DNA of 64,000 nt from assembly GCF_003664325.1 (NCBI RefSeq), contig NZ_RCDA01000001.1, forward strand, positions 1-64,000, written 5' to 3'. A model generated the notes under the pieces. It saw only the letters and a list, made by a program, of their open reading frames with translations, did not search any database and had not been told where the DNA came from. Within the stretch, counting starts at the first letter, position 1; every line of letters starts with the position of its first letter. This document shows, piece by piece, positions 1 through 64,000 of the stretch. Made by a program: the position numbers and the translations under genes. This stretch comes from Alkalispirillum mobile (GTDB taxonomy: Bacteria > Pseudomonadota > Gammaproteobacteria > Nitrococcales > Halorhodospiraceae).

Positions 1-80
1 AACCCGGTGACCTGGGGCAGCGAGGCCGAGGCGGCGCCGGGGCGCGCCAGGGCGAGGTACAGTCCGTTGTGTTGGGGCAT
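1..80 (-). CDS. Start of a protein running off the left edge (unidentified)
   Basis: An ATG read on the minus strand at 80-78 opens a frame that stays open to the window edge, giving about 26 residues that begin MPQHNGLYLALARPG. A GGAG ribosome-binding core lies about five bases upstream of the ATG. The fragment is too short for family assignment, and I do not recognise it. It is divergent from nothing visible; the next gene, also on the minus strand, ends at 206. Confidence 0.35.
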   Translation of the reverse strand, partial: MPQHNGLYLALARPGAASASLPQVTG

Positions 81-205
81 GCCGGCTCCGTGGCATTGCG
101 GGGTGGATCCATCCTGATCGAGTTCAATGCTAGGGCGATTGGTGGGGGGGCGTCAATCCGCTATGCGGCACAGAGGGGTAGCAGGCGGGGGCTTTCGGGC
201 ATCGA

Positions 206-817
206 TCATATGAACCACGTGGTGCCGAACCGGACCGCCGGTTTGGCACCCGGGATCAGGTCAATCAGCAGCCAGCCGAGGATGAAGGTGATCAGCGCGG
301 CGCAGATCAGCGTGGCCACGTAGTGACCCAGCCGGTTACCCCGGCGCATGCCCAGCACGATGGCGAAGGCGGGCAGCAACAGCCCCAGCCCGTACAGGAC
401 AAGCGCCAACCCGACCCCGTTGCCGTAGGGCCAGGGGAAGGCCGCGGCGATATTGCCCAGCCACGCCGGCACCAGGGCGTAACCCACCGCCTGCAACGCC
501 CGGTCAAAATCGCTCCGACCCTGGAACAGCTCCGCCAGCCAGTGGGCTGCTGCGGCCAGTGCCAGCGAGCCGATCGTCAGGGCGATGAAACTGTAGACGC
601 CGAACCCGACCGGGTGCGGGACACCCTCGGGGGGCAAGCCGGTGGGGATGATCTGGTAGAGCGTCTGGCTGGTGAATACGCTGAAGCCGATCCAGGGCAG
701 GATCAGCAGCCCCAGGGTGTGCCGCCAGCCGGGCGGCGGGGCCTCGGCGCCCCGGCGTAGCGTGCGCAGCGGGTTCAATAGCATGCCGTAGAGCAGGGTG
801 GAAAAGGGTTTCATCAA
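206..817 (-). CDS. Yip1-family integral membrane protein
   Basis: A 203-residue polytopic membrane protein. Hydrophobic segments lie at roughly residues 33-50, 72-95, 112-130, 134-155 and 165-188. The overall pattern, with a short cytoplasmic N-terminus containing an NPLRTLR-type stretch and five membrane spans, resembles the bacterial YIP1 family, whose role is unknown. Met1 and Met2 are both possible starts (817 or 814). No partner is obvious: the gene upstream in the same direction is the Spy-like protein about 100 bases away, so it may be weakly co-transcribed. Family assignment is by pattern recognition only. Confidence 0.7.
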   Translation of the reverse strand: MMKPFSTLLYGMLLNPLRTLRRGAEAPPPGWRHTLGLLILPWIGFSVFTSQTLYQIIPTGLPPEGVPHPVGFGVYSFIALTIGSLALAAAAHWLAELFQGRSDFDRALQAVGYALVPAWLGNIAAAFPWPYGNGVGLALVLYGLGLLLPAFAIVLGMRRGNRLGHYVATLICAALITFILGWLLIDLIPGAKPAVRFGTTWFI

Positions 818-919
818 GACTCCGCCGGGTAACTGGGCCGGCCCGGGAGCGGGCCGGCAACCCGGCGGATGGTAAGACAGAAAGGTTACAGTTCGGTTAC
901 CGGTCGCACAGGCGCGGCG

Positions 920-1522
920 TTAGTAACCGCCTTGGCCCTGACCTCCGCGACGTTCGCCATCCTGGCGCTGGCCGTTTCCGCGGCGGTCTTCCCGGTACTC
1001 GCGCATGTGTTCACGCATCTGACGCGGGGCCTCATCCAGCTTCTGCCGCTGCTCCTCGTCCAGTGCCTCGTAAAGGCGCTCGCCGGCCTCGCGGGCCTTG
1101 CCCATACGCTCGGCATGCTCGGCGGACCAGCGCTCCATGCGCTCCAGACGGTCGGTAAAGCCCTGATCCATCATCTCCTGCATCGCGTCACGCCGCTGCT
1201 CCCGATCGTGGTGCGGGCCCATGTGCTCGTGGAACTCATCCCACAGGGCGCGCTGCTCCTCGTCCAGGTCCAGGCGCTCTGCCATGCGTTCGCGGTGTTC
1301 GGCCATGCGCTCACCGCCGTGCATGTAGCCATGCCTCATGTGGCCATGTTCGCCTTTCTGGCCCCGCTCCATCATCATGCCGCCACGTTCACCCTGCTTG
1401 CCCTCGCCCCGCTGATGCTCCTGGGCGATGCTGAACCCGGCCACGGTGGAGCCGGCGAGCAATGCTGCGAGGGTGATACCGGTTAGAATCCGGGTCATCG
1501 GTCGGGTCTGTTTCTTGGTCAT
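920..1522 (-). CDS. Spy/CpxP-like periplasmic protein
   Basis: A 200-residue exported protein. Residues 1-28 form a signal peptide (basic start, hydrophobic core ending near GFSIAQ). The mature part is highly charged and helical, with two LDEEQR-type repeats (LDLDEEQRALW and LDEEQRQKLDE) that correspond to the LTxxQ motifs of the Spy/CpxP family. Members are periplasmic chaperones or heavy-metal-responsive sensors. The mature N-terminus is rich in His, Met and Gly, as in metal-binding relatives. The start was set at the ATG at 1522 because GAGGAG lies about eight bases upstream; the longer open frame lacks a signal sequence. It is divergent from a CpxR-like regulator, with a GTAAC/GTAAG box between, so it is probably a target of that system. 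Confidence 0.8.
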   Translation of the reverse strand: MTKKQTRPMTRILTGITLAALLAGSTVAGFSIAQEHQRGEGKQGERGGMMMERGQKGEHGHMRHGYMHGGERMAEHRERMAERLDLDEEQRALWDEFHEHMGPHHDREQRRDAMQEMMDQGFTDRLERMERWSAEHAERMGKAREAGERLYEALDEEQRQKLDEAPRQMREHMREYREDRRGNGQRQDGERRGGQGQGGY

Positions 1523-1631
1523 GGTCGTACTCCTCGATCTTAGGTTCGGCTGGTTCGGCAGGCGATGTCCCTGCCACGCCTTCATCAGACCATCTTCAGG
1601 TAAGCCCCTTGTTTCCCGGGGGCCGCGGTTT

Positions 1632-1646
1632 GTAACAGTACGTAAG
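1632..1646 (+). promoter_or_regulatory. CpxR-like direct-repeat box
   Basis: The sequence reads GTAAC-AGTAC-GTAAG, two GTAA-type pentamers in direct repeat with a five-base spacer. This is the layout of the CpxR box (GTAAA-N5-GTAAA). It sits between the divergent Spy/CpxP-like gene and the OmpR-family regulator. A second GTAAC at 1663-1667 faces CTTAC at 1673-1677, making an inverted pair. Direct reading of the bases is certain; assignment to the neighbouring regulator is inference. Confidence 0.55.
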
Positions 1647-1696
1647 CCGGACCCCGGCCGGGGTAACAAGCGCTTACACGCCGCCCGGGCAGGGAG

Positions 1697-1705
1697 TGGT
1701 ATACA
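1697..1705 (+). promoter_or_regulatory. Extended -10 promoter element for the CpxRA-like operon
   Basis: TGG followed by TATACA forms an extended -10 (TGnTATAAT-like). No good -35 lies 17 bases upstream; instead the GTAAC/CTTAC inverted pair lies just before it, which would suit an activator-dependent promoter. It would give a leader of about 60 bases before the regulator start at 1773. Confidence 0.4.
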
Positions 1706-1772
1706 GGTGGGACACCGACCCCGGGCACGGCGTTCGGCCCGGGTGGGGCAGGTTTGCAGGGAGTGGTAACGG

Positions 1773-2516
1773 ATGCAGGCGCACATACTCATCGTCGATG
1801 ACGACCCCGGACTGCGGGAGCTGCTGGTGGACTACCTCGGCCAGAACGGGTTCGAGGCCCGGGCGGTGCCGGACGGTGCCGCACTCTGGTCCAGTCTGGC
1901 GGCCGGCCCGGCGGATCTGCTCATCCTCGACCTGATGCTGCCCGGGGACGACGGGCTGGAGCTGTGTCGCCAGCTGCGCGCCGGCGATGAGCGTTGGCGG
2001 ACCCTGCCGGTGATCATGCTCACCGCGCGCGGCGAGGAGACCGACCGTATTGTCGGCCTGGAGATCGGTGCCGACGACTACCTGCCCAAGCCCTTCAACC
2101 CCCGGGAACTGCTGGCCCGCATCCGGGGGCTGCTGCGGCGCAGTCGCATGGTCCGCGAGCAGCAGGGTCAGCAAGGTGAGGAGGCTGGGCAGGGTCTCTG
2201 TTTCCGGTTCGCCGGCTGGCTGCTGGACCCCGACGCTCACACCCTCACCGCACCCGATGGCGAAGTGCACACCCTTGGCGGCGCCGACACGCGCCTGCTG
2301 CAAGCCCTTGCCGCGCAGCCGGGCCGGGCGCTCAGCCGCGACCGGATCATGGACATCACCCGCGGCCGCGATGCCAGCCCCTACGACCGCAGTATCGACG
2401 TGCAGGTCAGTCGTCTGCGCCGGCTGCTGGGCGACGACGCCCGCGAGCAGCGCATCATCCGCACCCTGCGCAATGAGGGGTACCTGATGGCCTGTGACGT
2501 GGAGCGGGTGAACTGA
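1773..2516 (+). CDS. OmpR/PhoB-family response regulator (CpxR-like)
   Basis: A 247-residue two-domain response regulator. The receiver domain spans residues 3-120, with the acidic pair at D10/D11, the phosphoacceptor D53 in the LILDLMLPG strand, T84 and K106 (the LPKPF motif). A winged-helix DNA-binding domain fills residues 145-243 and ends with the characteristic SRLRRLL and RTLRNEGYLM motifs. Its last bases overlap the start of the kinase gene (ATGA), so the two are translationally coupled. The neighbouring Spy/CpxP-like gene and the GTAAC-N5-GTAAG box point to a CpxR-type envelope-stress regulator, but OmpR or CusR-like roles cannot be excluded. Confidence 0.9.
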   Translation: MQAHILIVDDDPGLRELLVDYLGQNGFEARAVPDGAALWSSLAAGPADLLILDLMLPGDDGLELCRQLRAGDERWRTLPVIMLTARGEETDRIVGLEIGADDYLPKPFNPRELLARIRGLLRRSRMVREQQGQQGEEAGQGLCFRFAGWLLDPDAHTLTAPDGEVHTLGGADTRLLQALAAQPGRALSRDRIMDITRGRDASPYDRSIDVQVSRLRRLLGDDAREQRIIRTLRNEGYLMACDVERVN

Positions 2517-3880
2517 TGCGGCTCTGGCCACAGACTCTCTTGGGGCGCCTGTTGATCCTGCTGCTGGGCGGGCTGCTGGCCGCGCAACTGGCGGCCGGAT
2601 GGATCCTCTGGCAGGACCGCAGCCGCATGACCCTGGGTGTGGTGGTCTCCGGCCTGGCCGAGCGGCTGGCCAGCAGTCTGGAGGAGCTGGAGACCCTGAC
2701 CACCGACGAACGGCGCGAGCGGCTGCGCGGTCGCGGCATGTTGCGCCCCACGCTGGACCAGCCCTGGCGCGACGACCCGCCGGAAAGCTACCCGGCCGGC
2801 CGGCTCCAGCAGGTGCTGCAGGAGCGAATGGCCGGCGATCGTGACTTGCAGGTGTGGGTGGAGGAGCCGGCAGGGGAGGGCGGTCGGCTCGCCGAGATGC
2901 ACGAGCGCCATCACCAGCACCACGGGGGCGCCATGCGCCTGATCCTGGTCCAGGCGCGTCTCGATGACGACACCGTGCTCACCCTTCGCCAGCCCGTTCC
3001 GTCCGAGGCATTGAGCTGGCCGCAGCGGCTGCTGGCGGCGCTGGCCGTATTCACCCTGTCGGTGCTGCTCATCGCGGGGCTGGCGGTGCGGGGTCTCACC
3101 CGTCCGCTGCGCACCCTGGCCCGGGCCGCGGAGAACCTGGGGCGCGACCTGAACCACCCACCCCTGCCGGAGCAGGGTAGCCGGGAGGTCCGCCAGGCCA
3201 CCCGCGCGTTCAATGCCATGCAGCAGCGTCTGCGTGAGAACCTGCAGCAGCGCGGGCAGATGCTGGCCGCGGTGTCGCATGATCTGAAGACCCCCATTAC
3301 CCGACTGCGCCTGCGGGCGGAGATGCTGCCCGACGACACCCTGCGCCAGCGCTTCCAGGCCGACCTGGCGGAGATGGAAAAGCTGGTCCAGTCCACCCTC
3401 GACTTCATGCGCGGGGATCACCTGGCCCACGACCCTGAGCCGGTAGAGCTGATGGGCCTGCTGCGGGATGTGGCGGAAGAAGCCGGGGAGACCGGTGGCA
3501 AGGTGCAGGTCAGCGGTTCGGGGCCGGTTTATGCCCGGGGTGAGCCGCTGGCCCTGAAACGTTGCCTCGGCAACCTCATCGACAATGCCGTACGGTACGG
3601 GGGCGGCGCCACGGTGTGGGTCAGCCCTTCGGGCGACACGCTGTGTGTACACATCCGCGATCAGGGGCCGGGCATCCCCGAGGCCGACCTGGAGCGGGTC
3701 TTCGACCCCTACTACCGGCTGGACGCCTCTCGCAGCGCGGCCACCGGAGGCACCGGACTGGGACTGGGCATTGCCCGCAACATTGCCCGCGCCCACGGTG
3801 GTGAACTGAGCCTGCACAACACCGACACCGGACTGGAGGCTCGGCTGGTGCTGCCCGCCCACGGCGAGGGCAACGACTGA
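2516..3880 (+). CDS. Membrane sensor histidine kinase (CpxA/EnvZ-like)
   Basis: A 454-residue sensor kinase paired with the upstream regulator. A membrane segment lies at 10-30 and another at about 170-192, enclosing a periplasmic domain of about 140 residues. HAMP follows at 193-247, then a HisKA domain with the phosphorylated H255 in AAVSHDLKTPITRL, and an HATPase domain with N, D(QGPGIP), F and G(LGLGIA) boxes. The periplasmic domain carries a dense His cluster at 129-136 (HERHHQHH), which is unusual and suggests metal sensing. The stop is followed directly by the PH-domain genes. Class is certain; the ligand is inferred. Confidence 0.9.
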   Translation: MRLWPQTLLGRLLILLLGGLLAAQLAAGWILWQDRSRMTLGVVVSGLAERLASSLEELETLTTDERRERLRGRGMLRPTLDQPWRDDPPESYPAGRLQQVLQERMAGDRDLQVWVEEPAGEGGRLAEMHERHHQHHGGAMRLILVQARLDDDTVLTLRQPVPSEALSWPQRLLAALAVFTLSVLLIAGLAVRGLTRPLRTLARAAENLGRDLNHPPLPEQGSREVRQATRAFNAMQQRLRENLQQRGQMLAAVSHDLKTPITRLRLRAEMLPDDTLRQRFQADLAEMEKLVQSTLDFMRGDHLAHDPEPVELMGLLRDVAEEAGETGGKVQVSGSGPVYARGEPLALKRCLGNLIDNAVRYGGGATVWVSPSGDTLCVHIRDQGPGIPEADLERVFDPYYRLDASRSAATGGTGLGLGIARNIARAHGGELSLHNTDTGLEARLVLPAHGEGND

Positions 3881-3931
3881 CCCGGCGCGCATCTGAGATA
3901 CTGTCCCCATATGGACAGCTTCGAGGTGACA

Positions 3932-4486
3932 ATGGCCTTTTCCAATGCACCGGTGGACCCGGAGGCGCTGCCCCGGCTGGAGGCGCAATCGCTGCAGCCG
4001 GTCTCGCGGCGCTTCGCCCCCTACCAGCTCATCAGCCGCTTTCTGGGGCTGTTGCCCCTGGGCTTCATCGCCTGGCTGCTGCCGGTCATGACCGGCGTGC
4101 CCATGGCCCTGCGGCCGGTGCTGCTCGGCGGGGTGGGGGTGTTGCTGGTGGTCTCGCCCGCGCTCTCCTGGCTGGAGGCGAGGCGGCGCGCCTGGGCAGT
4201 GCGGGAACAGGATGTCACGTACCACAGCGGGCTGCTGGTGCAGCGGACCACCGTGCTCCCCTTTGTCCGCATCCAGCACGTGGAGACAGCCAGCAACCCC
4301 GTAGAGCGCGCCTTCAACCTGGTCCGCCTGACCTGCTTTACCGCCGGCGGGGCCGGGGGCGACCTGGTGATCCAGGGGCTGGAGCGGGAGCAGGCCGAAC
4401 GCCTGCGCCAGTACCTGCTGGACCGGATCCAGGGGCGCGCCGACGCGTCCGACGAGCCGCCACCGGAGGCCTCCGACGGTGTCTGA
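3932..4486 (+). CDS. YdbS-like bacterial PH-domain membrane protein
   Basis: A 184-residue protein with two adjacent membrane spans (roughly residues 38-58 and 62-80) followed by a bPH2 (DUF304) domain. The sequence AVREQDVTYHSGLLVQRTT followed by FVRIQHVET is typical of YdbS. I placed the start at the ATG at 3932, preceded by GAGGTG, rather than at 3911, which has no visible ribosome-binding site. It overlaps the next gene by eight bases. YdbS and YdbT occur together in many bacteria; in Bacillus they give resistance to amylocyclicin-type bacteriocins, but the proteobacterial role is unclear. Confidence 0.8.
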   Translation: MAFSNAPVDPEALPRLEAQSLQPVSRRFAPYQLISRFLGLLPLGFIAWLLPVMTGVPMALRPVLLGGVGVLLVVSPALSWLEARRRAWAVREQDVTYHSGLLVQRTTVLPFVRIQHVETASNPVERAFNLVRLTCFTAGGAGGDLVIQGLEREQAERLRQYLLDRIQGRADASDEPPPEASDGV

Positions 4487-6068
4487 ACGTATCCCGGGTG
4501 ACTCGGAGCAGTGGCAGCGGCTGTCGCCCTGGGCGCTGCTGATCCTGTTTCTCGGCGGGCTGCTGCGCTTTGTTCGCGAGAACCTGCCGCTGGTGGCCGG
4601 TGCAGGCGCCGGTGCGGCCCTGCTGGAGCAGATCGGCCTGCGCGAGCTGGGGCTGGCGCTGACCCTGATCCTGCTGATCGCCGGGCTGATCAGCCTGCTC
4701 TACTACCGCCGCTTCCGGTTCCGGCTGGACGGGGATGTGCTGGTGGTCCAGCGCGGCGTGCTGGAGCGCCGCGAGGTGAAGGTGAGCGCCGAGCGGGTGC
4801 AGCACATGGCCCTGGAGCAGCCGGTCTACATGCGCCCCTTCGACGTGGTCCGGTTCAGCCTGGATACGCCGGGTGGTGCCACCGCGGACGTGGAGCTGCC
4901 CGGTATCCGCCGGGAACTGGCCGAGAGGCTTCAGCAGCGCCTGGAGCGAGCCCGCGGCGAGGCCGTCGGAGACGACGACCCGGCGGGTGCGGCCGAGTCC
5001 GCGCGGACGCCGTCGCCACCGCTGTTCCGCATCGGGCCGCTGGGGCTCACCCGGCACGGGCTGGCCAGTAACCACGCCTACGTGATCGCCGCGCTGCTTG
5101 CGCCGGTGCTGCAGCCGCTGGAGCGGATGGCCATGCGGAACCCGGAGTTATTGGCGGAGCTGCCCTGGCTGGAGCGGGCGGCGGAATCGCCCTGGCTGGC
5201 CTTGTCGGTCACGGTGGTCGCGCTGCTTCTGGTGTTGATGCTGGTCTCGGTGGTGGTGGCCTGGCTGCGCTTTTACGGGTTCACCCTGGTGCGCGAGGGG
5301 AGCCGTTACGTGCAGTACAGCGGGCTGTTCACCCGTCAGCAGCAGACCCTTTCGGCGGCAAAACTGCAGTCGCTGGAGTGGGTGCAGACGGCGGTGGGGC
5401 GCGGGCTGCGCTGCGGCTATCTGGTCTGCCACCAGTACGGCCTTTCCGCCGGGCCGGATACCGCGGGGCAGCGCTTTCTGGTGCCGGGGTTGCGGCAGTC
5501 GGAGGGGCCGACCCTGGGCGCTGTCTTCTGGCCCGGGTCGGGCGACGAGGCGGCGGGTGCGCTGGAGCTGGGCTATCAGCGCGTCCACCGTCTCTACCGG
5601 CGCGTGGTGGCTTTGCGGTTGATCGTGATCGCAGCGGTGCTGGCTTTGATTTTTCTGGGCCTGACCGGGTTCCCCGGCTGGCTGGCGCTGATCGGCGTGG
5701 GTGCGGTGATCGCCTGGCCGGTGGCCTGGCTGCGCTGGCGCGCGGTGGCGTGGCGCCGTTCGGGCCGTTTTCTCTGTGTACGGCGGGGTCTGCTGGGACG
5801 GCGTACCACGCTCTTTCCGCTGGAGAAGGTGCAGGCCGTGACGGTGCAGCAGAGCTGGGTGCAGCGGCGGCGCCAGCTGGCCACGCTCCACCTGCAGCTG
5901 GCTAGCGGGCCGGTGGTGGTGCCCTTTATCCCCCTGGCCACGGCGCGGGCCGTGGCCAACGAGGCGCTCTACCGGGTGGCGTGCCGACCGTCGCTACCCC
6001 TTGGGGCCGAGCAACAGCCAGGCGATCAGGCCGAACAGGGGCAGGAAGAGCAGGATCAGAATCCATAG
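4479..6068 (+). CDS. YdbT-like multi-PH-domain membrane protein
   Basis: A 529-residue protein starting at GTG, with GGAGG nine bases upstream. It holds three bPH2 repeats (about 75-145, 255-345 and 415-500), each preceded by a pair of membrane helices (about 20-68, 195-265 and 365-415). The repeated phrase RxVxxxxVQxxxxxQ marks the repeat ends. It is the partner of the upstream YdbS-like gene. The last 25 residues (from about 505) are Gln- and Glu-rich and lie on DNA that also encodes the C-terminus of a convergent PLDc_N-like protein, so this tail may be an overlap product rather than a conserved part. Confidence 0.8.
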   Translation: MSERIPGDSEQWQRLSPWALLILFLGGLLRFVRENLPLVAGAGAGAALLEQIGLRELGLALTLILLIAGLISLLYYRRFRFRLDGDVLVVQRGVLERREVKVSAERVQHMALEQPVYMRPFDVVRFSLDTPGGATADVELPGIRRELAERLQQRLERARGEAVGDDDPAGAAESARTPSPPLFRIGPLGLTRHGLASNHAYVIAALLAPVLQPLERMAMRNPELLAELPWLERAAESPWLALSVTVVALLLVLMLVSVVVAWLRFYGFTLVREGSRYVQYSGLFTRQQQTLSAAKLQSLEWVQTAVGRGLRCGYLVCHQYGLSAGPDTAGQRFLVPGLRQSEGPTLGAVFWPGSGDEAAGALELGYQRVHRLYRRVVALRLIVIAAVLALIFLGLTGFPGWLALIGVGAVIAWPVAWLRWRAVAWRRSGRFLCVRRGLLGRRTTLFPLEKVQAVTVQQSWVQRRRQLATLHLQLASGPVVVPFIPLATARAVANEALYRVACRPSLPLGAEQQPGDQAEQGQEEQDQNP

Positions 6069-6173
6069 CAGCTTGGCGACCGGGCCGGCCGCGCTCGTTG
6101 CCGTCTTCACGATGGCCCAGATGATGATGAGCAGCCAGATAAACCCCAGCAGCCCGGTGACCTCGATGCCCAT
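5994..6173 (-). CDS. Small PLDc_N (phospholipase D nuclease N-terminal)-like membrane protein
   Basis: A 59-residue protein starting MGIEVTGLLGFIWLLII and ending LIAWLLLGPKG. It has two hydrophobic helices (about 6-24 and 35-55) with the pattern of the PLDc_N family, which forms the N-terminal membrane anchor of cardiolipin synthases and also occurs as a free-standing protein. The start ATG is at 6173. Its 3' end overlaps the convergent YdbT-like gene by 75 bases. Both frames look genuine, since the small protein is a clean family match while the YdbT tail is low-complexity. Confidence 0.7.
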   Translation of the reverse strand: MGIEVTGLLGFIWLLIIIWAIVKTATSAAGPVAKLLWILILLFLPLFGLIAWLLLGPKG

Positions 6174-6199
6174 ATGGCGTACTCCTGCCGTGTCGCGGA

Positions 6200-7645
6200 T
6201 CAGAGCTTGTAGAGTATCCGCATTGCGCCCCAGTGACGACCGTTGACGGTAATCGGGGCGGAACAGTCGCGCATCAGCACAAACTGGCCGCTGCCCATGT
6301 TGCGCCGGTAGGTCTGCAGCAGCCAGGGGCGCTGGTTCTTGGCGGCGGTCTGCCCGGTGCGGTCTTCCCAGAGCCGGCGGTTGCGGCTGTTGGCGTTGTT
6401 CCACTCCGGGTCACCCGCGCGCTGCGGCTTGGACACGTGCAGGTTGTGGGTGGGGATGTAGCCGTTGCGATCGATGGCGCAGACCCCGCCGATGGTCGGG
6501 TCAGAGTCCAGCACCGGCTCCTGTATGGGCGGCAGGACGCGGTCGGTGAACTCCACGAAGCGGGTGGTGTACTGCTGCGGGTCGGTGTCGGGCACCGGCT
6601 CGTAGTGCTCGTCGAACAGGTCCGCGTCGCTGATCTCGCCCTTGCGGATGGCCTCCTCGAAGACGTGGCCGACCTGGGCCGCGGTCTCGGTGGCGATGCG
6701 GATGTAGGGCGTGTCCTCGGTTTCCACGTCGCTGGCGTTGGCCAGGTTCATCAGCTCCTCGACGAAGCTCAGCAGGCGGTTCAGCCGGCTGCCGGAGTCC
6801 TCCAGGTTGGCGAGCGACGAGGTGACGTCGTCGGCCATCTCGTTCAGACCGTCCAGGGTGGTGTCGCTGTGGCGGTCGATCTCCTGCACCGCGGAGGCGA
6901 TGCGGGCGGACTCGTTGTCCACGTCTCCCATGGCCTGAGCGACTGCACCGAGCACCTCCTGCATGGCGTTGGTGCCTTTCTCCACCGCCTTGGCCCGGTC
7001 GGTGCTCTCGCCACCGGTGCTGATCAGCTGCCGGGTCTGTTCGGTGAGCTCGTGGAGGGTGCGGTCGATGTCGGAGGTGGCGTCGTGGGTCTGCCCGGCC
7101 AGCGACTTGACCTCCTCGGCCACTACCGCGAAGCCCTGACCCGCCTCGCCGGCGCGCGCCGCCTCGATGGTGGCGTTCAGGGCCAGCAGGTTGGTCTGCT
7201 TGGCGATGGAGCCGATGCCCTTGGCCACCTTGCTTACCCGCACCATGGCGTCGTTCAGGCCGCTGAGTTCCGATTCGACGTCATGCACCGAACGGCTCAG
7301 GTCGCGGATGTCCGAAAGCGCCTTCTGGATGGTCTCGTCGGACCGGCTCATGTCGGCCCGGGCTGCCCCGGAGACGTGCTGGGCATTGCGTGCGGCCGCG
7401 TCCACCACCTTGTTGGCTTCGGACATGCGCCGGGCGGATTCGCGCAGCTCTTCAAAGAGCTGTACCTCGCGGCGGGTCTGCTCCTTGATCTCGTCCACGT
7501 GGCCGGTGACGTCGGAGGCCTCCAGCCCCAGCTCGCTGGTGTGCAGGGAGGTCTGCTTGAGGATCTCCTGGTAGGCCAGGTCCTCGTCGCTGACCAGCGG
7601 GGCGGCGGCGTTGCGGTTCTGCTGTTTCCGTTTGAACAATGGCAT
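6200..7645 (-). CDS. Soluble methyl-accepting chemotaxis protein with C-terminal sensor domain
   Basis: A 481-residue receptor with no membrane helix. The signalling coiled coil occupies about residues 20-310, and its hairpin tip carries the conserved [20 protein letters not shown]-type sequence near residue 165. The C-terminal 130 residues form a Cache-like sensor region with the phrases [22 protein letters not shown] and [11 protein letters not shown]. This order (signalling first, sensor last) is reversed relative to classical transmembrane receptors, and the protein is probably cytoplasmic. A tandem paralogue follows upstream at 7659. No che genes are in the window, so it must work with CheA/CheW encoded elsewhere. 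Confidence 0.85.
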
Positions 7646-7658
7646 GGTGGTCGCTCCC

Positions 7659-9083
7659 TCACTCCGCCGCGTAAATCAGCCGCTGACAGCCCCAGTGACG
7701 CCCCTGCACCTTGATGGGCACGGATACCTCCTTGACCAGCGCGTGGTGGCCACCGCCCAACTCCAGCCGGTAGGTTTGCAGCAGGAAGCGCTCGCGGTTG
7801 CGGGCGGCCGCCCGGGTCTCGCGGCTGTCCAGGCGGCGGCGGTGGAAGCGGGGCGGCTCGGCGCCATCGTCGGCGGAGGGCGCGCGGGCCGCCTCCCGGC
7901 TCTGGGCGGGCACGTAGCCGCCCACGTCACAGACGAACGCGGACAGCACCCGGCGCTGGTGCTGCAGGGCGGGCTCCTGAACGGCCGGCAGGACCCGGTC
8001 GCAGAAGTCAGCGCTGGCGGTGGTGTAGCGGGCGGGGTCGCTATCGGCCTCGCGCTGGTAGTTCTGATCGAACAGGGCCTCCTTGCTGACGCTGCCCCGC
8101 TGGATGCCGTCCTCAAAGGCTTCGGCGGTCTCGGCGGCCAGTCGCTCCGCCAACCGGATGTAGGGGGTATCGACGGTCTCGACCCCCTCCACGGCCGTCT
8201 CGCGGATCAGCAACTCGGTGAAGTGGCGCAGTTTTTCGGTCCGCTGCTCCGCCTCTTCCAAGGCCCGGTTGGCGTGCTGCACCTCGTGGGTCAGTTCTTC
8301 CAGGCCGTCCACGGTCTTGCGGCAGTGCTGGTCGATCTCGCCGACGGAGTCGTGGATGCGGCTGGACTCGGTGTCCACGTCCTGCATGGCGCTGCCCACG
8401 GTCTCCATGATCTCCTGAATGGCGTGGGTACCCTCGCGTACGGCCTGGGCCTTTTCGGTGCTCTCGGCACCGCGCCGGATCAGCCGTTCGATGATGGCTG
8501 TCAGCTCCTCCAGGATCTGGTGGATCTCAGCGGTGGCATCGGCGGTCTGCTTGGCCAGCTCCTTCACGTGCTCGGCGACCACCGCAAAGCCCCGGCCCAC
8601 CTCGCCGGCGCGGGTGGCCTCGATGGTGGCGTTGAGCGCCAGCAGGTTGGTCTGCTTGGCGATGGTGCTGATCTCGTTGGCCACCTGGGCGACCCCTTGC
8701 AGCGCCTCGTTGAGGGTGCCCAGCTGCCCCTCGATGTGGGTGACCGATTCGGCCAGCTCGCGGATCTGCTCCAGCGAGTGGGTGATGGTGTTGCGCGAGC
8801 GCTCCACGTCCTTGCCCGCCTTGGCCGCCACGTCGTGGGCGCGGCGGGCGGCCTGGTCGACGGTGTCGTTGGCCTCGCTCATGCGGCGGGCGGTGCCCAC
8901 CAGGTCCGAGAAGATAGAGGCCTGCCGGCGGAAAAGGCCGGCGACATGCTCGATGTGGTTGACGATGTCCACCGCCTCCACACCCACGCCGCTGGTCCGC
9001 TCGGCGATCTGCTGGATCACCGAGAAGTGGTCCATGGTCTGCGTGGTCCCGGGTCGGGACCTGTCCTTGAGTACCGAAGCCAT
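7659..9083 (-). CDS. Soluble methyl-accepting chemotaxis protein, tandem paralogue
   Basis: A 474-residue paralogue of the gene that follows it, sharing the same plan: N-terminal coiled-coil signalling region with a tip reading [20 protein letters not shown] and a C-terminal sensor domain ending in [14 protein letters not shown]. The start was set at the ATG at 9083, with AGGGG 10 bases upstream; the longer frame to 9212 has no signal sequence and weaker codon pattern. Only 13 bases separate it from the second receptor, so the two are one operon. The sensor domains differ enough to suggest distinct ligands. Confidence 0.8.
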
Positions 9084-9334
9084 AGCCGGCTGCCCCTGAT
9101 CGATGCGATTTCTGATTATGCGGGTTCTGCCTCTGCCATTGGTGGCGGCCGCTTGCCCGGAATCTTGAGCTGCCGGGCATCGGGCCAGGCGGGGGGCGAT
9201 GCCCGATAACACGATAGTCTATAAGGGTAAGCGGCTTTTCCGATCGGGGGAAGGGCCGCAGCGCGTGATCGCAGGGAAGTTAAGGAATGGCGGCTATGTC
9301 CATAGGAATAAAGCCGTTTCCGGCCGGTCAGGAG

Positions 9335-9343
9335 TGATATAAT
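9335..9343 (+). promoter_or_regulatory. Extended -10 promoter of the PBP1b gene
   Basis: TGATATAAT is an extended -10 with a perfect TATAAT hexamer at 9338-9343. It predicts transcription from about 9350 and a leader of about 34 bases before the TTG start at 9384. The rest of the 300-base divergent gap (9084-9383) shows no open frame or repeat that I can support. Confidence 0.6.
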
Positions 9344-9383
9344 CCGCCGCGCTGTTCCCGGCCGCGACCAGGGTACGTCCCCC

Positions 9384-11723
9384 TTGAGTGCAAACAAATC
9401 CCGAAAACCCCGCCGCAAGGGCCAGACAGGAGCCCGCCAGCCCGGGCTGCTCCGGCGATGGGCCGGCCGCGTGCTGGGGCTGATGCTAACGTTGGCGCTG
9501 ATCTCGGTGGGGTTGCTGGCGCTCTACGCCAAGTCCCTGGAGCCGGAGTTGCGCGAGCATTTCGAGGGCGGGCGCTGGGCCGTGCCGGCGCGTGTGTATG
9601 CCCGCCCGCTGGAACTGTTTGCCGGCAAGGCCCTCTCGCCGGCGGAACTCCAGGTGGAGCTGGAGGAGCTGGGCTACCGACGCACCAGCAGCGGCCGGGA
9701 GTCGGGCAGTTGGAGCCGCAACGGGGCGGAGTTCCACCTCAGCACCCGCGGTTTTAACCACCCGGACGGGGAGGAATTGCCCCGGCAGTTGCGGGTGGTC
9801 TTTGCTAACGGGCAACTGAGCACCCTGGAGGGGTTGCGGAACGGTGAGCCGGTGGGCCTGGCGCGGCTGGAGCCGGCGGTGATCGGCAGCCTGCACGCCC
9901 CGCACCAGGAGGATCGCCTGCTGGTGCGCCTGGACCAGGTGCCCGAGAGCCTGATCGCTGCCCTGCTGGTGGTGGAGGACCGCAACTTCCACGATCACCG
10001 CGGGCTGTCGTTCACCGGTATCGCCCGTGCCGCCGTGGCCAACATCCGTGCCGGCCGGGTGGTGCAGGGCGGGAGCACCCTCACGCAGCAGCTGGTCAAG
10101 AACTTCTACCTCACCGCCGACCAGACGCTGCAGCGCAAGTTCACCGAGGCGGTGATGGCGCTGTTGCTGGAGCACTACTACGAGAAGGACGAGATCCTCG
10201 AGGCCTACCTCAACGAGGTGTTTCTGGGCCAGCGCGGGGGGCGGGCGATCCACGGTTTCGGTCTGGGGGCCGAGTTCTACTTCGGCCGTCCGCTGGAGGA
10301 GTTGAGCCTGGCGCAGCAGGCGCTGCTGGTGGCCATGGTGCGCGGGCCCTCCCGCTATAACCCGCGGCGCAACCCGGAGCGGGCGCGGGACCGGCGCGAC
10401 CTGGTGCTTACCCTGATGGCGCGCGACGGCATCATCGACGAGACGGAGGCCCGCTCCGCCATGGCGGAGGACCTGGGCCTGGTCACCGATGGCCAGCGCC
10501 ACCAGGGGCGTTACCCCGCCTTCATGGACCTGGTCCGCCGCCACCTGCAGCGGGACTACCGCCGCGAGGACCTGATCAGCGACGGCCTGCACATCCATAC
10601 CACCCTGGCGCCCCGGGTGCAGCGCGCGGCCGAGGCGGCGGTGGATGCCCGCCTTGCCCAGTTCGGCGATGACGCACCGCAGGCGGCGCTGGTGTCCGTG
10701 AACGTGGAGGACGGCGAGGTGGTGGGTGTGGTGGGCGGCGCGGATTACCGTTATGCCGGCTTCAACCGGGCACTGGATGCGCGCCGCCCCATCGGCTCAC
10801 TGGTCAAGCCGGCGGTCTACCTGGCAGCCCTCAGGGAGCCCTCGCGTTACGGTTTGGGCAGCGTGCTCAGCGACGAGCCGGTGACCATCCAGGACGAGCA
10901 CGGCGACCCCTGGACCCCTCGCAATTACGACGGCAGTAACCGGGATCAGGTCCCGCTCTGGCTGGCGCTGTCCGATTCGCTGAACGTGCCCACCGTGCAC
11001 CTGGGGCAGAGCCTCGGCCTGCGCCGGGTGGCGCGCAGCTGGGCGGACCTGGGCGGGCGGGTGCCGAACAGCCTCTACCCCTCCTTCGTGCTCGGCGCCA
11101 CCGAGCACTCGGTACTGGAGATGGCGCAGGTCTATCAGACTGTCGCCGCCGAGGGCTTCCGTTCGCCGCTACGCTCCGTGCGGGCGGTCACCGACAGCGA
11201 TGGCGAGTTGCTGTCCCGCTACAGTCTGTCCACCGAGCAGGCCGTGGACCCGGTCAGCAGTTACCTGCTGCAGCACGCCCTGCGCCAGGTGGTGAGTCAG
11301 GGCACCGCCCGGGGCCTGCAGGGCTGGGTAGGGGACACCAGCGGGCTGGCGGGCAAGACCGGCACCACGGACGATTATCGCGATGCCTGGTTCGCCGGCT
11401 ACTCCGGGGACCTGCTCTCCGTGGTCTGGATCGGGCACGATGACAACCGCAGCCACGGGCTGACCGGCTCCAGCGGCGCGCTGCCCATCTGGGGGGAGCA
11501 GTTCAGCCGCCTTAGCTACCGGCCTTTGCGCCGCCAGACGCCGGGCGGCGTGGAAGCGGTCTGGATCGACGCCGAGACCGGCAAGCGGTCCGACGAGGGC
11601 TGCGAGGGGGCCGTGCGCCTGCCTTACATCGCCGATCATCTGCCGGACGAGACGGTGGACTGCGCCGGCGAGCCGGGGGAAGATGACTCGCGAGGCTTCT
11701 GGGACCGGGTGCTGGGCCGCTAG
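9384..11723 (+). CDS. mrcB: Penicillin-binding protein 1B, bifunctional glycosyltransferase/transpeptidase
   Basis: A 779-residue class A PBP that polymerises and cross-links peptidoglycan. Residues 1-24 are a basic cytoplasmic tail, followed by a single membrane anchor at about 28-48. A UB2H-like region spans about 65-150. The GT51 glycosyltransferase begins around 180 with E198 in the EDRNFHDH motif and the GGSTLTQQLVKNFYL motif. The transpeptidase has the SxxK motif at S472-K475 (GSLVKP), an SxN motif (SDSLN) and KTGT at 658-661. The start is TTG at 9384; no upstream ATG is in frame and the first internal ATG would remove the basic tail. The TTG start is less certain than the gene. Confidence 0.95.
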   Translation: MSANKSRKPRRKGQTGARQPGLLRRWAGRVLGLMLTLALISVGLLALYAKSLEPELREHFEGGRWAVPARVYARPLELFAGKALSPAELQVELEELGYRRTSSGRESGSWSRNGAEFHLSTRGFNHPDGEELPRQLRVVFANGQLSTLEGLRNGEPVGLARLEPAVIGSLHAPHQEDRLLVRLDQVPESLIAALLVVEDRNFHDHRGLSFTGIARAAVANIRAGRVVQGGSTLTQQLVKNFYLTADQTLQRKFTEAVMALLLEHYYEKDEILEAYLNEVFLGQRGGRAIHGFGLGAEFYFGRPLEELSLAQQALLVAMVRGPSRYNPRRNPERARDRRDLVLTLMARDGIIDETEARSAMAEDLGLVTDGQRHQGRYPAFMDLVRRHLQRDYRREDLISDGLHIHTTLAPRVQRAAEAAVDARLAQFGDDAPQAALVSVNVEDGEVVGVVGGADYRYAGFNRALDARRPIGSLVKPAVYLAALREPSRYGLGSVLSDEPVTIQDEHGDPWTPRNYDGSNRDQVPLWLALSDSLNVPTVHLGQSLGLRRVARSWADLGGRVPNSLYPSFVLGATEHSVLEMAQVYQTVAAEGFRSPLRSVRAVTDSDGELLSRYSLSTEQAVDPVSSYLLQHALRQVVSQGTARGLQGWVGDTSGLAGKTGTTDDYRDAWFAGYSGDLLSVVWIGHDDNRSHGLTGSSGALPIWGEQFSRLSYRPLRRQTPGGVEAVWIDAETGKRSDEGCEGAVRLPYIADHLPDETVDCAGEPGEDDSRGFWDRVLGR

Positions 11724-11760
11724 CCCGGGCCACTGTGGCGAGCACGAGAGAAAAAGACCC

Positions 11761-12297
11761 ATGGGACTGAACGCAAGACTGCTGGTACTGCTCCTGCCCC
11801 TGGCATTGGGGGCCTGTACCTTGATGCCGCCGGAGCACCGGCCGACCGAACCGGCACCGGAACCGGAGCCCGCCGAAGCGCCCGAGCCGGACGCGCCCGA
11901 GCCGGAGGTGGATGAGCCGGAGGTGGATGAGCCGCCGGAGGAGGCGGCCGAGCCGGAGCCCGAGCGTGAGCCGGCCATCCCGGACGCGGTGATCGAACTG
12001 GTGGCGGACGCCCGCGAGGCGAGCCAGAACGGCGACTACGACCAGGCGGCTGCTTACCTGGAGCGCGCCGTGCGCATCAGCCCGGACCTGGCGCCGCTGT
12101 GGCAAAACCTGGCCGTGGTCCGCTTCCAGCAGGGGGATTACGCCCAGGCGGAGCAGATGGCGCGGCGCTCCATTCGGTTGGCCGACGGTGATCGCGCCCT
12201 GCAGCGGCGCAACTGGCAGCTCATTGAGGCCAGCCGGGCCGAGCAGGGGGACGAGGAGGGCGCCCATGAGGCCCGCCGGCAGGCGGAGGGCATTTGA
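11761..12297 (+). CDS. TPR lipoprotein with Pro/Glu-rich linker
   Basis: A 178-residue lipoprotein. The signal peptide ends in a LALGAC lipobox, so lipidation at about Cys19 is expected. Residues 25-75 are a low-complexity linker of repeated EPEP and EVDEP units, suited to span the periplasm. Residues 78-150 carry tetratricopeptide repeats (ASQNGDYDQAAAYLERAVRI, then LAVVRFQQGDYAQAEQMARR). The start ATG at 11761 follows GAGAG. It sits 37 bases after PBP1b, and its stop overlaps the next start, so it is co-transcribed; by position it could be an outer-membrane partner or activator of PBP1b, analogous to LpoB or CpoB in role. That role is inference. Confidence 0.8.
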   Translation: MGLNARLLVLLLPLALGACTLMPPEHRPTEPAPEPEPAEAPEPDAPEPEVDEPEVDEPPEEAAEPEPEREPAIPDAVIELVADAREASQNGDYDQAAAYLERAVRISPDLAPLWQNLAVVRFQQGDYAQAEQMARRSIRLADGDRALQRRNWQLIEASRAEQGDEEGAHEARRQAEGI

Positions 12298-14237
12298 CCC
12301 CGGAGGCGCTGCCGGAAGCGGCCCGTGCCGCGCTGGGCAATGGCGGTGACCTGGCCCGGGCCCTGTCCGGGTTTACCCCGCGCCAGGCCCAGCAGGACAT
12401 GGGCGCTGCCGTGGGCGAGGCCCTGGCCGACAACGCCAGCCTGGTCGTGGAGGCGGGCACGGGCACTGGCAAGACCTTCGCCTACCTGATCCCGGCATTG
12501 CTCTCCGGCAAGCGGGTGGTGGTCTCCACCGGTACCCGTACCCTGCAGGATCAGCTGTTCCACCGCGATCTCCCCCTGGTCCGGGACGCGTTGCGCGTCC
12601 CGACCCGAATCGCGCTGCTGAAGGGACGCACCAACTACCTCTGCCTGCACCGCCTGGACATGGCTGACGAGGCGGCTGGTGGGCGCTCCGCGGTTCAGCA
12701 CGATGCCCTGCAGCAGGTCCGCCGCTGGGCGGCGGAGAACGGTTCCGGTGACCTGGCCGAAGCCCCGTCCGCCGCCCGGCGCACCGATGTGCGGCCCCGC
12801 ATCACGGCCACGGCGGAGAGCTGCCTGGGCGGGCAGTGCCCGCGGTTTGCCGACTGCCACTTCTACGAGGCCCGCCGCCGCGCCCAGGAAGCCGACCTGG
12901 TCGTGGTCAATCACCACCTGCTGCTGGCCGACTGGGCCTTGCGCGAGTCGGGCTGGGGCGAAGTGGTGCCGGAGGCGGATGTCTGGATTCTCGACGAGGC
13001 GCATCAACTGCCGGAGACCGCCGCCCGGTTCTTCGGGCTGGGCATCACCGGCCGTCAGCTGCGCGACCTGACCCGGGATGCCACGGAGGCGTACCAGCGC
13101 GAGGCCGGAGACCAGCCCGGCTTCCCGGCGCGGGTGGCGCGGGTGGCCGACGCCACCGAGGCGCTGCGCGATGCGCTGGGTGAGGCGGACCAGCGCGCCG
13201 CCTGGCCGCAACCGCCGGGACCGGCCGTCCGGGCGGGCCTGGATGACCTCAAGACGGCCCTGTACGACCTGGCCCTGGCGCTGGCCCCGCTGGGCGAGCG
13301 CGGGCTGGAGCTGGCCCGCTGCCAGCAGCGCGCCGAGCGGCTCTATCAGGCGTTGCAGCAGTTCGACGAGCCGGAGCCGGGGCAGGGCGTGCCCTGGTTC
13401 GAGACCCAGGGGCGCGGCTTCTGGTTGCGGCTGACCCCGCTGGATGTCTCCGGGCCTTTCCGTAACCGGCGCGATGCCGCCCCGGCCGCCTGGGTATTCA
13501 CCTCCGCCACCCTGGCCATGAAGGGCGACTTCGAGCATTTCAGCCAGCGGCTGGGGCTGGATGAGCCGCGGACCCTCTGCCTGGACAGCCCCTTCGACTA
13601 TGAGCGTAACGCCCTGCTGTACACGCCGCAGGGGCTGCCGGAACCGAACGCCCCCGGCTACGCGGCGGCCCTGGTGGCCATGGCGCGCCCGGTGATCGAG
13701 GCAGCGCCCGGTGGTGCGTTCCTGCTGTTCACCAGCTACCGGGTGCTGCGTGAGGCGGCGGAGGCGCTGGCCGGTACCCTGGACCGGCCCCTGCTCGTGC
13801 AGGGGGCGGCGGCCCAGCACGAGCTTCTGGCCCGGTTCCGCGATGCGGGCAATGCCGTGCTGCTGGGCACGGCCAGCTTCTGGGAGGGCGTGGACGTGCG
13901 CGGGGCGGCTCTGTCCACGCTGATCATCGACCGCCTGCCTTTTGCCTCGCCGGCCGACCCGGTGCTGCAGGCACGCATCCAGGCCACGGAGGCGGAGGGG
14001 CGCTCCGCGTTTCGCCACCTGCAACTGCCTCATGCGGTGATTACACTAAAACAGGGGGTGGGCCGCCTGATCCGCCATGCCGAGGATCGCGGGGTGCTGG
14101 TCATCGCCGACCCTCGGCTCACCCGCCGGGGTTACGGCAAGGTGTTCCTGCGCAGCCTGCCGCCCATGCGACGGGCCGACGCGCTGGAGGACGTGCTCGC
14201 CTTCTGGCAGGAGGGTGCCGATGAAATTCCTGGATGA
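12294..14237 (+). CDS. yoaA: DinG/YoaA-family ATP-dependent DNA helicase
   Basis: A 647-residue superfamily 2 helicase of the XPD/DinG group. It has a Walker A motif EAGTGTGKT near residue 50, four cysteines fitting the iron-sulfur cluster site (C117, C177, C182, C188), a DEAH box near 233, and late motifs including GVGRLIRHAEDRG. The cluster and length fit YoaA, which unwinds damaged or structured DNA with the Pol III chi subunit. The start is TTG at 12294, overlapping the upstream stop, with GGAGGG just before it. It overlaps the next gene by 17 bases. DinG is the main alternative name. Confidence 0.9.
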   Translation: MTPEALPEAARAALGNGGDLARALSGFTPRQAQQDMGAAVGEALADNASLVVEAGTGTGKTFAYLIPALLSGKRVVVSTGTRTLQDQLFHRDLPLVRDALRVPTRIALLKGRTNYLCLHRLDMADEAAGGRSAVQHDALQQVRRWAAENGSGDLAEAPSAARRTDVRPRITATAESCLGGQCPRFADCHFYEARRRAQEADLVVVNHHLLLADWALRESGWGEVVPEADVWILDEAHQLPETAARFFGLGITGRQLRDLTRDATEAYQREAGDQPGFPARVARVADATEALRDALGEADQRAAWPQPPGPAVRAGLDDLKTALYDLALALAPLGERGLELARCQQRAERLYQALQQFDEPEPGQGVPWFETQGRGFWLRLTPLDVSGPFRNRRDAAPAAWVFTSATLAMKGDFEHFSQRLGLDEPRTLCLDSPFDYERNALLYTPQGLPEPNAPGYAAALVAMARPVIEAAPGGAFLLFTSYRVLREAAEALAGTLDRPLLVQGAAAQHELLARFRDAGNAVLLGTASFWEGVDVRGAALSTLIIDRLPFASPADPVLQARIQATEAEGRSAFRHLQLPHAVITLKQGVGRLIRHAEDRGVLVIADPRLTRRGYGKVFLRSLPPMRRADALEDVLAFWQEGADEIPG

Positions 14238-14619
14238 GCTGGCCGATGCGCGCATCAAGGAGGCCCAGGAGGCCGGGCAGCTGGACGAGTTGCCCGGGGC
14301 CGGCAAGCCGTTGTCGCTGGACGACGACAGCATGGTGCCGGAGGAGCTGCGCATGGCCTACCGCGTGCTCAAGAATGCCAACTGCCTGCCACCGGAACTG
14401 CAGGACCAGCGCGAGGTGGAATCCCTGGAGGCCCTGCTGGCGGGGCTGGACGATGACACCGCCATACAGCGGCGGCAGCGCAGCGAGGCGGAGAAGCGCC
14501 TGGCGCTGCTGCGCGCCCGGTTGGAGCGGCGCCGCGGCCGGGGTCAGGGTGGTCTGATGGCGGTGGAACGCGCCTACCAGGAGCGGCTGTTGCGCCGCCT
14601 GGGCGGCGACAAGGAGTGA
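14221..14619 (+). CDS. DUF1992 (DnaJ homologue C28-like) domain protein
   Basis: A 132-residue protein with the DUF1992 signature at its N-terminus (FLDELADARIKEAQEAGQLD, then LPGAGKPLSLDDDSMVPEE and AYRVLKNANCLPPEL). The C-terminal half is a basic, Arg-rich helix. The family is widespread and its function is not established. The ATG at 14221 lies inside the 3' end of the helicase gene, indicating translational coupling. Confidence 0.8.
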   Translation: MKFLDELADARIKEAQEAGQLDELPGAGKPLSLDDDSMVPEELRMAYRVLKNANCLPPELQDQREVESLEALLAGLDDDTAIQRRQRSEAEKRLALLRARLERRRGRGQGGLMAVERAYQERLLRRLGGDKE

Positions 14620-14625
14620 GTCGCG

Positions 14626-15711
14626 TTACCGCCGCAGGGCGGTCACCGAGAGGATACGCGGCAGGAATTCCGCCAGGCATTGCCACTGCTCGCCCCCGTC
14701 GTGGCTGCCGAAGAGATGGCCGCTGGAGGTGCCAAAGTACAGCCCCGGTGTGTCGGCACCGTCATCCCCCATGGCCTCGCGCAGCACGGTCACGTAGGCG
14801 TGCTGCTGGGGCAGTCCTTGGGTGAGCGGTGCCCAGGTCTCGCCGGCGTCGCGGCTGCGGTAGACGCGCAACCGCCCATCGCAGCAGGTCCGCAGGTGGT
14901 TGCTCTCGATGGGCAGTACGTAGACCGTGTCCGGGTCGCCGGCCGGGGTGACCAGCGCGTAGCCGAAATCGCTGGGCAGCCCAGGGGTGATCTCCGTCCA
15001 GTGCCCGCCCCGGTCATCGCTGCGGTAGACCCCGTTGTAGCACTGCCGGTAGAGCCGCTCGGGCCGGCGGGGGCAAAGCACCGTGCGGTGCACGTTGTGA
15101 CCGGTCACCGCGCACCGCCCGGGCAGGTTCTCCGCGCGGACCCCCTCGTTGCAGGGCTGCCAGCTGCGCCCGCCGTCGTCGCTGCGGAACACCCCGCCGG
15201 CGGAGATGCTGGCGTAGAGCCGCCGCGGTGATTGCGGGTCCACCAGAATGGAGTGCAGCGAGAACCCGCCGCGGGCTGGCTCCCAGGTGTCCCGGCTGGG
15301 ATGTTCGTTCAGCCCGCTTATTGGTGTCCAGGACTGGCCGTAGTCGTCGCTGCGGAAAAGCCCGGCCGGGTCGATGCCGGCAAAGACCGTCTCCGGGGCG
15401 TCGCTCGGCCCGGGGGCCAGGTGCCAGACCGCCTTCATCCGCTTTTGCCAGAGCCCCGGCCGGTGCATCGGCACGGAAGCCAGCGGCTCCCAGCTCAGGC
15501 CGGCGTCAGCGGTCCGGTAGATATGGGCGCCCCAGATTGCATGGTTGACCGCGGCCAGGCCCCGGGACCGGTCCCGCGGGTCGAGCCAGGCATGCAGCAC
15601 CTCGTAACCTTCGATCAGCGGGCCGGCCATCTCCCAACGGCCCCCTCGGCCGGTGTCCTGGAGCCGGAACAGGCCTTTCTGGGTGCCGACGAGCAGGGTG
15701 GTCTCGTTCAC
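14626..15711 (-). CDS. BNR/Asp-box repeat beta-propeller protein
   Basis: A 361-residue protein made of repeated units with Asp-box motifs (SxDxGxxW type): DAGLSWEPL, DYGQSWTPI, DGGRSWQPC, DRGGHWTEI, DAGETWAPL and HDGGEQWQC, about 50 residues apart. This predicts a beta-propeller like the VPS10/sialidase-type proteins called exo-alpha-sialidase in databases. The catalytic Arg triad and nucleophile of true sialidases are not evident, and there is no signal peptide, so a sialidase activity is not supported. I chose GTG at 15711, with AGGAA about 10 bases upstream; a TTG at 15750 is the longer option. It converges with the DUF1992 gene, six bases apart. Confidence 0.75.
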   Translation of the reverse strand: MNETTLLVGTQKGLFRLQDTGRGGRWEMAGPLIEGYEVLHAWLDPRDRSRGLAAVNHAIWGAHIYRTADAGLSWEPLASVPMHRPGLWQKRMKAVWHLAPGPSDAPETVFAGIDPAGLFRSDDYGQSWTPISGLNEHPSRDTWEPARGGFSLHSILVDPQSPRRLYASISAGGVFRSDDGGRSWQPCNEGVRAENLPGRCAVTGHNVHRTVLCPRRPERLYRQCYNGVYRSDDRGGHWTEITPGLPSDFGYALVTPAGDPDTVYVLPIESNHLRTCCDGRLRVYRSRDAGETWAPLTQGLPQQHAYVTVLREAMGDDGADTPGLYFGTSSGHLFGSHDGGEQWQCLAEFLPRILSVTALRR

Positions 15712-15779
15712 GTATGTGCGTTCCTGTGCTGCAGCATGGAAAAGGGCCAATCAGTACCCGACTAAGTTACCATGAAGTC

Positions 15780-16223
15780 ATGACCAAGCCATCGCCCAAG
15801 ACAAACGCCGCAGCCGCCGCCGGCCTGACCCTGCCAGCCGGTGAGCAGGCCCGCCTGGCCCGGTATGGGCGGGCCCGTTGGCCCTATGAGGCCTGCGGCC
15901 TGCTGCTGGGGCGTGGCGGCCGGGTGGAGCGGCTGGTGCTCTGCCGCAACATCGCCGAGCGCCGCCGGGACCGTTACCTGCTGCACCCCCGCGATTTCCT
16001 GCGCTGGGATCGCCTGGGCCACCGCCTGGGGCTGGAGATCCTCGGGGTCTGGCACACTCACCCGGAAGGTGGGGCGGTGCCGTCGGAGACCGACCGGGCA
16101 CAGGCCTGGCGTGGCTGGAGTTACCTGATCGCGGCGGTGGATCGCGACACCGTGACCGAATTGCGCAGTTGGCGCTTGAGCGCCGATCAATTCAGCGAGG
16201 AAGCCCTATGTCTGAACCCCTGA
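15780..16223 (+). CDS. JAMM/MPN+ metallopeptidase (Mec-like)
   Basis: A 147-residue zinc isopeptidase of the JAB1/MPN family (M67). All catalytic residues are present: E37 in the YEACGLLLG strand, H92 and H94 in WHTHPEG, then S102 and D105. Bacterial relatives such as Mec+ release amino acids or peptides from the C-terminus of ubiquitin-like sulfur carriers such as CysO. The next gene, overlapping by 16 bases, encodes a ubiquitin-like/rhodanese/E1 fusion, so the peptidase probably acts on that carrier. No CysM-like cysteine synthase lies nearby. The start ATG at 15780 avoids a divergent overlap with the BNR gene. Confidence 0.85.
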   Translation: MTKPSPKTNAAAAAGLTLPAGEQARLARYGRARWPYEACGLLLGRGGRVERLVLCRNIAERRRDRYLLHPRDFLRWDRLGHRLGLEILGVWHTHPEGGAVPSETDRAQAWRGWSYLIAAVDRDTVTELRSWRLSADQFSEEALCLNP

Positions 16224-17650
16224 TTACCGTACGCCTCCCGGCGCCGCTGCGCCCCTTCGCCGATGACCAGGCGGAGCTGGCGATTGCGGCCGGCAGCGTG
16301 GTCGAGGTGCTCGACGCCCTGGCCGAGGACTACCCGTTGCTGCACGCCCGGCTGGTGGACCCGGACGGCGAGCTGCGCCGGTTCGTCAACCTGTTCCGGG
16401 GCGAGCAGGATGTGCGTGAGCTGGACGGCCAGGAGACCGCGCTTGCCCCGGGGGACGTCCTGACCATTCTGCCGGCGGTGGCCGGCGGTGGCCCGTCGGC
16501 GCTGGAACGGATGGCCCAACGCATCCGCGAGGAGGTCCCGGAGATTACCCCGGCGGAAGCGCAGCATTTGCTGGCCGACGGGGCCGTGTTGCTGGATGTG
16601 CGCGAGGCCGGTGAGGTGGCCGAGGGTAGCCCGACCGGCGCCCTGCGTATCGACCGCAACTGGCTGGAATTGCGGATCGAGGAGGCGGTACCGGAGTTGG
16701 ACCGCCCTGTGCTCACCCTCTGCGCCGTGGGCCAGCGGTCGCTGCTGGCTGCCGACGACTTGCGCCGGATGGGCTACCGTGACGTGCGCAACATCGCCGG
16801 CGGCTTCAACCGCTGGAAGGACGAGGGGCGGCCCTTCGAGGTGCCGCGCATGCTGGATGAGTCTGCGCGGGCACGCTACTCGCGCCACCTGCGCATGCCC
16901 GAGGTGGGCGAGCACGGTCAGTTGAAGCTGGGCGACAGCCGGGTGGTGCTGGTGGGGGCCGGCGGTCTCGGCTCACCGGCCGCGCTCTATTTGGCGGCCG
17001 CCGGGGTAGGCACGCTGGTGCTGATTGACCACGACGTGGTGGATCGTAGCAACCTGCAGCGCCAGATCCTGCACAGCGACGACCGTGTGGGGGAGCCCAA
17101 GACGGAGTCCGGTCGCCAGGCGATCGCCGCGCTCAACCCCGAGGTGACGGTGGAGACGGTGCAGGCCCGGCTCAGCAGCGAGAACATCGAGTCCGTGCTG
17201 GCGGGGGCGGACGTGGTCATTGATGGCTCGGATAACTTCCCCACCCGGTACCTGGTCAATGATGCCTGCGTGAAACTGGGCCTGCCCCTGGTATATGGCG
17301 CGGTGTACCGTTTCGAGGGGCAGGTGACGGTGTTCAATGTGGGGGAGGGCCCTTGTTACCGCTGCCTCTACCCGGAGCCGCCGCCACCGGAGCTGGCGCC
17401 ATCCTGCGCCCAGGCCGGGGTGCTGGGGGTGCTGCCGGGGGTGATCGGCCTGCTTCAGGCCACCGAGGCGTTGAAGCTGCTGCTCGGGGTCGGGGAACCC
17501 CTATCGGGGCGGCTGCTGCACTATGACGCCCTGCGCGGCCAGTTCCAGCAGCTGCGCATGAAGGCCAACGCCGACTGCCCGGTCTGTGCGCCGGGGCGGC
17601 CCTTTCCGGGGTACGTGGACTACGAGGCGTTCTGTAGCGCGTCGGGCTGA
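16208..17650 (+). CDS. Ubiquitin-like (ThiS/MoaD)-rhodanese-E1 (MoeB/ThiF) fusion protein
   Basis: A 480-residue three-domain fusion. Residues 1-95 form a ThiS/MoaD/CysO-like beta-grasp domain ending in a Gly-Gly-Gly run (93-95, ILPAVAGGG). Residues 105-213 form a rhodanese domain with C172 in the active loop (CAVGQRS). Residues 220-460 form an E1-like adenylating domain with the nucleotide loop GAGGLGS at 250-256, a likely catalytic C400 and zinc pairs C383/C386 and C457/C460. Adenylation, sulfur transfer and the carrier itself are thus in one chain. MoeB-rhodanese proteins normally carry rhodanese at the C-terminus and no carrier. The ATG at 16208 follows GAGGA and overlaps the JAMM gene. 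Confidence 0.85.
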   Translation: MSEPLITVRLPAPLRPFADDQAELAIAAGSVVEVLDALAEDYPLLHARLVDPDGELRRFVNLFRGEQDVRELDGQETALAPGDVLTILPAVAGGGPSALERMAQRIREEVPEITPAEAQHLLADGAVLLDVREAGEVAEGSPTGALRIDRNWLELRIEEAVPELDRPVLTLCAVGQRSLLAADDLRRMGYRDVRNIAGGFNRWKDEGRPFEVPRMLDESARARYSRHLRMPEVGEHGQLKLGDSRVVLVGAGGLGSPAALYLAAAGVGTLVLIDHDVVDRSNLQRQILHSDDRVGEPKTESGRQAIAALNPEVTVETVQARLSSENIESVLAGADVVIDGSDNFPTRYLVNDACVKLGLPLVYGAVYRFEGQVTVFNVGEGPCYRCLYPEPPPPELAPSCAQAGVLGVLPGVIGLLQATEALKLLLGVGEPLSGRLLHYDALRGQFQQLRMKANADCPVCAPGRPFPGYVDYEAFCSASG

Positions 17651-17670
17651 GCGGCGGGCAGACGAGAAGA

Positions 17671-17696
17671 CCGATGCCGCGTTACCGCGGCATCGG
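17671..17696. terminator. Palindromic hairpin between convergent genes
   Basis: An 11-bp perfect stem (CCGATGCCGCG) with a TTAC loop lies between the stop of the UBL-E1 gene and the stop of the convergent small protein. It has no T-tract, so its action as an intrinsic terminator is uncertain. Confidence 0.5.
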
Positions 17697-17705
17697 CCGT
17701 GGCGT

Positions 17706-17981
17706 TCAGAGGGCCTCGTCGAGGGCCTCGGGGTGGGCCTCGCAGAAGTGCTTCAGAGCCAGTTTCAGCTTGACGACATGGCGGGTGTCGTTGCGAGCCT
17801 CCGCATGCTCGATGTCGTCGAGGATCATCCGCCGGATGCGGGGGCAGCCGTCCGGCGTGTGAACCAGGTAGTTGCCCAGTTCAATGGCAACCATCTCCGA
17901 GCAGTGCTCGTGCTCGCAGATCGCATCCACTTCCTCTTCCGTAAGCTCCGCGAGCTCCCGGCAATCATCGATGGTAAGCAT
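17706..17981 (-). CDS. Conserved hypothetical small acidic protein
   Basis: A 91-residue soluble, acidic, mostly helical protein starting MLTIDDCRELAELTEEEVDA. It has Cys at residues 7, 22, 27 and 46 and a His-rich middle, with the phrases ICEHEHCSEM and HFCEAHPEALDEAL. GGAGGT lies five bases before the ATG at 17981, so it is certainly expressed as this frame. I do not recognise a named family. The Cys/His spacing is compatible with metal or redox binding, but nothing proves it. Confidence 0.7.
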   Translation of the reverse strand: MLTIDDCRELAELTEEEVDAICEHEHCSEMVAIELGNYLVHTPDGCPRIRRMILDDIEHAEARNDTRHVVKLKLALKHFCEAHPEALDEAL

Positions 17982-18123
17982 GGTGACCTCCAGCCAATAG
18001 GCCGCTAAGGGAATTAAGGGAGCCCTCAATTTCAGTATTGACCCGCAGTTGGCGATGTACAGGATGGAAGGTGCGGTCCTTTGACGCAGATCAATTCCGT
18101 GGCCCGATCCATTCGTTCTGAGC

Positions 18124-19014
18124 TCATTCCACCCTGTGTTCGATGGGGTCCAGGGAGAGGATGTAGTGCGCGATGGCCTGGCGGTCGTCGTTGGTGAGGT
18201 GGCTGCTGGACTCATCTACGAACTCGCCCATCAGGCCGCCGGCAAAGTCGCCCCCCGGCGTCATGCCAAACTCCAGGTAGCGGGTGAGGTGGCGCTCGCT
18301 CCACCGGCCGATGCCGGTCTCCCGGTCCGGGGTGATGTTGGGCGCGGTCTCGCCCTCCGGGCCGTCGGCGGCGCCGGCAAGCCAGAGGCTGCGGTCCAGC
18401 CCCCCGGTCAGGTTGCGCGGGGTGTGGCATTCGGCGCAATGGCTGAGGGCGTTGACCAGGTAGGCGCCGCGGTTCCAGGTGTCGGAGCGCTCCGGGTCGG
18501 GCTCGAACGGCCCCGGCTCGAAGTTCAGCCACTTCCAGCCCATCAGTGGCGTGCGCCAGCGGACGAACCAGTACAGCTCGTGGGACCGATTGGGTTTGCT
18601 CACAGGCTCCAGGGATTGCAGGTAGGCCCAGAGGTCCTCCAGGTCCTGGCGTTTCATCTGCGTGTAGCTGGTGTAGGGGAAGACCGGGTAATAGTGGCGG
18701 CCGTCGGGGGCGCGGCCCTCGGTCATGGCGGCGATGAAGTCGTCTAGCGTCCAGTCGCCCAGGCCGTGCTCCGGGTCCGGGGTGATGTTGGGCCCGTAGA
18801 AGGTGCCGAACGGGGTCTCCAGCGCGCGGCCACCGGCCAGCAGCTCGGCATCGTCGTCCCGCGGCGTGTGGCAGGAGACACAGCCGCCGGCGCGCATGAC
18901 GTACTCGCCGCGGCTGACGGGGTCGTCGCCCGGCGTCTCCGCGGCCGCCGGGGTGGCAGCCGCGGCCAGCAGGGCCACGGCTACCGCCGTCAGCTTGCTG
19001 CGCCGGCCCGCCAC
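18124..19014 (-). CDS. Periplasmic diheme c-type cytochrome
   Basis: A 296-residue exported cytochrome. The signal peptide (residues 1-25, ending AAA) is followed by two c-type heme sites: C45-VS-C48-H49 and C193-AE-C196-H197. Conserved phrases after each (HTPRDDD, GPNITPD; HTPRNLTG, APNITPD) are those of the diheme electron carriers found with membrane dehydrogenases. The start is GTG at 19014 with AGGGGG upstream. Nine bases separate it from the upstream cytochrome c' gene. No dehydrogenase gene is adjacent, so its electron donor is unknown. Confidence 0.9.
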   Translation of the reverse strand: MAGRRSKLTAVAVALLAAAATPAAAETPGDDPVSRGEYVMRAGGCVSCHTPRDDDAELLAGGRALETPFGTFYGPNITPDPEHGLGDWTLDDFIAAMTEGRAPDGRHYYPVFPYTSYTQMKRQDLEDLWAYLQSLEPVSKPNRSHELYWFVRWRTPLMGWKWLNFEPGPFEPDPERSDTWNRGAYLVNALSHCAECHTPRNLTGGLDRSLWLAGAADGPEGETAPNITPDRETGIGRWSERHLTRYLEFGMTPGGDFAGGLMGEFVDESSSHLTNDDRQAIAHYILSLDPIEHRVE

Positions 19015-19023
19015 GGTGCCCCC

Positions 19024-19491
19024 TTAACGGCGGAAGTCGTCGTGGCAGGCGCGGCAGGACTGCCCCATGTCGCGGAAGGCGGCAACGATTTCCTGTTCGG
19101 AGCCACCATCACGCACCACGGCGTAAAAGGCCTCAGCGGCCTCCTGCGTATCCGCGGCCCGGTTTTCGAAGGTCTCGCGGTCCGTCCAGACCGCCTCCCG
19201 AGCATCGTGGTCACCTACGTCGGTACCCTCCGGGAAGAGTGCCGGGATGTCGCGGGTGAACTCCGCGAGAATGCGGGCGTGCTTCTCCAGGTTTTCTCGG
19301 AAGTCCACACCGTCCATCAGGATTGCGGCCGAGGCGGCGGTGTTGCCACCCAACGAACTCATGACGCCCTGGCGGTAATCCACGATGGCCTCCGGGTCGG
19401 CCGAGGCGGCGGGGAAAGCCAGCGCACTACCGAGAACCAGTGCAAGGCATCCGTTACGGAAGTGAATTTTCATGGAACTCTTGTTCTTCAT
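19024..19491 (-). CDS. Cytochrome c' (class II cytochrome c)
   Basis: A 155-residue exported four-helix-bundle cytochrome. The signal peptide ends near SA at 30-31; the single heme site C146-RA-C149-H150 is at the extreme C-terminus, as in class II cytochromes. Cytochromes c' bind NO and are common in purple and related bacteria. The ATG at 19491 follows GAGGGA; a second ATG six codons in is possible. It is first in a two-gene unit with the diheme cytochrome. Confidence 0.9.
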   Translation of the reverse strand: MKNKSSMKIHFRNGCLALVLGSALAFPAASADPEAIVDYRQGVMSSLGGNTAASAAILMDGVDFRENLEKHARILAEFTRDIPALFPEGTDVGDHDAREAVWTDRETFENRAADTQEAAEAFYAVVRDGGSEQEIVAAFRDMGQSCRACHDDFRR

Positions 19492-19616
19492 GGTTTGTCC
19501 CTCTGGGTAACGACAGCGACTTGACTGGAAATATCGTCACTCTTGTACGAGTCCGCAAGCTGCAGGCCGATGAAACATGCTGTCGTGGTACTGTTTGCCC
19601 GGTCTTGCAGGCTGAT

Positions 19617-19645
19617 TTGACATGCAGCGTTTAAAAGCTGTTAGT
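19617..19645 (+). promoter_or_regulatory. Predicted sigma-70 promoter of the Gln-rich exported protein
   Basis: TTGACA at 19617-19622, a 17-base spacer and GTTAGT at 19640-19645. A perfect 10-base palindrome GTGTTAACAC overlaps the -10 region at 19644-19653 and could be an operator. If this promoter is used, the in-frame ATG at 19622 cannot be the start, which supports 19709. Confidence 0.4.
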
Positions 19646-19708
19646 GTTAACACACTCAATTCACGCACGGTCCCCGGGGCCGAACAGAAATCTGGTGTTC
19701 AATTGCCC

Positions 19709-20356
19709 ATGACTATTATCGATAAGCTGAAATCCCGCATGGCCCGCGCTGGTGCTGCCGCTGCCGTCTGCAGTGCCCTGGTGATCGGCGGTGGCGCCCT
19801 GTCCTCCGCGACCGCGCAGGAGCTCCAGCAGCCTGACCCGGGCGCCGAGGCCGGTCAGCAACAGCCCGGTGGCGAGGGCATGCAGCAGGCGCAGGAGTCC
19901 CAGATGCGGCTGCAGGAAATTCACGAGCAGTTGGGTCAGCTCCAGCAGCAGACGCTGGAGGACAACGACAGCCTGCGCCAGGAACAAGACAACCTGGAAG
20001 ACATGGCCGTGACCACCATGGAGAGCATGGGCCACGACCCGCAGAGCAACATCGACCGGCTGGAAGAGCTGCGCGATCAGCTGGAAGCCGCCGAGGGTGA
20101 CCCGGAGCAGCAGCAGAGCCTGTTCGAAGAGTTCCAGGAAGAGCGCATGGCCCTGGAAGAGGCCCAGCGTGATGCCATGGAGGACGAGGCCTTCATGGAG
20201 GCGCAGCAGGAGTTCCAGGACAACCTGCTCTCCGCCATGCGTGATGATCATCCGGAGACCGACGACCTGATCGCCGAGTTCGAGGAGATCCAGCAGGAAA
20301 TGATGCAGATGCAGCAGCAGGGTGGTGGTATGCAAGGTGGCGGCGGCATGCAGTAA
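19709..20356 (+). CDS. Exported Gln-rich coiled-coil protein, unidentified
   Basis: A 215-residue protein with a signal peptide at residues 1-36 (hydrophobic core ending SSATA). The mature part is extremely rich in Gln, Glu and Met and predicts long coiled-coil helices, with phrases such as LQEIHEQLGQLQQQ and a C-terminal tail of QQQ, GGG and MQ runs. No domain is recognised. The start at 19709 was chosen because the upstream ATG at 19622 lies in the -35 element of a predicted promoter, though no strong ribosome-binding site precedes 19709. A strong terminator follows, so this is a single-gene unit. Confidence 0.7.
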   Translation: MTIIDKLKSRMARAGAAAAVCSALVIGGGALSSATAQELQQPDPGAEAGQQQPGGEGMQQAQESQMRLQEIHEQLGQLQQQTLEDNDSLRQEQDNLEDMAVTTMESMGHDPQSNIDRLEELRDQLEAAEGDPEQQQSLFEEFQEERMALEEAQRDAMEDEAFMEAQQEFQDNLLSAMRDDHPETDDLIAEFEEIQQEMMQMQQQGGGMQGGGGMQ

Positions 20357-20402
20357 TTGCAGCCACGGCGCCCGCATCGGCCCTGATGCGGCATTGCAGA
20401 CC

Positions 20403-20436
20403 GGCCGGCGCCCTGAGTGGGGCGCCGGCCTTTTTT
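20403..20436 (+). terminator. Strong Rho-independent terminator
   Basis: An 11-bp GC-rich stem (GGCCGGCGCCC at 20403-20413, its complement at 20420-20430) with a six-base loop and a run of six Ts. It ends the Gln-rich protein transcript. Confidence 0.9.
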
Positions 20437-20473
20437 GATGTGGGCATTGGCATCCGTGCACGGTCAGGCGAGA

Positions 20474-20944
20474 ATGGGCGGCCACGCCCTGGAGATGCTC
20501 GACCGGATGTTCAACCCCGAAAACCTACAGACATCGGACCTGGCGCTGTCGACGCCAGCCCTACTTTTTCCGGCAATTTCGCTGCTGTTGCTGGCCTATA
20601 CCAATCGGTTTCTCGCCCTGGCGTCGCTGATCCGCGACCTCCAGGCGCGCTACCGCGACTCCCACGACGCCCGACTCAAGGGGCAGCTCGACAACCTGCG
20701 CCAGCGGGTACAGCTGATCCGTAACATGCAGGTGGCCGGGGTGGGCAGCCTGTTCTTCTGCACGTTCTGCATGCTCGCGCTGTTCGCCGGCTGGGTCCTG
20801 CTGGCCCAGGGGGTCTTTGTCGTCAGCCTGCTGCTGATGATGCTCTCGCTGGCGTTGTCGCTGCGGGAGCTGCAGATCTCGGTCGGCGCACTGAACCTGC
20901 AGTTGAGCGATATCGAGGATCAGCGCAAGCGCGAACAGGGTTGA
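20474..20944 (+). CDS. DUF2721 membrane protein
   Basis: A protein of about 156 residues with the DUF2721 pattern: LSTPALLFPAISLLLLAYTN near the start, a membrane span there, a basic amphipathic linker (LIRDLQARYRDSHDARLKGQ), then two more spans. Family function is unknown. The start is uncertain: ATGs at 20474, 20495 and 20507 are all in frame, and a GGAG at 20491-20494 would best serve 20507 though at 12 bases. It converges with the CNNM/CorB-like gene. Confidence 0.7.
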   Translation: MGGHALEMLDRMFNPENLQTSDLALSTPALLFPAISLLLLAYTNRFLALASLIRDLQARYRDSHDARLKGQLDNLRQRVQLIRNMQVAGVGSLFFCTFCMLALFAGWVLLAQGVFVVSLLLMMLSLALSLRELQISVGALNLQLSDIEDQRKREQG

Positions 20945-20981
20945 CCGGGCCGACAGGCGCGGGGGCCATAAACGCGATGCC

Positions 20982-22268
20982 TCAGGGGTGGCGTCGCGGT
21001 TGACGGCGGCGCCGGTGGTGGGGCTGCACCCGGACCATCTTCACCCGGTTGTCCTGGGTCTGCAGGATGGTCACCGGCCAGCCCTGGATCAGCAGGCTGG
21101 TACCCGCCTCGGGGATGGACTCCAGGTGCTCCAGGATCAACCCGTTGAGGGTGCGCGGGCCATCCAGCGGCAGGCTCCACTTGAGCACCCGGTTGAGTTC
21201 CCGCACCGTGGTGTGGCCCTCCACCATCCAGCTGCCGTCCTCCTCCTGGTGCATGTTGGACAGCACTGAGCCGGGGTCGGTGGTGAACTCGCCGACGATT
21301 TCCTCAAGGATGTCATCAAGCGCGGCCAGCCCCATGATGTCACCGTACTCGTCCACCACCAGGCCCACGCGCTCGCGCCGGCGCTGAAAGTTCAGCAGTT
21401 GCTGGTGCAAACCGGTGCCCTCCGGGATGAAGTAGGGCTCCTCGATGCGCTTTTCCAGGTCCGCCTGCCGGAAATTACCGCGCATCAGGTCGGAGAGCAG
21501 CTGGCGGACGTGGATCATGCCCACCAGGTTGTCGATAGCGCCACGGTACACCGGCAGGCGGGTGTACTGGCTGTTGATCAGCATGTCCACGGTCTGCCCC
21601 CAGGAGTCGTCCAGGTCGAGCCCGACGATCTCGTTACGGGGCACCATGATGTCCTCCACCGTTGCGTACTCCAGGTCGAGGATGCCCAGGAGCATTTTCT
21701 GGTGCCGCCGGGGGATAAGGTTGCCGGCCTCGTTCACTACGGTGCGCAGCTCTTCGCGGCTGAGACTGTCCTCGCTCGCATCCGCAACGTTCACCCGGAC
21801 CAGCCGCAACAGGCCGTTGGCCACGGTGTTGACCATCCAGACCACCGGGTAGCTGACCAGCAGCAGCGGGGTGAGGGCGTAGGCGGCCGGAAAGGCGACC
21901 CGCTCGGGGTTGACCGCGGCCAGCGTCTTTGGCGTGACCTCGGAGAAGATGAGGATGGTGATCGTGAGCAGCAACGCGGCCAGGGCGATGCCCGCCTCCC
22001 CCATCAGGCGGATGGCGATCACCGTGGCCAGTGACGAGGCGGCAATGTTGACCAGGTTGTTGCCCAGCAGAATGACGCCCAGCACCCGGTCCGGGCGCTC
22101 CAGCAGCCGCTCCGCCAGCCGGGCGCCCCGGTGGCCCTGGCGGGCCAGGTGGCGCAGCCGGTAGCGGTTGACCGCCATCAGCCCGGTCTCCGAGCCGGAG
22201 AAACAGCCCGAGAGGACGATCAGCACCCCCAGGGCGATAAAGAGCGTTGAGAGGGGGACGGCTTCCAC
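20982..22268 (-). CDS. CNNM/CorB-like transporter (DUF21-CBS-CorC_HlyC)
   Basis: A 428-residue membrane protein. Residues 8-190 form the DUF21 membrane domain (SGCFSGSETGLMAVNRYRL is the conserved opening). A CBS pair lies at about 205-330 (VEDIMVPRNEIVGLD begins it), and a CorC_HlyC domain at 345-425. E. coli YfjD/CorB belongs here; relatives move Mg2+ or other divalent ions and are often annotated as hemolysins. It is last in a six-gene operon, three bases after the cupin. The basic C-terminal tail (HHRRRRQPRRHP) is not a family feature. Confidence 0.85.
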   Translation of the reverse strand: MEAVPLSTLFIALGVLIVLSGCFSGSETGLMAVNRYRLRHLARQGHRGARLAERLLERPDRVLGVILLGNNLVNIAASSLATVIAIRLMGEAGIALAALLLTITILIFSEVTPKTLAAVNPERVAFPAAYALTPLLLVSYPVVWMVNTVANGLLRLVRVNVADASEDSLSREELRTVVNEAGNLIPRRHQKMLLGILDLEYATVEDIMVPRNEIVGLDLDDSWGQTVDMLINSQYTRLPVYRGAIDNLVGMIHVRQLLSDLMRGNFRQADLEKRIEEPYFIPEGTGLHQQLLNFQRRRERVGLVVDEYGDIMGLAALDDILEEIVGEFTTDPGSVLSNMHQEEDGSWMVEGHTTVRELNRVLKWSLPLDGPRTLNGLILEHLESIPEAGTSLLIQGWPVTILQTQDNRVKMVRVQPHHRRRRQPRRHP

Positions 22269-22271
22269 GGG

Positions 22272-22730
22272 TCAGGTGCGCACGCGATCGCCCACACCGG
22301 GCAGGGCGCGCAGCTCGGCCAGCTCCTGCTCGTCTGGCAGGTGGGGACGGTCGCGCTCCCGGTCGACAATGCAGAGAAAGCCCAACGGCTCGTCACCGGT
22401 GGCGTGGAACTGGTGAAAGGTCTGTGGGGCGATGTAGATGCAGTCGTGCGCCGCAATGCGGTGCAATTCCCGGCCCAGCACCAGTTCCCCCTCACCGCGC
22501 AAAATGACCACGGTGTGGGTGTGTTCGTGCCGCTCCAGTGAGGAGTACCCCCCGGGCGCGATCTCGAAGTAGCGGGTCTGGTGGTTGAGCGCGCTCTGTG
22601 TACCGTCCTCGCCCAACAGCGTCTGCCGGGTGATGCCGTGGAAGTGGCTCCCCTCGGTCTTGTACGCCTTGTGGGGGACCCCTTCCCAGCGGTAGCCGCG
22701 GGCCCGGATCACCTTCGATTGCTCCGCCAT
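22272..22730 (-). CDS. Cupin, probable 1-methylthioxylulose 5-phosphate methylsulfurylase
   Basis: A 152-residue single cupin. Motif 1 is G60-G-Y with H68-E-H70 and a downstream E80; motif 2 has H106 in APQTFHQFHA. In Rhodospirillum rubrum the cupin encoded near the RubisCO-like protein converts 1-methylthio-D-xylulose 5-phosphate to 1-deoxy-D-xylulose 5-phosphate with release of the methylthiol group to glutathione. The immediate adjacency here (one base between genes) supports the same function. A generic cupin isomerase cannot be excluded from sequence alone. It is fifth in the operon. Confidence 0.75.
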   Translation of the reverse strand: MAEQSKVIRARGYRWEGVPHKAYKTEGSHFHGITRQTLLGEDGTQSALNHQTRYFEIAPGGYSSLERHEHTHTVVILRGEGELVLGRELHRIAAHDCIYIAPQTFHQFHATGDEPLGFLCIVDRERDRPHLPDEQELAELRALPGVGDRVRT

Positions 22731-22731
22731 A

Positions 22732-23829
22732 TCACTCCCGTATCGCTCGCATCAGGTCGCGGGCGGCGGCCTGGATGTCGCCCTGGGCGTACAGGCTGCC
22801 CCCGATCAGCAGGATGGTATCGGGCCCGTAGGCCCGCTTCCAGTGGCCGGCCCGTTTGATATCCACGCCGCCGCCGGGCGTGGGCCAGGCCGCGGGCAAT
22901 CCCTCGAGCCCGCGGCGCAGGCCGTGGTTGATGCCCGCGCAGGTCTCGGCGGTAAAGCGGAATCGGCCGCCCACGTTGGGGTAGATAACCGCGTCGGCGC
23001 CGGCGATGCGGAAGAGCTCACCCAGCAGCAGCTCCGGGCTGATGCCATGCTGCGGCAGGAACAGGCTGCCGGTCATGGCCGGGTGGGCCATCAGGGCGAG
23101 GCCGTACTCGTCCCGCGCCCAGCGCAGGCTCTCCAGCCCGGTCAGCCAGGGGCTGATCAGCACCATTCGGCAGCCGGCATCCCGGGCCGCGGCCAGTCGC
23201 TGCCCCAGCAGGCCGGGGGCAGCGGTGACATTGGGCAGGTAAAGGCTGCGGCCGCCGGTCTCGCGGTTGGCCTGTTCGACCGCAGCCTGGCAGGCGGCCA
23301 ACCGGTTGACGAAGGGGGCATCCGGTTGGTCGGCCAGGCCGTGGTCGTCCTTGATCAGGTCCACGCCGCCGCGGGCGAAGGCGTCGCAGCGTTCGGCCAG
23401 GGCCTGCGGGGAGAGCCCCATGGGTTTGAGGGCGGCGCAAAGCAGCGGCCGGTCATGAACGCCCAGCTGCTCGCGCAACCCCGGCACGCCGAGCGCCGGG
23501 CCGCCCCATTGCTGCAGCAGGCTGCGGGGCCAGTCCACGTGCACCAGGCGGATGCCGCTCTGGAGGGAGATGTTGCCGAACAGCAGGTTCAGGCACTGGG
23601 TCAGCTCCCGGCCCAGGGCGGCAACCGGGTAGTCGATCACCAGGCTCCAGTGGTCGGCGCGGGGCTCCAGGCTGCGAATGCGGCCCACCATCCGGTGCGC
23701 GATGTCTGGCGGCAGGCAGTCGGCGGGCATCTCCACGGTCTGCTCCAGGGCGATGCCGCGGGCCTTGCCCTCCGGGGACTCGTCCTCGGTCAGGTAGAGC
23801 TGGTAGGTGGCACTGATGACCTCGCTCAC
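22732..23829 (-). CDS. RubisCO-like protein (form IV), probable methylthioribulose 1-phosphate isomerase
   Basis: A 365-residue form IV RubisCO homologue. The TIM-barrel active-site landmarks are K135 (ALKPMGLS, matching the KPKxGLS lysine) and K160-D-D-H163 (GGVDLIKDDHG), where true RubisCO has KDDE; the fourth residue is His. Loop and phosphate-binding phrases (LMAHPAMTG, YPNVGGRF, TPGGGVDI) are also present. Substitutions rule out carboxylase activity. The KDDH motif and partner cupin match the R. rubrum-type RubisCO-like protein, which isomerises 5-methylthioribulose 1-phosphate to 1-methylthioxylulose 5-phosphate. It overlaps the EamA gene by four bases. Confidence 0.85.
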   Translation of the reverse strand: MSEVISATYQLYLTEDESPEGKARGIALEQTVEMPADCLPPDIAHRMVGRIRSLEPRADHWSLVIDYPVAALGRELTQCLNLLFGNISLQSGIRLVHVDWPRSLLQQWGGPALGVPGLREQLGVHDRPLLCAALKPMGLSPQALAERCDAFARGGVDLIKDDHGLADQPDAPFVNRLAACQAAVEQANRETGGRSLYLPNVTAAPGLLGQRLAAARDAGCRMVLISPWLTGLESLRWARDEYGLALMAHPAMTGSLFLPQHGISPELLLGELFRIAGADAVIYPNVGGRFRFTAETCAGINHGLRRGLEGLPAAWPTPGGGVDIKRAGHWKRAYGPDTILLIGGSLYAQGDIQAAARDLMRAIRE

Positions 23830-24725
23830 GGACGCTCCTCCACGGGTTTGGGGCCGGCAGCGGCTGGCGCCGGGCGCGGGCGCAGCAGGTTAAGCAGGCC
23901 GGCGCCGATCACCAGGGCCATGCCCAGCAGGGTCAGCGGGCCCAGCACCTCGCCCCAGATCCACCACCCGTACAGCGAGCCGAAGACCACGGAGACGTAG
24001 GTGAACGGGCCCAGCCGCCCAGAGGGGGCCATCGCGAAGGCCCGGGTGAGCAGCAGCTGGGCGCTGGTGGCGCAGGCACCCAGCACCAGCAGCAGGAGCA
24101 GCGCCTGTGCCGAAGGGGTCTGCCAGACCCAGGGCAGGGGCAGCGCGGAGACCAGGGTGGCCACCACCCCGAACCAGAACACCACCCGGCGGCTGGACTC
24201 CTGCGGCCCCATGCGCCGGATGGTCACCTTGGCGAGCGCGGCCAGGGCGGCACCGGCGAGGCCGACGGCACCCACCTGCAACGGGGCGGCCTGCATGGCG
24301 CCGTTGGGCTGCAGAATGAAGAACACCCCGACGAACCCGATGGCGATGGCCAGCACCGCGCGACCGGAGAGGCTCTCCCGCAGCCACAGCCACGCGATCA
24401 GCGGCAGGAAGAAGGGGGCGGTCAGTTTGACCAGCAGCGCCTCTGCCAGCGGCATGTGGGCGATGGTCCAGAAAAAGCAGTACATGGCGCCCACGCCCGC
24501 CAGGCCCCGCAGCAAGTGGAGGTGGGGCACGCGGGTGGCCAGCCCCTGAAGGCCCCCCTGCACCAGCAAGGGCAGCAGCAGGACCAGGCCGAAGAGGTTG
24601 CGGAAGAAGACCAGCATCTCGCTGGGCAACTCCGCCGAGGCCGCCTTGATGGTAGCGGCCATGGTGGCCAGGAGCAGCTCCGCGATGACGATGAGGATGG
24701 CGCCGCGCCGCAGGGAATCACTCAT
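23826..24725 (-). CDS. EamA/DMT-family transporter
   Basis: A 299-residue membrane protein with about ten helices in two EamA repeats (about 10-140 and 155-285). It overlaps both neighbours by four bases (ATGA), so it is tightly coupled to the RubisCO-like protein. The drug/metabolite transporter family includes S-adenosylmethionine carriers, and its position in this operon makes a methylthioadenosine, SAM or related metabolite a reasonable guess. Sequence alone does not define the substrate. Confidence 0.8.
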   Translation of the reverse strand: MSDSLRRGAILIVIAELLLATMAATIKAASAELPSEMLVFFRNLFGLVLLLPLLVQGGLQGLATRVPHLHLLRGLAGVGAMYCFFWTIAHMPLAEALLVKLTAPFFLPLIAWLWLRESLSGRAVLAIAIGFVGVFFILQPNGAMQAAPLQVGAVGLAGAALAALAKVTIRRMGPQESSRRVVFWFGVVATLVSALPLPWVWQTPSAQALLLLLVLGACATSAQLLLTRAFAMAPSGRLGPFTYVSVVFGSLYGWWIWGEVLGPLTLLGMALVIGAGLLNLLRPRPAPAAAGPKPVEERP

Positions 24726-25810
24726 GAGTCGGGGGAGAGCGGGACTTTCTCGGCCAGGGCGCAGGTGTTGCCGCCGTTGTGCTTGGCGAGTTGCAGGGCG
24801 CCATCGACCGCCGCGAGCAGCTCCTCGGTGGTATCGGCGTGCTCCGGGTAGCCGGCCACTCCGATGGAGACGGTCATGGCGGGCAGGTGCAGCCCGCGCA
24901 GGTGCACGCGGACCCCGGCCAGGTCGCGGCGCAGGTCCCTGGCCCGCTGCATGGTGTCGCCAATGGAGGCATCGGGTAGCACGAGCAGGAAACGCTGACC
25001 CGAGGCACGGGCGCAGATGTCGGACCCGCGGAAGTTGTTCTGCAGCAGGTCGCTCATGGCTTGCAGCATGCGGTCGCCGGCGTTCTGGCCGTGGCGCTCG
25101 TTGAAGGCCTCGAACTTGTCCAGGTCGATCAGCACCACGGACAGGGGGAGCTGGTGGCGTTGGGCCCGGCTCAGCTCCCGGTCCAGGGTGTCCTCGGCGT
25201 AGCGGCGGTTGAACAGGCCAGTAAGGGGGTCGCGGATATTGCGGTGCCGCAGCCGGTAGCGCAGCGTGTGGGTGGCCAGCGCCAGCCCGGCCGCCGAGAC
25301 CAGCAGGTGCAGCGTGAGGTGCTCATGGTCGCGCAGGGGGCGGCCGGCGGCCAGCGGGCGCAGCTCGATACGCCCCAGGTAGAGGCCCTGGGCCTCGATG
25401 TTCAGCTGCTGCCGGGCCGGGTCCTGGTCGTGCTCGAAATGCAGATCGGCCGGGTCCGCCAGCACCTCGGCCCCGCGCCAGGCCGCCGCGGCGCGTGGGG
25501 CCGGCTCCACCCCGGCCTGGTCGACGAAGATCGCACCGGTGGTGTCCGGCAGCAGTTCAGCGGCGCAGCGGGCCAGCAGCTGGGCGGCGTCGCCCTGGCT
25601 CAGGCTCTCGGTCAGGCTCGCCAGCAGGGCCTGCATGGCCTCCAGCGTGTGGCGCTGTTCGGGGTCGGGTGCCGAGGGGATGGCATCGCCGGAGAGCCCG
25701 GACAGGTGCCGTTCCAGGCTGGCCTGCTCATCGTCCAGCCGGTGCAGCAACTGGCGCTGCGCCAGGAGTGCCTGGTGGATGGCCTCGAGCTTGCTGTGAT
25801 TGTCGGTCAT
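24722..25810 (-). CDS. GAF-like plus degenerate GGDEF protein
   Basis: A 362-residue cytoplasmic protein. Residues 1-35 are a coiled coil, 55-180 a GAF-like sensory region and 190-350 a GGDEF domain beginning RDPLTGLFNRRY. The active-site motif that should read GGDEF/GGEEF is S270-G-Q-R-F274, and the metal-binding Asp pair (LIDLDKFEAFN) is otherwise kept. Loss of the two acidic motif residues makes diguanylate cyclase activity unlikely; it may bind nucleotide as a sensor. It sits second in the RubisCO-like operon, overlapping the transporter gene by four bases. Confidence 0.8.
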   Translation of the reverse strand: MTDNHSKLEAIHQALLAQRQLLHRLDDEQASLERHLSGLSGDAIPSAPDPEQRHTLEAMQALLASLTESLSQGDAAQLLARCAAELLPDTTGAIFVDQAGVEPAPRAAAAWRGAEVLADPADLHFEHDQDPARQQLNIEAQGLYLGRIELRPLAAGRPLRDHEHLTLHLLVSAAGLALATHTLRYRLRHRNIRDPLTGLFNRRYAEDTLDRELSRAQRHQLPLSVVLIDLDKFEAFNERHGQNAGDRMLQAMSDLLQNNFRGSDICARASGQRFLLVLPDASIGDTMQRARDLRRDLAGVRVHLRGLHLPAMTVSIGVAGYPEHADTTEELLAAVDGALQLAKHNGGNTCALAEKVPLSPDS

Positions 25811-25812
25811 GG

Positions 25813-26109
25813 CTATCGGGTGTCGTTGTCCGGGGAGTGGCGGTCGCGTTCGTTCGGGGTCTCAGCCCGTTCGGGCGCACGGCCTCCGAGCAGGCGCACC
25901 AGCCGTTCACCGGCCTCCGGGTGATGGCGGGCAAGCCGTGCCAGCGCAAAAATAGGCGAACCAATGGCGAATACGGCAAGCAGTATGAAGCCCACCAGTT
26001 TAAGCCATGGCGGGAACAGGGGCCATAACCAGTTGATCGTGGCGTACAGCAGAATCACGTAGGCCACTGTGAAGAGAGCAGCCAGGATGACGGCGGTCAG
26101 CGTGCGCAT
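25813..26109 (-). CDS. Small two-span membrane protein, first gene of the RubisCO-like operon
   Basis: A 98-residue protein with two hydrophobic segments (about 6-32 and 37-58) and a charged, cytoplasmic C-terminal tail ending HSPDNDTR. The layout resembles LapA-type (DUF1049) small membrane proteins, but the match is weak and I do not name it. Two bases separate it from the GAF/GGDEF gene. Confidence 0.6.
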   Translation of the reverse strand: MRTLTAVILAALFTVAYVILLYATINWLWPLFPPWLKLVGFILLAVFAIGSPIFALARLARHHPEAGERLVRLLGGRAPERAETPNERDRHSPDNDTR

Positions 26110-26203
26110 AATGCTCCGGTGGTTCCCAGCCGGTGGGGGAGGTGATGCATAATGAGGGTTTCACCGAACACCTTTACCGATAAGAATACGCCAGGAGAGC
26201 TGA

Positions 26204-26689
26204 ATGAGCTTCCAGACGACTGATCTCTGCGACGACTTTGCCGACGAGCTGCGCGTGATGAACCCGATGTTCCGCAACTTCGGCGGGCGGGTGAGCTTCC
26301 ACGGGCCGGTCACTACCGTGAAGCTATTCGAGGACAACTCGCTGGTCCGCGAGACCCTGGGTGAGCCGGGTGAGGGCCGGGTGCTGGTGGTGGACGGTGG
26401 CGGTTCCATGCGCTGCGCGCTGCTCGGCGACAACCTGGCGGCCATGGGGGAGAAGAACGGCTGGGCCGGCATCGTGGTTTACGGCTGCGTTCGGGACAGC
26501 CAGGAGCTGGCGCAGATCAATCTGGGTGTGAAGGCGTTGAACGTCCACCCGCTGAAGAGCGTCAAGAAGGGCATTGGCGAGCGGGACGTCACTGTGACCT
26601 TCGGTGGGATCACCATTCAAGCTGGTGATTGGCTGTACGCCGACGAGGACGGCATCGTGGTCTCGCGCAATAGCCTGGTCCAGGGTTGA
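26204..26689 (+). CDS. rraA: RraA, regulator of ribonuclease E activity
   Basis: A 161-residue RraA-family protein with the expected opening TTDLCDDF, the central [14 protein letters not shown] motif, the conserved [13 protein letters not shown] stretch and [10 protein letters not shown]. RraA forms a trimer that binds RNase E and slows RNA decay. The same fold includes class II aldolases such as oxaloacetate decarboxylase, so an enzymatic role is an alternative. AGGAGAG precedes the ATG. It is divergent from the six-gene RubisCO-like operon. Confidence 0.9.
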
Positions 26690-26714
26690 GGCGGCAGGCC
26701 CGCTTTACGGCGTG

Positions 26715-27125
26715 ATGGCGAAGCAGAACGAATCGCAACCCGCGAAAGTCCGGCTCGACCGCTGGCTGTGGGCGGCGCGTTTTTTCAAGACGCGCCGTCT
26801 GTCGGTGGAGGCCATCAAGGGCGGCAAGGTCGAGGTGGATGGCGTGCCCGCCAAGCCGGCGCGCGACGTGAGCCCCGGGCAGCGGGTGAAGGTGCGCAAG
26901 GGCGCGTTCACCTTCGAGGTGGTGGTCCGCGACGTGGCCAACCAGCGGGGGCCGGCCAAGGTGGCTGAGCAACTCTACGAGGAGACGCCGGAGAGTGTGG
27001 CGGCCCGTGAGAAGGTGCGGGAACAGCAGCGGATGAACGCCGCCTTCGTGCCCCGCCCGGATCATCGGCCGGACAAGCGCAGCCGGCGGGAACTGGCCCG
27101 GGTCAAGCGGGGTGGCGGCACCTGA
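26715..27125 (+). CDS. hslR: Hsp15-like S4-domain RNA-binding protein
   Basis: A 136-residue basic protein with an N-terminal S4 domain (VRLDRWLWAARFFKTRRL, then AIKGGKVEVDG) and a positively charged C-terminal tail. This is the length and layout of Hsp15, which binds 50S subunits carrying stalled nascent chains and helps to recycle them. The ATG at 26715 was chosen since MAKQNES is the natural start; it lies 25 bases after rraA and is probably co-transcribed. Confidence 0.9.
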   Translation: MAKQNESQPAKVRLDRWLWAARFFKTRRLSVEAIKGGKVEVDGVPAKPARDVSPGQRVKVRKGAFTFEVVVRDVANQRGPAKVAEQLYEETPESVAAREKVREQQRMNAAFVPRPDHRPDKRSRRELARVKRGGGT

Positions 27126-27208
27126 GGGGGGCGGCGGAGGTGTGTCCCCGGCCGGGGCCTGCTAGAATGCCGGCCCCGTTTCCCAGCCACTTCACGGTTC
27201 CAGTCGAA

Positions 27209-27520
27209 ATGTCCGATCAGTTGCCACCCGATGCCAGTCTCTATGATGTTGCCGCCGCCAACGTGGTGGACAGGGGCAACGAGCTGCTGGAGCAGCATGA
27301 GGATGGCGATGCGTGGGAGGTGGCCTCCGGCATGCTGGCCGGGGCAATCCACTACTGGCTTTACTCCCGCCAGCCCTGCGGGGACCCGGGCTGCGCCGAT
27401 TGCGCCGATCTCAGCTCCGCCGAGGAGCGGCTGCGCGCTCTGCTCGAAGAGGTGCAGGAGTCGGCCCGCACCAGCGATTACTACCACTCCCCGCACGATC
27501 ACAACGTGGGCAACGCCTGA
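27209..27520 (+). CDS. Conserved hypothetical protein with a CxxxxCxxC motif
   Basis: A 103-residue soluble acidic protein. A cluster PCGDPGCADCAD at about residues 57-68 could bind metal, and the C-terminus has HSPHDHN. The rest is helical. I do not recognise a family. The ATG at 27209 has no strong ribosome-binding site; an ATG at 27167 is an alternative. It converges with the DnaE2 gene. Confidence 0.6.
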   Translation: MSDQLPPDASLYDVAAANVVDRGNELLEQHEDGDAWEVASGMLAGAIHYWLYSRQPCGDPGCADCADLSSAEERLRALLEEVQESARTSDYYHSPHDHNVGNA

Positions 27521-27544
27521 CGTCCCCGGGGTGGTTGTCCGGTA

Positions 27545-30500
27545 TTAGTGAAAGTCCCGCGAGCGCACGTCCAGCTCTCCCAGCCAGTCGCTCCAGTCCT
27601 CCAGCCGCCCGGCTACCAGGTGGGTCACCAAACCCTTTCGCTCCCAGACGCCGCTGACCATCAGCAGCCGCGCCCCCAGCAGGGCGAGGCGCTGGGCCTC
27701 GGCGGTGGCCTTCCAGACCACCAGGTTGATCTGCCCGGTCTCGTCCTCCAGGGTCAGGAAGGTGACACCGCCGGCGGAGCCGGGGCGTTGGCGGTTGATG
27801 ACCAGGCCGGCGGTGCGCACCAGGCGGCCGTGGTCGGTGGTGGCCAGGTCGGCGGCGGTGAGTAGTCGGTGCCGCTGTAACCGGGGGCGGAGCAGGGCGA
27901 GGGGGTGGCGGCCCAGGGTGAAGCCCAGGCGGGCATAGTCGGCCACCAGGTCCTCGCCCTCGGCGGGGGCCTCCAGCGCCGGGGCCGTCTCTTCCACCCG
28001 CAGGTCGTCGAATACCGGTAACCCGGCCTCCGCCCCCAGCACCTGCCACCAGGCGGCGCGCCGGTGGCCGGCCAGGCCGTGCAGGGCCCCGGCGTGGGCC
28101 AGGGTCTCCAGGTCGCGCCGCTGCAGGGCGGCGCGGCGGGCCATCTCCTGGACATCACGAAAGGGGCGACGGCCTCGGGCGGCAATCAGCCTGTCGGCTG
28201 CCTGGCGGTTGAGACCGCGTACCAGCCGTAGGCCCAGGCGCAGGGCCGGCTCGCCATCGCTGCGGTGCTCCAGGGTGCAGTCCCAGTCGCTGTGGCCCGT
28301 GTCCACCGGGCGGATCTCCACCCCGTGCCGTTCGGCATCCCGCAGCAGTTGCGCCGGGGCGTAGAAGCCCATGGGCTGGCTGTTGAGCAGGGCACAGGTG
28401 AAGATGGCCGGCTCGTGGTGCTTGAGCCAGGCGGAGACGTAGACCAGCAGGGCGAAGCTCGCGGCGTGGGACTCCGGGAAGCCGTACTCGCCGAAGCCCT
28501 GGATCTGCCGGAAAATGCGCTCGGCGAAGTCCTCGCTGTAACCGTTTTGGCGCATGCCCTTGAGCAGCTTGTCCCGGAACGGCCCCAGCCCCCCTTTGCG
28601 CTTCCACGCCGCCATGGCCCGGCGCAGCGCGTCCGCCTCGCCGGGGGTGAAGCCGGCTGCCACCACCGCCAGTTGCATCACCTGTTCCTGGAAGATGGGT
28701 ACGCCCAGGGTGCGCCCCAACACCCCGCGCACGGCTTCGCTGGGGTAGTCCTCCGGCTCCAGCCCCTCGCGCCGGCGCAGGTAGGGGTGGACCATGTCCC
28801 CCTGGATAGGGCCGGGGCGAACAATGGCCACTTCGATGACCAGGTCGTAGAAGGTGCGCGGTTGCAGCCGGGGCAGCATGGCCATCTGGGCGCGGGACTC
28901 GATCTGAAAGACGCCCATGGTGTCGGCGTGGCTGATCATGCGGTAGACGGCCGGGTCTTCCGGGGGCACGTCGGCCAGGGTGAGCCGGCGGCCCCGGAAG
29001 TCGGCCAGCAGGTCGAGGGCGCGGCGGATGCAACTGAGCATGCCCAGGGCGAGCACGTCCACCTTGAGCAGGCCCAGGGCCTCCAGGTCGTCCTTGTCCC
29101 ACTGGATGATGGTGCGGCCGGCCATGGCGGCGTTCTCGGTGGGCACCAGTTCGCTGATGGGGCCTTCGGAGATGACAAAGCCGCCCACGTGCTGGGAGAG
29201 GTGGCGGGGCAGGCCCAGCAGTTGCCCGGCGAGGGCCACGGTGCGGGCCAGGCGCGGGTCGTCGGGGTCCAGGCCCGCATCGCGCAGGCGCGCCGGGTCG
29301 ATGTGCTTGCCGTCCCACCACTGGATGCTGCCGGCGAGCCGGTCGATGGTCTCGCCCTCCAGGCCCAGGGCGCGGCCGGCGTCGCGCAGGGCGCTGCGGG
29401 GGCGGTAGCGGATCACGGTGGCGGCCAGGGCGGCCCGGTGGCGGCCATATTTGCGGTAGATGTACTGGATGACCTCCTCGCGCCGCTCGTGTTCGAAGTC
29501 CACGTCGATGTCCGGCGGCTCGCCCCGCTCCTTGGAGATGAAGCGCTCGAAGAGCAGCGACTGGCGGGCCGGGTCCACCGCCGTGATCCCCAGGCAGTAG
29601 CAGACCGCCGAGTTGGCCGACGAGCCCCGGCCCTGGCAGAGGATGCCCCGGCGCCGGGCGAAGGCCACGACGTCATGCACGGTGAGAAAGAAGGGCTCGT
29701 AGCCCATCTCGGCGATCAGGGCCAGTTCATGGTCCACCTGGCGGGCGACCTTTTCCGGCATGCCCTGGGGCCAGTGGCGGCGCGCTCCTTCCAGGGTGAG
29801 CCGGCGCAGGTGGCTGGCCGGGGTCTCGCCGACGGGGACCAGTTCGGCGGGGTATTCATAGCGCAGTTCATCCAGGCTGAAATGGCACTGTTCGGCCAGG
29901 GTCACGGTGCGTTGCAGCAGTTCCGGGGGGTAGAGCCGGGCCAGGCTGTGCCGGGGGCGCAGGTGGCGCTCGCCGCTGCACTGCAAGGCGGCGCCCATTT
30001 CGGTGAGGGGCCGGCGATGACGCAGGGCGCTGAGGGTATCCTGCAGGGCGCGGCGGCTGCGCTGGTGCATCAACGCCCCGCCGGCGGCCACCGGCGGCAG
30101 GCCAAAGCGTTCGGCCAGGGCCAGCAACCGCTGCAGGCGGGCCTCGTCGTCGGGGCCGTGGTGCAGGGCCACGGCCAGGTGGCCGCGGTCGCCGAAGTGG
30201 TGGGCGAACCAGCGGCCGTGGTCGGGGTCGTGGGGTGTGTCGTCGGGCACCCACAGGGCCAGGCAGTGGGGCAGGCCCCCCTCCAGTTGCTCCCGTTCCA
30301 GGCGGTAGTTTCCCTTGTCCGCCTGGCTCCGCCCCAGGCTAATCAGCGCGCAGAGTTCGGCCCAGGCCTGGCGGCAGGGGGCCAACAGCACCAGCAGTGG
30401 TCCGTTGTGGACGCGGATCTCGCTGCCGTGGATGAGGTGCAACCCCGCTTCTTTGGCTGCCTGGTGGGCGCGCACGGCCCCAGCCACCGAGCACTCGTCG

Positions 30501-30622
30501 GTGAGGGCTAGGGCGCGGTAGCCCAGATCGGCCGCCCGGTGCACCAGCTCGGCGGGCTGGGAGGCGCCGCGCAGGAAGCTGAAGCAGGAGAGGCAGTGGA
30601 GTTCGGCGTAGTCGAGGGGCAT
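27545..30622 (-). CDS. dnaE2: Error-prone DNA polymerase DnaE2 (ImuC)
   Basis: A 1025-residue C-family polymerase. An N-terminal PHP domain (YAELHCLSCFSFLRGAS) is followed by the polymerase core with the PDIDVDFEHERREEV catalytic aspartates near residue 370, a helix-hairpin-helix region near 830 and an OB fold near 930. It is shorter than replicative DnaE and lacks its C-terminal tau-binding region, as in DnaE2. It performs damage-tolerant, mutagenic synthesis, normally with ImuA and ImuB. Neither partner gene is adjacent in this window. A near-perfect LexA box lies 12 bases upstream of the start. Confidence 0.95.
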   Translation of the reverse strand: MPLDYAELHCLSCFSFLRGASQPAELVHRAADLGYRALALTDECSVAGAVRAHQAAKEAGLHLIHGSEIRVHNGPLLVLLAPCRQAWAELCALISLGRSQADKGNYRLEREQLEGGLPHCLALWVPDDTPHDPDHGRWFAHHFGDRGHLAVALHHGPDDEARLQRLLALAERFGLPPVAAGGALMHQRSRRALQDTLSALRHRRPLTEMGAALQCSGERHLRPRHSLARLYPPELLQRTVTLAEQCHFSLDELRYEYPAELVPVGETPASHLRRLTLEGARRHWPQGMPEKVARQVDHELALIAEMGYEPFFLTVHDVVAFARRRGILCQGRGSSANSAVCYCLGITAVDPARQSLLFERFISKERGEPPDIDVDFEHERREEVIQYIYRKYGRHRAALAATVIRYRPRSALRDAGRALGLEGETIDRLAGSIQWWDGKHIDPARLRDAGLDPDDPRLARTVALAGQLLGLPRHLSQHVGGFVISEGPISELVPTENAAMAGRTIIQWDKDDLEALGLLKVDVLALGMLSCIRRALDLLADFRGRRLTLADVPPEDPAVYRMISHADTMGVFQIESRAQMAMLPRLQPRTFYDLVIEVAIVRPGPIQGDMVHPYLRRREGLEPEDYPSEAVRGVLGRTLGVPIFQEQVMQLAVVAAGFTPGEADALRRAMAAWKRKGGLGPFRDKLLKGMRQNGYSEDFAERIFRQIQGFGEYGFPESHAASFALLVYVSAWLKHHEPAIFTCALLNSQPMGFYAPAQLLRDAERHGVEIRPVDTGHSDWDCTLEHRSDGEPALRLGLRLVRGLNRQAADRLIAARGRRPFRDVQEMARRAALQRRDLETLAHAGALHGLAGHRRAAWWQVLGAEAGLPVFDDLRVEETAPALEAPAEGEDLVADYARLGFTLGRHPLALLRPRLQRHRLLTAADLATTDHGRLVRTAGLVINRQRPGSAGGVTFLTLEDETGQINLVVWKATAEAQRLALLGARLLMVSGVWERKGLVTHLVAGRLEDWSDWLGELDVRSRDFH

Positions 30623-30634
30623 CCGGGGCTAATG

Positions 30635-30650
30635 CTGTATAGATATACAG
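30635..30650 (-). promoter_or_regulatory. LexA (SOS) box upstream of dnaE2
   Basis: CTGTATAGATATACAG, a 16-base palindrome differing from the E. coli consensus CTGTATATATATACAG at one base. It lies 13-28 bases before the DnaE2 start codon, a position where LexA would block transcription. Direct reading of the sequence; LexA type (gammaproteobacterial) is inferred. Confidence 0.9.
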
Positions 30651-30721
30651 CTATTGTCGGTGCTTGTTGAGGCAGGGGCAAGGGGCCCCTCAACCCGCCG
30701 TGGGCATAGATCCCGCCATCG

Positions 30722-31948
30722 CTAAACCGGCCCGGACGAGCGGGCGGCTGCCTCAGCCTCTTCTTCGGCCGCGTGTCTGCAGACGGCCCGCGGGGCACCG
30801 TTGGCTAACAGCAGTGCGCCCAGCGAGCAGACCGCCATGATCAGCACGATGGGCAGCAGGGCCTCGCCGGCCACCCGGGTGGACAGCGCGCTGATGAGCC
30901 CGGCCACGGTGAACTGGGTGGCACCCAGCAGCGCGGCGGCGGTGCCCCCCAGGTTGGGGAAGTGATCCAGCGCGCCGGCCAGACTGTTGGGGACGATGGC
31001 CCCCATGCACCCGGCCACTGCCACCAGACAGGCCGCCACCGCCCAGACCGGCGCGTCCAGCACCACCAGCAGGACCAGCAGGGCGAGCGCCCCGTGCTGG
31101 GCCCGGACCGCGGTACGCATGATCTGAACCGCCGGGAAGTGGAAAAGCAGCCGCCGGTTCAACAGGTTCAGGCAGGCCATCGCCGCCACGTTGGCCGCGA
31201 ACAGCGCCGAGAAGGCCGCGTTGGAGAGCCCGAGCGCGCCCTGGTAGATGAACGAGGCGTGGGTGATGAATACCAGCATGGCGCTGAAGGCCAGCGTCTG
31301 CAGCAGGATGAAGCGCATGGACAACCGATGCCGCAGGACCAGCCGATAGTTGGTCAGCAGTGTGCGTACCGGCGTCTGTTGCGGCGTGCGGGCGGGGATG
31401 CGCCGGAACAGTCCGAAGTGCAGCACGACCGCAAGCAGCAGGGCGTACCCGCTCAGGGCCTGGTAGATGGCCGGCCAGTCGCTCACCACCAGCAGTGCAC
31501 TGCCCAGGGCGGGGGCCGATGCCGGCGCAATGAACATCACCAGGCCGATCATCCCGAACAGGCGGGCCGCTTCGTTACCGCGGCACTGATCGCGCACGAT
31601 CGCCGGTACCGACACCGCGCAGAAGGCGCCGCCGATGCCCTGCACGATCCGCCAGCCGAGCATCTCGTTCAGGCTCCCCGCCAGCGCTACCATGAACGAG
31701 GCGGCGGCAAAGACCGCCAGCCCCAAGAGCAGGATGCGCTGACGGCCGTAGCGGTCGGAGAGCGGCCCGCCCACCAGTTGCGCCAGGCCCAGGGTGAAGA
31801 CGTAGGCACTGAGCGTCAGTCCCACGTCTGCCTTGCTGACCCCCAGGTCGTCCGAAATGCTGGGGAATGCCGGCAGGTAGGCATCCAGGGCCAGCGGGCC
31901 CAGGGCCACTGTCATGCCGAGCAGGACTGCAAGCTGGAAGTGGGGCAT
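30722..31948 (-). CDS. Bcr/CflA-family MFS drug exporter
   Basis: A 408-residue major-facilitator protein with 12 predicted helices and the motif GGPLSDRYGRQRILL between helices 2 and 3, typical of the Bcr/CflA drug:H+ antiporter group. The opening LALDAYLPAFPSISDDL is also a signature of this group. It lies upstream of dnaE2 in the same direction but outside the SOS box, so it is not SOS-controlled by that site. Substrate unknown. Confidence 0.85.
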   Translation of the reverse strand: MPHFQLAVLLGMTVALGPLALDAYLPAFPSISDDLGVSKADVGLTLSAYVFTLGLAQLVGGPLSDRYGRQRILLLGLAVFAAASFMVALAGSLNEMLGWRIVQGIGGAFCAVSVPAIVRDQCRGNEAARLFGMIGLVMFIAPASAPALGSALLVVSDWPAIYQALSGYALLLAVVLHFGLFRRIPARTPQQTPVRTLLTNYRLVLRHRLSMRFILLQTLAFSAMLVFITHASFIYQGALGLSNAAFSALFAANVAAMACLNLLNRRLLFHFPAVQIMRTAVRAQHGALALLVLLVVLDAPVWAVAACLVAVAGCMGAIVPNSLAGALDHFPNLGGTAAALLGATQFTVAGLISALSTRVAGEALLPIVLIMAVCSLGALLLANGAPRAVCRHAAEEEAEAAARSSGPV

Positions 31949-32016
31949 TCCGCGGACTCCTCGAGTGCCGGTGGCGCGCGGGTGACTTACCCGTCGGGCC
32001 GCTTTACACTGACCTT

Positions 32017-33321
32017 ATGGTCATTCAGGGCATGCCGTTTGTGCCGGGCGAGGCGGCCGGCCAAATCACGTACGATCCCGCCGAGGCATCGGACAGCCAC
32101 ATTCTCGTGCTGCCTTATGCCGACACCTTTTCCCTGGAGCAAATCCCGGCCGGCCTGGTAGTGCTGGGTGGCGCGCCGTTGGCCCACCCCCTCATCCAGC
32201 TCCAGCAACTGGGCGTGCCCACCGTCCTCCTGAACGAGGCCGAGGGAGATGCCCTTTGCGGCGGCGACTCCTTCCATCTGGATGGCACCAGCGGAGTTCT
32301 GAGCCCTGCCACCCTGCACAGCGAGGGCGTACGCGTTGCCCGGGGCGGCCGCCACGCCGGCCGAGTAAGGACGCGCGACGGGGTGCCGGTTCACCTGCGC
32401 GCTACGGTGACCGGTGAGATGGGGGCGCGGACCGCGCGGGAGGTGCAGGCGGATGCCGTGGGGCTGGTGCACAGCGAGTACCTTACCCCGGCACTGGCCC
32501 GCATGCCCGACCAGGCTTACTACGAGAAGGCGTTCGGCGCCATCTGCCAGGCGGCCGACCCGCTACCGGTCACGATCCGTCTCCTGGATATTTCGGTGGA
32601 CAAGAAGCCCGCCTGGTTGGGGAACTTGTCCGGCCTGACGGGCCTCCTCGGCCTCCAAGGATCACGGCTCTATGATATACCACCGGTCAAGAACGTGGTG
32701 GAATCGCAGGCCGCCGCCCTGGCCACCCTGGCCCGCCACCACGACCTGCGGGTGGTCATCCCCTTCGTGAACAGCCCCGAGGAGTACCGCCACTGGCGCA
32801 ACCGCCTGCGCCGCTGGTTGCCACCGGTCATCCCGCTGGGGCCCATGGTGGAAACGCCGGCCGCTGCCCTGTCGCTGCACCAGTTGGAAGAGGTCTCCGA
32901 CTTTGTCAGCATCGGCACCAACGACCTGATGCAGTGCTTCTTCGGTGCCGACCGCGATATCCCCCAGGTAGCCGGTCACCTGGACCCCTACGCCCCGTCG
33001 CTTTACCGCCTGTTCCGGGTGGCCACCCGGGACGTGAATGTCACCCGGGTGCAGCTCTGCGGCCTGTTGCAGCAACTCCCCGGCGTACTGCCCATCCTCA
33101 TCGGTCTGGGGTTCCGGCGCTTCAGTGTCAGCCCGCGCCTGGTGCCGCTGCTCTCGGAAGTGGTGACAGAAACCGACAGCCGCAAGGCCTATGAGCTGGC
33201 GCAACGGGCATGCGAGGCCCGCGACAGCCAGGCGGTTCGGCAGCTGCTCGGCTTCGGTCAGACCGGCGAGCAGCCCACCGTGCCCTGGCAGGTCGGTGGT
33301 GTGCGGTTGGGTCTTCGGTAA
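32017..33321 (+). CDS. PtsI/PEP-synthase-like phosphoenolpyruvate-utilising enzyme
   Basis: A 434-residue protein made of a swivelling phosphohistidine domain (about 1-95) and a PEP-binding TIM barrel (about 110-420). In the swivel, the sequence GGAPLAHPLIQLQQLGVPTVL parallels the GGxTSHxAI phospho-His motif of enzyme I, with His at the same place. In the barrel, SIGTNDLMQCFFGADRD and CGLLQQLPGVLP-IL match the conserved SxGTNDLxQ and CGEMA motifs, and GFRRFSVSP replaces GFxxFSMSP. The N-terminal HPr-binding domain of enzyme I is missing. No HPr, EII or nucleotide-binding partner is adjacent. Function is therefore unresolved. Confidence 0.7.
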   Translation: MVIQGMPFVPGEAAGQITYDPAEASDSHILVLPYADTFSLEQIPAGLVVLGGAPLAHPLIQLQQLGVPTVLLNEAEGDALCGGDSFHLDGTSGVLSPATLHSEGVRVARGGRHAGRVRTRDGVPVHLRATVTGEMGARTAREVQADAVGLVHSEYLTPALARMPDQAYYEKAFGAICQAADPLPVTIRLLDISVDKKPAWLGNLSGLTGLLGLQGSRLYDIPPVKNVVESQAAALATLARHHDLRVVIPFVNSPEEYRHWRNRLRRWLPPVIPLGPMVETPAAALSLHQLEEVSDFVSIGTNDLMQCFFGADRDIPQVAGHLDPYAPSLYRLFRVATRDVNVTRVQLCGLLQQLPGVLPILIGLGFRRFSVSPRLVPLLSEVVTETDSRKAYELAQRACEARDSQAVRQLLGFGQTGEQPTVPWQVGGVRLGLR

Positions 33322-33362
33322 CTCGCCCAAGGCCGGGTCTCTCAGACCTGAAAAACCGATAG

Positions 33363-33420
33363 GTATTTTAAATACAAAATTGGCCTTGAGGGCCTTATTC
33401 CTACAGATAACCCGGGGTTA
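33363..33420 (+). promoter_or_regulatory. AT-rich regulatory region with two perfect palindromes
   Basis: The gap before the signalling operon (33322-33512) is clearly AT-richer than its surroundings. It contains two perfect odd-length palindromes: GTATTT-T-AAATAC at 33363-33375 and TAACCC-G-GGGTTA at 33408-33420. They are candidate operators. A TATCAT follows at about 33428, a possible -10. No clear -35 spacing can be fixed. Confidence 0.4.
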
Positions 33421-33512
33421 AAACCTGTATCATTTAATCAAGATCTAGGTTTTCGGCTCCTGTATCTGGCTTGCTGGATGCCCGGGGTACCTGTCGGAGT
33501 GTCCATGCCCCC

Positions 33513-35882
33513 ATGAAAATCCGAATTCTGCTCGCCTTGCTGATCGGGGCGCTGGGGCTTTTAAGCCTCGGGTTTGCCGTTAAGCAATTGTTGGCCGCCA
33601 AGTCGACAGCGGAGTCGACTCAGCAGGCGAGGGATGCGAACGAGGTCGCCGTTCTGGCAAAGGATCTGGCCATCAGCCTGGCCCTGGAGCGCGGGCTATC
33701 CGTGTTTTTCGCGGCCCACCGGCAGGTCGGTCTTGCCACCGACGAGCAGGGCAATCTGCTACGGATCCAGGCGCGCAGTGATGCCCTGGCCGATGATCTG
33801 GCGGCGCAGCTGAGACAGTCTCACCCGTTCCTCTGGCTGGAGCTTGAGGAGCGGTTTATCCGGCACCGGCAGCAGATGGCCCAACTGCGTGAATCCCTCA
33901 CCGAGCCGAATGCACAGCAGATAAATACCGCACGCTGGTATGCCAGGACCAGCGCCTACATAGATTTCGTACAGGGGCTGCGCAATGACGTGTTCATGGA
34001 CACGATTAACCCGGGAGGGGAGGCCTGGCGTCTGATCCTGGTGCGCAACCATATCGTCTCCGCCACTGAATACATCGGCCGGCAGCGGGCGAGACTGACC
34101 GAGCACCTGGTGCTCCAATCAAGCACCGGACAGCATGAGTTATTGAGCGCCTCCCTTTACGGGTACCACGGCGCCGTCGAGCAGCAGCTCGCGGCAGCTC
34201 GCAGGCTCATCAGCATGCACCAGGACGCTGACGAACTGGAGCAGGGCCTGCAGCGAGGGAGGCAGACCTACGACCAGGAGGTCGCCACGGCGCTTTTCAA
34301 GGTCATCCGGGAGCACAGCCCGACCACGCGCCATTCCATTGTCCCCGGTGATTATTTCACGTCAGCCACCGAGAGCATCTTGGCGCTGAAGGCCTACGCG
34401 GACGAGTTGGGGGGGCGAATTGACCATCTGCTCCACCTCAGATACCAGGAGGCTCGCCGCCATGAGCAGTGGGGCTGGCTAGCGGTTCTGGGCACCGTCT
34501 TGGGTCTGAGTCTGGTGGTCCTTTTGCTGCACTTCCGGATCTTTCGCCCTCTGGGGGCTCTGGGCCGGGCCGCACGTCAGATACAGGCGGGCGACCTGGA
34601 CCAACCCATCCTGTCGCCCGGCAGGGATGAGCTCTCCGACTTGGCAGGGCGCTTCGAGGCCATGCGCCGCACCCTGGCAAGGGATATCCGCCAGCGTGAA
34701 GCATTGCTGCTGCAGACCCAGCTGTTCCAGCGCGTAGTGGAGCAGACCACGGATCTGGTGGTCATCACGGATCGGGAAGGGCGTATCGAGTACGTGAACC
34801 CGGCATTTGAGGGGGTCACTGGCCTCACTGAGCAGGAGGTGCTCGGTCAGACGATGGCAGTGCTCAAATCGGAGGAACACGAGCAGGATTTCTACGACCG
34901 GCTTTGGGCTGGCCTGACCCGGGGGCATCCCTTCAACGGGACGATCATAAACCGTAACCGCGAGGGACGGCTGTTTTACGAGGACAAGACCATCGTACCG
35001 TTGCTCGACGGCGAAGGCCGGATCACCCACTTTGTCTCAACCGGAAGGGATGTGACCGAACGCCGAAACATGGAGCGTCAGCTGGTGCGGACCGAGAAGC
35101 TTGCCTCCCTGGGCCAACTGGCCGCCGGTGTGGCCCACGAGATCAACAGCCCGGTGGCCTACGTCTACTCCAATCTGGGCACATTGGGTCGCTATGTGGG
35201 CAGCGTCACACGGCTACTGGACCTTTACCAGGCCGGGGAGTCTTACCTGCCGCCGGAGCGTCAGGAGCAGTTGCAGGCCTTCAAGGAGGCAATCCAGTAC
35301 GAGTTGATCCGCGAGGACCTGCCTGATCTGGTGCACGAGTCGCGGGAGGGGGCACAACGGGTCACCGCCATTGTCCGTGACCTCCGGCACTACTCCCGGG
35401 ATGACAGCGGTGAGTTTCGGCTGGTCAGCCTCCGGTCCGGACTCGACAGCACCCTGAATATCGCTCGAAACGAACTCAAGTACCACGCCAGTATCGTGCG
35501 GGATTATCAGGCGCTGCCGGAGGTGGAGTGCATCCCTGGTCAGATCAATCAGGTCTTCCTCAACCTTCTGACGAACGCGGCACAGGCACTGGAGGGCGAA
35601 GGAACGATTACGGTGGCCACCCGGTCAGAGGGTGAATCGGTGGTGGTAAGTATCTCTGATACCGGCCGCGGTATTCCGCCCGACGCAATGGGCCGCATCT
35701 TCGAGCCCTTTTTCACCACCAAGGAGGTGGGTCGGGGTACGGGGCTTGGATTGCCGCTGGTACAGGCCATCGTGGAACGGCACCACGGTGACGTGGAGGT
35801 GGAAAGCACGCCGGGCGAGGGCAGTTGCTTCCGTGTCCGTCTGCCGGTCCGTCAGCCGGTAACCCAGGGGCAGGAGGAGTGA
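33513..35882 (+). CDS. NIT-HAMP-PAS sensor histidine kinase
   Basis: A 789-residue membrane kinase. A span at 4-28 and another near 318-340 enclose a periplasmic domain of about 290 residues that opens with ISLALERGLSVFF, resembling the NIT nitrate/nitrite-sensing domain (xxxERGxS). HAMP follows, then a PAS domain beginning VVEQTTDLVVITDREG near 415, a HisKA domain with H542 in AAGVAHEINSPVAYV, and an HATPase domain (NLLTNAAQALEG; DTGRGIPPD; GTGLGLPL). It has no receiver of its own; receivers are supplied by the two downstream genes. Start ATG at 33513; the ribosome-binding GGAG is 14 bases upstream, so the start is moderately sure. Confidence 0.85.
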   Translation: MKIRILLALLIGALGLLSLGFAVKQLLAAKSTAESTQQARDANEVAVLAKDLAISLALERGLSVFFAAHRQVGLATDEQGNLLRIQARSDALADDLAAQLRQSHPFLWLELEERFIRHRQQMAQLRESLTEPNAQQINTARWYARTSAYIDFVQGLRNDVFMDTINPGGEAWRLILVRNHIVSATEYIGRQRARLTEHLVLQSSTGQHELLSASLYGYHGAVEQQLAAARRLISMHQDADELEQGLQRGRQTYDQEVATALFKVIREHSPTTRHSIVPGDYFTSATESILALKAYADELGGRIDHLLHLRYQEARRHEQWGWLAVLGTVLGLSLVVLLLHFRIFRPLGALGRAARQIQAGDLDQPILSPGRDELSDLAGRFEAMRRTLARDIRQREALLLQTQLFQRVVEQTTDLVVITDREGRIEYVNPAFEGVTGLTEQEVLGQTMAVLKSEEHEQDFYDRLWAGLTRGHPFNGTIINRNREGRLFYEDKTIVPLLDGEGRITHFVSTGRDVTERRNMERQLVRTEKLASLGQLAAGVAHEINSPVAYVYSNLGTLGRYVGSVTRLLDLYQAGESYLPPERQEQLQAFKEAIQYELIREDLPDLVHESREGAQRVTAIVRDLRHYSRDDSGEFRLVSLRSGLDSTLNIARNELKYHASIVRDYQALPEVECIPGQINQVFLNLLTNAAQALEGEGTITVATRSEGESVVVSISDTGRGIPPDAMGRIFEPFFTTKEVGRGTGLGLPLVQAIVERHHGDVEVESTPGEGSCFRVRLPVRQPVTQGQEE

Positions 35883-35885
35883 GGC

Positions 35886-37247
35886 ATGGGTGAAGCGACC
35901 ATGGACAAGACCACCCCGCGGGTCCTCTGCGTGGATGATGAGCCCCATATCCTGAGTGCCCTTCGGCGATTGCTGCGGGGCGCCGGTTTCGAACTGTTAG
36001 AGGCAAGCTCGGGACGGGAAGCGCTGGATCATGTGATGGCCAGCCCGGTAGACGCAGTGGTGTGCGACCTGCGGATGCCCGGGATGGATGGAATAGAAGT
36101 GCTGCGGGCCATCCGGGAGCAGTCCCCCTTCACCCAGCGCATCCTGCTCACTGGCCATGCGGACCTTGACTCGGCCATTAGCACGATTAACGAGGTGGGC
36201 GTTTTCCGGTACATCACCAAGCCGTGGGAGGACCACGACCTCTCCCAGGCGGTGGATCAGGCCGTGAGGCTGCGCCAGCTGGAGCGGGACCGGACGCGGC
36301 TCCTGTCCGTGACCCGGGCTCAGAACCGCCAGCTCAAGACGTTGAACGCGGAGTTGGAAGAGCGGGTGGAGCAGCGAACAGGGGAATTGCGCCGTGCCTT
36401 ACTGAGCCTCAAGCGGGCCCATCGTGAACTGGATGTGGGCTTCAAGACCATGGTCATGGTCTTCTCGCGCCTGTCGGAACTGCACGAGTCGCAGATGCAG
36501 GGCCACAATCAGCGGGTGGCCGAGACCGCGCTGGAGCTGGCAATTCGCCTGGGGTTCGAGCCCCAGGCGGCAGAGGATATCTACCTTGCTGGCCTGCTCC
36601 ACGATATCGGGCGGATCGCCATCCCGAATGAACTGTCCGTTACACCCTGGAGCCGGTTGAGCGTGCGCCAGCGCCAGTGGGTGGGGGAGCACCCCGTGAT
36701 CGGACAAGGTCTGCTCATGGGCGTGGACCGGCTGGAGGTGCCGGCGCGCCTGGTGCGCCATCACCAGGAGCATTTCGACGGCACTGGTGCTCCGGATCGA
36801 CTGCGGGGCGAGAATATCCCCGCTGGTGCCCGAGTGTTGTGCATTGCCAACGATTACGACCGGCTCCGGCTGGGGCTCATGCTGCCCCGTCGGCTTGGCA
36901 GGGACGAAGCGCGCACTTTCCTGCGGGCCCAGGCCGGCAAGCGGTATGACCCGGCGTTCGTGGATGCCTTTATCGACTGGCTGGACGAGACCGCACGGGA
37001 CACACCGGTACCCGAACTGGAATTAACCTTGAGCCAGCTCCGCCCGGGTATGACCCTTTCCCGTAACCTGGTGACCGGGGACGATTTCCTTTTGCTCTCA
37101 AGGGGTCACGAGATCAGTGCGCACCTGATCGAGCGTTTGCGCGCCTTTGAACGCGATCAGAAGGAACTGATCACCGTCTTTGTATTAGACCCGGAGGCCG
37201 AGGAGGATGAACTCGCCCCTCGTCCCACTGCCCATCGGAGCCACTAA
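35886..37247 (+). CDS. REC-HD-GYP response regulator (cyclic-di-GMP phosphodiesterase family)
   Basis: A 453-residue two-domain regulator. The receiver (12-130) carries D61 as phosphoacceptor and the TKPW motif at 111-114; a coiled coil spans 130-180. The HD-GYP domain has H239-D240 (LLHDIGR) and the extended motif H292-H-Q-E-H-F-D-G-T-G-A-P303. Canonical proteins read HHE/H..DGxGYP; here Tyr of GYP is Ala and the third His is Gln. Enough metal ligands remain to make hydrolysis possible but altered. A C-terminal extension after 360 is unusual. GGAGGAG precedes the ATG, four bases after the kinase stop. Confidence 0.85.
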   Translation: MGEATMDKTTPRVLCVDDEPHILSALRRLLRGAGFELLEASSGREALDHVMASPVDAVVCDLRMPGMDGIEVLRAIREQSPFTQRILLTGHADLDSAISTINEVGVFRYITKPWEDHDLSQAVDQAVRLRQLERDRTRLLSVTRAQNRQLKTLNAELEERVEQRTGELRRALLSLKRAHRELDVGFKTMVMVFSRLSELHESQMQGHNQRVAETALELAIRLGFEPQAAEDIYLAGLLHDIGRIAIPNELSVTPWSRLSVRQRQWVGEHPVIGQGLLMGVDRLEVPARLVRHHQEHFDGTGAPDRLRGENIPAGARVLCIANDYDRLRLGLMLPRRLGRDEARTFLRAQAGKRYDPAFVDAFIDWLDETARDTPVPELELTLSQLRPGMTLSRNLVTGDDFLLLSRGHEISAHLIERLRAFERDQKELITVFVLDPEAEEDELAPRPTAHRSH

Positions 37248-37251
37248 TCAC

Positions 37252-39390
37252 ATGACATCGGAGAATCCGGAATGTCCGGGGCGCGCGTCAGCATCGGCAG
37301 CCCTGGGCCGCCTGAAGCAGGCCGCATTGGATATCAGCACGACCGCGGTGGTGTTGGTGGATTATCGGCAATCTGATCAGCCCGTGGTCTACGTCAACCG
37401 CGCCTTTGAGATGCTCACCGGTTACGCCGCGGCGGAGGTTGTGGGTAGAAACTGTCGCTTTCTTCAGGGAAACGGGGTGGATGTCGACGCGCGGGAACTG
37501 GACAAGATCCGCCAAGCGCTGAACGAAGGGGACGAGGGGTGGGCGATCCTGGCCAATCAGTGCAAGGACGGTACACCCTTCTGGAATGAGTTGCAGATCG
37601 CGCCGCTTCGGGATGATCGGGGCGCGATCACGCACTACGTGGGATACCTTTCCGATATCACGCAGTTGAAGAGCAACGAGGAGCTACTTGCCCACCATTT
37701 CACCCACGACACCCTCACCCAACTGCCGAACCGGCAACTGCTGCTGGACCGGACTGAGCAGGCCATTGCCAGTGCCAACCGCACCGAGCAATCGGTGGCG
37801 CTGGTCCACCTGGACCTGGACCAGTTTCATCTGGTCAACGAAGGCTTGGGCCGGTGGGCCGGTGACCAGGTATTGGTGAGTATCGGGGAGCGTCTGCGTC
37901 AGAACCTGCGCACTTCGGATACGGTGGCTCGGACCTCGTCTGACCAGTTCGCGATCCTGCTTACCAACCTCGAGCAGGAGGCAGACGTGGCGCCGGCCTG
38001 CGATTGCATCCTGCAGGTGGTAAGACGACCGGTCTCTCTGGGAGAGGTTGGTGAGCGGTCCATAACGGCCAGCATGGGGGTGGCGGTGTATCCCCGCGAC
38101 GGTACCACGGCTGATGCGCTGAGTGAGGCGGCGGAAGTGGCCATGGCTGATGCCAAACGCGGCGGCGACAACCATTACCGCTACTTCACCGAGGAATTGA
38201 ACCGGCGCGCAGCAGAACGACTGCGGCTGGAGGAACGGCTTCGTGTTGGACTCGCGGAAGACCGGATCCAGACCTGGTTCCAACCGAAGGTGGACTTTCA
38301 GACAGGGGAGGTGGTTGGTGTCGAGGCCCTCGTCCGTTGGCAGGATCCGGAATGGGGATGGATCACCCCTGACCGGTTCATCCCGGTGGCGGAGAGCGTA
38401 GGACTGATCGACGTCGTGACAGAGCGGGTGATCAGGGCGTGTGGCCAACTGCACCAACGGTTCCAGCGGGCCTGTCTGTCGCCAATTGCCTTTGCAATCA
38501 ATCTCTCGCCGCGGCTCTTCCAGAGGCCGGACATCACCCGCACGCTGTTGCACTGGTTTCAGGAATACCAGTTACCTCCCGAGCGCGTCTTCCTCGAGAT
38601 CACCGAGAGCCTGCTGGTAGACGATGAGGTCCTGGCTGGCAAGGTGCTGCATGAACTGCGGCGCAACGGGATCAGCATCTCGTTGGATGACTTCGGTACG
38701 GGCTACTCCAACCTCTCCTACCTGCGCTCGATACCGGTGGACGAGCTGAAGATCGACAAGTTGTTCATGGGCGAGTTGACCCGGGAGGTGGGTAACGCGG
38801 CTATCGTGAACAGTATCATCGCCCTGGGGCACAACCTGGGGATGCGGGTGGTCGCAGAGGGGGTGGAGACCGAAGCGCAGGTGCGTTATCTCCGGGCCCG
38901 GGGCTGCGACCTGCTGCAAGGCTACCACTTTAGCCCGGCGGTGCCGGCGGACGGGCTGCTGGAAATGCGCCTGGAGAACCAGGTAATGGCCACCGGGTCC
39001 GGTCAGACCGACGAGCGGCGGCCAACCGTGCTGCTGGTGGACGATGAGCCCAACGTGCTTAAGGCGCTGCGGCGGGTGCTGACGCCGGAGGGCTATCGCA
39101 TCCTCATTGCGGGCAGCGGTGAGCAGGCCCTGGAGGTGCTGGCCTTGGAGCAGGTGGAGGTGCTGATCACCGATCAGCGCATGCCCGGGATGAGTGGCAC
39201 GGAACTGCTCTCCCGCGTCCGGCGGCTCTACCCCGACACCCTGCGTATCGTGCTCAGCGGCTATGCTGAGCTGGAGAGCCTGACGGATGCGATTAACCAG
39301 GGGGCGATTTACAAGTACCTGACCAAGCCCTGGGAGGATGACGACCTGCGTGCCCTGCTGCGCGAGGCGCTTCGAGAGCGGGTCGATTAA
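37252..39390 (+). CDS. LOV-GGDEF-EAL-REC protein (blue-light-responsive cyclic-di-GMP enzyme)
   Basis: A 712-residue signalling protein. The LOV/PAS domain contains G-R-N-C68-R-F-L-Q-G, the photoactive cysteine motif of LOV blue-light receptors. A GGDEF domain follows with a degenerate motif S229-S-D-Q-F233. An EAL domain begins near 345 with E358 (VEALVRW), the DDFGTGYS loop and later catalytic residues intact, so it should hydrolyse cyclic-di-GMP. A C-terminal receiver has D641 (TDQRMPG) and a second TKPW. I preferred the ATG at 37252, preceded by GGAG, over 37207, which overlaps the upstream gene and abuts its ribosome-binding site. Confidence 0.9.
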   Translation: MTSENPECPGRASASAALGRLKQAALDISTTAVVLVDYRQSDQPVVYVNRAFEMLTGYAAAEVVGRNCRFLQGNGVDVDARELDKIRQALNEGDEGWAILANQCKDGTPFWNELQIAPLRDDRGAITHYVGYLSDITQLKSNEELLAHHFTHDTLTQLPNRQLLLDRTEQAIASANRTEQSVALVHLDLDQFHLVNEGLGRWAGDQVLVSIGERLRQNLRTSDTVARTSSDQFAILLTNLEQEADVAPACDCILQVVRRPVSLGEVGERSITASMGVAVYPRDGTTADALSEAAEVAMADAKRGGDNHYRYFTEELNRRAAERLRLEERLRVGLAEDRIQTWFQPKVDFQTGEVVGVEALVRWQDPEWGWITPDRFIPVAESVGLIDVVTERVIRACGQLHQRFQRACLSPIAFAINLSPRLFQRPDITRTLLHWFQEYQLPPERVFLEITESLLVDDEVLAGKVLHELRRNGISISLDDFGTGYSNLSYLRSIPVDELKIDKLFMGELTREVGNAAIVNSIIALGHNLGMRVVAEGVETEAQVRYLRARGCDLLQGYHFSPAVPADGLLEMRLENQVMATGSGQTDERRPTVLLVDDEPNVLKALRRVLTPEGYRILIAGSGEQALEVLALEQVEVLITDQRMPGMSGTELLSRVRRLYPDTLRIVLSGYAELESLTDAINQGAIYKYLTKPWEDDDLRALLREALRERVD

Positions 39391-39407
39391 ACATATTCAA
39401 TAATGTT
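39390..39407 (+). promoter_or_regulatory. Inverted-repeat operator candidate upstream of the flavoprotein gene
   Basis: AACAT (39390-39394) and ATGTT (39403-39407) are separated by eight bases, and the outer flanks (TTA/TAA) extend the symmetry. This A/T-rich island starts at the stop of the LOV gene and lies 65 bases before the dehydrogenase start. It could be an operator; no regulator can be named. Confidence 0.3.
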
Positions 39408-39471
39408 AAAGTAAGCGCATCGACAGGCCGGCGGGCCTGTTCCCCTGACGTTTCCTGTTTAGGAGGAAGGC

Positions 39472-40869
39472 ATGCGCGAGATTGAAGTCGATGTGGCGGT
39501 CATTGGTGCGGGGTCCGCGGGGCTTCGCGCCTACCGCAACGCCCGGCAGCACGCGGACCAGGTGGTTCTGATCGAGGGCGGGGAGTACGGCACCACCTGC
39601 GCCCGGGTTGGGTGTATGCCCAGCAAGCTGCTCATCGCCGCGGCTGAATCGGCCCACCACGCCCGGGGCGCGGACAAGTTCGGCATCCGGGTCAGTGATG
39701 TCCAGGTGGACGGCCGCGCGGTAATGGAACGGGTCCGCACCGAGCGGGATCGCTTTGTCGGCAAGGCCACGGCGATGACCCGCAAGATCCCGGAGGAGGA
39801 CCGGTTGCATGGGCACGCCCGGTTCGAGGACCGCAACACCCTGCGGGTGGGGGACGACCTGCGGGTCCGCGCCCGCAGCGTGGTCATTGCCACCGGTTCC
39901 CGCCCCAATGTGCTGCCCCTGTTCGAGGGTCTGGGTGATCGGCTGGTGGTCAACGACGATGTCTTTGACTGGCAGGTGCTGCCGGAGTCGGTGGTGGTTT
40001 TCGGCCCGGGCATCATCGGCCTGGAGCTGGGGCAGGCGCTGGCTCGCCTGGGTGTGCGCATTCGCATGTTCGGCCTGGGTGGTTTTGTTGGCCCGCTGAC
40101 CGATCCGGACGTCAAGGCGATGGCGGAGCAGCACTTCCAGTCCGAGTTTCCGCTGGATGCCGACGCTCGGGTGGAGTCGGTGGCCCGCGACGGCGATGCA
40201 GTGGTAGTGCGCTTCCAGGATGCAGACGGTGAGGTGCGGGAAGAGCGCTTCGAGTACCTGCTCGCCGCCACCGGGCGCCGGCCTAATGTTGACCAACTGG
40301 CGATTGAGAACGCTGATCTGCCCATGGATGACAAGGGCATGCCGGTGTACGACCGCTACACCATGCAGTGCAGCGACACCAGCGTGTTTATCGCCGGCGA
40401 TGCCAACAATTATCTGCCGTTGCTCCACGAGGCGGCAGACGAGGGCGTCATCGCCGGCCGAAATGCCGCCCGTTTCCCGGACGTGGCGCCCGGGCACCGC
40501 CATTGCCCGCTGAGCATTGTCTTCACGGACCCGCAGATTGCCATGGTGGGCTATGCCCGTGGCGAGTTAGAGGAGGGCAGCTACGCGGTGGGTGAGCTGG
40601 ATTTCAGTGCCCAGGCCCGTGCCCGCGTGATGGGCGAGGACCACGGCCTGATGCGGGTTTACGGCAGTTACGCCGATGGCCGTTTCCTGGGCGCCGAGAT
40701 CTTCGGCCCGCGAGCGGAACATATGGGCCACTTGTTGGCCTGGTGCCAGGAGCAGGGCATGACCGTAGCGGAGATGATCGACAAGCCCTATTACCACCCC
40801 GTGTTGGAGGAGGGGCTGCGTAACGCCCTGCAACAATTGCAGCAGGCCCTGCAGGAGGGGCGGGGTTAA
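39472..40869 (+). CDS. Dihydrolipoamide dehydrogenase-like pyridine nucleotide-disulfide oxidoreductase
   Basis: A 465-residue FAD flavoprotein. It has an N-terminal FAD-binding GAGSAGLRA, the redox disulfide in TTCARVGCMPSKLL (CxxxxC), a central NAD-binding region with VVVFGPGIIGLELGQ, the ATGRRPN motif, and a C-terminal interface with YYHPVLEEGL. The CARVGC spacing and HP near the end fit the dihydrolipoamide dehydrogenase group, although the NAD fingerprint GPGIIG is slightly altered. No E1 or E2 dehydrogenase genes are adjacent, so it may serve another disulfide substrate. AGGAGG precedes the ATG. Confidence 0.85.
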   Translation: MREIEVDVAVIGAGSAGLRAYRNARQHADQVVLIEGGEYGTTCARVGCMPSKLLIAAAESAHHARGADKFGIRVSDVQVDGRAVMERVRTERDRFVGKATAMTRKIPEEDRLHGHARFEDRNTLRVGDDLRVRARSVVIATGSRPNVLPLFEGLGDRLVVNDDVFDWQVLPESVVVFGPGIIGLELGQALARLGVRIRMFGLGGFVGPLTDPDVKAMAEQHFQSEFPLDADARVESVARDGDAVVVRFQDADGEVREERFEYLLAATGRRPNVDQLAIENADLPMDDKGMPVYDRYTMQCSDTSVFIAGDANNYLPLLHEAADEGVIAGRNAARFPDVAPGHRHCPLSIVFTDPQIAMVGYARGELEEGSYAVGELDFSAQARARVMGEDHGLMRVYGSYADGRFLGAEIFGPRAEHMGHLLAWCQEQGMTVAEMIDKPYYHPVLEEGLRNALQQLQQALQEGRG

Positions 40870-40906
40870 GGCGCAGTGGGCGTGCCCACCGGCTTGGCCT
40901 CAACGG

Positions 40907-40941
40907 AAAACGCCCGCGCTCGTGAGACCGCGGGCGTTTTT
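40907..40941. terminator. Bidirectional Rho-independent terminator
   Basis: A 12-bp stem (AAAACGCCCGCG and its complement at 40929-40940) with a 10-base loop and T-tracts on both strands. It sits between the convergent flavoprotein and cyclic-nucleotide-binding genes and can serve both. Confidence 0.9.
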
Positions 40942-40972
40942 GCGCCTGAAGGGTGGCGCCGCTAACGGCAGT

Positions 40973-41446
40973 TCAGGCGAAGCCTGGCGGGTTCCACTCG
41001 TCCATCATCCTGCGCCGGGCCGCGTCCAGCCGCTCCGACATCAGGCTGGCGAAGCGTTTCAGCACGATGTAGCCCAACTCCGGGTGCTTCTCACACTGCT
41101 CGCGGATGGTCTCCCCGTCGAACTCCACCAGGCGGGTGGGAGCTTCGGCGCGAGCCTGGAAGCTCCAACGGAACGGCGGGATCAGCCAGGACCAGCCAAG
41201 AATCTCCCCCGCTTCCAGGTTCTGGACCTCCAGCGAGGGCCCCTCGATAGCAGGGACCTCGATAGTGATCCGGCCATCCTGCAGCAGGTAGAAGTGGCTG
41301 GCCGGGTCTCCGCGCTCAAACAAGACCTCGTCCTTGTCCAGAGACTTCTCGCCGGCGTGCCCTGCCAGCAGGTCCAACACGGCGTCGTCCAAACCCTCGA
41401 AGAACGCCTGGTCGGCAAGCATCTGCTTGATCTGTGCCTTGGTCAC
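40973..41446 (-). CDS. Stand-alone cyclic-nucleotide-binding (CRP N-terminal-like) domain protein
   Basis: A 157-residue protein consisting only of a cNMP-binding beta-roll: AFFEGLDDAVLDLLAGHA, FERGDPASHFYLLQDGRITI and LEAGEILGWSWL. The phosphate-binding cassette that in CRP reads GExxxE/RxS is here GEILGWSWLIPPFRWSFQA, so cAMP binding is doubtful. No helix-turn-helix follows; instead a helix (EKHPELGYIVLKRFASLMSE, then RRRM). The start was moved to GTG at 41446, which has a perfect AAGGAGGT seven bases upstream. It is a probable signal protein without DNA binding. Confidence 0.8.
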   Translation of the reverse strand: MTKAQIKQMLADQAFFEGLDDAVLDLLAGHAGEKSLDKDEVLFERGDPASHFYLLQDGRITIEVPAIEGPSLEVQNLEAGEILGWSWLIPPFRWSFQARAEAPTRLVEFDGETIREQCEKHPELGYIVLKRFASLMSERLDAARRRMMDEWNPPGFA

Positions 41447-41707
41447 GGTGCTACCTCCTTTTCTGGCCCGGCCCGCACGCGATCCCACCCAAAGCCGCAG
41501 CCACGGGCCTGCGCGGTGTGCCTTATTAGTTTGAGTCCGGGGGGAAGCAAGGTGTTCCCTGCGCGGACCGGCCTTTGTGCTTGATGTCTTTCCCAGCCTA
41601 GACTAACGACTCACCTCTGTAACCTGCCGCCGGGGTGGTAAAAGCGCACGGCAGCGGGTGCCGAGGCTTTTGATGGTGCCGGCTTGGCGGCCGGCCGGGA
41701 GGCAAGC

Positions 41708-42013
41708 ATGAAAGTAAGCGTAGACCTGTGTGTGGTGCCCCTGGGAGCGGGTGTTTCTCTGGGGGAGTACATCGCGGCGTGTGAGCGCGTGCTCAAGGAG
41801 GCGGGCCTGGCCCACGAGCTTCACCCTTACGGCACCAACGTGGAAGGCGACTGGGATGAGGTGTTCGCCGCCGTGCGCCGGTGCCATGAAGTGGTTCACG
41901 ATATGGGCGCCCCCCGCATCTTTACCACGCTGAAGGTGGGAACGCGGACCGATCGGGAGCAGTCCATGAAAGACAAGGTCGATAGCGTGCGTCAGCATCT
42001 GGGCGAAGCATGA
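41708..42013 (+). CDS. MTH1187/YkoF-like (DUF77) thiamine-binding family protein
   Basis: A 101-residue protein of the MTH1187 (DUF77) family: VSVDLCVVPLGAGVSLGEYI at the start, HPYGTNVEGDWDEVF, and FTTLKVGTRTDREQSMKDKV. Members bind thiamine or its pyrimidine analogues. The ATG at 41708 is preceded by GGGAGG. It overlaps the next gene by four bases. No TPP riboswitch is visible in its leader. Confidence 0.8.
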   Translation: MKVSVDLCVVPLGAGVSLGEYIAACERVLKEAGLAHELHPYGTNVEGDWDEVFAAVRRCHEVVHDMGAPRIFTTLKVGTRTDREQSMKDKVDSVRQHLGEA

Positions 42014-42417
42014 GCCTGTTCCGCGTCGTTTTTCCGGCGGAGAGCCGGCGATTGCCGGCGCAGCGGTGGATCAACATAGGGTTGCGGTCGCTACATCTGC
42101 TCGGGACGGCCGGCCTGGGTGGGGCGTACCTTTATCAGGCGCCGGAAAGCGCGTGGCTGCCTTACTTTTGGCTGGCCATGGTTTCCGGCGTGCTGATGGC
42201 GCTGATCCACGTCTGGAATAACGGCGTGTGGCTGATCCAGGTGCGGGGTCTGGCCATTCTGTTCAAGCTGCTGCTCTTGGCGCTGATCGGCTGGCTCGAG
42301 GGGGCTGATCTGCCGCTGTTCATACTGGTGATCCTGATCTCCGGGGTGATCGCCCACGCCCCGGGGGACCTTCGGTACTACTCCCCCTGGCACGGGAGGC
42401 GGGTGGAAAAACTCTAG
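42010..42417 (+). CDS. Polytopic CopD-like small membrane protein
   Basis: A 135-residue membrane protein with four hydrophobic segments (about 24-40, 48-68, 76-95 and 100-118) and the phrase INIGLRSLHLLGTAGLGG typical of CopD/YebY-like small membrane proteins. A terminal APGDLRYYSPWHGRR is conserved in this group. Function unknown. Overlaps the DUF77 gene by ATGA. Confidence 0.65.
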   Translation: MSLFRVVFPAESRRLPAQRWINIGLRSLHLLGTAGLGGAYLYQAPESAWLPYFWLAMVSGVLMALIHVWNNGVWLIQVRGLAILFKLLLLALIGWLEGADLPLFILVILISGVIAHAPGDLRYYSPWHGRRVEKL

Positions 42418-42422
42418 ATTAA

Positions 42423-42438
42423 TGTGAGTTGTGTCACA
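42423..42438 (+). promoter_or_regulatory. Perfect CRP-type binding site
   Basis: TGTGA-N6-TCACA, a perfect match to the CRP consensus core, centred at 42430.5. A weak promoter, TTGCCG at 42457-42462 and TACCCT at 42480-42485 with a 17-base spacer, predicts a start at about 42492. The site then centres at -61.5, the textbook class I position. The rest of the 311-base gap (42418-42728) shows no open frame; it is a long leader. Confidence 0.75.
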
Positions 42439-42728
42439 TACTGGTGCTGCGAGCACTTGCCGTGGCGGAGGCATATGCATACCCTCAGCGGTTCGTCTGC
42501 GTGGCCGACTTCAAGCGAGGCCGCAACGGACCTGGATGCGGCCGCTGGTTAATGCCGCAGTCCAGGCCTATCTCTTCGCGGGCGTTACGGGGCGGAGCCG
42601 CTTCGGGCGCCAATGTTCGACACCTGTTCCGGGTGCCGTTCCGGGTTTCTGGGAGGTCAACTGCGTGTCCGCCATGAGCGGGCAGGGCCGGGCCTTCGCT
42701 GACACCCGCGATATGTGGGAGGAAGATT

Positions 42729-44099
<1,371 letters not shown>

Positions 44100-44113
44100 C
44101 AGCCGCTCCCTCC

Positions 44114-44138
44114 CGATCCCCCGTCCCGCGGGGGATCG
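44114..44138 (+). terminator. Hairpin after the KamA-family gene
   Basis: CGATCCCCC pairs with GGGGGATCG across a six-to-seven-base loop, followed by only two Ts. A plausible transcription end, weak as an intrinsic terminator. Confidence 0.5.
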
Positions 44139-44221
44139 TTGCTGGGGAGCCGGTTACGACCGCGGCCGCATCACGCGGCCCGGTGCCGGGTTTTCCCTGT
44201 CTCGCGAGGCACCCCCCAGCT

Positions 44222-45349
44222 ATGCGTATTGGTTTACAGGTCGTTGTGCTCGCCATCCTGCTGCTACTGGGCGGCGCCGCCTGGTACGCGCTCATCCTGC
44301 TGGGTGGTGAAGGCGATGGCGATCAACGCCCGTCCATGGCGGCTGCCGTGCAGATCGCCGCCGTGGAACGTCAGGAGATCCTCCGAACCGTGGAGTCGGT
44401 GGGCTCCACCCGCGCCCTTGAGTCGGTGAACGTGACGCCCGAGGTGTCCGGCCGGGTCACTACCATCCATTTCCAGGAGGGCGACCGCGTCAGCGAAAAT
44501 GAGGTGCTGGTCAGTCTGGATGACAGCAGTTACCGGGCGCGACTGGCGGAAGCCCTGGCCACTTACGATGATGCCCGGGCCCAGTTCACCCGGGCGGAGC
44601 GCCTGCGCCAGACCAACAACATCTCCCAGTCGGAACTGGACCAGCGCGAGGCGGCCATGAAGGTGGCTGATGCGCAGGTGCAGGTGGCCCGCGCGGAACT
44701 GCGGGATCGCCAGATTCGCGCGCCCTTCGACGGTATCACCGGGCTCCGCGAGGTGAGCCGTGGTGCATACGTCAATACCGATACTGTTATCACTACCCTG
44801 GACGACCTTCAGCAGCTGCGGCTCGACTTCTCCGTACCGGAGCGTTTTCTGCCGGGGCTGCGGGCAGGCATGTCGGTGCAGGTGCGCAGCGATGGCTTTG
44901 ACGAGACCTTCGACGGGGAGGTGAAGCGGCTGGATAGCCGGGTGAATCCGGTGACCCGCACCCTGCGCATCCAGGCTGAACTGGACAATGAAGATGGCCG
45001 TCTGCGCCCTGGCATGTTCATGAACGTGGATCTGGTACTGGACCGCGACCCCGATGCCCTGGTGGTACCCGAAGAGGCCCTGTTGCTGGAGGGCGATCGC
45101 AAGTACGTGTATGTGTGGCTGCCGGCGGACGAGGAGGACGAGACGGACCGGGTTCGGCAACAGGCCGTGTCCACGGGCCTGCGCCGCGGGGGCACCGTGC
45201 AGGTCACCGAGGGCCTGGAAGGGGATGAATACGTCGTGCGTTCCGGTCTGCAGCGGCTACGTGACGGCGCCGAGGTGCGGGTGCTGAACCCGCCGGATGG
45301 AGATGACGACGACGCGGTCGCGGCAGCCAGCCCCGCCGCGGGAGGCTGA
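44222..45349 (+). CDS. RND efflux periplasmic adaptor (membrane fusion protein)
   Basis: A 375-residue HlyD/MFP-type adaptor. One N-terminal membrane segment (about 5-25) is followed by a lipoyl-like domain (VTPEVSGRVTTIHFQEGDRVSENEVLVSLDD), a coiled-coil hairpin, a second lipoyl half (RDRQIRAPFDGITGLREVSRGAYVN) and a beta-barrel. There is no lipobox; it is membrane-anchored. The start ATG at 44222 fits the signal anchor. It is six bases before the RND pump gene. No outer-membrane TolC-like gene follows. Confidence 0.9.
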   Translation: MRIGLQVVVLAILLLLGGAAWYALILLGGEGDGDQRPSMAAAVQIAAVERQEILRTVESVGSTRALESVNVTPEVSGRVTTIHFQEGDRVSENEVLVSLDDSSYRARLAEALATYDDARAQFTRAERLRQTNNISQSELDQREAAMKVADAQVQVARAELRDRQIRAPFDGITGLREVSRGAYVNTDTVITTLDDLQQLRLDFSVPERFLPGLRAGMSVQVRSDGFDETFDGEVKRLDSRVNPVTRTLRIQAELDNEDGRLRPGMFMNVDLVLDRDPDALVVPEEALLLEGDRKYVYVWLPADEEDETDRVRQQAVSTGLRRGGTVQVTEGLEGDEYVVRSGLQRLRDGAEVRVLNPPDGDDDDAVAAASPAAGG

Positions 45350-45355
45350 CCAGCC

Positions 45356-48300
45356 GTGGTTCTCTCCGACATCTCCGTCAAACGTCCGGTGCTGGCCACG
45401 GTGATCAGCATGATCATCGTCGTTCTTGGCATCGCCTCCTTGAGCCAACTGCCCGTCCGCGAGTATCCGGACATCGACCCGCCGGTCGTCTCGGTGACCA
45501 CCACGTATACCGGGGCCGCACCCCAGGTCATCGATAACGAAATCACCGAGGTGATCGAGTCTGCGGTCAGTGGCGTGGACGGGATCCGCAACATCACCTC
45601 CGAAAGCCGCGACGGACGCGGCGAGACCACCATCGAGTTCCGCACCACCCGGGACGTGGACAACGCCGCTAACGATGTCCGTGATGCCATCAACCGGGTG
45701 CTGGATGATCTGCCCGATGGCGCCGATCAACCGGTGGTGGCGAAGGCAGACGCCGACGCCCGACCGATGATGTGGATCACCCTCAGCTCCGACACCTGGA
45801 GTCCGGAGGAGGTAAGCGACTACGCCGACCGCTTCCTGGTGGACCGACTCTCCGTGCTGGACGGTGTCTCCGACATCTTCATCGGCGGTGAGCGCCGCTA
45901 CGCCATGCGCGTCTGGCTGGACCGACGTGCCATGGCCGCCCGGGACATCACCGTGGCCGATGTCGAGGAGGCCTTGCGCGCCAACAATGTGGAACTGCCC
46001 GCGGGCCGGGTGGAGTCCACCATGCGGGATCTCACCGTCCGTACCGACACCCGTCTGGCCGAGCCGGAGGAGTTCGAGAGGCTGGTGATCCAGCGCACCG
46101 ACGATTACCTGGTGCGACTCGGAGAGGTGGCCGAGGTGGAGCGCGGGGTGGAGGACGATGACACCAACCTGCGTATGAATGACCAGACTGCCATCGGGCT
46201 GGGCATCCTGCGGCAGTCTCAGGCCAACACCATCGCCGTCTCCGACCGCGTGCAGGAGGAGATGGAACGCATTCAGGCGAGCCTGCCTGATGGCATGGAG
46301 ATGGTCATCGGCTACGACCAGTCGGTGTTCGTCCGCGACTCCATCCGCGAGGTAGTGAGGACGCTGCTGATCGCAGTGGGTCTGGTGATCCTGACCATTT
46401 TCATCTTCCTGCGTAGCCTGCGCGCCACGCTGATCCCGTCGGTCACCATACCGGTAGCGGTCATCGGCGCCTTTACCGTGATGGCGCCGCTGGGCTTTTC
46501 AATCAACGTGCTGACGCTGCTCGCCCTCATTCTCGCCATCGGGCTGGTGGTGGATGATGCCATCGTCATGCTGGAGAACATCCAGCGGCGAATCGACGAT
46601 GGTGAGCCACCCCTGCTCGCTGCTTATCGCGGCGCCCGCCAGGTGGCGTTTGCCATTATCGCCACCACCGTCACCTTGATTGCGGTGTTCGTGCCCATCT
46701 CATTCATGGAGGGCAACGTCGGCAGGCTGTTTACCGAGTTCGGCTTCGTGCTGGCGGCGGCGGTGGCGTTTTCGTCTCTGGTGGCCCTGACGCTGGCGCC
46801 AATGCTCTGCTCCAAGTGGCTGAAGAGCAGCAGTGACCAGCCCGGGCGGCTCAAGCAGGCCACTGACCGGGCATTTGACGGGCTGACCAATGGCTATCGT
46901 TGGGTGTTGCAGCGCTCCTTGAACATGCCGGTAGTGGTGCTGGGGGTGGCAGGGCTGTTCGCCGGCACCGCTATCACCCTGTTCCAGGCGCTGCCGCAGG
47001 AACTGACCCCCACCGAGGACCGAGGGGTGTTCATGGTGCCGGCCATGGCGCCGGAGGGCGCTACCTCCCGCGCTCTGGACGAGAGCCTGAAGGAGATTGA
47101 GGACCTGTTGGCCCCCCTGCGGGATGAGACCGGCGAGGCCTTCCGCATCCTCTCCATTGGCGGTTTCCGCGGGGTCGGTAACCGAGGTTTCGTGATTGTC
47201 GGTCTGTCACCCTGGGCGGAGCGGGATCGGCGGCAGCAGGACATCGTCGCCGAGATGATGCCGCAGATCATGAGTGTGCCCGGGGTCCAGGCCTTTGCCG
47301 TCAATCCGCCCGGGTTGGGGCAGAGTGGTTTTGATCAGCCGGTCCAGTTCGTGATCGGCGGCAACGAGTATGGTGACGTGGCCGAGTGGGGGGAGCGGGT
47401 GCTGGAACGGGCCCGGGAGGAGAACCCGCGCCTGCTCAACCCGGACATGGACTACGAAGAGACCCGACCGCAGATTCAGGTGAGTGTGAATCGTGAGCGC
47501 GCGGCCGATCTGGACATCCCGATCGATGTCATCGGCAGTACCCTGCAGACCATGATGGCCTCCCGCGACGTGACCACCTATCTCGACCGGGGCCGCGAGT
47601 ACGACGTCATGCTGCAGGCCCGCGACGAGGCCCGCGCAAGCCCTGATGATCTCAGCAACATCTTCATCCGTTCCGGGGTCAACAGCGATCTGATCCCCCT
47701 CTCCAGTCTGATCACCCTGCGAGAGGAGGGGGCGCCGCCCACCCTGAACCGGGTGGACCGGCTGCCGGCAGTGACCATCACCGCCTCGCTGGCCGATGGC
47801 TACGACCTGGGCAGCGCCCTGGAATACCTGAACCAGGTGGCCGCGGAGGAGTTGCCGCCCGAGTCCCGGATCAGTTACCTGGGCCTTTCCGATGAGTTCA
47901 TGGAGACCTCCGGGGCCCTGATGCTGACCTTCGCGCTGGCGCTGCTCATCGTCTTCCTGGTGCTGTCGGCGCAGTTCGAGAGCTTTATCCACCCGCTGAT
48001 CATCCTGGTGGCCGTGCCACTGGCGGTGACCGGCGCACTCGCGGCATTGTTCGTCAGCGGGCTGACACTCAATATCTACAGCCAGATCGGCATGATCCTG
48101 CTGATCGGGCTGATGGCGAAGAACGGTATCCTGATCGTCGAGTTCGCCAATCAGATGCGCGACAAAGGGCTGTCGGTTCGGGAGGCGATACTGGAGGGGG
48201 CAACGCTGCGCTTCCGGCCGGTCTTGATGACTGCTATCTCGACCATCTTCGGTGCGCTGCCCCTGGTCATGGCCTTTGGTGCCGGCGCGGAGAGCCGCAT

Positions 48301-48466
48301 GGCCATTGGCACCGTGATCATCGGCGGGATGAGCTTCGCCTCAGTGCTCACCCTGGTGGTCATCCCGGTGCTTTACGACCTGCTGGCCCGCTTTACCACG
48401 CCGGTCAACGCCGTGGCCGAGGAGTTGAAGGCGCTGGGCGCGGAGGAGCCGGCGACCAACCGCTGA
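45356..48466 (+). CDS. RND-family multidrug efflux pump (AcrB/MexF-like)
   Basis: A 1036-residue inner-membrane transporter with the full RND plan: 12 membrane helices, two large periplasmic loops (about 35-335 and 560-865), and the helix 4 proton-relay DD pair in LVVDDAIVMLENIQRR. The opening SVKRPVLATVISMIIVVLG and GLMAKNGILIVEFANQMR are typical of the hydrophobe/amphiphile (HAE-1) group. Start is GTG at 45356. With the upstream adaptor it should form a tripartite pump using a TolC encoded elsewhere. Drug substrates are not inferable. Confidence 0.95.
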   Translation: MVLSDISVKRPVLATVISMIIVVLGIASLSQLPVREYPDIDPPVVSVTTTYTGAAPQVIDNEITEVIESAVSGVDGIRNITSESRDGRGETTIEFRTTRDVDNAANDVRDAINRVLDDLPDGADQPVVAKADADARPMMWITLSSDTWSPEEVSDYADRFLVDRLSVLDGVSDIFIGGERRYAMRVWLDRRAMAARDITVADVEEALRANNVELPAGRVESTMRDLTVRTDTRLAEPEEFERLVIQRTDDYLVRLGEVAEVERGVEDDDTNLRMNDQTAIGLGILRQSQANTIAVSDRVQEEMERIQASLPDGMEMVIGYDQSVFVRDSIREVVRTLLIAVGLVILTIFIFLRSLRATLIPSVTIPVAVIGAFTVMAPLGFSINVLTLLALILAIGLVVDDAIVMLENIQRRIDDGEPPLLAAYRGARQVAFAIIATTVTLIAVFVPISFMEGNVGRLFTEFGFVLAAAVAFSSLVALTLAPMLCSKWLKSSSDQPGRLKQATDRAFDGLTNGYRWVLQRSLNMPVVVLGVAGLFAGTAITLFQALPQELTPTEDRGVFMVPAMAPEGATSRALDESLKEIEDLLAPLRDETGEAFRILSIGGFRGVGNRGFVIVGLSPWAERDRRQQDIVAEMMPQIMSVPGVQAFAVNPPGLGQSGFDQPVQFVIGGNEYGDVAEWGERVLERAREENPRLLNPDMDYEETRPQIQVSVNRERAADLDIPIDVIGSTLQTMMASRDVTTYLDRGREYDVMLQARDEARASPDDLSNIFIRSGVNSDLIPLSSLITLREEGAPPTLNRVDRLPAVTITASLADGYDLGSALEYLNQVAAEELPPESRISYLGLSDEFMETSGALMLTFALALLIVFLVLSAQFESFIHPLIILVAVPLAVTGALAALFVSGLTLNIYSQIGMILLIGLMAKNGILIVEFANQMRDKGLSVREAILEGATLRFRPVLMTAISTIFGALPLVMAFGAGAESRMAIGTVIIGGMSFASVLTLVVIPVLYDLLARFTTPVNAVAEELKALGAEEPATNR

Positions 48467-48514
48467 ATCGGCGGTCAAACAGGGTATCGGACGTTTTACA
48501 GGGAGGAGACAGGT

Positions 48515-50257
48515 ATGGCCAGGGTCGGCAAACGCCTTGTTACGCCTTCGCGGCTGGCGCTCATCGGCGCGCTGGTGGTCGCCGTGGCGCTGGTCCTGCT
48601 GCGGCACGCGCCGCCCGCGCTGGGCGACTGCAGCGGGGAGTTCACTGGCCTTTACGCGATCGCCGGTCATGGAGATGACGGGGCAGTAGCGGAGGGGGAG
48701 CAGGTCCGGATTCGTGGCACGGTCACGGGGGTATTCACCGGCGAGGACCAACTGGATGGCTTTTTTATCCAGGGGGATGGGCCGGGCGATGGGCTGCCCA
48801 GCGGCTTGTTCGTCTATGCGCCGGGCCTGACCCCGGAGCAGGCGAGTGCAGTACGACCGGGCCGCGAACTGGCCATCACCGCCCGGACCGGGCGCTGGCA
48901 GGGGCAGCCGCAAGTTCAGCGCGTGCAGGCCATCGCCGACTGCGGGGCGGATGAGGGGCTGGAGCCATTGCCCGTCAGCTTCCCGTTGGAGCCCGAGGAG
49001 GAGGCCCGTTGGGCAGGGCTCTGGGTCCGGGTGAATCAGTCGATGACCGTGAGCGGCACCCATGAACTGCAGCGCTACGGCAGCCTCCACCTCTCTGCCG
49101 ACGGTCGTGCCTTCCGCCCCACCAACTTCATCGCTGCCGACGAGCAGCCTGCCGGCCGGCTAAAGGTGATCCTTGACGATGGCAGCCACGCAACCTGGCC
49201 CTCGCCTACCCCCTGGCTGGACGGGGAGACCGGGACTCGCCGGGTGGGGACTCGGGTGGAGGGGCTGGAAGGGGTGTTGGCCACGACCTTCGGCGCCCTG
49301 CGGCTGCACCCCACGCAAAGTCCCCGGTTCTTTGACGATAATCCCAGACCGGACGCCCCGGAGCGCAGCGGGGCGGAACTCGTCCGGGTAGCGGGTTTCA
49401 ATGTGGAGAACTACTTCCTCAACCTGGGTGAGCGTGGGGCGGCCAACAGCGGCGAGCTGGAGCGCCAACGGGAGCGGCTGCTGCCTGCGCTGATCGGTCT
49501 GGATGCCGATATCGTCGGGCTGGTGGAGATGGAGAACGACCGGGCCGCCCTGGCGGATCTGGTCACCCGCCTCAACGACCGACTGGGTGAAGAGCGGTAC
49601 CGGGCAGCCGCTGCCACGCCGGACACTGGCAGCGATGCCATCAAGGTCTCTCTGATCTACCGTGCGGACCGGGTGGAGAAGTTGGGCGCCCCGCGCCGGG
49701 ACCTGGACCCGCAGCACCACCGCCCGCCGCTCAAGGCGGCCTTCCGGGCCAGGGAGGGTGGCCGCCCCTTTGGCGTAGCGGTGGTCCATCACAAGGCCAA
49801 GGTGGGCTGCCCGGAGAGCGGCGACGTGGACCGGGGACAGGGGTGCTGGAACCTGCGGCGCACCGCCCAGTCGGAGGCGTTGGTCCAGGGGCTCGCCGAT
49901 TGGCGCAAGCAGCGTGGAGACGACCTGCCGGTATTGATCGTGGGCGATGTGAATGCATACGGCGGCGAGGCCCCGGTCCGTGCCTTCCTGGAGGGGGGTA
50001 AACGGGATCTCCTGGCAGCGCACCAGCCGCCAGAGCAGCGCTACACGTACGTTTTCCGGGGTGAATCCGGGTACCTGGATCATGCCCTGGCGCCGCCACC
50101 GCTCGCGGAGCGGGTGGACGCCGCCGGGACCTGGGCGATCAACGCTGACGAGCCAAGACTGCTGGAGTATGACGCCCGGGGCATAGCGGATCGCTTCAGC
50201 CCCGGGCCGTGGCGCAGCTCCGATCATGACCCGGTCTGGGTGGACCTGCAGCCGTGA
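48515..50257 (+). CDS. Exported endonuclease/exonuclease/phosphatase-family nuclease (ExeM/NucH-like)
   Basis: A 580-residue exported protein. An N-terminal hydrophobic segment at about 13-33 is a signal peptide or anchor. An OB-fold-like region spans 40-280. An EEP nuclease domain fills 285-575, with VAGFNVENYF, GLVEMEND (catalytic Glu), HHKAKVGCPESGD, GDVNAYG and SDHDPVWVDL. This is the layout of ExeM-type extracellular nucleases that degrade environmental DNA. GGGAGGAG precedes the ATG. It converges with the LpxR-like gene, three bases between stops. Confidence 0.85.
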   Translation: MARVGKRLVTPSRLALIGALVVAVALVLLRHAPPALGDCSGEFTGLYAIAGHGDDGAVAEGEQVRIRGTVTGVFTGEDQLDGFFIQGDGPGDGLPSGLFVYAPGLTPEQASAVRPGRELAITARTGRWQGQPQVQRVQAIADCGADEGLEPLPVSFPLEPEEEARWAGLWVRVNQSMTVSGTHELQRYGSLHLSADGRAFRPTNFIAADEQPAGRLKVILDDGSHATWPSPTPWLDGETGTRRVGTRVEGLEGVLATTFGALRLHPTQSPRFFDDNPRPDAPERSGAELVRVAGFNVENYFLNLGERGAANSGELERQRERLLPALIGLDADIVGLVEMENDRAALADLVTRLNDRLGEERYRAAAATPDTGSDAIKVSLIYRADRVEKLGAPRRDLDPQHHRPPLKAAFRAREGGRPFGVAVVHHKAKVGCPESGDVDRGQGCWNLRRTAQSEALVQGLADWRKQRGDDLPVLIVGDVNAYGGEAPVRAFLEGGKRDLLAAHQPPEQRYTYVFRGESGYLDHALAPPPLAERVDAAGTWAINADEPRLLEYDARGIADRFSPGPWRSSDHDPVWVDLQP

Positions 50258-50260
50258 GTG

Positions 50261-51256
50261 CTACCAGCGGATGCTCAGGCTGAGTGAGCCATAGTCGGCA
50301 TCCTCCGGTTGACCCTTGAACTCCCGGGTCCGGTAGGCGTGGGTATAGGCCAGCCGCAGGCGCTGGTTGGCCACCGCGGCGCCGAACATGGCCTCGCCCA
50401 CCCAGGGCTCCCGGTCCACGCTGCGGCTGCTCCGGTAGGTGTTGCCGTCCAGGAAGACATCGTAGGCCCGGCCCTGGCCATCCAGCCCCGCGAACACGTA
50501 CCAGCCCCAGCGCTCGCCAGGGACGAAGCGCATGGAGCCGGGGAAGGCCGGCTGGATCCGCGGTGGGGTGAAGTCATTGGGCATATGGTGACCCACGCGC
50601 ACGGTCATGCCGGTGCCGGCCAGGGTGAAGGGGGTGCCCAGGGCCACACCCAGGTGCGCGTTCACGTCAACGCCCCAGCCGCCGTCAGTGCGCAGTTCCC
50701 AGAGCCTCTGGTTGCGCTCTGCGCTCACCATCAGGGTGAACTCGTTACGCAGTTGGGTATCCCACCCTTCCGGCATGTCGGTGTCGATGAAACGGTGCAC
50801 CTCCTTCTGGGTGCGATCGGCCAGAGATGCCGGCCCCACCATGCCGGCAATGACAATCACCCGGGTGAGGCTGTCGCTGCGCAGCTGGCCCAGCCCGGTG
50901 CTGAAATTCAGCCAGCCGGCGTAGGGGCGGTCATCCTCCGGTGGATCGGGGTCGGTAATGTCCTTGGGGGTATACATGTTCTGGCCCAGGGAGTAGGCGT
51001 AACTCACCGGCTTGTCCGGGTCCACCAGGTTGGTGTGATCACCGAGCCACTCCACTAAACTGTGCAGGATGCCGGGGTCACCGGTACGGACCCAGGTGGC
51101 GCGTACGCCATTGGTGTACCAGCGGTCCTCACCGCCGAACAGGTCGTTCTCGTACTCGAGAATAAGCGTGTTGCGATCGGCGGCCGCGGTCCCGGGCAAC
51201 AGGAGCAAGGCGGTGGCCAGCAGGATGAGCCGGGTACTGCGCCGGAGTGCATGCAT
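50261..51256 (-). CDS. LpxR-like outer-membrane lipid A deacylase (DUF2219)
   Basis: A 331-residue exported beta-barrel protein. The signal peptide (residues 1-26, ending AAA) is followed by TLILEYENDLFGGEDRWYTNGVR, the DUF2219 opening with the Asn/Asp residues that bind the active-site calcium. Later phrases (YAYSLGQNMYTPKD, GWLNFSTGL) agree. LpxR removes the 3'-acyloxyacyl chain from lipid A in Salmonella. Catalytic His/Asp were not individually placed here, so activity is inferred. The ATG at 51256 gives the signal peptide; longer frames do not. Confidence 0.8.
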   Translation of the reverse strand: MHALRRSTRLILLATALLLLPGTAAADRNTLILEYENDLFGGEDRWYTNGVRATWVRTGDPGILHSLVEWLGDHTNLVDPDKPVSYAYSLGQNMYTPKDITDPDPPEDDRPYAGWLNFSTGLGQLRSDSLTRVIVIAGMVGPASLADRTQKEVHRFIDTDMPEGWDTQLRNEFTLMVSAERNQRLWELRTDGGWGVDVNAHLGVALGTPFTLAGTGMTVRVGHHMPNDFTPPRIQPAFPGSMRFVPGERWGWYVFAGLDGQGRAYDVFLDGNTYRSSRSVDREPWVGEAMFGAAVANQRLRLAYTHAYRTREFKGQPEDADYGSLSLSIRW

Positions 51257-51332
51257 GGTTGAGGGCAGAGTCGCTGTCAGTCGTCTATGAAACAGGGTAG
51301 GGAACGGGTGCCGCCGGGTTTGCAAGGTCCGG

Positions 51333-51338
51333 TACAAT
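51333..51338 (+). promoter_or_regulatory. Possible -10 of ectC
   Basis: TACAAT, five of six to consensus, 32 bases before the ectC start. No good -35 at 16-18 bases; it supports a separate promoter for ectC, which is inverted relative to ectAB. Confidence 0.35.
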
Positions 51339-51370
51339 GGCGCGCCAACTCGTAAATTGGAGCACAGAAC

Positions 51371-51766
51371 ATGAAGATCGTAAAAGTGCAGGACATCATC
51401 GGTTCCGAGCGTGAAGTCTCCGGGCCGGGCTGGACCAGCCGCCGTCTGCTGCTCAAGAAGGACGGCATGGGCTTCTCCTTCCACGAGACCATTATTCCCG
51501 CCGGTGCCGAACTGCACCTCTGGTACAAGTACCACCTGGAGGCGGTCTACTGCGTTGCCGGAAACGGCAGCATCGAGGATCTGGCCACCGGCGAGGTGCA
51601 CGAGATCCACGATGGTGTGCTCTATGCGCTGGACAACCACGACCGCCACATCCTGCGGGGCGGCACCGAGGACATGCGCCTGATCTGCGCCTTCAACCCG
51701 CCGGTCACCGGCCGCGAAACCCACGACGAGGACGGCGCCTACAAGCTGGTCGAGGACGACGACTGA
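51371..51766 (+). CDS. ectC: Ectoine synthase
   Basis: A 131-residue cupin, the usual EctC length. It opens [16 protein letters not shown] and carries the cupin phrases [18 protein letters not shown] and [12 protein letters not shown], with the conserved E57, Y85 and H93-type iron ligands of EctC. It cyclises N-gamma-acetyl-diaminobutyrate to ectoine, an osmolyte. GGAG precedes the ATG. Unlike the common ectABC operon, ectC is on the opposite strand from ectAB and converges on ectB. Confidence 0.95.
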
Positions 51767-51815
51767 GCGGTGCCTGCCCGTTGCGGCGTCGACTGCAGCG
51801 GGGATACCGATCCAA

Positions 51816-51860
51816 AAAAACGCCGGCATGCGGTATGGAGCACCGCATGCCGGCGTTTTT
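51816..51860. terminator. Perfect bidirectional terminator between ectC and ectB
   Basis: An 18-bp perfect stem (AAAAACGCCGGCATGCGG and complement) with a nine-base loop and a T-tract on each strand. It separates the convergent ectC and ectB transcripts. Confidence 0.95.
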
Positions 51861-51902
51861 GCAGGGTCTGCCCCGTTTTCGGGGCAGGCTGCCGGAGGCG
51901 GC

Positions 51903-53204
51903 TCAGCGGATACCGAGCTCCTTCGCCGCTGCAACCAGGGACTCCTCGATAATATCGAGCCCCTTCTTCAGGTCCTCGTCGGAGGTGACCAGCGGCGGCA
52001 GCAGCTTCAGCACCTCGTCACGGGGGCCGGAGGTCTCGATGATCAGCTGACGCTCGAAGGCGTGTTCACTGATCTTCTCGGCCAGTTCATGGTGCTCGAA
52101 GGCGATGCCGCGGAACATGCCACGACCGCGCAGGGACCCGGGGGTCTCCGGATGCTTGTCGAGGATCTTCTGCAGACCGTCGCGGACCAGTTCGCCCTTG
52201 CGCAGGGTGTCTTTCTCGAACTTGTCGTCGCTCCAGTAGAGCTCCAGCGCCTTCTTGGCGGTGATCATGGCCGGGTTGAACCCGCGGAAGGTACCGTTGT
52301 GCTCGCCCGGCTCCCAGATATCGTGCTCCGGCTTGACCAGGGTGATGGCCAGCGGCATGCCGAAGCCGCTGATGGACTTGGAGACGGTGATGACATCGGG
52401 CTTGATGCCGGCCTCTTCGAAGCTGAAGTAGGGCCCGGTACGGCCATTACCGGCCTGGATGTCATCAACGATCAGCAGCATGTCGTACTTGCGGCACAGC
52501 GCTTCCACCTGGCGCATCCACTCCAGGCAGGCACTGTTCAGGCCGCCCTCGCCCTGGATGGGCTCAAGGATGATGGCCGCCGGGTGGTCTACCCCGGAAC
52601 CGCCGTCCTTCAACATGCGGTCCAGGTAGTCGACGCAGTTGCGCTCGGGGCCGCCGCAGTTCTCGCAGGGGCCGAAGTAGCCGCAGTAGGGCATGGTCTG
52701 CCCGTGGGTGAGCGGGATGCCGGCGCCCTTGCGCTTGAACTCGTTGCCGGTGACGGCCAGCGAGCCCAGGGTCATGCCGTGGAAGGCGTTGGTGAAGGAG
52801 ATGACGTCCTCACGGCCGGTGACCTTGCGGGCGATCTTCAGCGCGGTCTCCACGGCGTTGGTGCCGGTGGGCCCGGGGAACTGCACCCGGTATTCCATGC
52901 CGCGGGGCTCCAGGATCAGCCGGTGGTAGGTGTCCAGGAACTCCGCCCGGGCCTTGGTGGCCATGTCGAGGGTGTGCACCACGCCGTCATTCTGCAGGTA
53001 TTCGATCAGCGCCTTCTGCAGCTCCGGGTGGTTGTGGCCGTAGTTCATGACACTGGCGCCGGCGAAGAAGTCGAGATACGCCTTGCCGTCGCCGTCGTAC
53101 AGGTAGCTGCCCTTCGCCTTCTCGAAGACGGTCGGGAAACTACGGACATAGGAACGCACGATGGACTCGTGGTCCTCAATTGTCTGCATGTAGTCGATGG
53201 TCAT
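51903..53204 (-). CDS. ectB: Diaminobutyrate-2-oxoglutarate transaminase (ectoine pathway)
   Basis: A 433-residue class III aminotransferase. Landmarks are FFAGASVMNYGHNHPELQKAL, the PLP lysine in VSKSISGFGMPLAI, the DDIQAGNGRTGPYFSFE stretch and GRGMFRGI. It forms L-2,4-diaminobutyrate from aspartate semialdehyde for ectoine. Length and motifs match EctB. GAGGAA precedes the ATG at 53204. It follows ectA by 54 bases in the same direction. Confidence 0.95.
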   Translation of the reverse strand: MTIDYMQTIEDHESIVRSYVRSFPTVFEKAKGSYLYDGDGKAYLDFFAGASVMNYGHNHPELQKALIEYLQNDGVVHTLDMATKARAEFLDTYHRLILEPRGMEYRVQFPGPTGTNAVETALKIARKVTGREDVISFTNAFHGMTLGSLAVTGNEFKRKGAGIPLTHGQTMPYCGYFGPCENCGGPERNCVDYLDRMLKDGGSGVDHPAAIILEPIQGEGGLNSACLEWMRQVEALCRKYDMLLIVDDIQAGNGRTGPYFSFEEAGIKPDVITVSKSISGFGMPLAITLVKPEHDIWEPGEHNGTFRGFNPAMITAKKALELYWSDDKFEKDTLRKGELVRDGLQKILDKHPETPGSLRGRGMFRGIAFEHHELAEKISEHAFERQLIIETSGPRDEVLKLLPPLVTSDEDLKKGLDIIEESLVAAAKELGIR

Positions 53205-53258
53205 GGTGATTCCTCTATCGGGCTGACTTGATCGGTTTACGCCGTTGGCGCACCTGCT

Positions 53259-53804
53259 TCAGGCGATGCAGTCGCCGTAGCGCTGTTGCACGGTCTCGGG
53301 GTCGAGCGGGCCGATGCGGAACAGCATCTCCGGCTCGTGGCCCTCATCGGGCAGGAAGTGCGCCTCGCTGAAGTGCTCACTCTCGAGGTTGTCCACCCCC
53401 AGCTCGCGGGCGATGGCGGCGAACAGCGCGCGCGAGGCCGCGTTGGAAGGGGATATGGTGGTTTCCAGCAGTCGCGCGCCGCGCGCGCCCGGAGCCGCCA
53501 GGAAGGCGCGCAGCAGGCGCTTGCCCAGCCCCTTGCCGCGGGCCGCCTCGTCCACGCCCACCTGCCAGAGGAAGATGGAGTCGGGCCGCTGAGGCGGGCG
53601 ATAGCCGATGACGAAGCCCACCACCCGGCCATCCATTTCCGCGACCACGCTGGTCTCAGCGAAGTCGGTGGCCATCAGCAGGTAGAGGTAGCTGGAGTTC
53701 AGGTCCAGAACCCCGGAGTCGCGCACCACGCGCCACATGGGGCCACCGTCATCGATCGTGGGGGTGCGGATTACAATGCCGTCCGCCGCGTTCTGTTCAG
53801 ACAC
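53259..53804 (-). CDS. ectA: Diaminobutyrate acetyltransferase
   Basis: A 181-residue GNAT acetyltransferase. It has the acetyl-CoA loop in VDEAARGKGLGKRLL and the EctA-specific opening RTPTIDDGGPMWRVVRDSG with DLNSSYLYLLMATDF. It acetylates L-2,4-diaminobutyrate in ectoine synthesis. The start is GTG at 53804, preceded by GAGGAG, fitting the usual EctA N-terminus. It is first in an ectAB operon. Confidence 0.95.
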   Translation of the reverse strand: MSEQNAADGIVIRTPTIDDGGPMWRVVRDSGVLDLNSSYLYLLMATDFAETSVVAEMDGRVVGFVIGYRPPQRPDSIFLWQVGVDEAARGKGLGKRLLRAFLAAPGARGARLLETTISPSNAASRALFAAIARELGVDNLESEHFSEAHFLPDEGHEPEMLFRIGPLDPETVQQRYGDCIA

Positions 53805-54008
53805 GGGTATCTCCTCGCTGGCTAGTCTACTGAGGGACAGAGAGCGGGTGCGTGAATGCGCCGGCATACCGATGGGCGGTGACCGGGCAGGCCCGGGCCG
53901 GGCATTCGGGGGAGGGGACAGGTGTTTCGAATTGGGATACTGGCTGTGGCCAGTTTTTCTACTGATAGGGCTCGCAAACCGAGTCCTCGTTGCTTCTTTA
54001 AGCCCGTC

Positions 54009-54037
54009 ATTCAAACATTCCGCTATAAGCAGGTCAA
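54009..54037 (-). promoter_or_regulatory. Predicted promoter of ectAB
   Basis: On the minus strand, TTGACC (54037-54032) and TTGAAT (54014-54009) with a 17-base spacer. It predicts an untranslated leader of nearly 200 bases. The 312-base gap 53805-54116 otherwise shows no open frame; the tsaB promoter lies at its other end. Confidence 0.4.
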
Positions 54038-54056
54038 GTTGGTGGGCCCTGAAGCA

Positions 54057-54084
54057 TGAACACCGACGGGGCCGGCGGTATACT
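54057..54084 (+). promoter_or_regulatory. Predicted promoter of tsaB
   Basis: TGAACA and TATACT with a 16-base spacer, 39 bases before the start codon region. TATACT is five of six to the -10 consensus. Confidence 0.4.
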
Positions 54085-54122
54085 GTGGAGCCATTTTTCA
54101 AGATTAGTCCCGGGAGATGACG

Positions 54123-54812
54123 GTGCAACGTATCCTGGCATTGGACACTGCCACCGAGGCCTGCTCGGTTGCCCTTGCGGTTGGCGACTCGGTGCTGTCT
54201 GACAGCGTGATCAGCCCGCGCGGTCATACCGCCCGGATCCTGCCCATGGTGCGCGAGGTGCTGGCCGAAGCGGGCTTGACGCTGGGCGATTTGGATGGCC
54301 TGGCGTGGGGCTGCGGTCCGGGGTCCTTCACCGGTCTGCGGATCGGCACCTCGGTGGTGCAGGGCCTGGCGCTGGCCCGGGATCTGCCCGTGGTGGCCGT
54401 CTCCAACCTGGAGATGCTGGCCGAGGGCGCCTGGCGCGAGCAGGGCGCGGAGAGCGTGCTGGCCGCCCTGGATGCGCGAATGGGCGAGGTTTACTGGAGC
54501 GCGTTTCGCCGCTCCGGGACGGGGTTGATGGCGCCGGTGGCAGAGGAGCGGGTCTGCGCCCCGGACCAGGTCCCGGCAATGCCGGCTGATACTGCCTGGT
54601 GGGCGGTTGGCAAGGGGTGGCAGGCTTATCCGGAGGTGTTGCGGGCCGGGCAGCCGGGTACCCTGGCCGGGCTGCTGCCTGAGGCGGTGCCGCTGGCCCG
54701 GGATGCCCTGCCGCGCGCCCGCCTTGTGCTGGCCGAGGGCGGGGGGCTGGCCCCGGAACAGGCGCAGCCGGTCTACCTGCGAAACCGGGTGGCGGAAAAA
54801 CCCGGGCGCTGA
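54123..54812 (+). CDS. tsaB: tRNA threonylcarbamoyladenosine biosynthesis protein TsaB
   Basis: A 229-residue protein of the ASKHA fold. It opens with RILALDTATEACSVAL and carries the PRGHTARILPMVREVL and GPGSFTGLRIG phrases of TsaB (YeaZ). With TsaD and TsaE it transfers threonylcarbamoyl to A37 of tRNAs. I preferred GTG at 54123, which has GGGAG six bases upstream; an ATG at 54117 is in frame but too close to that site. No tsaD or tsaE lies nearby. Confidence 0.9.
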   Translation: MQRILALDTATEACSVALAVGDSVLSDSVISPRGHTARILPMVREVLAEAGLTLGDLDGLAWGCGPGSFTGLRIGTSVVQGLALARDLPVVAVSNLEMLAEGAWREQGAESVLAALDARMGEVYWSAFRRSGTGLMAPVAEERVCAPDQVPAMPADTAWWAVGKGWQAYPEVLRAGQPGTLAGLLPEAVPLARDALPRARLVLAEGGGLAPEQAQPVYLRNRVAEKPGR

Positions 54813-54837
54813 GGCCGGCCTGGGGCCGACCTCAGCG
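54807..54837. terminator. Hairpin between tsaB and znuA
   Basis: CGCTGAGG pairs with CCTCAGCG around a GC-rich inner region, between two convergent stops. No T-tract, so only a possible terminator. Confidence 0.4.
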
Positions 54838-54844
54838 GACACAC

Positions 54845-55960
54845 TCAGTCCCGCGCCAGGCAGGCTTCCAGGTCGCTGGCCATGTTTTCCATGAGTTCGA
54901 ACCAGGCGTCCGGCCCGGGGGCCAGCTCGGCACCCAGGGGATCCAACACACCACCCTCGGCGTCGGTGTCTTCCACCAGGGTCTCCACCAGGCTTGGACG
55001 GAACTGCGGCTCGGCGAAGACGCAGCGGGCGTCGGTGTCGCGGATACGCTGACGTAGTTCAGAGAGCCGGCGGGCGCTGGGCTGCCGTTCGGGGTTGACG
55101 GTCACGGAACCAACCGGGCTCAGGCCATAGTGCGCCTCGAAGTACTGATAGGCGTCATGGAAGACCAGGTAGGCGTGATCCGCCAGCGGCGCCAGGCGTT
55201 CCGCCAGGCGATTGTCCAGTTCGTCGATCCGGCTCAGGGTGGCCTCGGCATTATCACGGTAGGTTGCCGCGTTGTCCGGGTCCATTGCCTTCAGTTTTTC
55301 GGAGAGGGCGGTCACGAACGCCCGGGCAACGTCCGGCGACAGCCAGAGGTGCATGTCATGTTCGCCGTGGTGGTGATCATGCCCGTGATCCCCATCGTGG
55401 TCATGCCCATGCCCATGCCCATGCTCATCGTCATGAGCGTGCCCGTGGTCGCCATTGTGGCCATGGCCATGATCATGGTCATCACTATGGCCGTGGTCGT
55501 GCTGATCATCGTGGTCGTGGCCATGATCGTGATGATCATCATGCCCGTGGTTGTGGTCGTCACCGCCATCGTGGTGGTGATGATGCGAGTCCCACTGGCC
55601 GCCGTCGCGGGTGTCCAGCAGGCGGATGCCCTCCAGGCCGGCGACCTCCAGCACCTCAGCGTCAGCAGCCAGGTTGCGCAGGGGTCGTTCGAGGAAGCTC
55701 TCCAGCTCCGGGCCTACCCAGATGACCAGCTCCGCCTTGCTGAGCATGTCGGCCTCGGAGGGGCGGAGGTTGTAGGTATGGGGGGAGGCGCCGCCGGGGA
55801 GCAGGCGCTTGGGCTCGGCCACGCCGTCCATCACAGAGGCGGCCAGGCTGTGTAGGGGCACAATGCTGGCGACAACCCGGGGGGGCTCCGCGTGCGCGGG
55901 CAGGCTCAGGCCCAGCCCGACCAGGGTGGCTGCAAGGGTGGTGATCAGTTTGCGCTTCAT
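54845..55960 (-). CDS. znuA: Zinc ABC transporter periplasmic binding protein with long His-rich loop
   Basis: A 371-residue exported protein. The signal peptide ends AHA at residue 24. The cluster A-I zinc-binding fold has H61 (SPHTYNLRPS), H204 (HDMHLWLSP) and later His/Asp ligands. A His/Asp/Gly-rich loop of about 75 residues (126-200), far longer than in E. coli ZnuA, is inserted between them. It delivers zinc to ZnuBC. It is divergent from zur with a Zur box between, so it is zinc-repressed. Confidence 0.95.
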   Translation of the reverse strand: MKRKLITTLAATLVGLGLSLPAHAEPPRVVASIVPLHSLAASVMDGVAEPKRLLPGGASPHTYNLRPSEADMLSKAELVIWVGPELESFLERPLRNLAADAEVLEVAGLEGIRLLDTRDGGQWDSHHHHHDGGDDHNHGHDDHHDHGHDHDDQHDHGHSDDHDHGHGHNGDHGHAHDDEHGHGHGHDHDGDHGHDHHHGEHDMHLWLSPDVARAFVTALSEKLKAMDPDNAATYRDNAEATLSRIDELDNRLAERLAPLADHAYLVFHDAYQYFEAHYGLSPVGSVTVNPERQPSARRLSELRQRIRDTDARCVFAEPQFRPSLVETLVEDTDAEGGVLDPLGAELAPGPDAWFELMENMASDLEACLARD

Positions 55961-56014
55961 GATGGTTTCCCGGTGTCAGGTGGCGGGGAGCTGTGGTTCT
56001 GCGATTCGTGGAAA

Positions 56015-56028
56015 AATGTTATAACATT
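56015..56028 (+). promoter_or_regulatory. Zur box between znuA and zur
   Basis: AATGTTATAACATT, a perfect 14-base palindrome, matching the core of the gammaproteobacterial Zur consensus (ATGTTATA...AACAT). It lies 35 bases before the zur start and 55 before znuA, so it can serve both. Confidence 0.85.
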
Positions 56029-56062
56029 GCGCATCCGAAGGGGCAATATAGGGCCATCAGGC

Positions 56063-56566
56063 ATGACTGAGCCGGTAGTCGTTACTGATTTCAAAGGCCA
56101 TGGCCACGATCACGACCGTTGCCAGCAGTCAGCGCTGCGGCGGGCGGAGGAGGTCTGCCAGGTCAGCGGGGCCCGGTTGACTCCCCTGCGGCGCCGGGTG
56201 CTGGAGCTGGTCTGGGCCAGCCACGAGCCGGTCAAGGCCTATGATCTGTTGGAGCAGCTGCGCCGGGAGCGCGACGGCGTGGCGCCGCCCACGGTGTACC
56301 GCGCCCTGGAGTTCCTGCTGGAGCAGGGGCTCATCCACCGGCTCGAATCCCTCACGGCTTACCTGGGCTGCGGCGCGCCGCAACGGCCCCACGCCTGCCA
56401 GTTCCTGATCTGTGAACGGTGCCAGTCGGTGGCTGAACTCTCCGATAACGAAATCAGCCAGTTGATTGACCGCAAGGCGCAGGAAATGGGCTTCCGGATG
56501 GCGCGGCAGACCATCGAACTCAGCGGGCTCTGCCCGAGGTGCTCGGGGTCGGCATGTTCGGTCTGA
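56063..56566 (+). CDS. zur: Zinc uptake regulator Zur (Fur family)
   Basis: A 167-residue Fur-family repressor. The N-terminal winged helix includes LTPLRRRVLELVWASHEPVKAYDLLEQL and APPTVYRALEFLLEQGLIHRL; the C-terminal half has CQFLICERC and LCPRCSGSAC, the structural zinc cysteines. A His-rich N-terminus (KGHGHDHDRC) is unusual. The start ATG at 56063 was chosen over a longer frame that includes the Zur box. The zur-znuC-znuB genes overlap or adjoin. Confidence 0.9.
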   Translation: MTEPVVVTDFKGHGHDHDRCQQSALRRAEEVCQVSGARLTPLRRRVLELVWASHEPVKAYDLLEQLRRERDGVAPPTVYRALEFLLEQGLIHRLESLTAYLGCGAPQRPHACQFLICERCQSVAELSDNEISQLIDRKAQEMGFRMARQTIELSGLCPRCSGSACSV

Positions 56567-57339
56567 CGGTCGGTCGGCGCGCAAGCGCGGGCCCTGCAGT
56601 GGATGACGACACGCTGGTGGCGGCGCAACGGTTGACGGTAACCCGGGGGCAGCAGCCGGTGCTGTGCAACGTGGACGTGGCGGTCAAGGCCGGTCAGGTG
56701 GTGACCCTGGTGGGCCCCAACGGCTCGGGCAAGTCGACGTTGGTCCAGGTGCTTACCGGCCTGATTCGCGATCACCAGGGCCAGGTCCGGCACCGTGACG
56801 GCTTGCGGGTGGGCTACGTGCCGCAGCACTTTCGCATCGATCGGAACCTGCCCATTACCGCACGTCGGTTTATGAAACTGGCCCCACGGGGGCGACATGG
56901 CAACTGGGACTCGGCCGTGGCCGATGCCGGGGTGGCCCACCTGCTGGAACGGCCGATGCAGGGGCTCTCCGGTGGTGAGCTGCGGCGGGTGCTGCTGGCC
57001 CGGGCACTGCTCTCCCGGCCCCACCTGCTGGCGCTGGATGAGCCAGCGGCCGGGCTCGACCAGCGCGGCCAGGGGGAGCTTTACCGGCTCATCCGGCACA
57101 TCCGCGAGCGCTACGGGTGCGGGGTGCTGGTGGTCTCTCACGACCTGAACCTGGTGATGGCGGCCACCGACCAGGTGCTCTGCCTCAGTGAGGGACACAT
57201 CCTCTGCCGCGGGGCGCCGGAGTCGGTGCGTGCGCACCCGGAGTACCTGGCGCTGTTCGGCTCGCACCTCGGGCCGGAGACGGCGGTATTCCCCCACGCC
57301 CACGACCATGAACCTGGGGAGCATTGCAGTCATGGATGA
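56554..57339 (+). CDS. znuC: Zinc ABC transporter ATP-binding protein
   Basis: A 261-residue ABC ATPase. Walker A GPNGSGKST, signature LSGGELRRVLLARAL, Walker B LLALDEPAAGLD. The C-terminus has a His-rich tail (HAHDHEPGEHCSH). It powers ZnuB. The ATG at 56554 overlaps the zur stop; the ribosome-binding site is weak, so an upstream GTG at 56539 is an alternative. It overlaps znuB by eight bases. Confidence 0.95.
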   Translation: MFGLTVGRRASAGPAVDDDTLVAAQRLTVTRGQQPVLCNVDVAVKAGQVVTLVGPNGSGKSTLVQVLTGLIRDHQGQVRHRDGLRVGYVPQHFRIDRNLPITARRFMKLAPRGRHGNWDSAVADAGVAHLLERPMQGLSGGELRRVLLARALLSRPHLLALDEPAAGLDQRGQGELYRLIRHIRERYGCGVLVVSHDLNLVMAATDQVLCLSEGHILCRGAPESVRAHPEYLALFGSHLGPETAVFPHAHDHEPGEHCSHG

Positions 57340-58153
57340 TTTCCTGATCCGAGCCATGCTGGCGGGCTTCGGGCTGGCTGTGGTGGCCGGGCCATTGGGC
57401 AGTTTCGTGGTCTGGCGGCGCATGGCCTACTTCGGCGATACCCTGGCGCACTCGGCACTACTGGGCGTGGCGCTGGGGTTTCTGGTCGGCTTGAATATCA
57501 ATTTCGGCATCGTGCTGGTCTGCGGGGCACTGGCGGTTCTGCTGGTGGTTTTGCGTAGCCGACAGCGTCTGGCGGATGACACCATCCTCGGCATCATGGC
57601 CCACAGCAGTCTGTCGCTGGGGCTGGTGGCCTTGGCCTTCATGGAGCACGTGCGGGTGGATCTGATGGCCTACCTGTTCGGGGATATCCTGTCGGTAGGG
57701 CAGATGGAGCTCTGGTGGATCTGGCTGGGGGGAGCGGCCGTGCTGGCGGTGCTGGTGCTGATCTGGCGGCCCTTGCTGACCATGACACTGCACGAGGAGC
57801 TGGCCCGTGCGGAGGGTGTGCCCATCCTGCCGCTGCAACTGCTGTTCATGGCGCTGATGGCGGGGGTGATCGCCATCGCCATGAACATTGTGGGCATCCT
57901 GCTTGTCACCTCGTTGCTGATCATCCCGGCCGCGACTGCAAGGCTGTTCGCCCGCACGCCGGAGCAGATGGCCGTGCTGGCCGCGTTGCTGGGCTGCGTG
58001 GCGGTGGCCGGCGGGTTGCGGGGCTCCTGGAACTGGGACCTGCCCACGGGGCCAGCGATCGTGGTGGCGGCAACGCTGCTGTTCAGCCTGGCCATGGTGG
58101 TGACGTCCAGCTGGCGCCTGGTGGTTCGCCGTGAGCAGGCGGCAGACGGATAG
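57332..58153 (+). CDS. znuB: Zinc ABC transporter permease
   Basis: A 273-residue membrane protein with about eight helices and the ABC-3 family phrases LGSFVVWRRMAYFGDTLAHSALLGVAL and LFGDIL. Length and motifs match ZnuB. The ATG at 57332 was chosen, with GGGGAG 10 bases upstream; 57308 is a longer option. It is the last gene of zur-znuC-znuB. Confidence 0.9.
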   Translation: MDDFLIRAMLAGFGLAVVAGPLGSFVVWRRMAYFGDTLAHSALLGVALGFLVGLNINFGIVLVCGALAVLLVVLRSRQRLADDTILGIMAHSSLSLGLVALAFMEHVRVDLMAYLFGDILSVGQMELWWIWLGGAAVLAVLVLIWRPLLTMTLHEELARAEGVPILPLQLLFMALMAGVIAIAMNIVGILLVTSLLIIPAATARLFARTPEQMAVLAALLGCVAVAGGLRGSWNWDLPTGPAIVVAATLLFSLAMVVTSSWRLVVRREQAADG

Positions 58154-58173
58154 CCTGCCCCGTCACCGGTGCT

Positions 58174-58995
58174 TCAGTCCGCCTTGCGGGCGTTTTTCAG
58201 CCGGTAGAACATGCCCATCTCGTTGGGGTCCAGCAACTCCAGCTCGCCCTCCAGGACGAGGGCATCGAAGGTGAAGGCCAGTCCACGGTCGGCCTTGATC
58301 TCCACCACGCTCTCAGGCCCGCCGGGGGCGCAGTAGAAGCAGCTGGGCGTGCTCTTGCTGAGCAGGAAGTGGCGTTGGCGGTCGCCTTGCTCCAGCGGCA
58401 TCATGAAACCCTGCACGCGGATGGTCCTGCCCTCCAGCGCCTGGATGTCGTCGGGGAACTCCGCCGCCAGCAGGTCGTCCTCCTCCCAGGTCTCCAGGGC
58501 GCCCAGGCGGCTCCAGCTGACCACGTCCTCCCGCTCGGGCACTTGCGCCTCGCCCACCTGGTGATCCTCGTGGCCGTTGGCTTCGTCGCCACCGACACGC
58601 AGGCGCAACTCGCCCTTGATATCGCCGGGCGCGGTGACCTCCAGGGTGTCCTGGCCGCCGCGCTGCGCCAGCAGGCGGGTGCGGGCGTAACCGTCGTCGT
58701 CGGTCCTGGGGGCCGGGTGCGTGATCAGATTGCCGGCCCGGGAGAGGACCGCCAACCGCTCGCCCGCGACGGGGCGACCGTCCGCGTCGGTGAGTCGGAA
58801 GGCGAGGTTGACCTGGTCGCCGGCATCCAGGCTGAGGGCCTCGACTTCACCCAGCTCCAGGTTCCCGTCCAGGTAGCTGCTGATCGCTCCCCGGTCCGAT
58901 TGTTCTGTCTCCGGCCCCTCGCCCAGGCAACCGGCCAGGGCGAGGGTGGCGATAAGCATCCCTGCACCGAGCCATTTCGGTGCAATAGACGGCAT
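58174..58995 (-). CDS. DUF3299 lipoprotein of a Zur-linked ABC system
   Basis: A 273-residue lipoprotein with lipobox LALAGC (Cys23). Residues 40-135 look like an Ig-like domain. Residues 160-270 match DUF3299: WSRLGALETWEED, IRVQGFMMPLEQGDRQRHFLLS and PSCFYCAPGGPESVVE. It lies downstream of an ABC permease and ATPase, as in Pseudomonas PA4064-PA4066, which respond to zinc starvation. Function is not established. It ends 20 bases from the znuB stop (convergent). Confidence 0.8.
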   Translation of the reverse strand: MPSIAPKWLGAGMLIATLALAGCLGEGPETEQSDRGAISSYLDGNLELGEVEALSLDAGDQVNLAFRLTDADGRPVAGERLAVLSRAGNLITHPAPRTDDDGYARTRLLAQRGGQDTLEVTAPGDIKGELRLRVGGDEANGHEDHQVGEAQVPEREDVVSWSRLGALETWEEDDLLAAEFPDDIQALEGRTIRVQGFMMPLEQGDRQRHFLLSKSTPSCFYCAPGGPESVVEIKADRGLAFTFDALVLEGELELLDPNEMGMFYRLKNARKAD

Positions 58996-59011
58996 GGTGC
59001 TCCCTCCGCAA

Positions 59012-60312
<1,301 letters not shown>

Positions 60313-60316
<4 letters not shown>

Positions 60317-60960
60317 GCCGCGACCCTCCCTTCCGCGAGGTCGAGCCGGTGGGGCAACCACCGGGCCAGGCGGGTGTCGTGGCTGGCCACCACCAGGGTA
60401 GCGCGGCAGGCTGCGGCTTGTTCGCACAGCAGCTCGGCCACCCGCCGGGCGTTCTCGTCATCCAGGCTTGCGGTGGGTTCGTCGGCCAGCAGGATGCTGG
60501 GGCGGTTGACCACGGCGCGGGCAATGGCGACGCGTTGCGCCTGACCCTGGCTAAGCTGATGTGCCCTGCGCCCGGCCAGGTCCGCAAGGCCCAGACGCTC
60601 CAGGACCTGCTCGATCCGGGCGTGGTCACGCGGGAGGCCGGCCAGGTAGCGCGCGAGTTCCAGGTTGGCGGCCACCGTTAGCGCCGGCAGCAGGTGGAGC
60701 CGCTGAAAGACCAGACCGATATGACGGCCCCGGAAACGGTCGCGGGCCGCTGACGGGAAGTCGGTGATGGTTTGCTCGTTCACCCGGACCGCTCCGCTGC
60801 TGGGGGAGAGCAGGCCGGCCAGGAGGTGGAGCAGGGTCGTCTTGCCGGTGCCCGACGGGCCGGATAGCCACCAGTGTTCTCCGGCTTCCGCCCGCCAGTC
60901 CGGGAAGTGGAGCGGTTGGCCATCACGGTAGCGGTAGGCCAGGTCTTTGATCTGCAGCAT
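60313..60960 (-). CDS. LolD/MacB-like ABC ATPase of a Zur-linked system
   Basis: A 215-residue ATPase. Walker A GPSGTGKTT, signature LSQGQAQRVAIARA, Walker B ILLADEPTASLD. The group (LolD/FtsE/MacB) pairs with FtsX-type permeases such as the next gene. The ATG at 60960 follows AGAGGGA. It is first in a three-gene operon with the permease and DUF3299 lipoprotein, behind a Zur-like box. Confidence 0.9.
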
Positions 60961-61003
60961 GGTCCCTCTTGCCTCGGCATCCGATAGGGTCAGGGTCGTT
61001 GAT

Positions 61004-61016
61004 GTTATGTGATAAC
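61004..61016 (-). promoter_or_regulatory. Zur-like box upstream of the DUF3299 operon
   Basis: GTTAT-GTG-ATAAC, a perfect inverted repeat with a three-base centre, in the surrounding GATGTTATGTGATAACGTTT. It fits the core of the Zur consensus GTTATA-N-TATAAC. It lies 44 bases before the ATPase start. The gap 60961-61088 otherwise holds only this. Confidence 0.7.
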
Positions 61017-61088
61017 GTTTCGGATGCAAAGCGTTCCGATTGCCGCACCAACTGGGCGGTAAGAGGGGCCATTCCGAGGTGCCACCGC

Positions 61089-61517
61089 CTAGCGGCTGTA
61101 GAGGGTGGCGGGGTCCACCTCCGGGGCGGAGATCACTTCCATGACCTCGCCTTCCAGGCGGTGGTAGAAGCAGCTGCGCCGCCCGGTGTGGCAGGCGGGG
61201 CCCGTCTGGTCCACCCGGGCGAGCAGGGTGTCGCCGTCACAGTCCAGGCGCATTTCCACCAGCTGCTGCACCTGGCCAGAGCTCTCCCCCTTGCGCCAAA
61301 GCTTGCCCCGCGACCGGGAGAAGTAACACACCCGGCCGGTTCGCAGGGTTTCCTCCAGCGCCTCACGGTTCATCCAGGCCATCATCAGCACTTCGCCGGT
61401 GTCATGCTGCTGGGCAATGGCCGGCAACAGCCCCTGTTCGTTCCAGGGAAGCGCGTCCAGAACGTCGGCGAGGGGGCGGCGGGTGCCGGGGGCGGCTTTT
61501 TCGAGGGCTTTGAACAT
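61089..61517 (-). CDS. hisI: Phosphoribosyl-AMP cyclohydrolase
   Basis: A 142-residue HisI. The conserved zinc and active-site phrases are all present: LMMAWMNREALEETLRTG, VCYFSRSRGKLWRKGESSG, RLDCDGDTLLARV and CHTGRRSCFYH. It hydrolyses phosphoribosyl-AMP in histidine synthesis. An N-terminal extension of about 20 residues is not in the core family. It lies beyond the Zur-like box (its own end faces it), so it is not obviously Zur-regulated. Follows the lipoprotein gene by overlap. Confidence 0.9.
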   Translation of the reverse strand: MFKALEKAAPGTRRPLADVLDALPWNEQGLLPAIAQQHDTGEVLMMAWMNREALEETLRTGRVCYFSRSRGKLWRKGESSGQVQQLVEMRLDCDGDTLLARVDQTGPACHTGRRSCFYHRLEGEVMEVISAPEVDPATLYSR

Positions 61518-61518
61518 A

Positions 61519-62145
61519 TCAGCGACTTTCCAGGGATTCGCGCAGGTGATCGGTGATCTGTGGCAGCAGTTCGGCCAGGGCCAGGTTGGCCGCGCGGGCG
61601 CCGGCCACGGGGTCGCGGGTGTCAGCGGGCACCTCGGCATGGAAGCGTTGCGTGGTCACCACCCGGCCGGCATCGCCGTCCAGCAGTTGCAGGCGCAACG
61701 TTAACAGCACGCGACCCGGGTCATCGTCATCCTCGAAGCGGTGCTCGAGCCGTTCCAGCTCGGTGTGCAGGCGCAGAGGGGTGCTTACGACACCGGAGCC
61801 GTGTACGACCTGTTCGAACGGGCCGTCGTGTTCCAGTGCGGTGACCAGGGCCGGGGTGAGCATGCGCGCCGGCGGCTCCACCCACTTGTGGTGAGCGAAG
61901 CGCTGCAGTTCCCAGTCATCCCGGCGGTAGCGCATGGCCGTGCTGGTGTAGCCGGGTTGGGCCTGGGTGGGCATGATCCTGACCGCGCCCGCGATGGGGT
62001 CCTCAGCCCGGGGGCGGTCGTCCGGGTTCCAGGACAGGCTGTAGGTGCGCGGAGTCTCTGCCGGTTCCGGTAGCATGAGGCCGCAGCCGGTCAGCAGTAG
62101 GGCAAGGGCCAGGGCGGTGATCGGGACCGTCAGTCGGTGGCTCAT
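61519..62145 (-). CDS. ABC-transport auxiliary lipoprotein (PqiC/DUF330-like)
   Basis: A 208-residue lipoprotein with lipobox LLLTGC and the ABC_trans_aux phrase RTYSLSW at the mature start. Members are outer-membrane lipoproteins working with MCE-domain systems. One base separates it from the MCE gene. It lies just before hisI. Confidence 0.85.
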   Translation of the reverse strand: MSHRLTVPITALALALLLTGCGLMLPEPAETPRTYSLSWNPDDRPRAEDPIAGAVRIMPTQAQPGYTSTAMRYRRDDWELQRFAHHKWVEPPARMLTPALVTALEHDGPFEQVVHGSGVVSTPLRLHTELERLEHRFEDDDDPGRVLLTLRLQLLDGDAGRVVTTQRFHAEVPADTRDPVAGARAANLALAELLPQITDHLRESLESR

Positions 62146-62146
62146 G

Positions 62147-63079
62147 TCAACGCGCTTCCTCTCCAGGGCCGGGGGGGATGGGCTGGCGACCGTAGATCAG
62201 CATCTGGGGCTCGTCGCTGAATTCCTCCAGAGTCCGATCCAGGTCCCGCGACAACCGCTGGATGTCGTAGAGCAGGGTGCCCAGTTCCGGGATCACGCTC
62301 TGGTTCAGGTCGATCAGCGTGGTTTCGCCCCGGGTGGCCAGCGTGCCCAGGGCCTCGCCGGTCTCGCCCAGGTCATCGGCCAGACCGGCCCAGCGGTCCA
62401 GGGTGGCATCGAGGCGGTCCATGCTGTCCGGCAGCCGCTCGGCTGTCTGGTTGCCCTGCTCCAGCAGCCGGTTGACGCGGGCCACGGTCTGGTCCAGTTC
62501 GCCGGTACTGTCCGCCAAGTTGCCACTCAGGATTTCGGCGTTGTGCAGCAGACGGGAGACGCGCTCGCGGTTTTCTTCCCGCAGCAGGTCGCGGACCTCG
62601 TCGGCGATCACGCTCATCACCCCCAGGGCCTCGTCAACGGTCTGCTCCACCCGGGCGCCGAACGAGGGCGTGGTGGTGATCTCGGGCAGGGTGTCACCGG
62701 CCCGGGGGTCTGGTGTGACCGGCTCGGTGGTGCTGCCGCTCAGTTCGATAAAGGAGATGCCGGTGAGCCCCTGGGAGCGGATGGTGGCAACCGTTTCACG
62801 GCCAACTGGGACGCCCTCTTCCACGGAGATCACCACGCGCACCTCGTCCGGGTGTTCCGGGTTGAGCGAGATGCCCTGCACCCGACCGACGTCGACACCG
62901 TGGTAGCGCACGGGGGCGCTGACGTTCAGCCCGGCCACGGACTCGTCCATGTAGAGGGCGAAGTCCCGGTGTGGCGTGGTGCGGATGTCGCCCCCCAGGT
63001 AGAGGCCGGCGCCGATGACGGCAAAGGTGAGCACAATCACGAACAGGCCCACCAGGGTGTAGCTCACACGGGTTTCCAT
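62147..63079 (-). CDS. MCE (MlaD)-domain lipid transport protein
   Basis: A 310-residue protein with one N-terminal span (about 8-28) and an MCE domain at about 35-120 (NVSAPVRYHGVDVGRVQGISL, TGISFIELSG). The rest is a long helical tail, longer than MlaD. Forms a substrate-binding ring with the MlaE/MlaF pair. The ATG at 63079 gives the usual short N-tail. One base after the ATPase. Confidence 0.85.
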   Translation of the reverse strand: METRVSYTLVGLFVIVLTFAVIGAGLYLGGDIRTTPHRDFALYMDESVAGLNVSAPVRYHGVDVGRVQGISLNPEHPDEVRVVISVEEGVPVGRETVATIRSQGLTGISFIELSGSTTEPVTPDPRAGDTLPEITTTPSFGARVEQTVDEALGVMSVIADEVRDLLREENRERVSRLLHNAEILSGNLADSTGELDQTVARVNRLLEQGNQTAERLPDSMDRLDATLDRWAGLADDLGETGEALGTLATRGETTLIDLNQSVIPELGTLLYDIQRLSRDLDRTLEEFSDEPQMLIYGRQPIPPGPGEEAR

Positions 63080-63080
63080 C

Positions 63081-63854
63081 TCAGCGGTCTCTCCAGGCGG
63101 CGGTACGGGAACCACCGAAGTAGGACTCGATCAGCGGGTGTTCATTGTGGGTCAGCCGATCGATCGGCTCCACTGCCAGCACCCGGCGGTCGCCCAGAAA
63201 GGCCACGCGGTGCGTGGTGGCCCACAGGGCGTCCATGTCATGGGTCACCATGATAACCGTAAGGCCCAGCAGCTTGTGCAATTCCGCGATCAGTTCATCA
63301 AAGGCGCCGGCGCTCACCGGGTCCAGGCCGGCGGTAGGCTCGTCCAGGAACAGCAGCTCCGGGTCCAGGGCCAGCGCCCGGGCCAGTGCCGCCCGCTTGA
63401 CCATACCGCCGCTGAGTTCGCTGGGGTAGCGGTTGGCCGCGTCCAGCGGGAAGCCGGCCAGCTGGATCTTGAGCATGGCCAGGTCTTCGATGGTGGCGGC
63501 GTCGAAGGGTGTGTACTCCCACAGCGGCAGGCTGACGTTCTCCTTGACGGTCAGGCCGGTGAACAGGGCGCCCTGCTGGAAGAGCACGCCCATGCGCTGG
63601 CGCAGCCGCTTCTCCTCGGCACGCCCCAGCGATTGCGTGGGCGTACCCAGCAGGCTGATCTCGCCAGCATGGGGGCGGTGCAGCAACAGCATGCTCCGCA
63701 GCAGCACGGTCTTGCCTGAGCCACTGCCGCCGACCAGGCCCATGATCTCGCCCCGTCGTACCTCCAGGTTCAGGTCCTCGTGGACGGTGTTGCTGCCGAA
63801 GCGGTTGACCAGCCCGGTGACGGCAACGGCATTGTCGCTGTCGCTACCGCTCAT
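63081..63854 (-). CDS. MlaF-like ABC ATPase of an MCE lipid transport system
   Basis: A 257-residue ATPase. Walker A GGSGSGKTV, signature ELSGGMVKRAALARAL, Walker B LLFLDEPTAGLD, then HDMDALW. This set is typical of MlaF. The start overlaps the permease stop (ATGA). Confidence 0.9.
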   Translation of the reverse strand: MSGSDSDNAVAVTGLVNRFGSNTVHEDLNLEVRRGEIMGLVGGSGSGKTVLLRSMLLLHRPHAGEISLLGTPTQSLGRAEEKRLRQRMGVLFQQGALFTGLTVKENVSLPLWEYTPFDAATIEDLAMLKIQLAGFPLDAANRYPSELSGGMVKRAALARALALDPELLFLDEPTAGLDPVSAGAFDELIAELHKLLGLTVIMVTHDMDALWATTHRVAFLGDRRVLAVEPIDRLTHNEHPLIESYFGGSRTAAWRDR

Positions 63855-64000
63855 AGGCCCACCAGGTTGAAGAGAATGGAGAAGACCGCATCGGCGACGA
63901 TCACCAGGAAGATGGCCTGCACCACGGTGACCGTGGTGGCGCGGCCGACGCTTTCGGCACTGCCCTGGACCCGCATGCCCTGGAAGCAGGCGATACCGAC
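63851..64000 (-). CDS. MlaE-like permease, C-terminal 49 residues
   Basis: The minus-strand frame is open to the window edge and ends in TGA at 63853-63851. The visible residues (VGIACFQGMRVQGSAESVGR, then a hydrophobic span ending FNLVGL) are typical of the MlaE permease C-terminus. The rest lies beyond the window. Confidence 0.85.
   Translation of the reverse strand, partial: VGIACFQGMRVQGSAESVGRATTVTVVQAIFLVIVADAVFSILFNLVGL

What the first reader, a model, noticed from the sequence alone, without database searches (positions are those of the whole stretch)
15780..17650. JAMM peptidase overlapping a ubiquitin-like/rhodanese/E1 three-domain fusion
A single protein carries the carrier (ending in GGG at 93-95), a rhodanese with C172 and an E1 domain with C400. 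The usual order has no carrier and puts rhodanese last. The carrier's diglycine is internal, so it cannot be adenylated unless cut at that point; the adjacent JAMM peptidase with complete E37/H92/H94/S102/D105 set is a clear candidate. This suggests a maturation step not described for CysO or MoaD systems that I can recall. JAMM-ThiS-MoeB neighbourhoods are known in general.
Basis: partly seen in the sequence, partly recalled or inferred. Interest (0 to 1): 0.85.

Follow-up and report, generated by a model that had tools for sequence, protein, structure and literature searches.

The report
Sulfur carrier fused to its activator
A bacterium makes a ubiquitin-like sulfur carrier joined to the very enzyme that must activate it, so a neighbouring peptidase most likely has to cut the carrier free first; the cut itself is a known kind of step, but this three-part fusion was not found described, and the carrier keeps unexpected company with an unexplained propeller protein.

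Summary
Window 15780-16223 (+) encodes a JAMM peptidase with all catalytic residues; 16208-17650 (+), overlapping it by 16 nt, encodes a 480-aa CysO-like carrier + rhodanese + MoeB/ThiF-type E1. It is no accident of sequencing: 20 distinct fusions were found, all with a JAMM gene directly upstream (20 of 20, against 0 of 35 rhodanese-E1 loci of the same class without a carrier). Pro89, Ala92, Gly93 and Gly94 are invariant in 20 of 20; Gly95 is not (2 of 20), so the likely cut is Gly94|Gly95. In the AlphaFold2 model 92-94 is the only segment with pLDDT under 50. Unfused relatives end at, or 1-23 residues past, the same Gly-Gly.

The claim that this maturation is undescribed is wrong: Iyer et al. 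(2006) predicted it, and JAMM release of fused MoaD/SAMP1 has been shown; rhodanese-first MoeB is a known family too. What looks new is a carrier capped by its own rhodanese-E1 enzyme, arising probably at least twice.

The sulfur acceptor is open: cysteine synthase adjoins 8 of 20 fusions; 11 of 20, the window included, instead adjoin a BNR beta-propeller gene of unknown function, which sits beside a carrier in 26 of 30 loci and is fused to one in an acidobacterium.

The parts
15780..16223 (+). JAMM/MPN+ (Prok-JAB) metallopeptidase, 147 aa; E37, H92, H94, S102, D105
   Evidence: Pfam PF14464 82.5 bits; solved relatives 2kcq, 2kks, 5lda; catalytic residues invariant in 13 of 13
16208..17650 (+). 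three-domain fusion, 480 aa: carrier - rhodanese - E1
   Evidence: ORF; Pfam ThiS + Rhodanese + ThiF; 19 further distinct loci with the same single ORF
16208..16489 (+). CysO-like ubiquitin-fold sulfur carrier, residues 1-94
   Evidence: best solved match 3dwg chain C (the depositors' name is 9.5 kDa antigen cfp10A; that this is CysO is recalled), whose last residue (93) aligns with Gly94
16481..16489 (+). Ala92-Gly93-Gly94, inferred new C-terminus after cleavage (cut between 16489 and 16490)
   Evidence: invariant 20 of 20; only segment of 3 or more residues with pLDDT < 50 in the model; split carriers end here or 1-23 residues later
16490..16543 (+). linker, residues 95-112 (inferred 'cap' side of the cut)
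   Evidence: mean identity to the window 27.5% against 60% rhodanese and 69% E1
16547..16822 (+). rhodanese domain, residues 114-205; active-site Cys172 in CAVGQRS
   Evidence: PF00581 50.7 bits; Cys172 20 of 20
16877..17584 (+). MoeB/ThiF-type E1 adenylation domain, residues 224-459; Cys400; CxxC pairs 383/386 and 457/460
   Evidence: PF00899 291 bits; aligns to E. coli MoeB 1jw9 and ThiF 1zfn; these cysteines 20 of 20
14626..15750 (-). BNR/Asp-box beta-propeller gene, divergent from the JAMM gene; candidate functional partner
   Evidence: Sortilin/BNR Pfam hits; solved homologue 3b7f E 6e-91, named only 'Glycosyl hydrolase, BNR repeat'; beside the carrier system in 11 of 20 fused loci

Best explanation
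A CysO-type protein-thiocarboxylate sulfur-transfer module made as a precursor. JAMM and fusion are overlapping genes, so probably co-translated. The JAMM peptidase cuts the fusion after Gly94 (inferred), giving a 94-residue carrier with a free Gly-Gly end and a 386-residue rhodanese-E1 enzyme of the PRK08762/MoeB type. The E1 domain adenylates Gly94; the rhodanese persulfide at Cys172 supplies sulfur, giving carrier-COSH. The carrier passes sulfur to an acceptor and is recharged; the JAMM may also hydrolyse carrier adducts as Mec+ does. Before cutting, the enzyme is the cap on its own substrate, so carrier and activator are made 1:1 and stay off until the peptidase acts. Shown here: anatomy, conservation, gene linkage, position of the joint. 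Inferred: cleavage, thiocarboxylation, order of steps. Unknown: the acceptor (cysteine via CysM where cysM is adjacent; undecided in the window's lineage).
For: Three domains and JAMM intact. Same fusion in 20 distinct loci, JAMM directly upstream in 20 of 20; in 18 of 19 relatives a candidate start of the fusion lies 0-12 nt before the end of the JAMM gene (98 nt after it in L017). JAMM within the fetched flank (about 4 kb at most) in 0 of 35 rhodanese-E1 loci of the class with no carrier. P89/A92/G93/G94 20 of 20 beside a weakly conserved linker. The carrier aligns with CysO up to its last residue, which matches Gly94. Model mean pLDDT 92.2, residues 92-94 the only segment under 50. Split relatives: 27 of 40 carriers have a 1-23 residue tail after Gly-Gly, 13 of 40 end exactly there. 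Capped carriers (fused or tailed) lie in genomes with a strong Prok-JAB in 48 of 49, exposed ones in 10 of 13. An ATG within 25 codons after the joint in only 4 of 19 relatives, and in the window, so the enzyme is not generally made separately (GTG/TTG not examined). Biochemical precedents in print. cysM downstream in 8 of 20.
Against: No biochemistry. The capped-versus-JAMM association is weak (Fisher p 0.026) and not corrected for kinship; one tailed carrier (L068, in a 2.1 Mb metagenome assembly) has no JAMM, and 10 of 13 exposed carriers keep one, so the JAMM must do something else too or be dispensable. Among the 34 loci without a detected carrier, 2 (L022, L046) still have a JAMM gene next to the rhodanese-E1 gene. 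In M. tuberculosis the protease that cuts MoaX is unidentified (PMC4326299), so a JAMM is not the only possible cutter. No cysM next to the window's operon; the genome's own CysM is of the E. coli type and only 34-37% identical to the operon-type CysM. pLDDT is also lowish (about 70) at 391-410 and 471-480, so low confidence is not unique to the joint.
Confidence: 0.78

Rival explanations
1. The fusion works whole: the carrier domain is a docking or regulatory part of the enzyme and other stand-alone carriers do the sulfur transfer.
For: The genome has other ThiS/MoaD-family carriers with free Gly-Gly ends and a separate MoeB/ThiF-type E1. Iyer 2006 notes ThiF proteins with an N-terminal Ub-like domain that typically co-occur with a separate ThiS.
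Against: The Gly-Gly would have no reason to be invariant (20 of 20) next to a variable linker. Split relatives carry the same carrier as a separate gene beside the same enzyme. None of the other carriers that I read in this genome has the PAVAGG end. JAMM linkage would be unexplained.
Confidence: 0.08
2. The carrier is a protein modifier (urmylation/sampylation-like): after release it is conjugated to lysines and the JAMM removes it.
For: The JAMM's best curated model is haloarchaeal desampylase (77.3 bits, under its cut-off of 130), and SAMP1 is the best carrier model (58.1 bits, cut-off 60). Exposed carriers keep a JAMM in 10 of 13 genomes, hinting at a role beyond trimming.
Against: The intact rhodanese Cys172 and the adjacent cysM in 8 of 20 point to sulfur. 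I noticed no E2-like gene beside the window's operon, but did not search for one. SAMP1 does both jobs (PMC4443979), so this is not exclusive.
Confidence: 0.12
3. The module makes molybdopterin (MoaD role) in the window's lineage.
For: Genes that I read by eye as moeA and moaA lie convergent to 7 and 5 of 20 fused loci; split JAMM-less relatives sit beside genes read by eye as mobA and moeA. MoeZR serves both CysO and MoaD in mycobacteria (PMC3227635, passages).
Against: The carrier scores higher against CysO than against MoaD-type structures. The genome has its own MoaE, a MoaD-like protein (49 bits, cut-off 66) and a separate E1. These genes are convergent, not co-operonic, and I saw none among the window's nearest ORFs. 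The labels by eye come from no search.
Confidence: 0.15
4. Another protease cuts the fusion, and the JAMM acts only later, freeing cysteine from the carrier as Mec+ does.
For: MoaX is cut in mycobacteria by an unidentified protease. A JAMM is kept with uncapped carriers in 10 of 13 genomes.
Against: None of the 20 fusions lacks an adjacent JAMM; JAMMs are known to cut this kind of joint.
Confidence: 0.07

Closest known systems
CysO-CysM-Mec+-MoeZ cysteine biosynthesis (Mycobacterium tuberculosis)
   Same: CysO is the best solved match of the carrier; JAMM, E1 + rhodanese, and in 8 of 20 fused loci an adjacent cysteine synthase
   Different: carrier fused to the enzyme; rhodanese N-terminal to E1; no adjacent cysM in the window
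MoaD-MoaE / SAMP1-MoaE fusions and MoaX
   Same: carrier with internal Gly-Gly joined to a partner; cleavage after the second Gly needed for function (PMC4443979, PMC8832034, PMC4326299; passages); the cutter is a JAMM in the first two
   Different: there the partner is the acceptor enzyme MoaE; here it is the activating enzyme itself
Capped sulfur carriers with QbsD-type JAMM (QbsE, PtmS2; HcyS-Ala recalled)
   Same: a JAMM exposes Gly-Gly by removing extra C-terminal residues (PMC6006322, one passage)
   Different: the caps named in that passage are 1-2 residues; here it is 386 residues of enzyme
Ub-like domain fused to the N-terminus of ThiF (Campylobacter type, Iyer 2006)
   Same: carrier-like domain and E1 in one chain (PMC1779556, passage)
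   Different: no rhodanese between, no JAMM mentioned, usually a separate ThiS alongside; whether its Gly-Gly is kept was not examined here
NF006444/PRK08762 rhodanese-MoeB
   Same: residues 99-478 score 642.6 bits, cut-off 449
   Different: the model (387 positions) has no N-terminal carrier
Iyer et al. 2006 operon classes 4b/4c
   Same: JAB + E1-rhodanese + ThiS/MoaD-like, with or without cysteine synthase; the text predicts JAB freeing fused carriers (PMC1779556, passages)
   Different: no carrier-rhodanese-E1 fusion in the passages that I read (figures not held)
1v8c, MoaD-related protein, 168 aa
   Same: carrier with an internal GGG aligned with 93-95 and a further chain after it
   Different: 168 aa in all, too short to hold an E1; second part not examined

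Membership tests
JAMM/MPN+ metallopeptidase | upstream Glu plus H-S/T-H-x7-S-x2-D | tested here: met
   E37, H92, H94, S102, D105; 13 of 13 aligned; HxHP...S..D found in 19 of 19 fused relatives' JAMMs
JAMM/MPN+ metallopeptidase | zinc-dependent peptidase activity on a carrier | not testable with these tools
   no assay
ThiS/MoaD/CysO sulfur carrier | ThiS-family domain with Gly-Gly end | tested here: met
   PF02597 45.5 bits, cut-off 22.5; CysO alignment to the last residue; GG 20 of 20
ThiS/MoaD/CysO sulfur carrier | free C-terminal carboxylate on the second Gly | tested here: not met
   internal in the translated protein; met only if cut
MoeB/ThiF E1 (PRK08762, rhodanese-MoeB) | score over the curated cut-off | tested here: met
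   642.6 against 449 bits
MoeB/ThiF E1 (PRK08762, rhodanese-MoeB) | rhodanese active-site Cys and CxxC pairs | tested here: met
   Cys172, 383, 386, 457, 460 each 20 of 20
MoeZ/MoeBR (rhodanese last) | C-terminal rhodanese | tested here: not met
   rhodanese at 114-205, E1 at 224-459; PRK07878 MoeZ 334.7 bits against a cut-off of 647
CysO-CysM-Mec+ cysteine pathway | dedicated cysteine synthase in the operon | tested here: not met
   window: none adjacent; the genome's cysteine synthases lie elsewhere and its CysM is of the E. coli type. Met in 8 of 20 fused loci
CysO-CysM-Mec+ cysteine pathway | carrier-COSH donates sulfur to a serine ester | not testable with these tools
   needs enzymology
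haloarchaeal desampylase (NF041370) | score over the curated cut-off | tested here: not met
   77.3 against 130 bits

The most novel reading that the evidence does not exclude
In the window's lineage the released carrier serves neither cysteine nor thiamine nor molybdopterin but a dedicated BNR/Asp-box beta-propeller protein of unknown chemistry. Such propellers travel with a ubiquitin-like carrier in Proteobacteria, with examples in an actinobacterial and an acidobacterial genome, the latter as a carrier-propeller fusion with its own internal Gly-Gly. That would be an undescribed thiocarboxylate-dependent (or Ubl-conjugation) pathway, and the carrier-rhodanese-E1 fusion its self-capped, JAMM-released activating unit.
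Probability: 0.35. Interest if true: 0.75.

Novelty: new variant of a known kind. Interest (0 to 1): 0.47.

Why it matters
In the papers that I saw, the fused carriers whose cleavage was shown are joined to their acceptor (MoaE), or carry a short cap; here the cap is the rhodanese-E1 enzyme itself. It would turn peptidase release into an on-switch for sulfur activation and fix carrier and enzyme at 1:1. Because unfused, tailed, exactly-ended and fused forms of one operon exist side by side, it is a natural series for asking what JAMM peptidases do for bacterial sulfur carriers, and the fused form gives a clean gel-shift substrate. The propeller linkage points to a client that seems unassigned: no paper in the held library has both the words BNR and MoaD (one search, open-licence papers only).

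Tried and rejected
Considered and rejected: (1) a frameshift or assembly error joining two genes: 20 distinct fusions, also in named strains (Aromatoleum tolulyticum, A. toluolicum, Dechloromonas denitrificans). (2) A separate internal start for the enzyme: only 4 of 19 relatives have a Met within 25 residues after Gly-Gly (the window has one at residue 102; GTG/TTG not examined). (3) Gly95 as part of the motif: 2 of 20. (4) Chance carrier match: PF02597 over cut-off and CysO alignment to the last residue. (5) One single origin of all fusions: rejected for the 20 together (AU p 0.0225); without the planctomycete L017 not rejected (p 0.173) (quick tree; the second test was chosen after seeing the first tree).

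Led nowhere: promoter/terminator scan of 15600-17800 (0 promoter-like; 1 terminator-like site, inside the E1 part, 0.7 expected). Paper searches for QbsE/QbsD gave mostly unrelated hits and for HcyS/HcyD little. The AlphaFold2 model of the propeller is middling (mean pLDDT 79.3 from 5 sequences) and was not searched. The predictor gives no pairwise error table, so the domain arrangement in the fusion model is not interpreted; Foldseek with it returned E1 structures at the top.

Rows left out: the table uses the 46 carrier-bearing loci, the window and 15 loci (62 rows); 34 of the 80 loci have no carrier found near and were left out (2 of these, L022 and L046, have a JAMM gene near), and duplicates of one contig (L007/L162, L016/L127) are counted once. 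L054 and L072 (carrier fused to cysteine synthase) count as fused there, which is why 22 rather than 20 appear; they are among the 39 that one search prints as split. The JAMM status of 4 further loci (L019, L022, L028, L049; no carrier near) is not in the table. The tree holds 61 chosen rows, that 48.

Full report
WHAT IS THERE. The JAMM gene (15780-16223, +) and the fusion gene (16208-17650, +) are intact and overlap by 16 nt. Pfam finds Prok-JAB in the first (82.5 bits), and ThiS (residues 8-94), Rhodanese (114-205) and ThiF (224-459) in the second, all over their cut-offs.

HOW COMMON. Within the window's order 12 of 54 genomes match at 1e-90 or better and in the class 42 of 370 at 1e-95. 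Fetching these loci raised the total to 20 distinct fusions, the window included: gamma- and betaproteobacteria and one planctomycete (L017). Of the window's 11 other family members 9 show only E1-domain matches and 2 none at 1e-60. Thirty-five class-level loci have rhodanese-E1 with neither carrier nor JAMM in the fetched stretch (about 4 kb a side at most). Among the 34 carrier-less loci (L022, L046) do have a JAMM gene near.

THE JOINT. Across the 20 fusions Pro89, Ala92, Gly93 and Gly94 never vary. Position 95 is A 10, S 4, G 2, and T, V, L, M once each. The linker 95-112 has 27.5% mean identity to the window, against 41% for the carrier, 60% for the rhodanese and 69% for the E1 part. The carrier's best solved relative is CysO (3dwg chain C), which ends at the residue aligned to Gly94. 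The AlphaFold2 model (71 sequences, mean pLDDT 92.2, pTM 0.76) has one segment under 50: residues 92-94; blocks 391-410 and 471-480 are also lowish, about 70. In split relatives 13 carriers end exactly at this Gly-Gly and 27 have 1-23 further residues. In L013, L014 and L023 carrier stop and enzyme start overlap as ATGA, one small step from a fusion.

THE JAMM LINK. Adjacent in 20 of 20 fusions; in 18 of 19 relatives a candidate start of the fusion lies 0-12 nt before the end of the JAMM gene (L017: 98 nt after it). Genome-wide, capped carriers have a strong Prok-JAB in 48 of 49 and exposed ones in 10 of 13 (p 0.026, kinship ignored). The three exposed, JAMM-less cases (L021, L026, L169) also have the propeller gene nearby; the weak JAB hits left in their genomes (E 1e-6 to 4e-6) are probably RadC-like, which I did not test. 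Against a simple rule: L068 is tailed without a JAMM, and 10 exposed carriers keep one.

ORIGIN. In the rhodanese-E1 trees the fused set needs 5-6 changes, of which well-supported branches force 2. One clade of all 20 is rejected (p 0.0225); without L017 it is not (p 0.173). At least two origins is the fair reading, unless the fusion was lost repeatedly.

CLIENT. Operon-type cysM follows 8 of 20 fusions (L008-L012, L017, L118, L119), and a homologue lies in the fetched stretch of 31 of the 39 loci that one search prints as split. In 11 of 20, the window included, no such cysM was found in the stretch; a BNR propeller gene lies within about 4 kb instead. These 11 are all from the window's order, so shared ancestry may explain part of it. 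L120 has neither nearby. The window's genome has CysM and CysK of ordinary type and a MoaE.

THE PROPELLER. The 359-aa query (14629-15705, -) matches at 1e-50 or better in 36 of 370 class genomes. Of 30 loci fetched with flanks of about 1.5 kb, 26 have a carrier-like ORF beside it: the window's fused one and 25 separate ones, all ending exactly in GG. L185, L186, L187 and L189 have none in the flank. Window-type propellers (E < 1e-110) occur in 7 of 370 genomes, 6 of which also hold a fused or carrier-JAMM-enzyme operon; of the 7 genomes with such an operon 6 have the propeller, not always next to it (table made by hand, p 1.4e-11; three of the genomes are one genus, kinship ignored). Among 30 chosen carrier genomes 16 have a propeller at 1e-30 and 14 do not. 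Of the 8 loci fetched there, 7 have a separate carrier ORF in the stretch (one, L222, with a one-residue tail); in the eighth (L221, the acidobacterial genome of L023) a carrier with internal ISGG is fused to the propeller. An annotated plasmid (Mitsuaria sp. 7) shows a MoaD/ThiS family gene next to an 'exo-alpha-sialidase', while two alphaproteobacterial plasmids show the propeller without a listed carrier (their gene tables are incomplete). In 45 aligned propellers Lys25, His166, His221, Gln236 and Arg324 (numbered from the ORF start at 15750) are invariant, which may mark a binding or active site. A homologue is solved (3b7f).

COMPARED WITH WHAT IS KNOWN. Iyer et al. 2006 (PMC1779556, passages read) describe JAB + E1-rhodanese + carrier operons, list Alkalilimnicola ehrlichei for one, note Ub-like domains fused to ThiF, and write that JAB might cleave off a fused ThiS/MoaD and generate a free carboxyl end. 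HvJAMM1 cuts SAMP1-MoaE precisely after the glycine and is needed for its activity (PMC4443979, passages). DRJAMM cuts a natural MoaD-MoaE fusion (PMC8832034, passages). MoaX needs its Gly-Gly and cleavage (PMC4326299, passages). Capped carriers typically need a QbsD-type protease (PMC6006322, one passage). CysO is sulfurated by MoeZR, used by CysM and regenerated by Mec+ (PMC3227635, passages). So the principle is known; a carrier capped by its own rhodanese-E1 was not seen in searches (only the listings and these passages were read; subscription papers, such as an E1-superfamily survey that I recall, are not held).

VERDICT. Real, conserved, mechanistically clear by analogy; a new variant of a known kind. 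The less expected result is the propeller-carrier association, whose function is open.

Noticed in passing
14626-15750 (-); L184-L213: BNR/Asp-box beta-propeller genes sit beside a separate MoaD/ThiS-like carrier ending exactly in Gly-Gly in 25 of 30 fetched loci (the 26th carrier is the window's fused one; 4 have none in the flank). No paper in the held library has both 'BNR' and 'MoaD'.
   Followed up: partly
L221:979-2562 (+): Acidobacterial ORF with a carrier (internal ISGG and a low-complexity linker) fused to the N-terminus of a BNR propeller.
   Followed up: partly
L054, L072: Carrier fused to the N-terminus of a cysteine synthase in actinobacterial loci, AGG kept at the joint; a JAMM gene nearby.
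   Followed up: no
L226 (Rhizobium leguminosarum plasmid pRLTp73_2): MoaD/ThiS + MoeB of the rhodanese-E1 length inside a YcaO / LanM lanthipeptide-like cluster: possibly a sulfur supply for a modified peptide.
   Followed up: no
window 22272-23829 (-): RuBisCO-like protein (closest curated model DK-MTP-1-P enolase, well under its cut-off) beside a cupin; recalls the methylthio-xylulose/isoprenoid sulfur salvage shunt (recalled, not tested).
   Followed up: no
G000 C6:77730-77921 and C1:910808-910999: Two ThiS-like genes ending in IGGG and VGGG, each followed by what looks by eye like thiG, in one genome.
   Followed up: no
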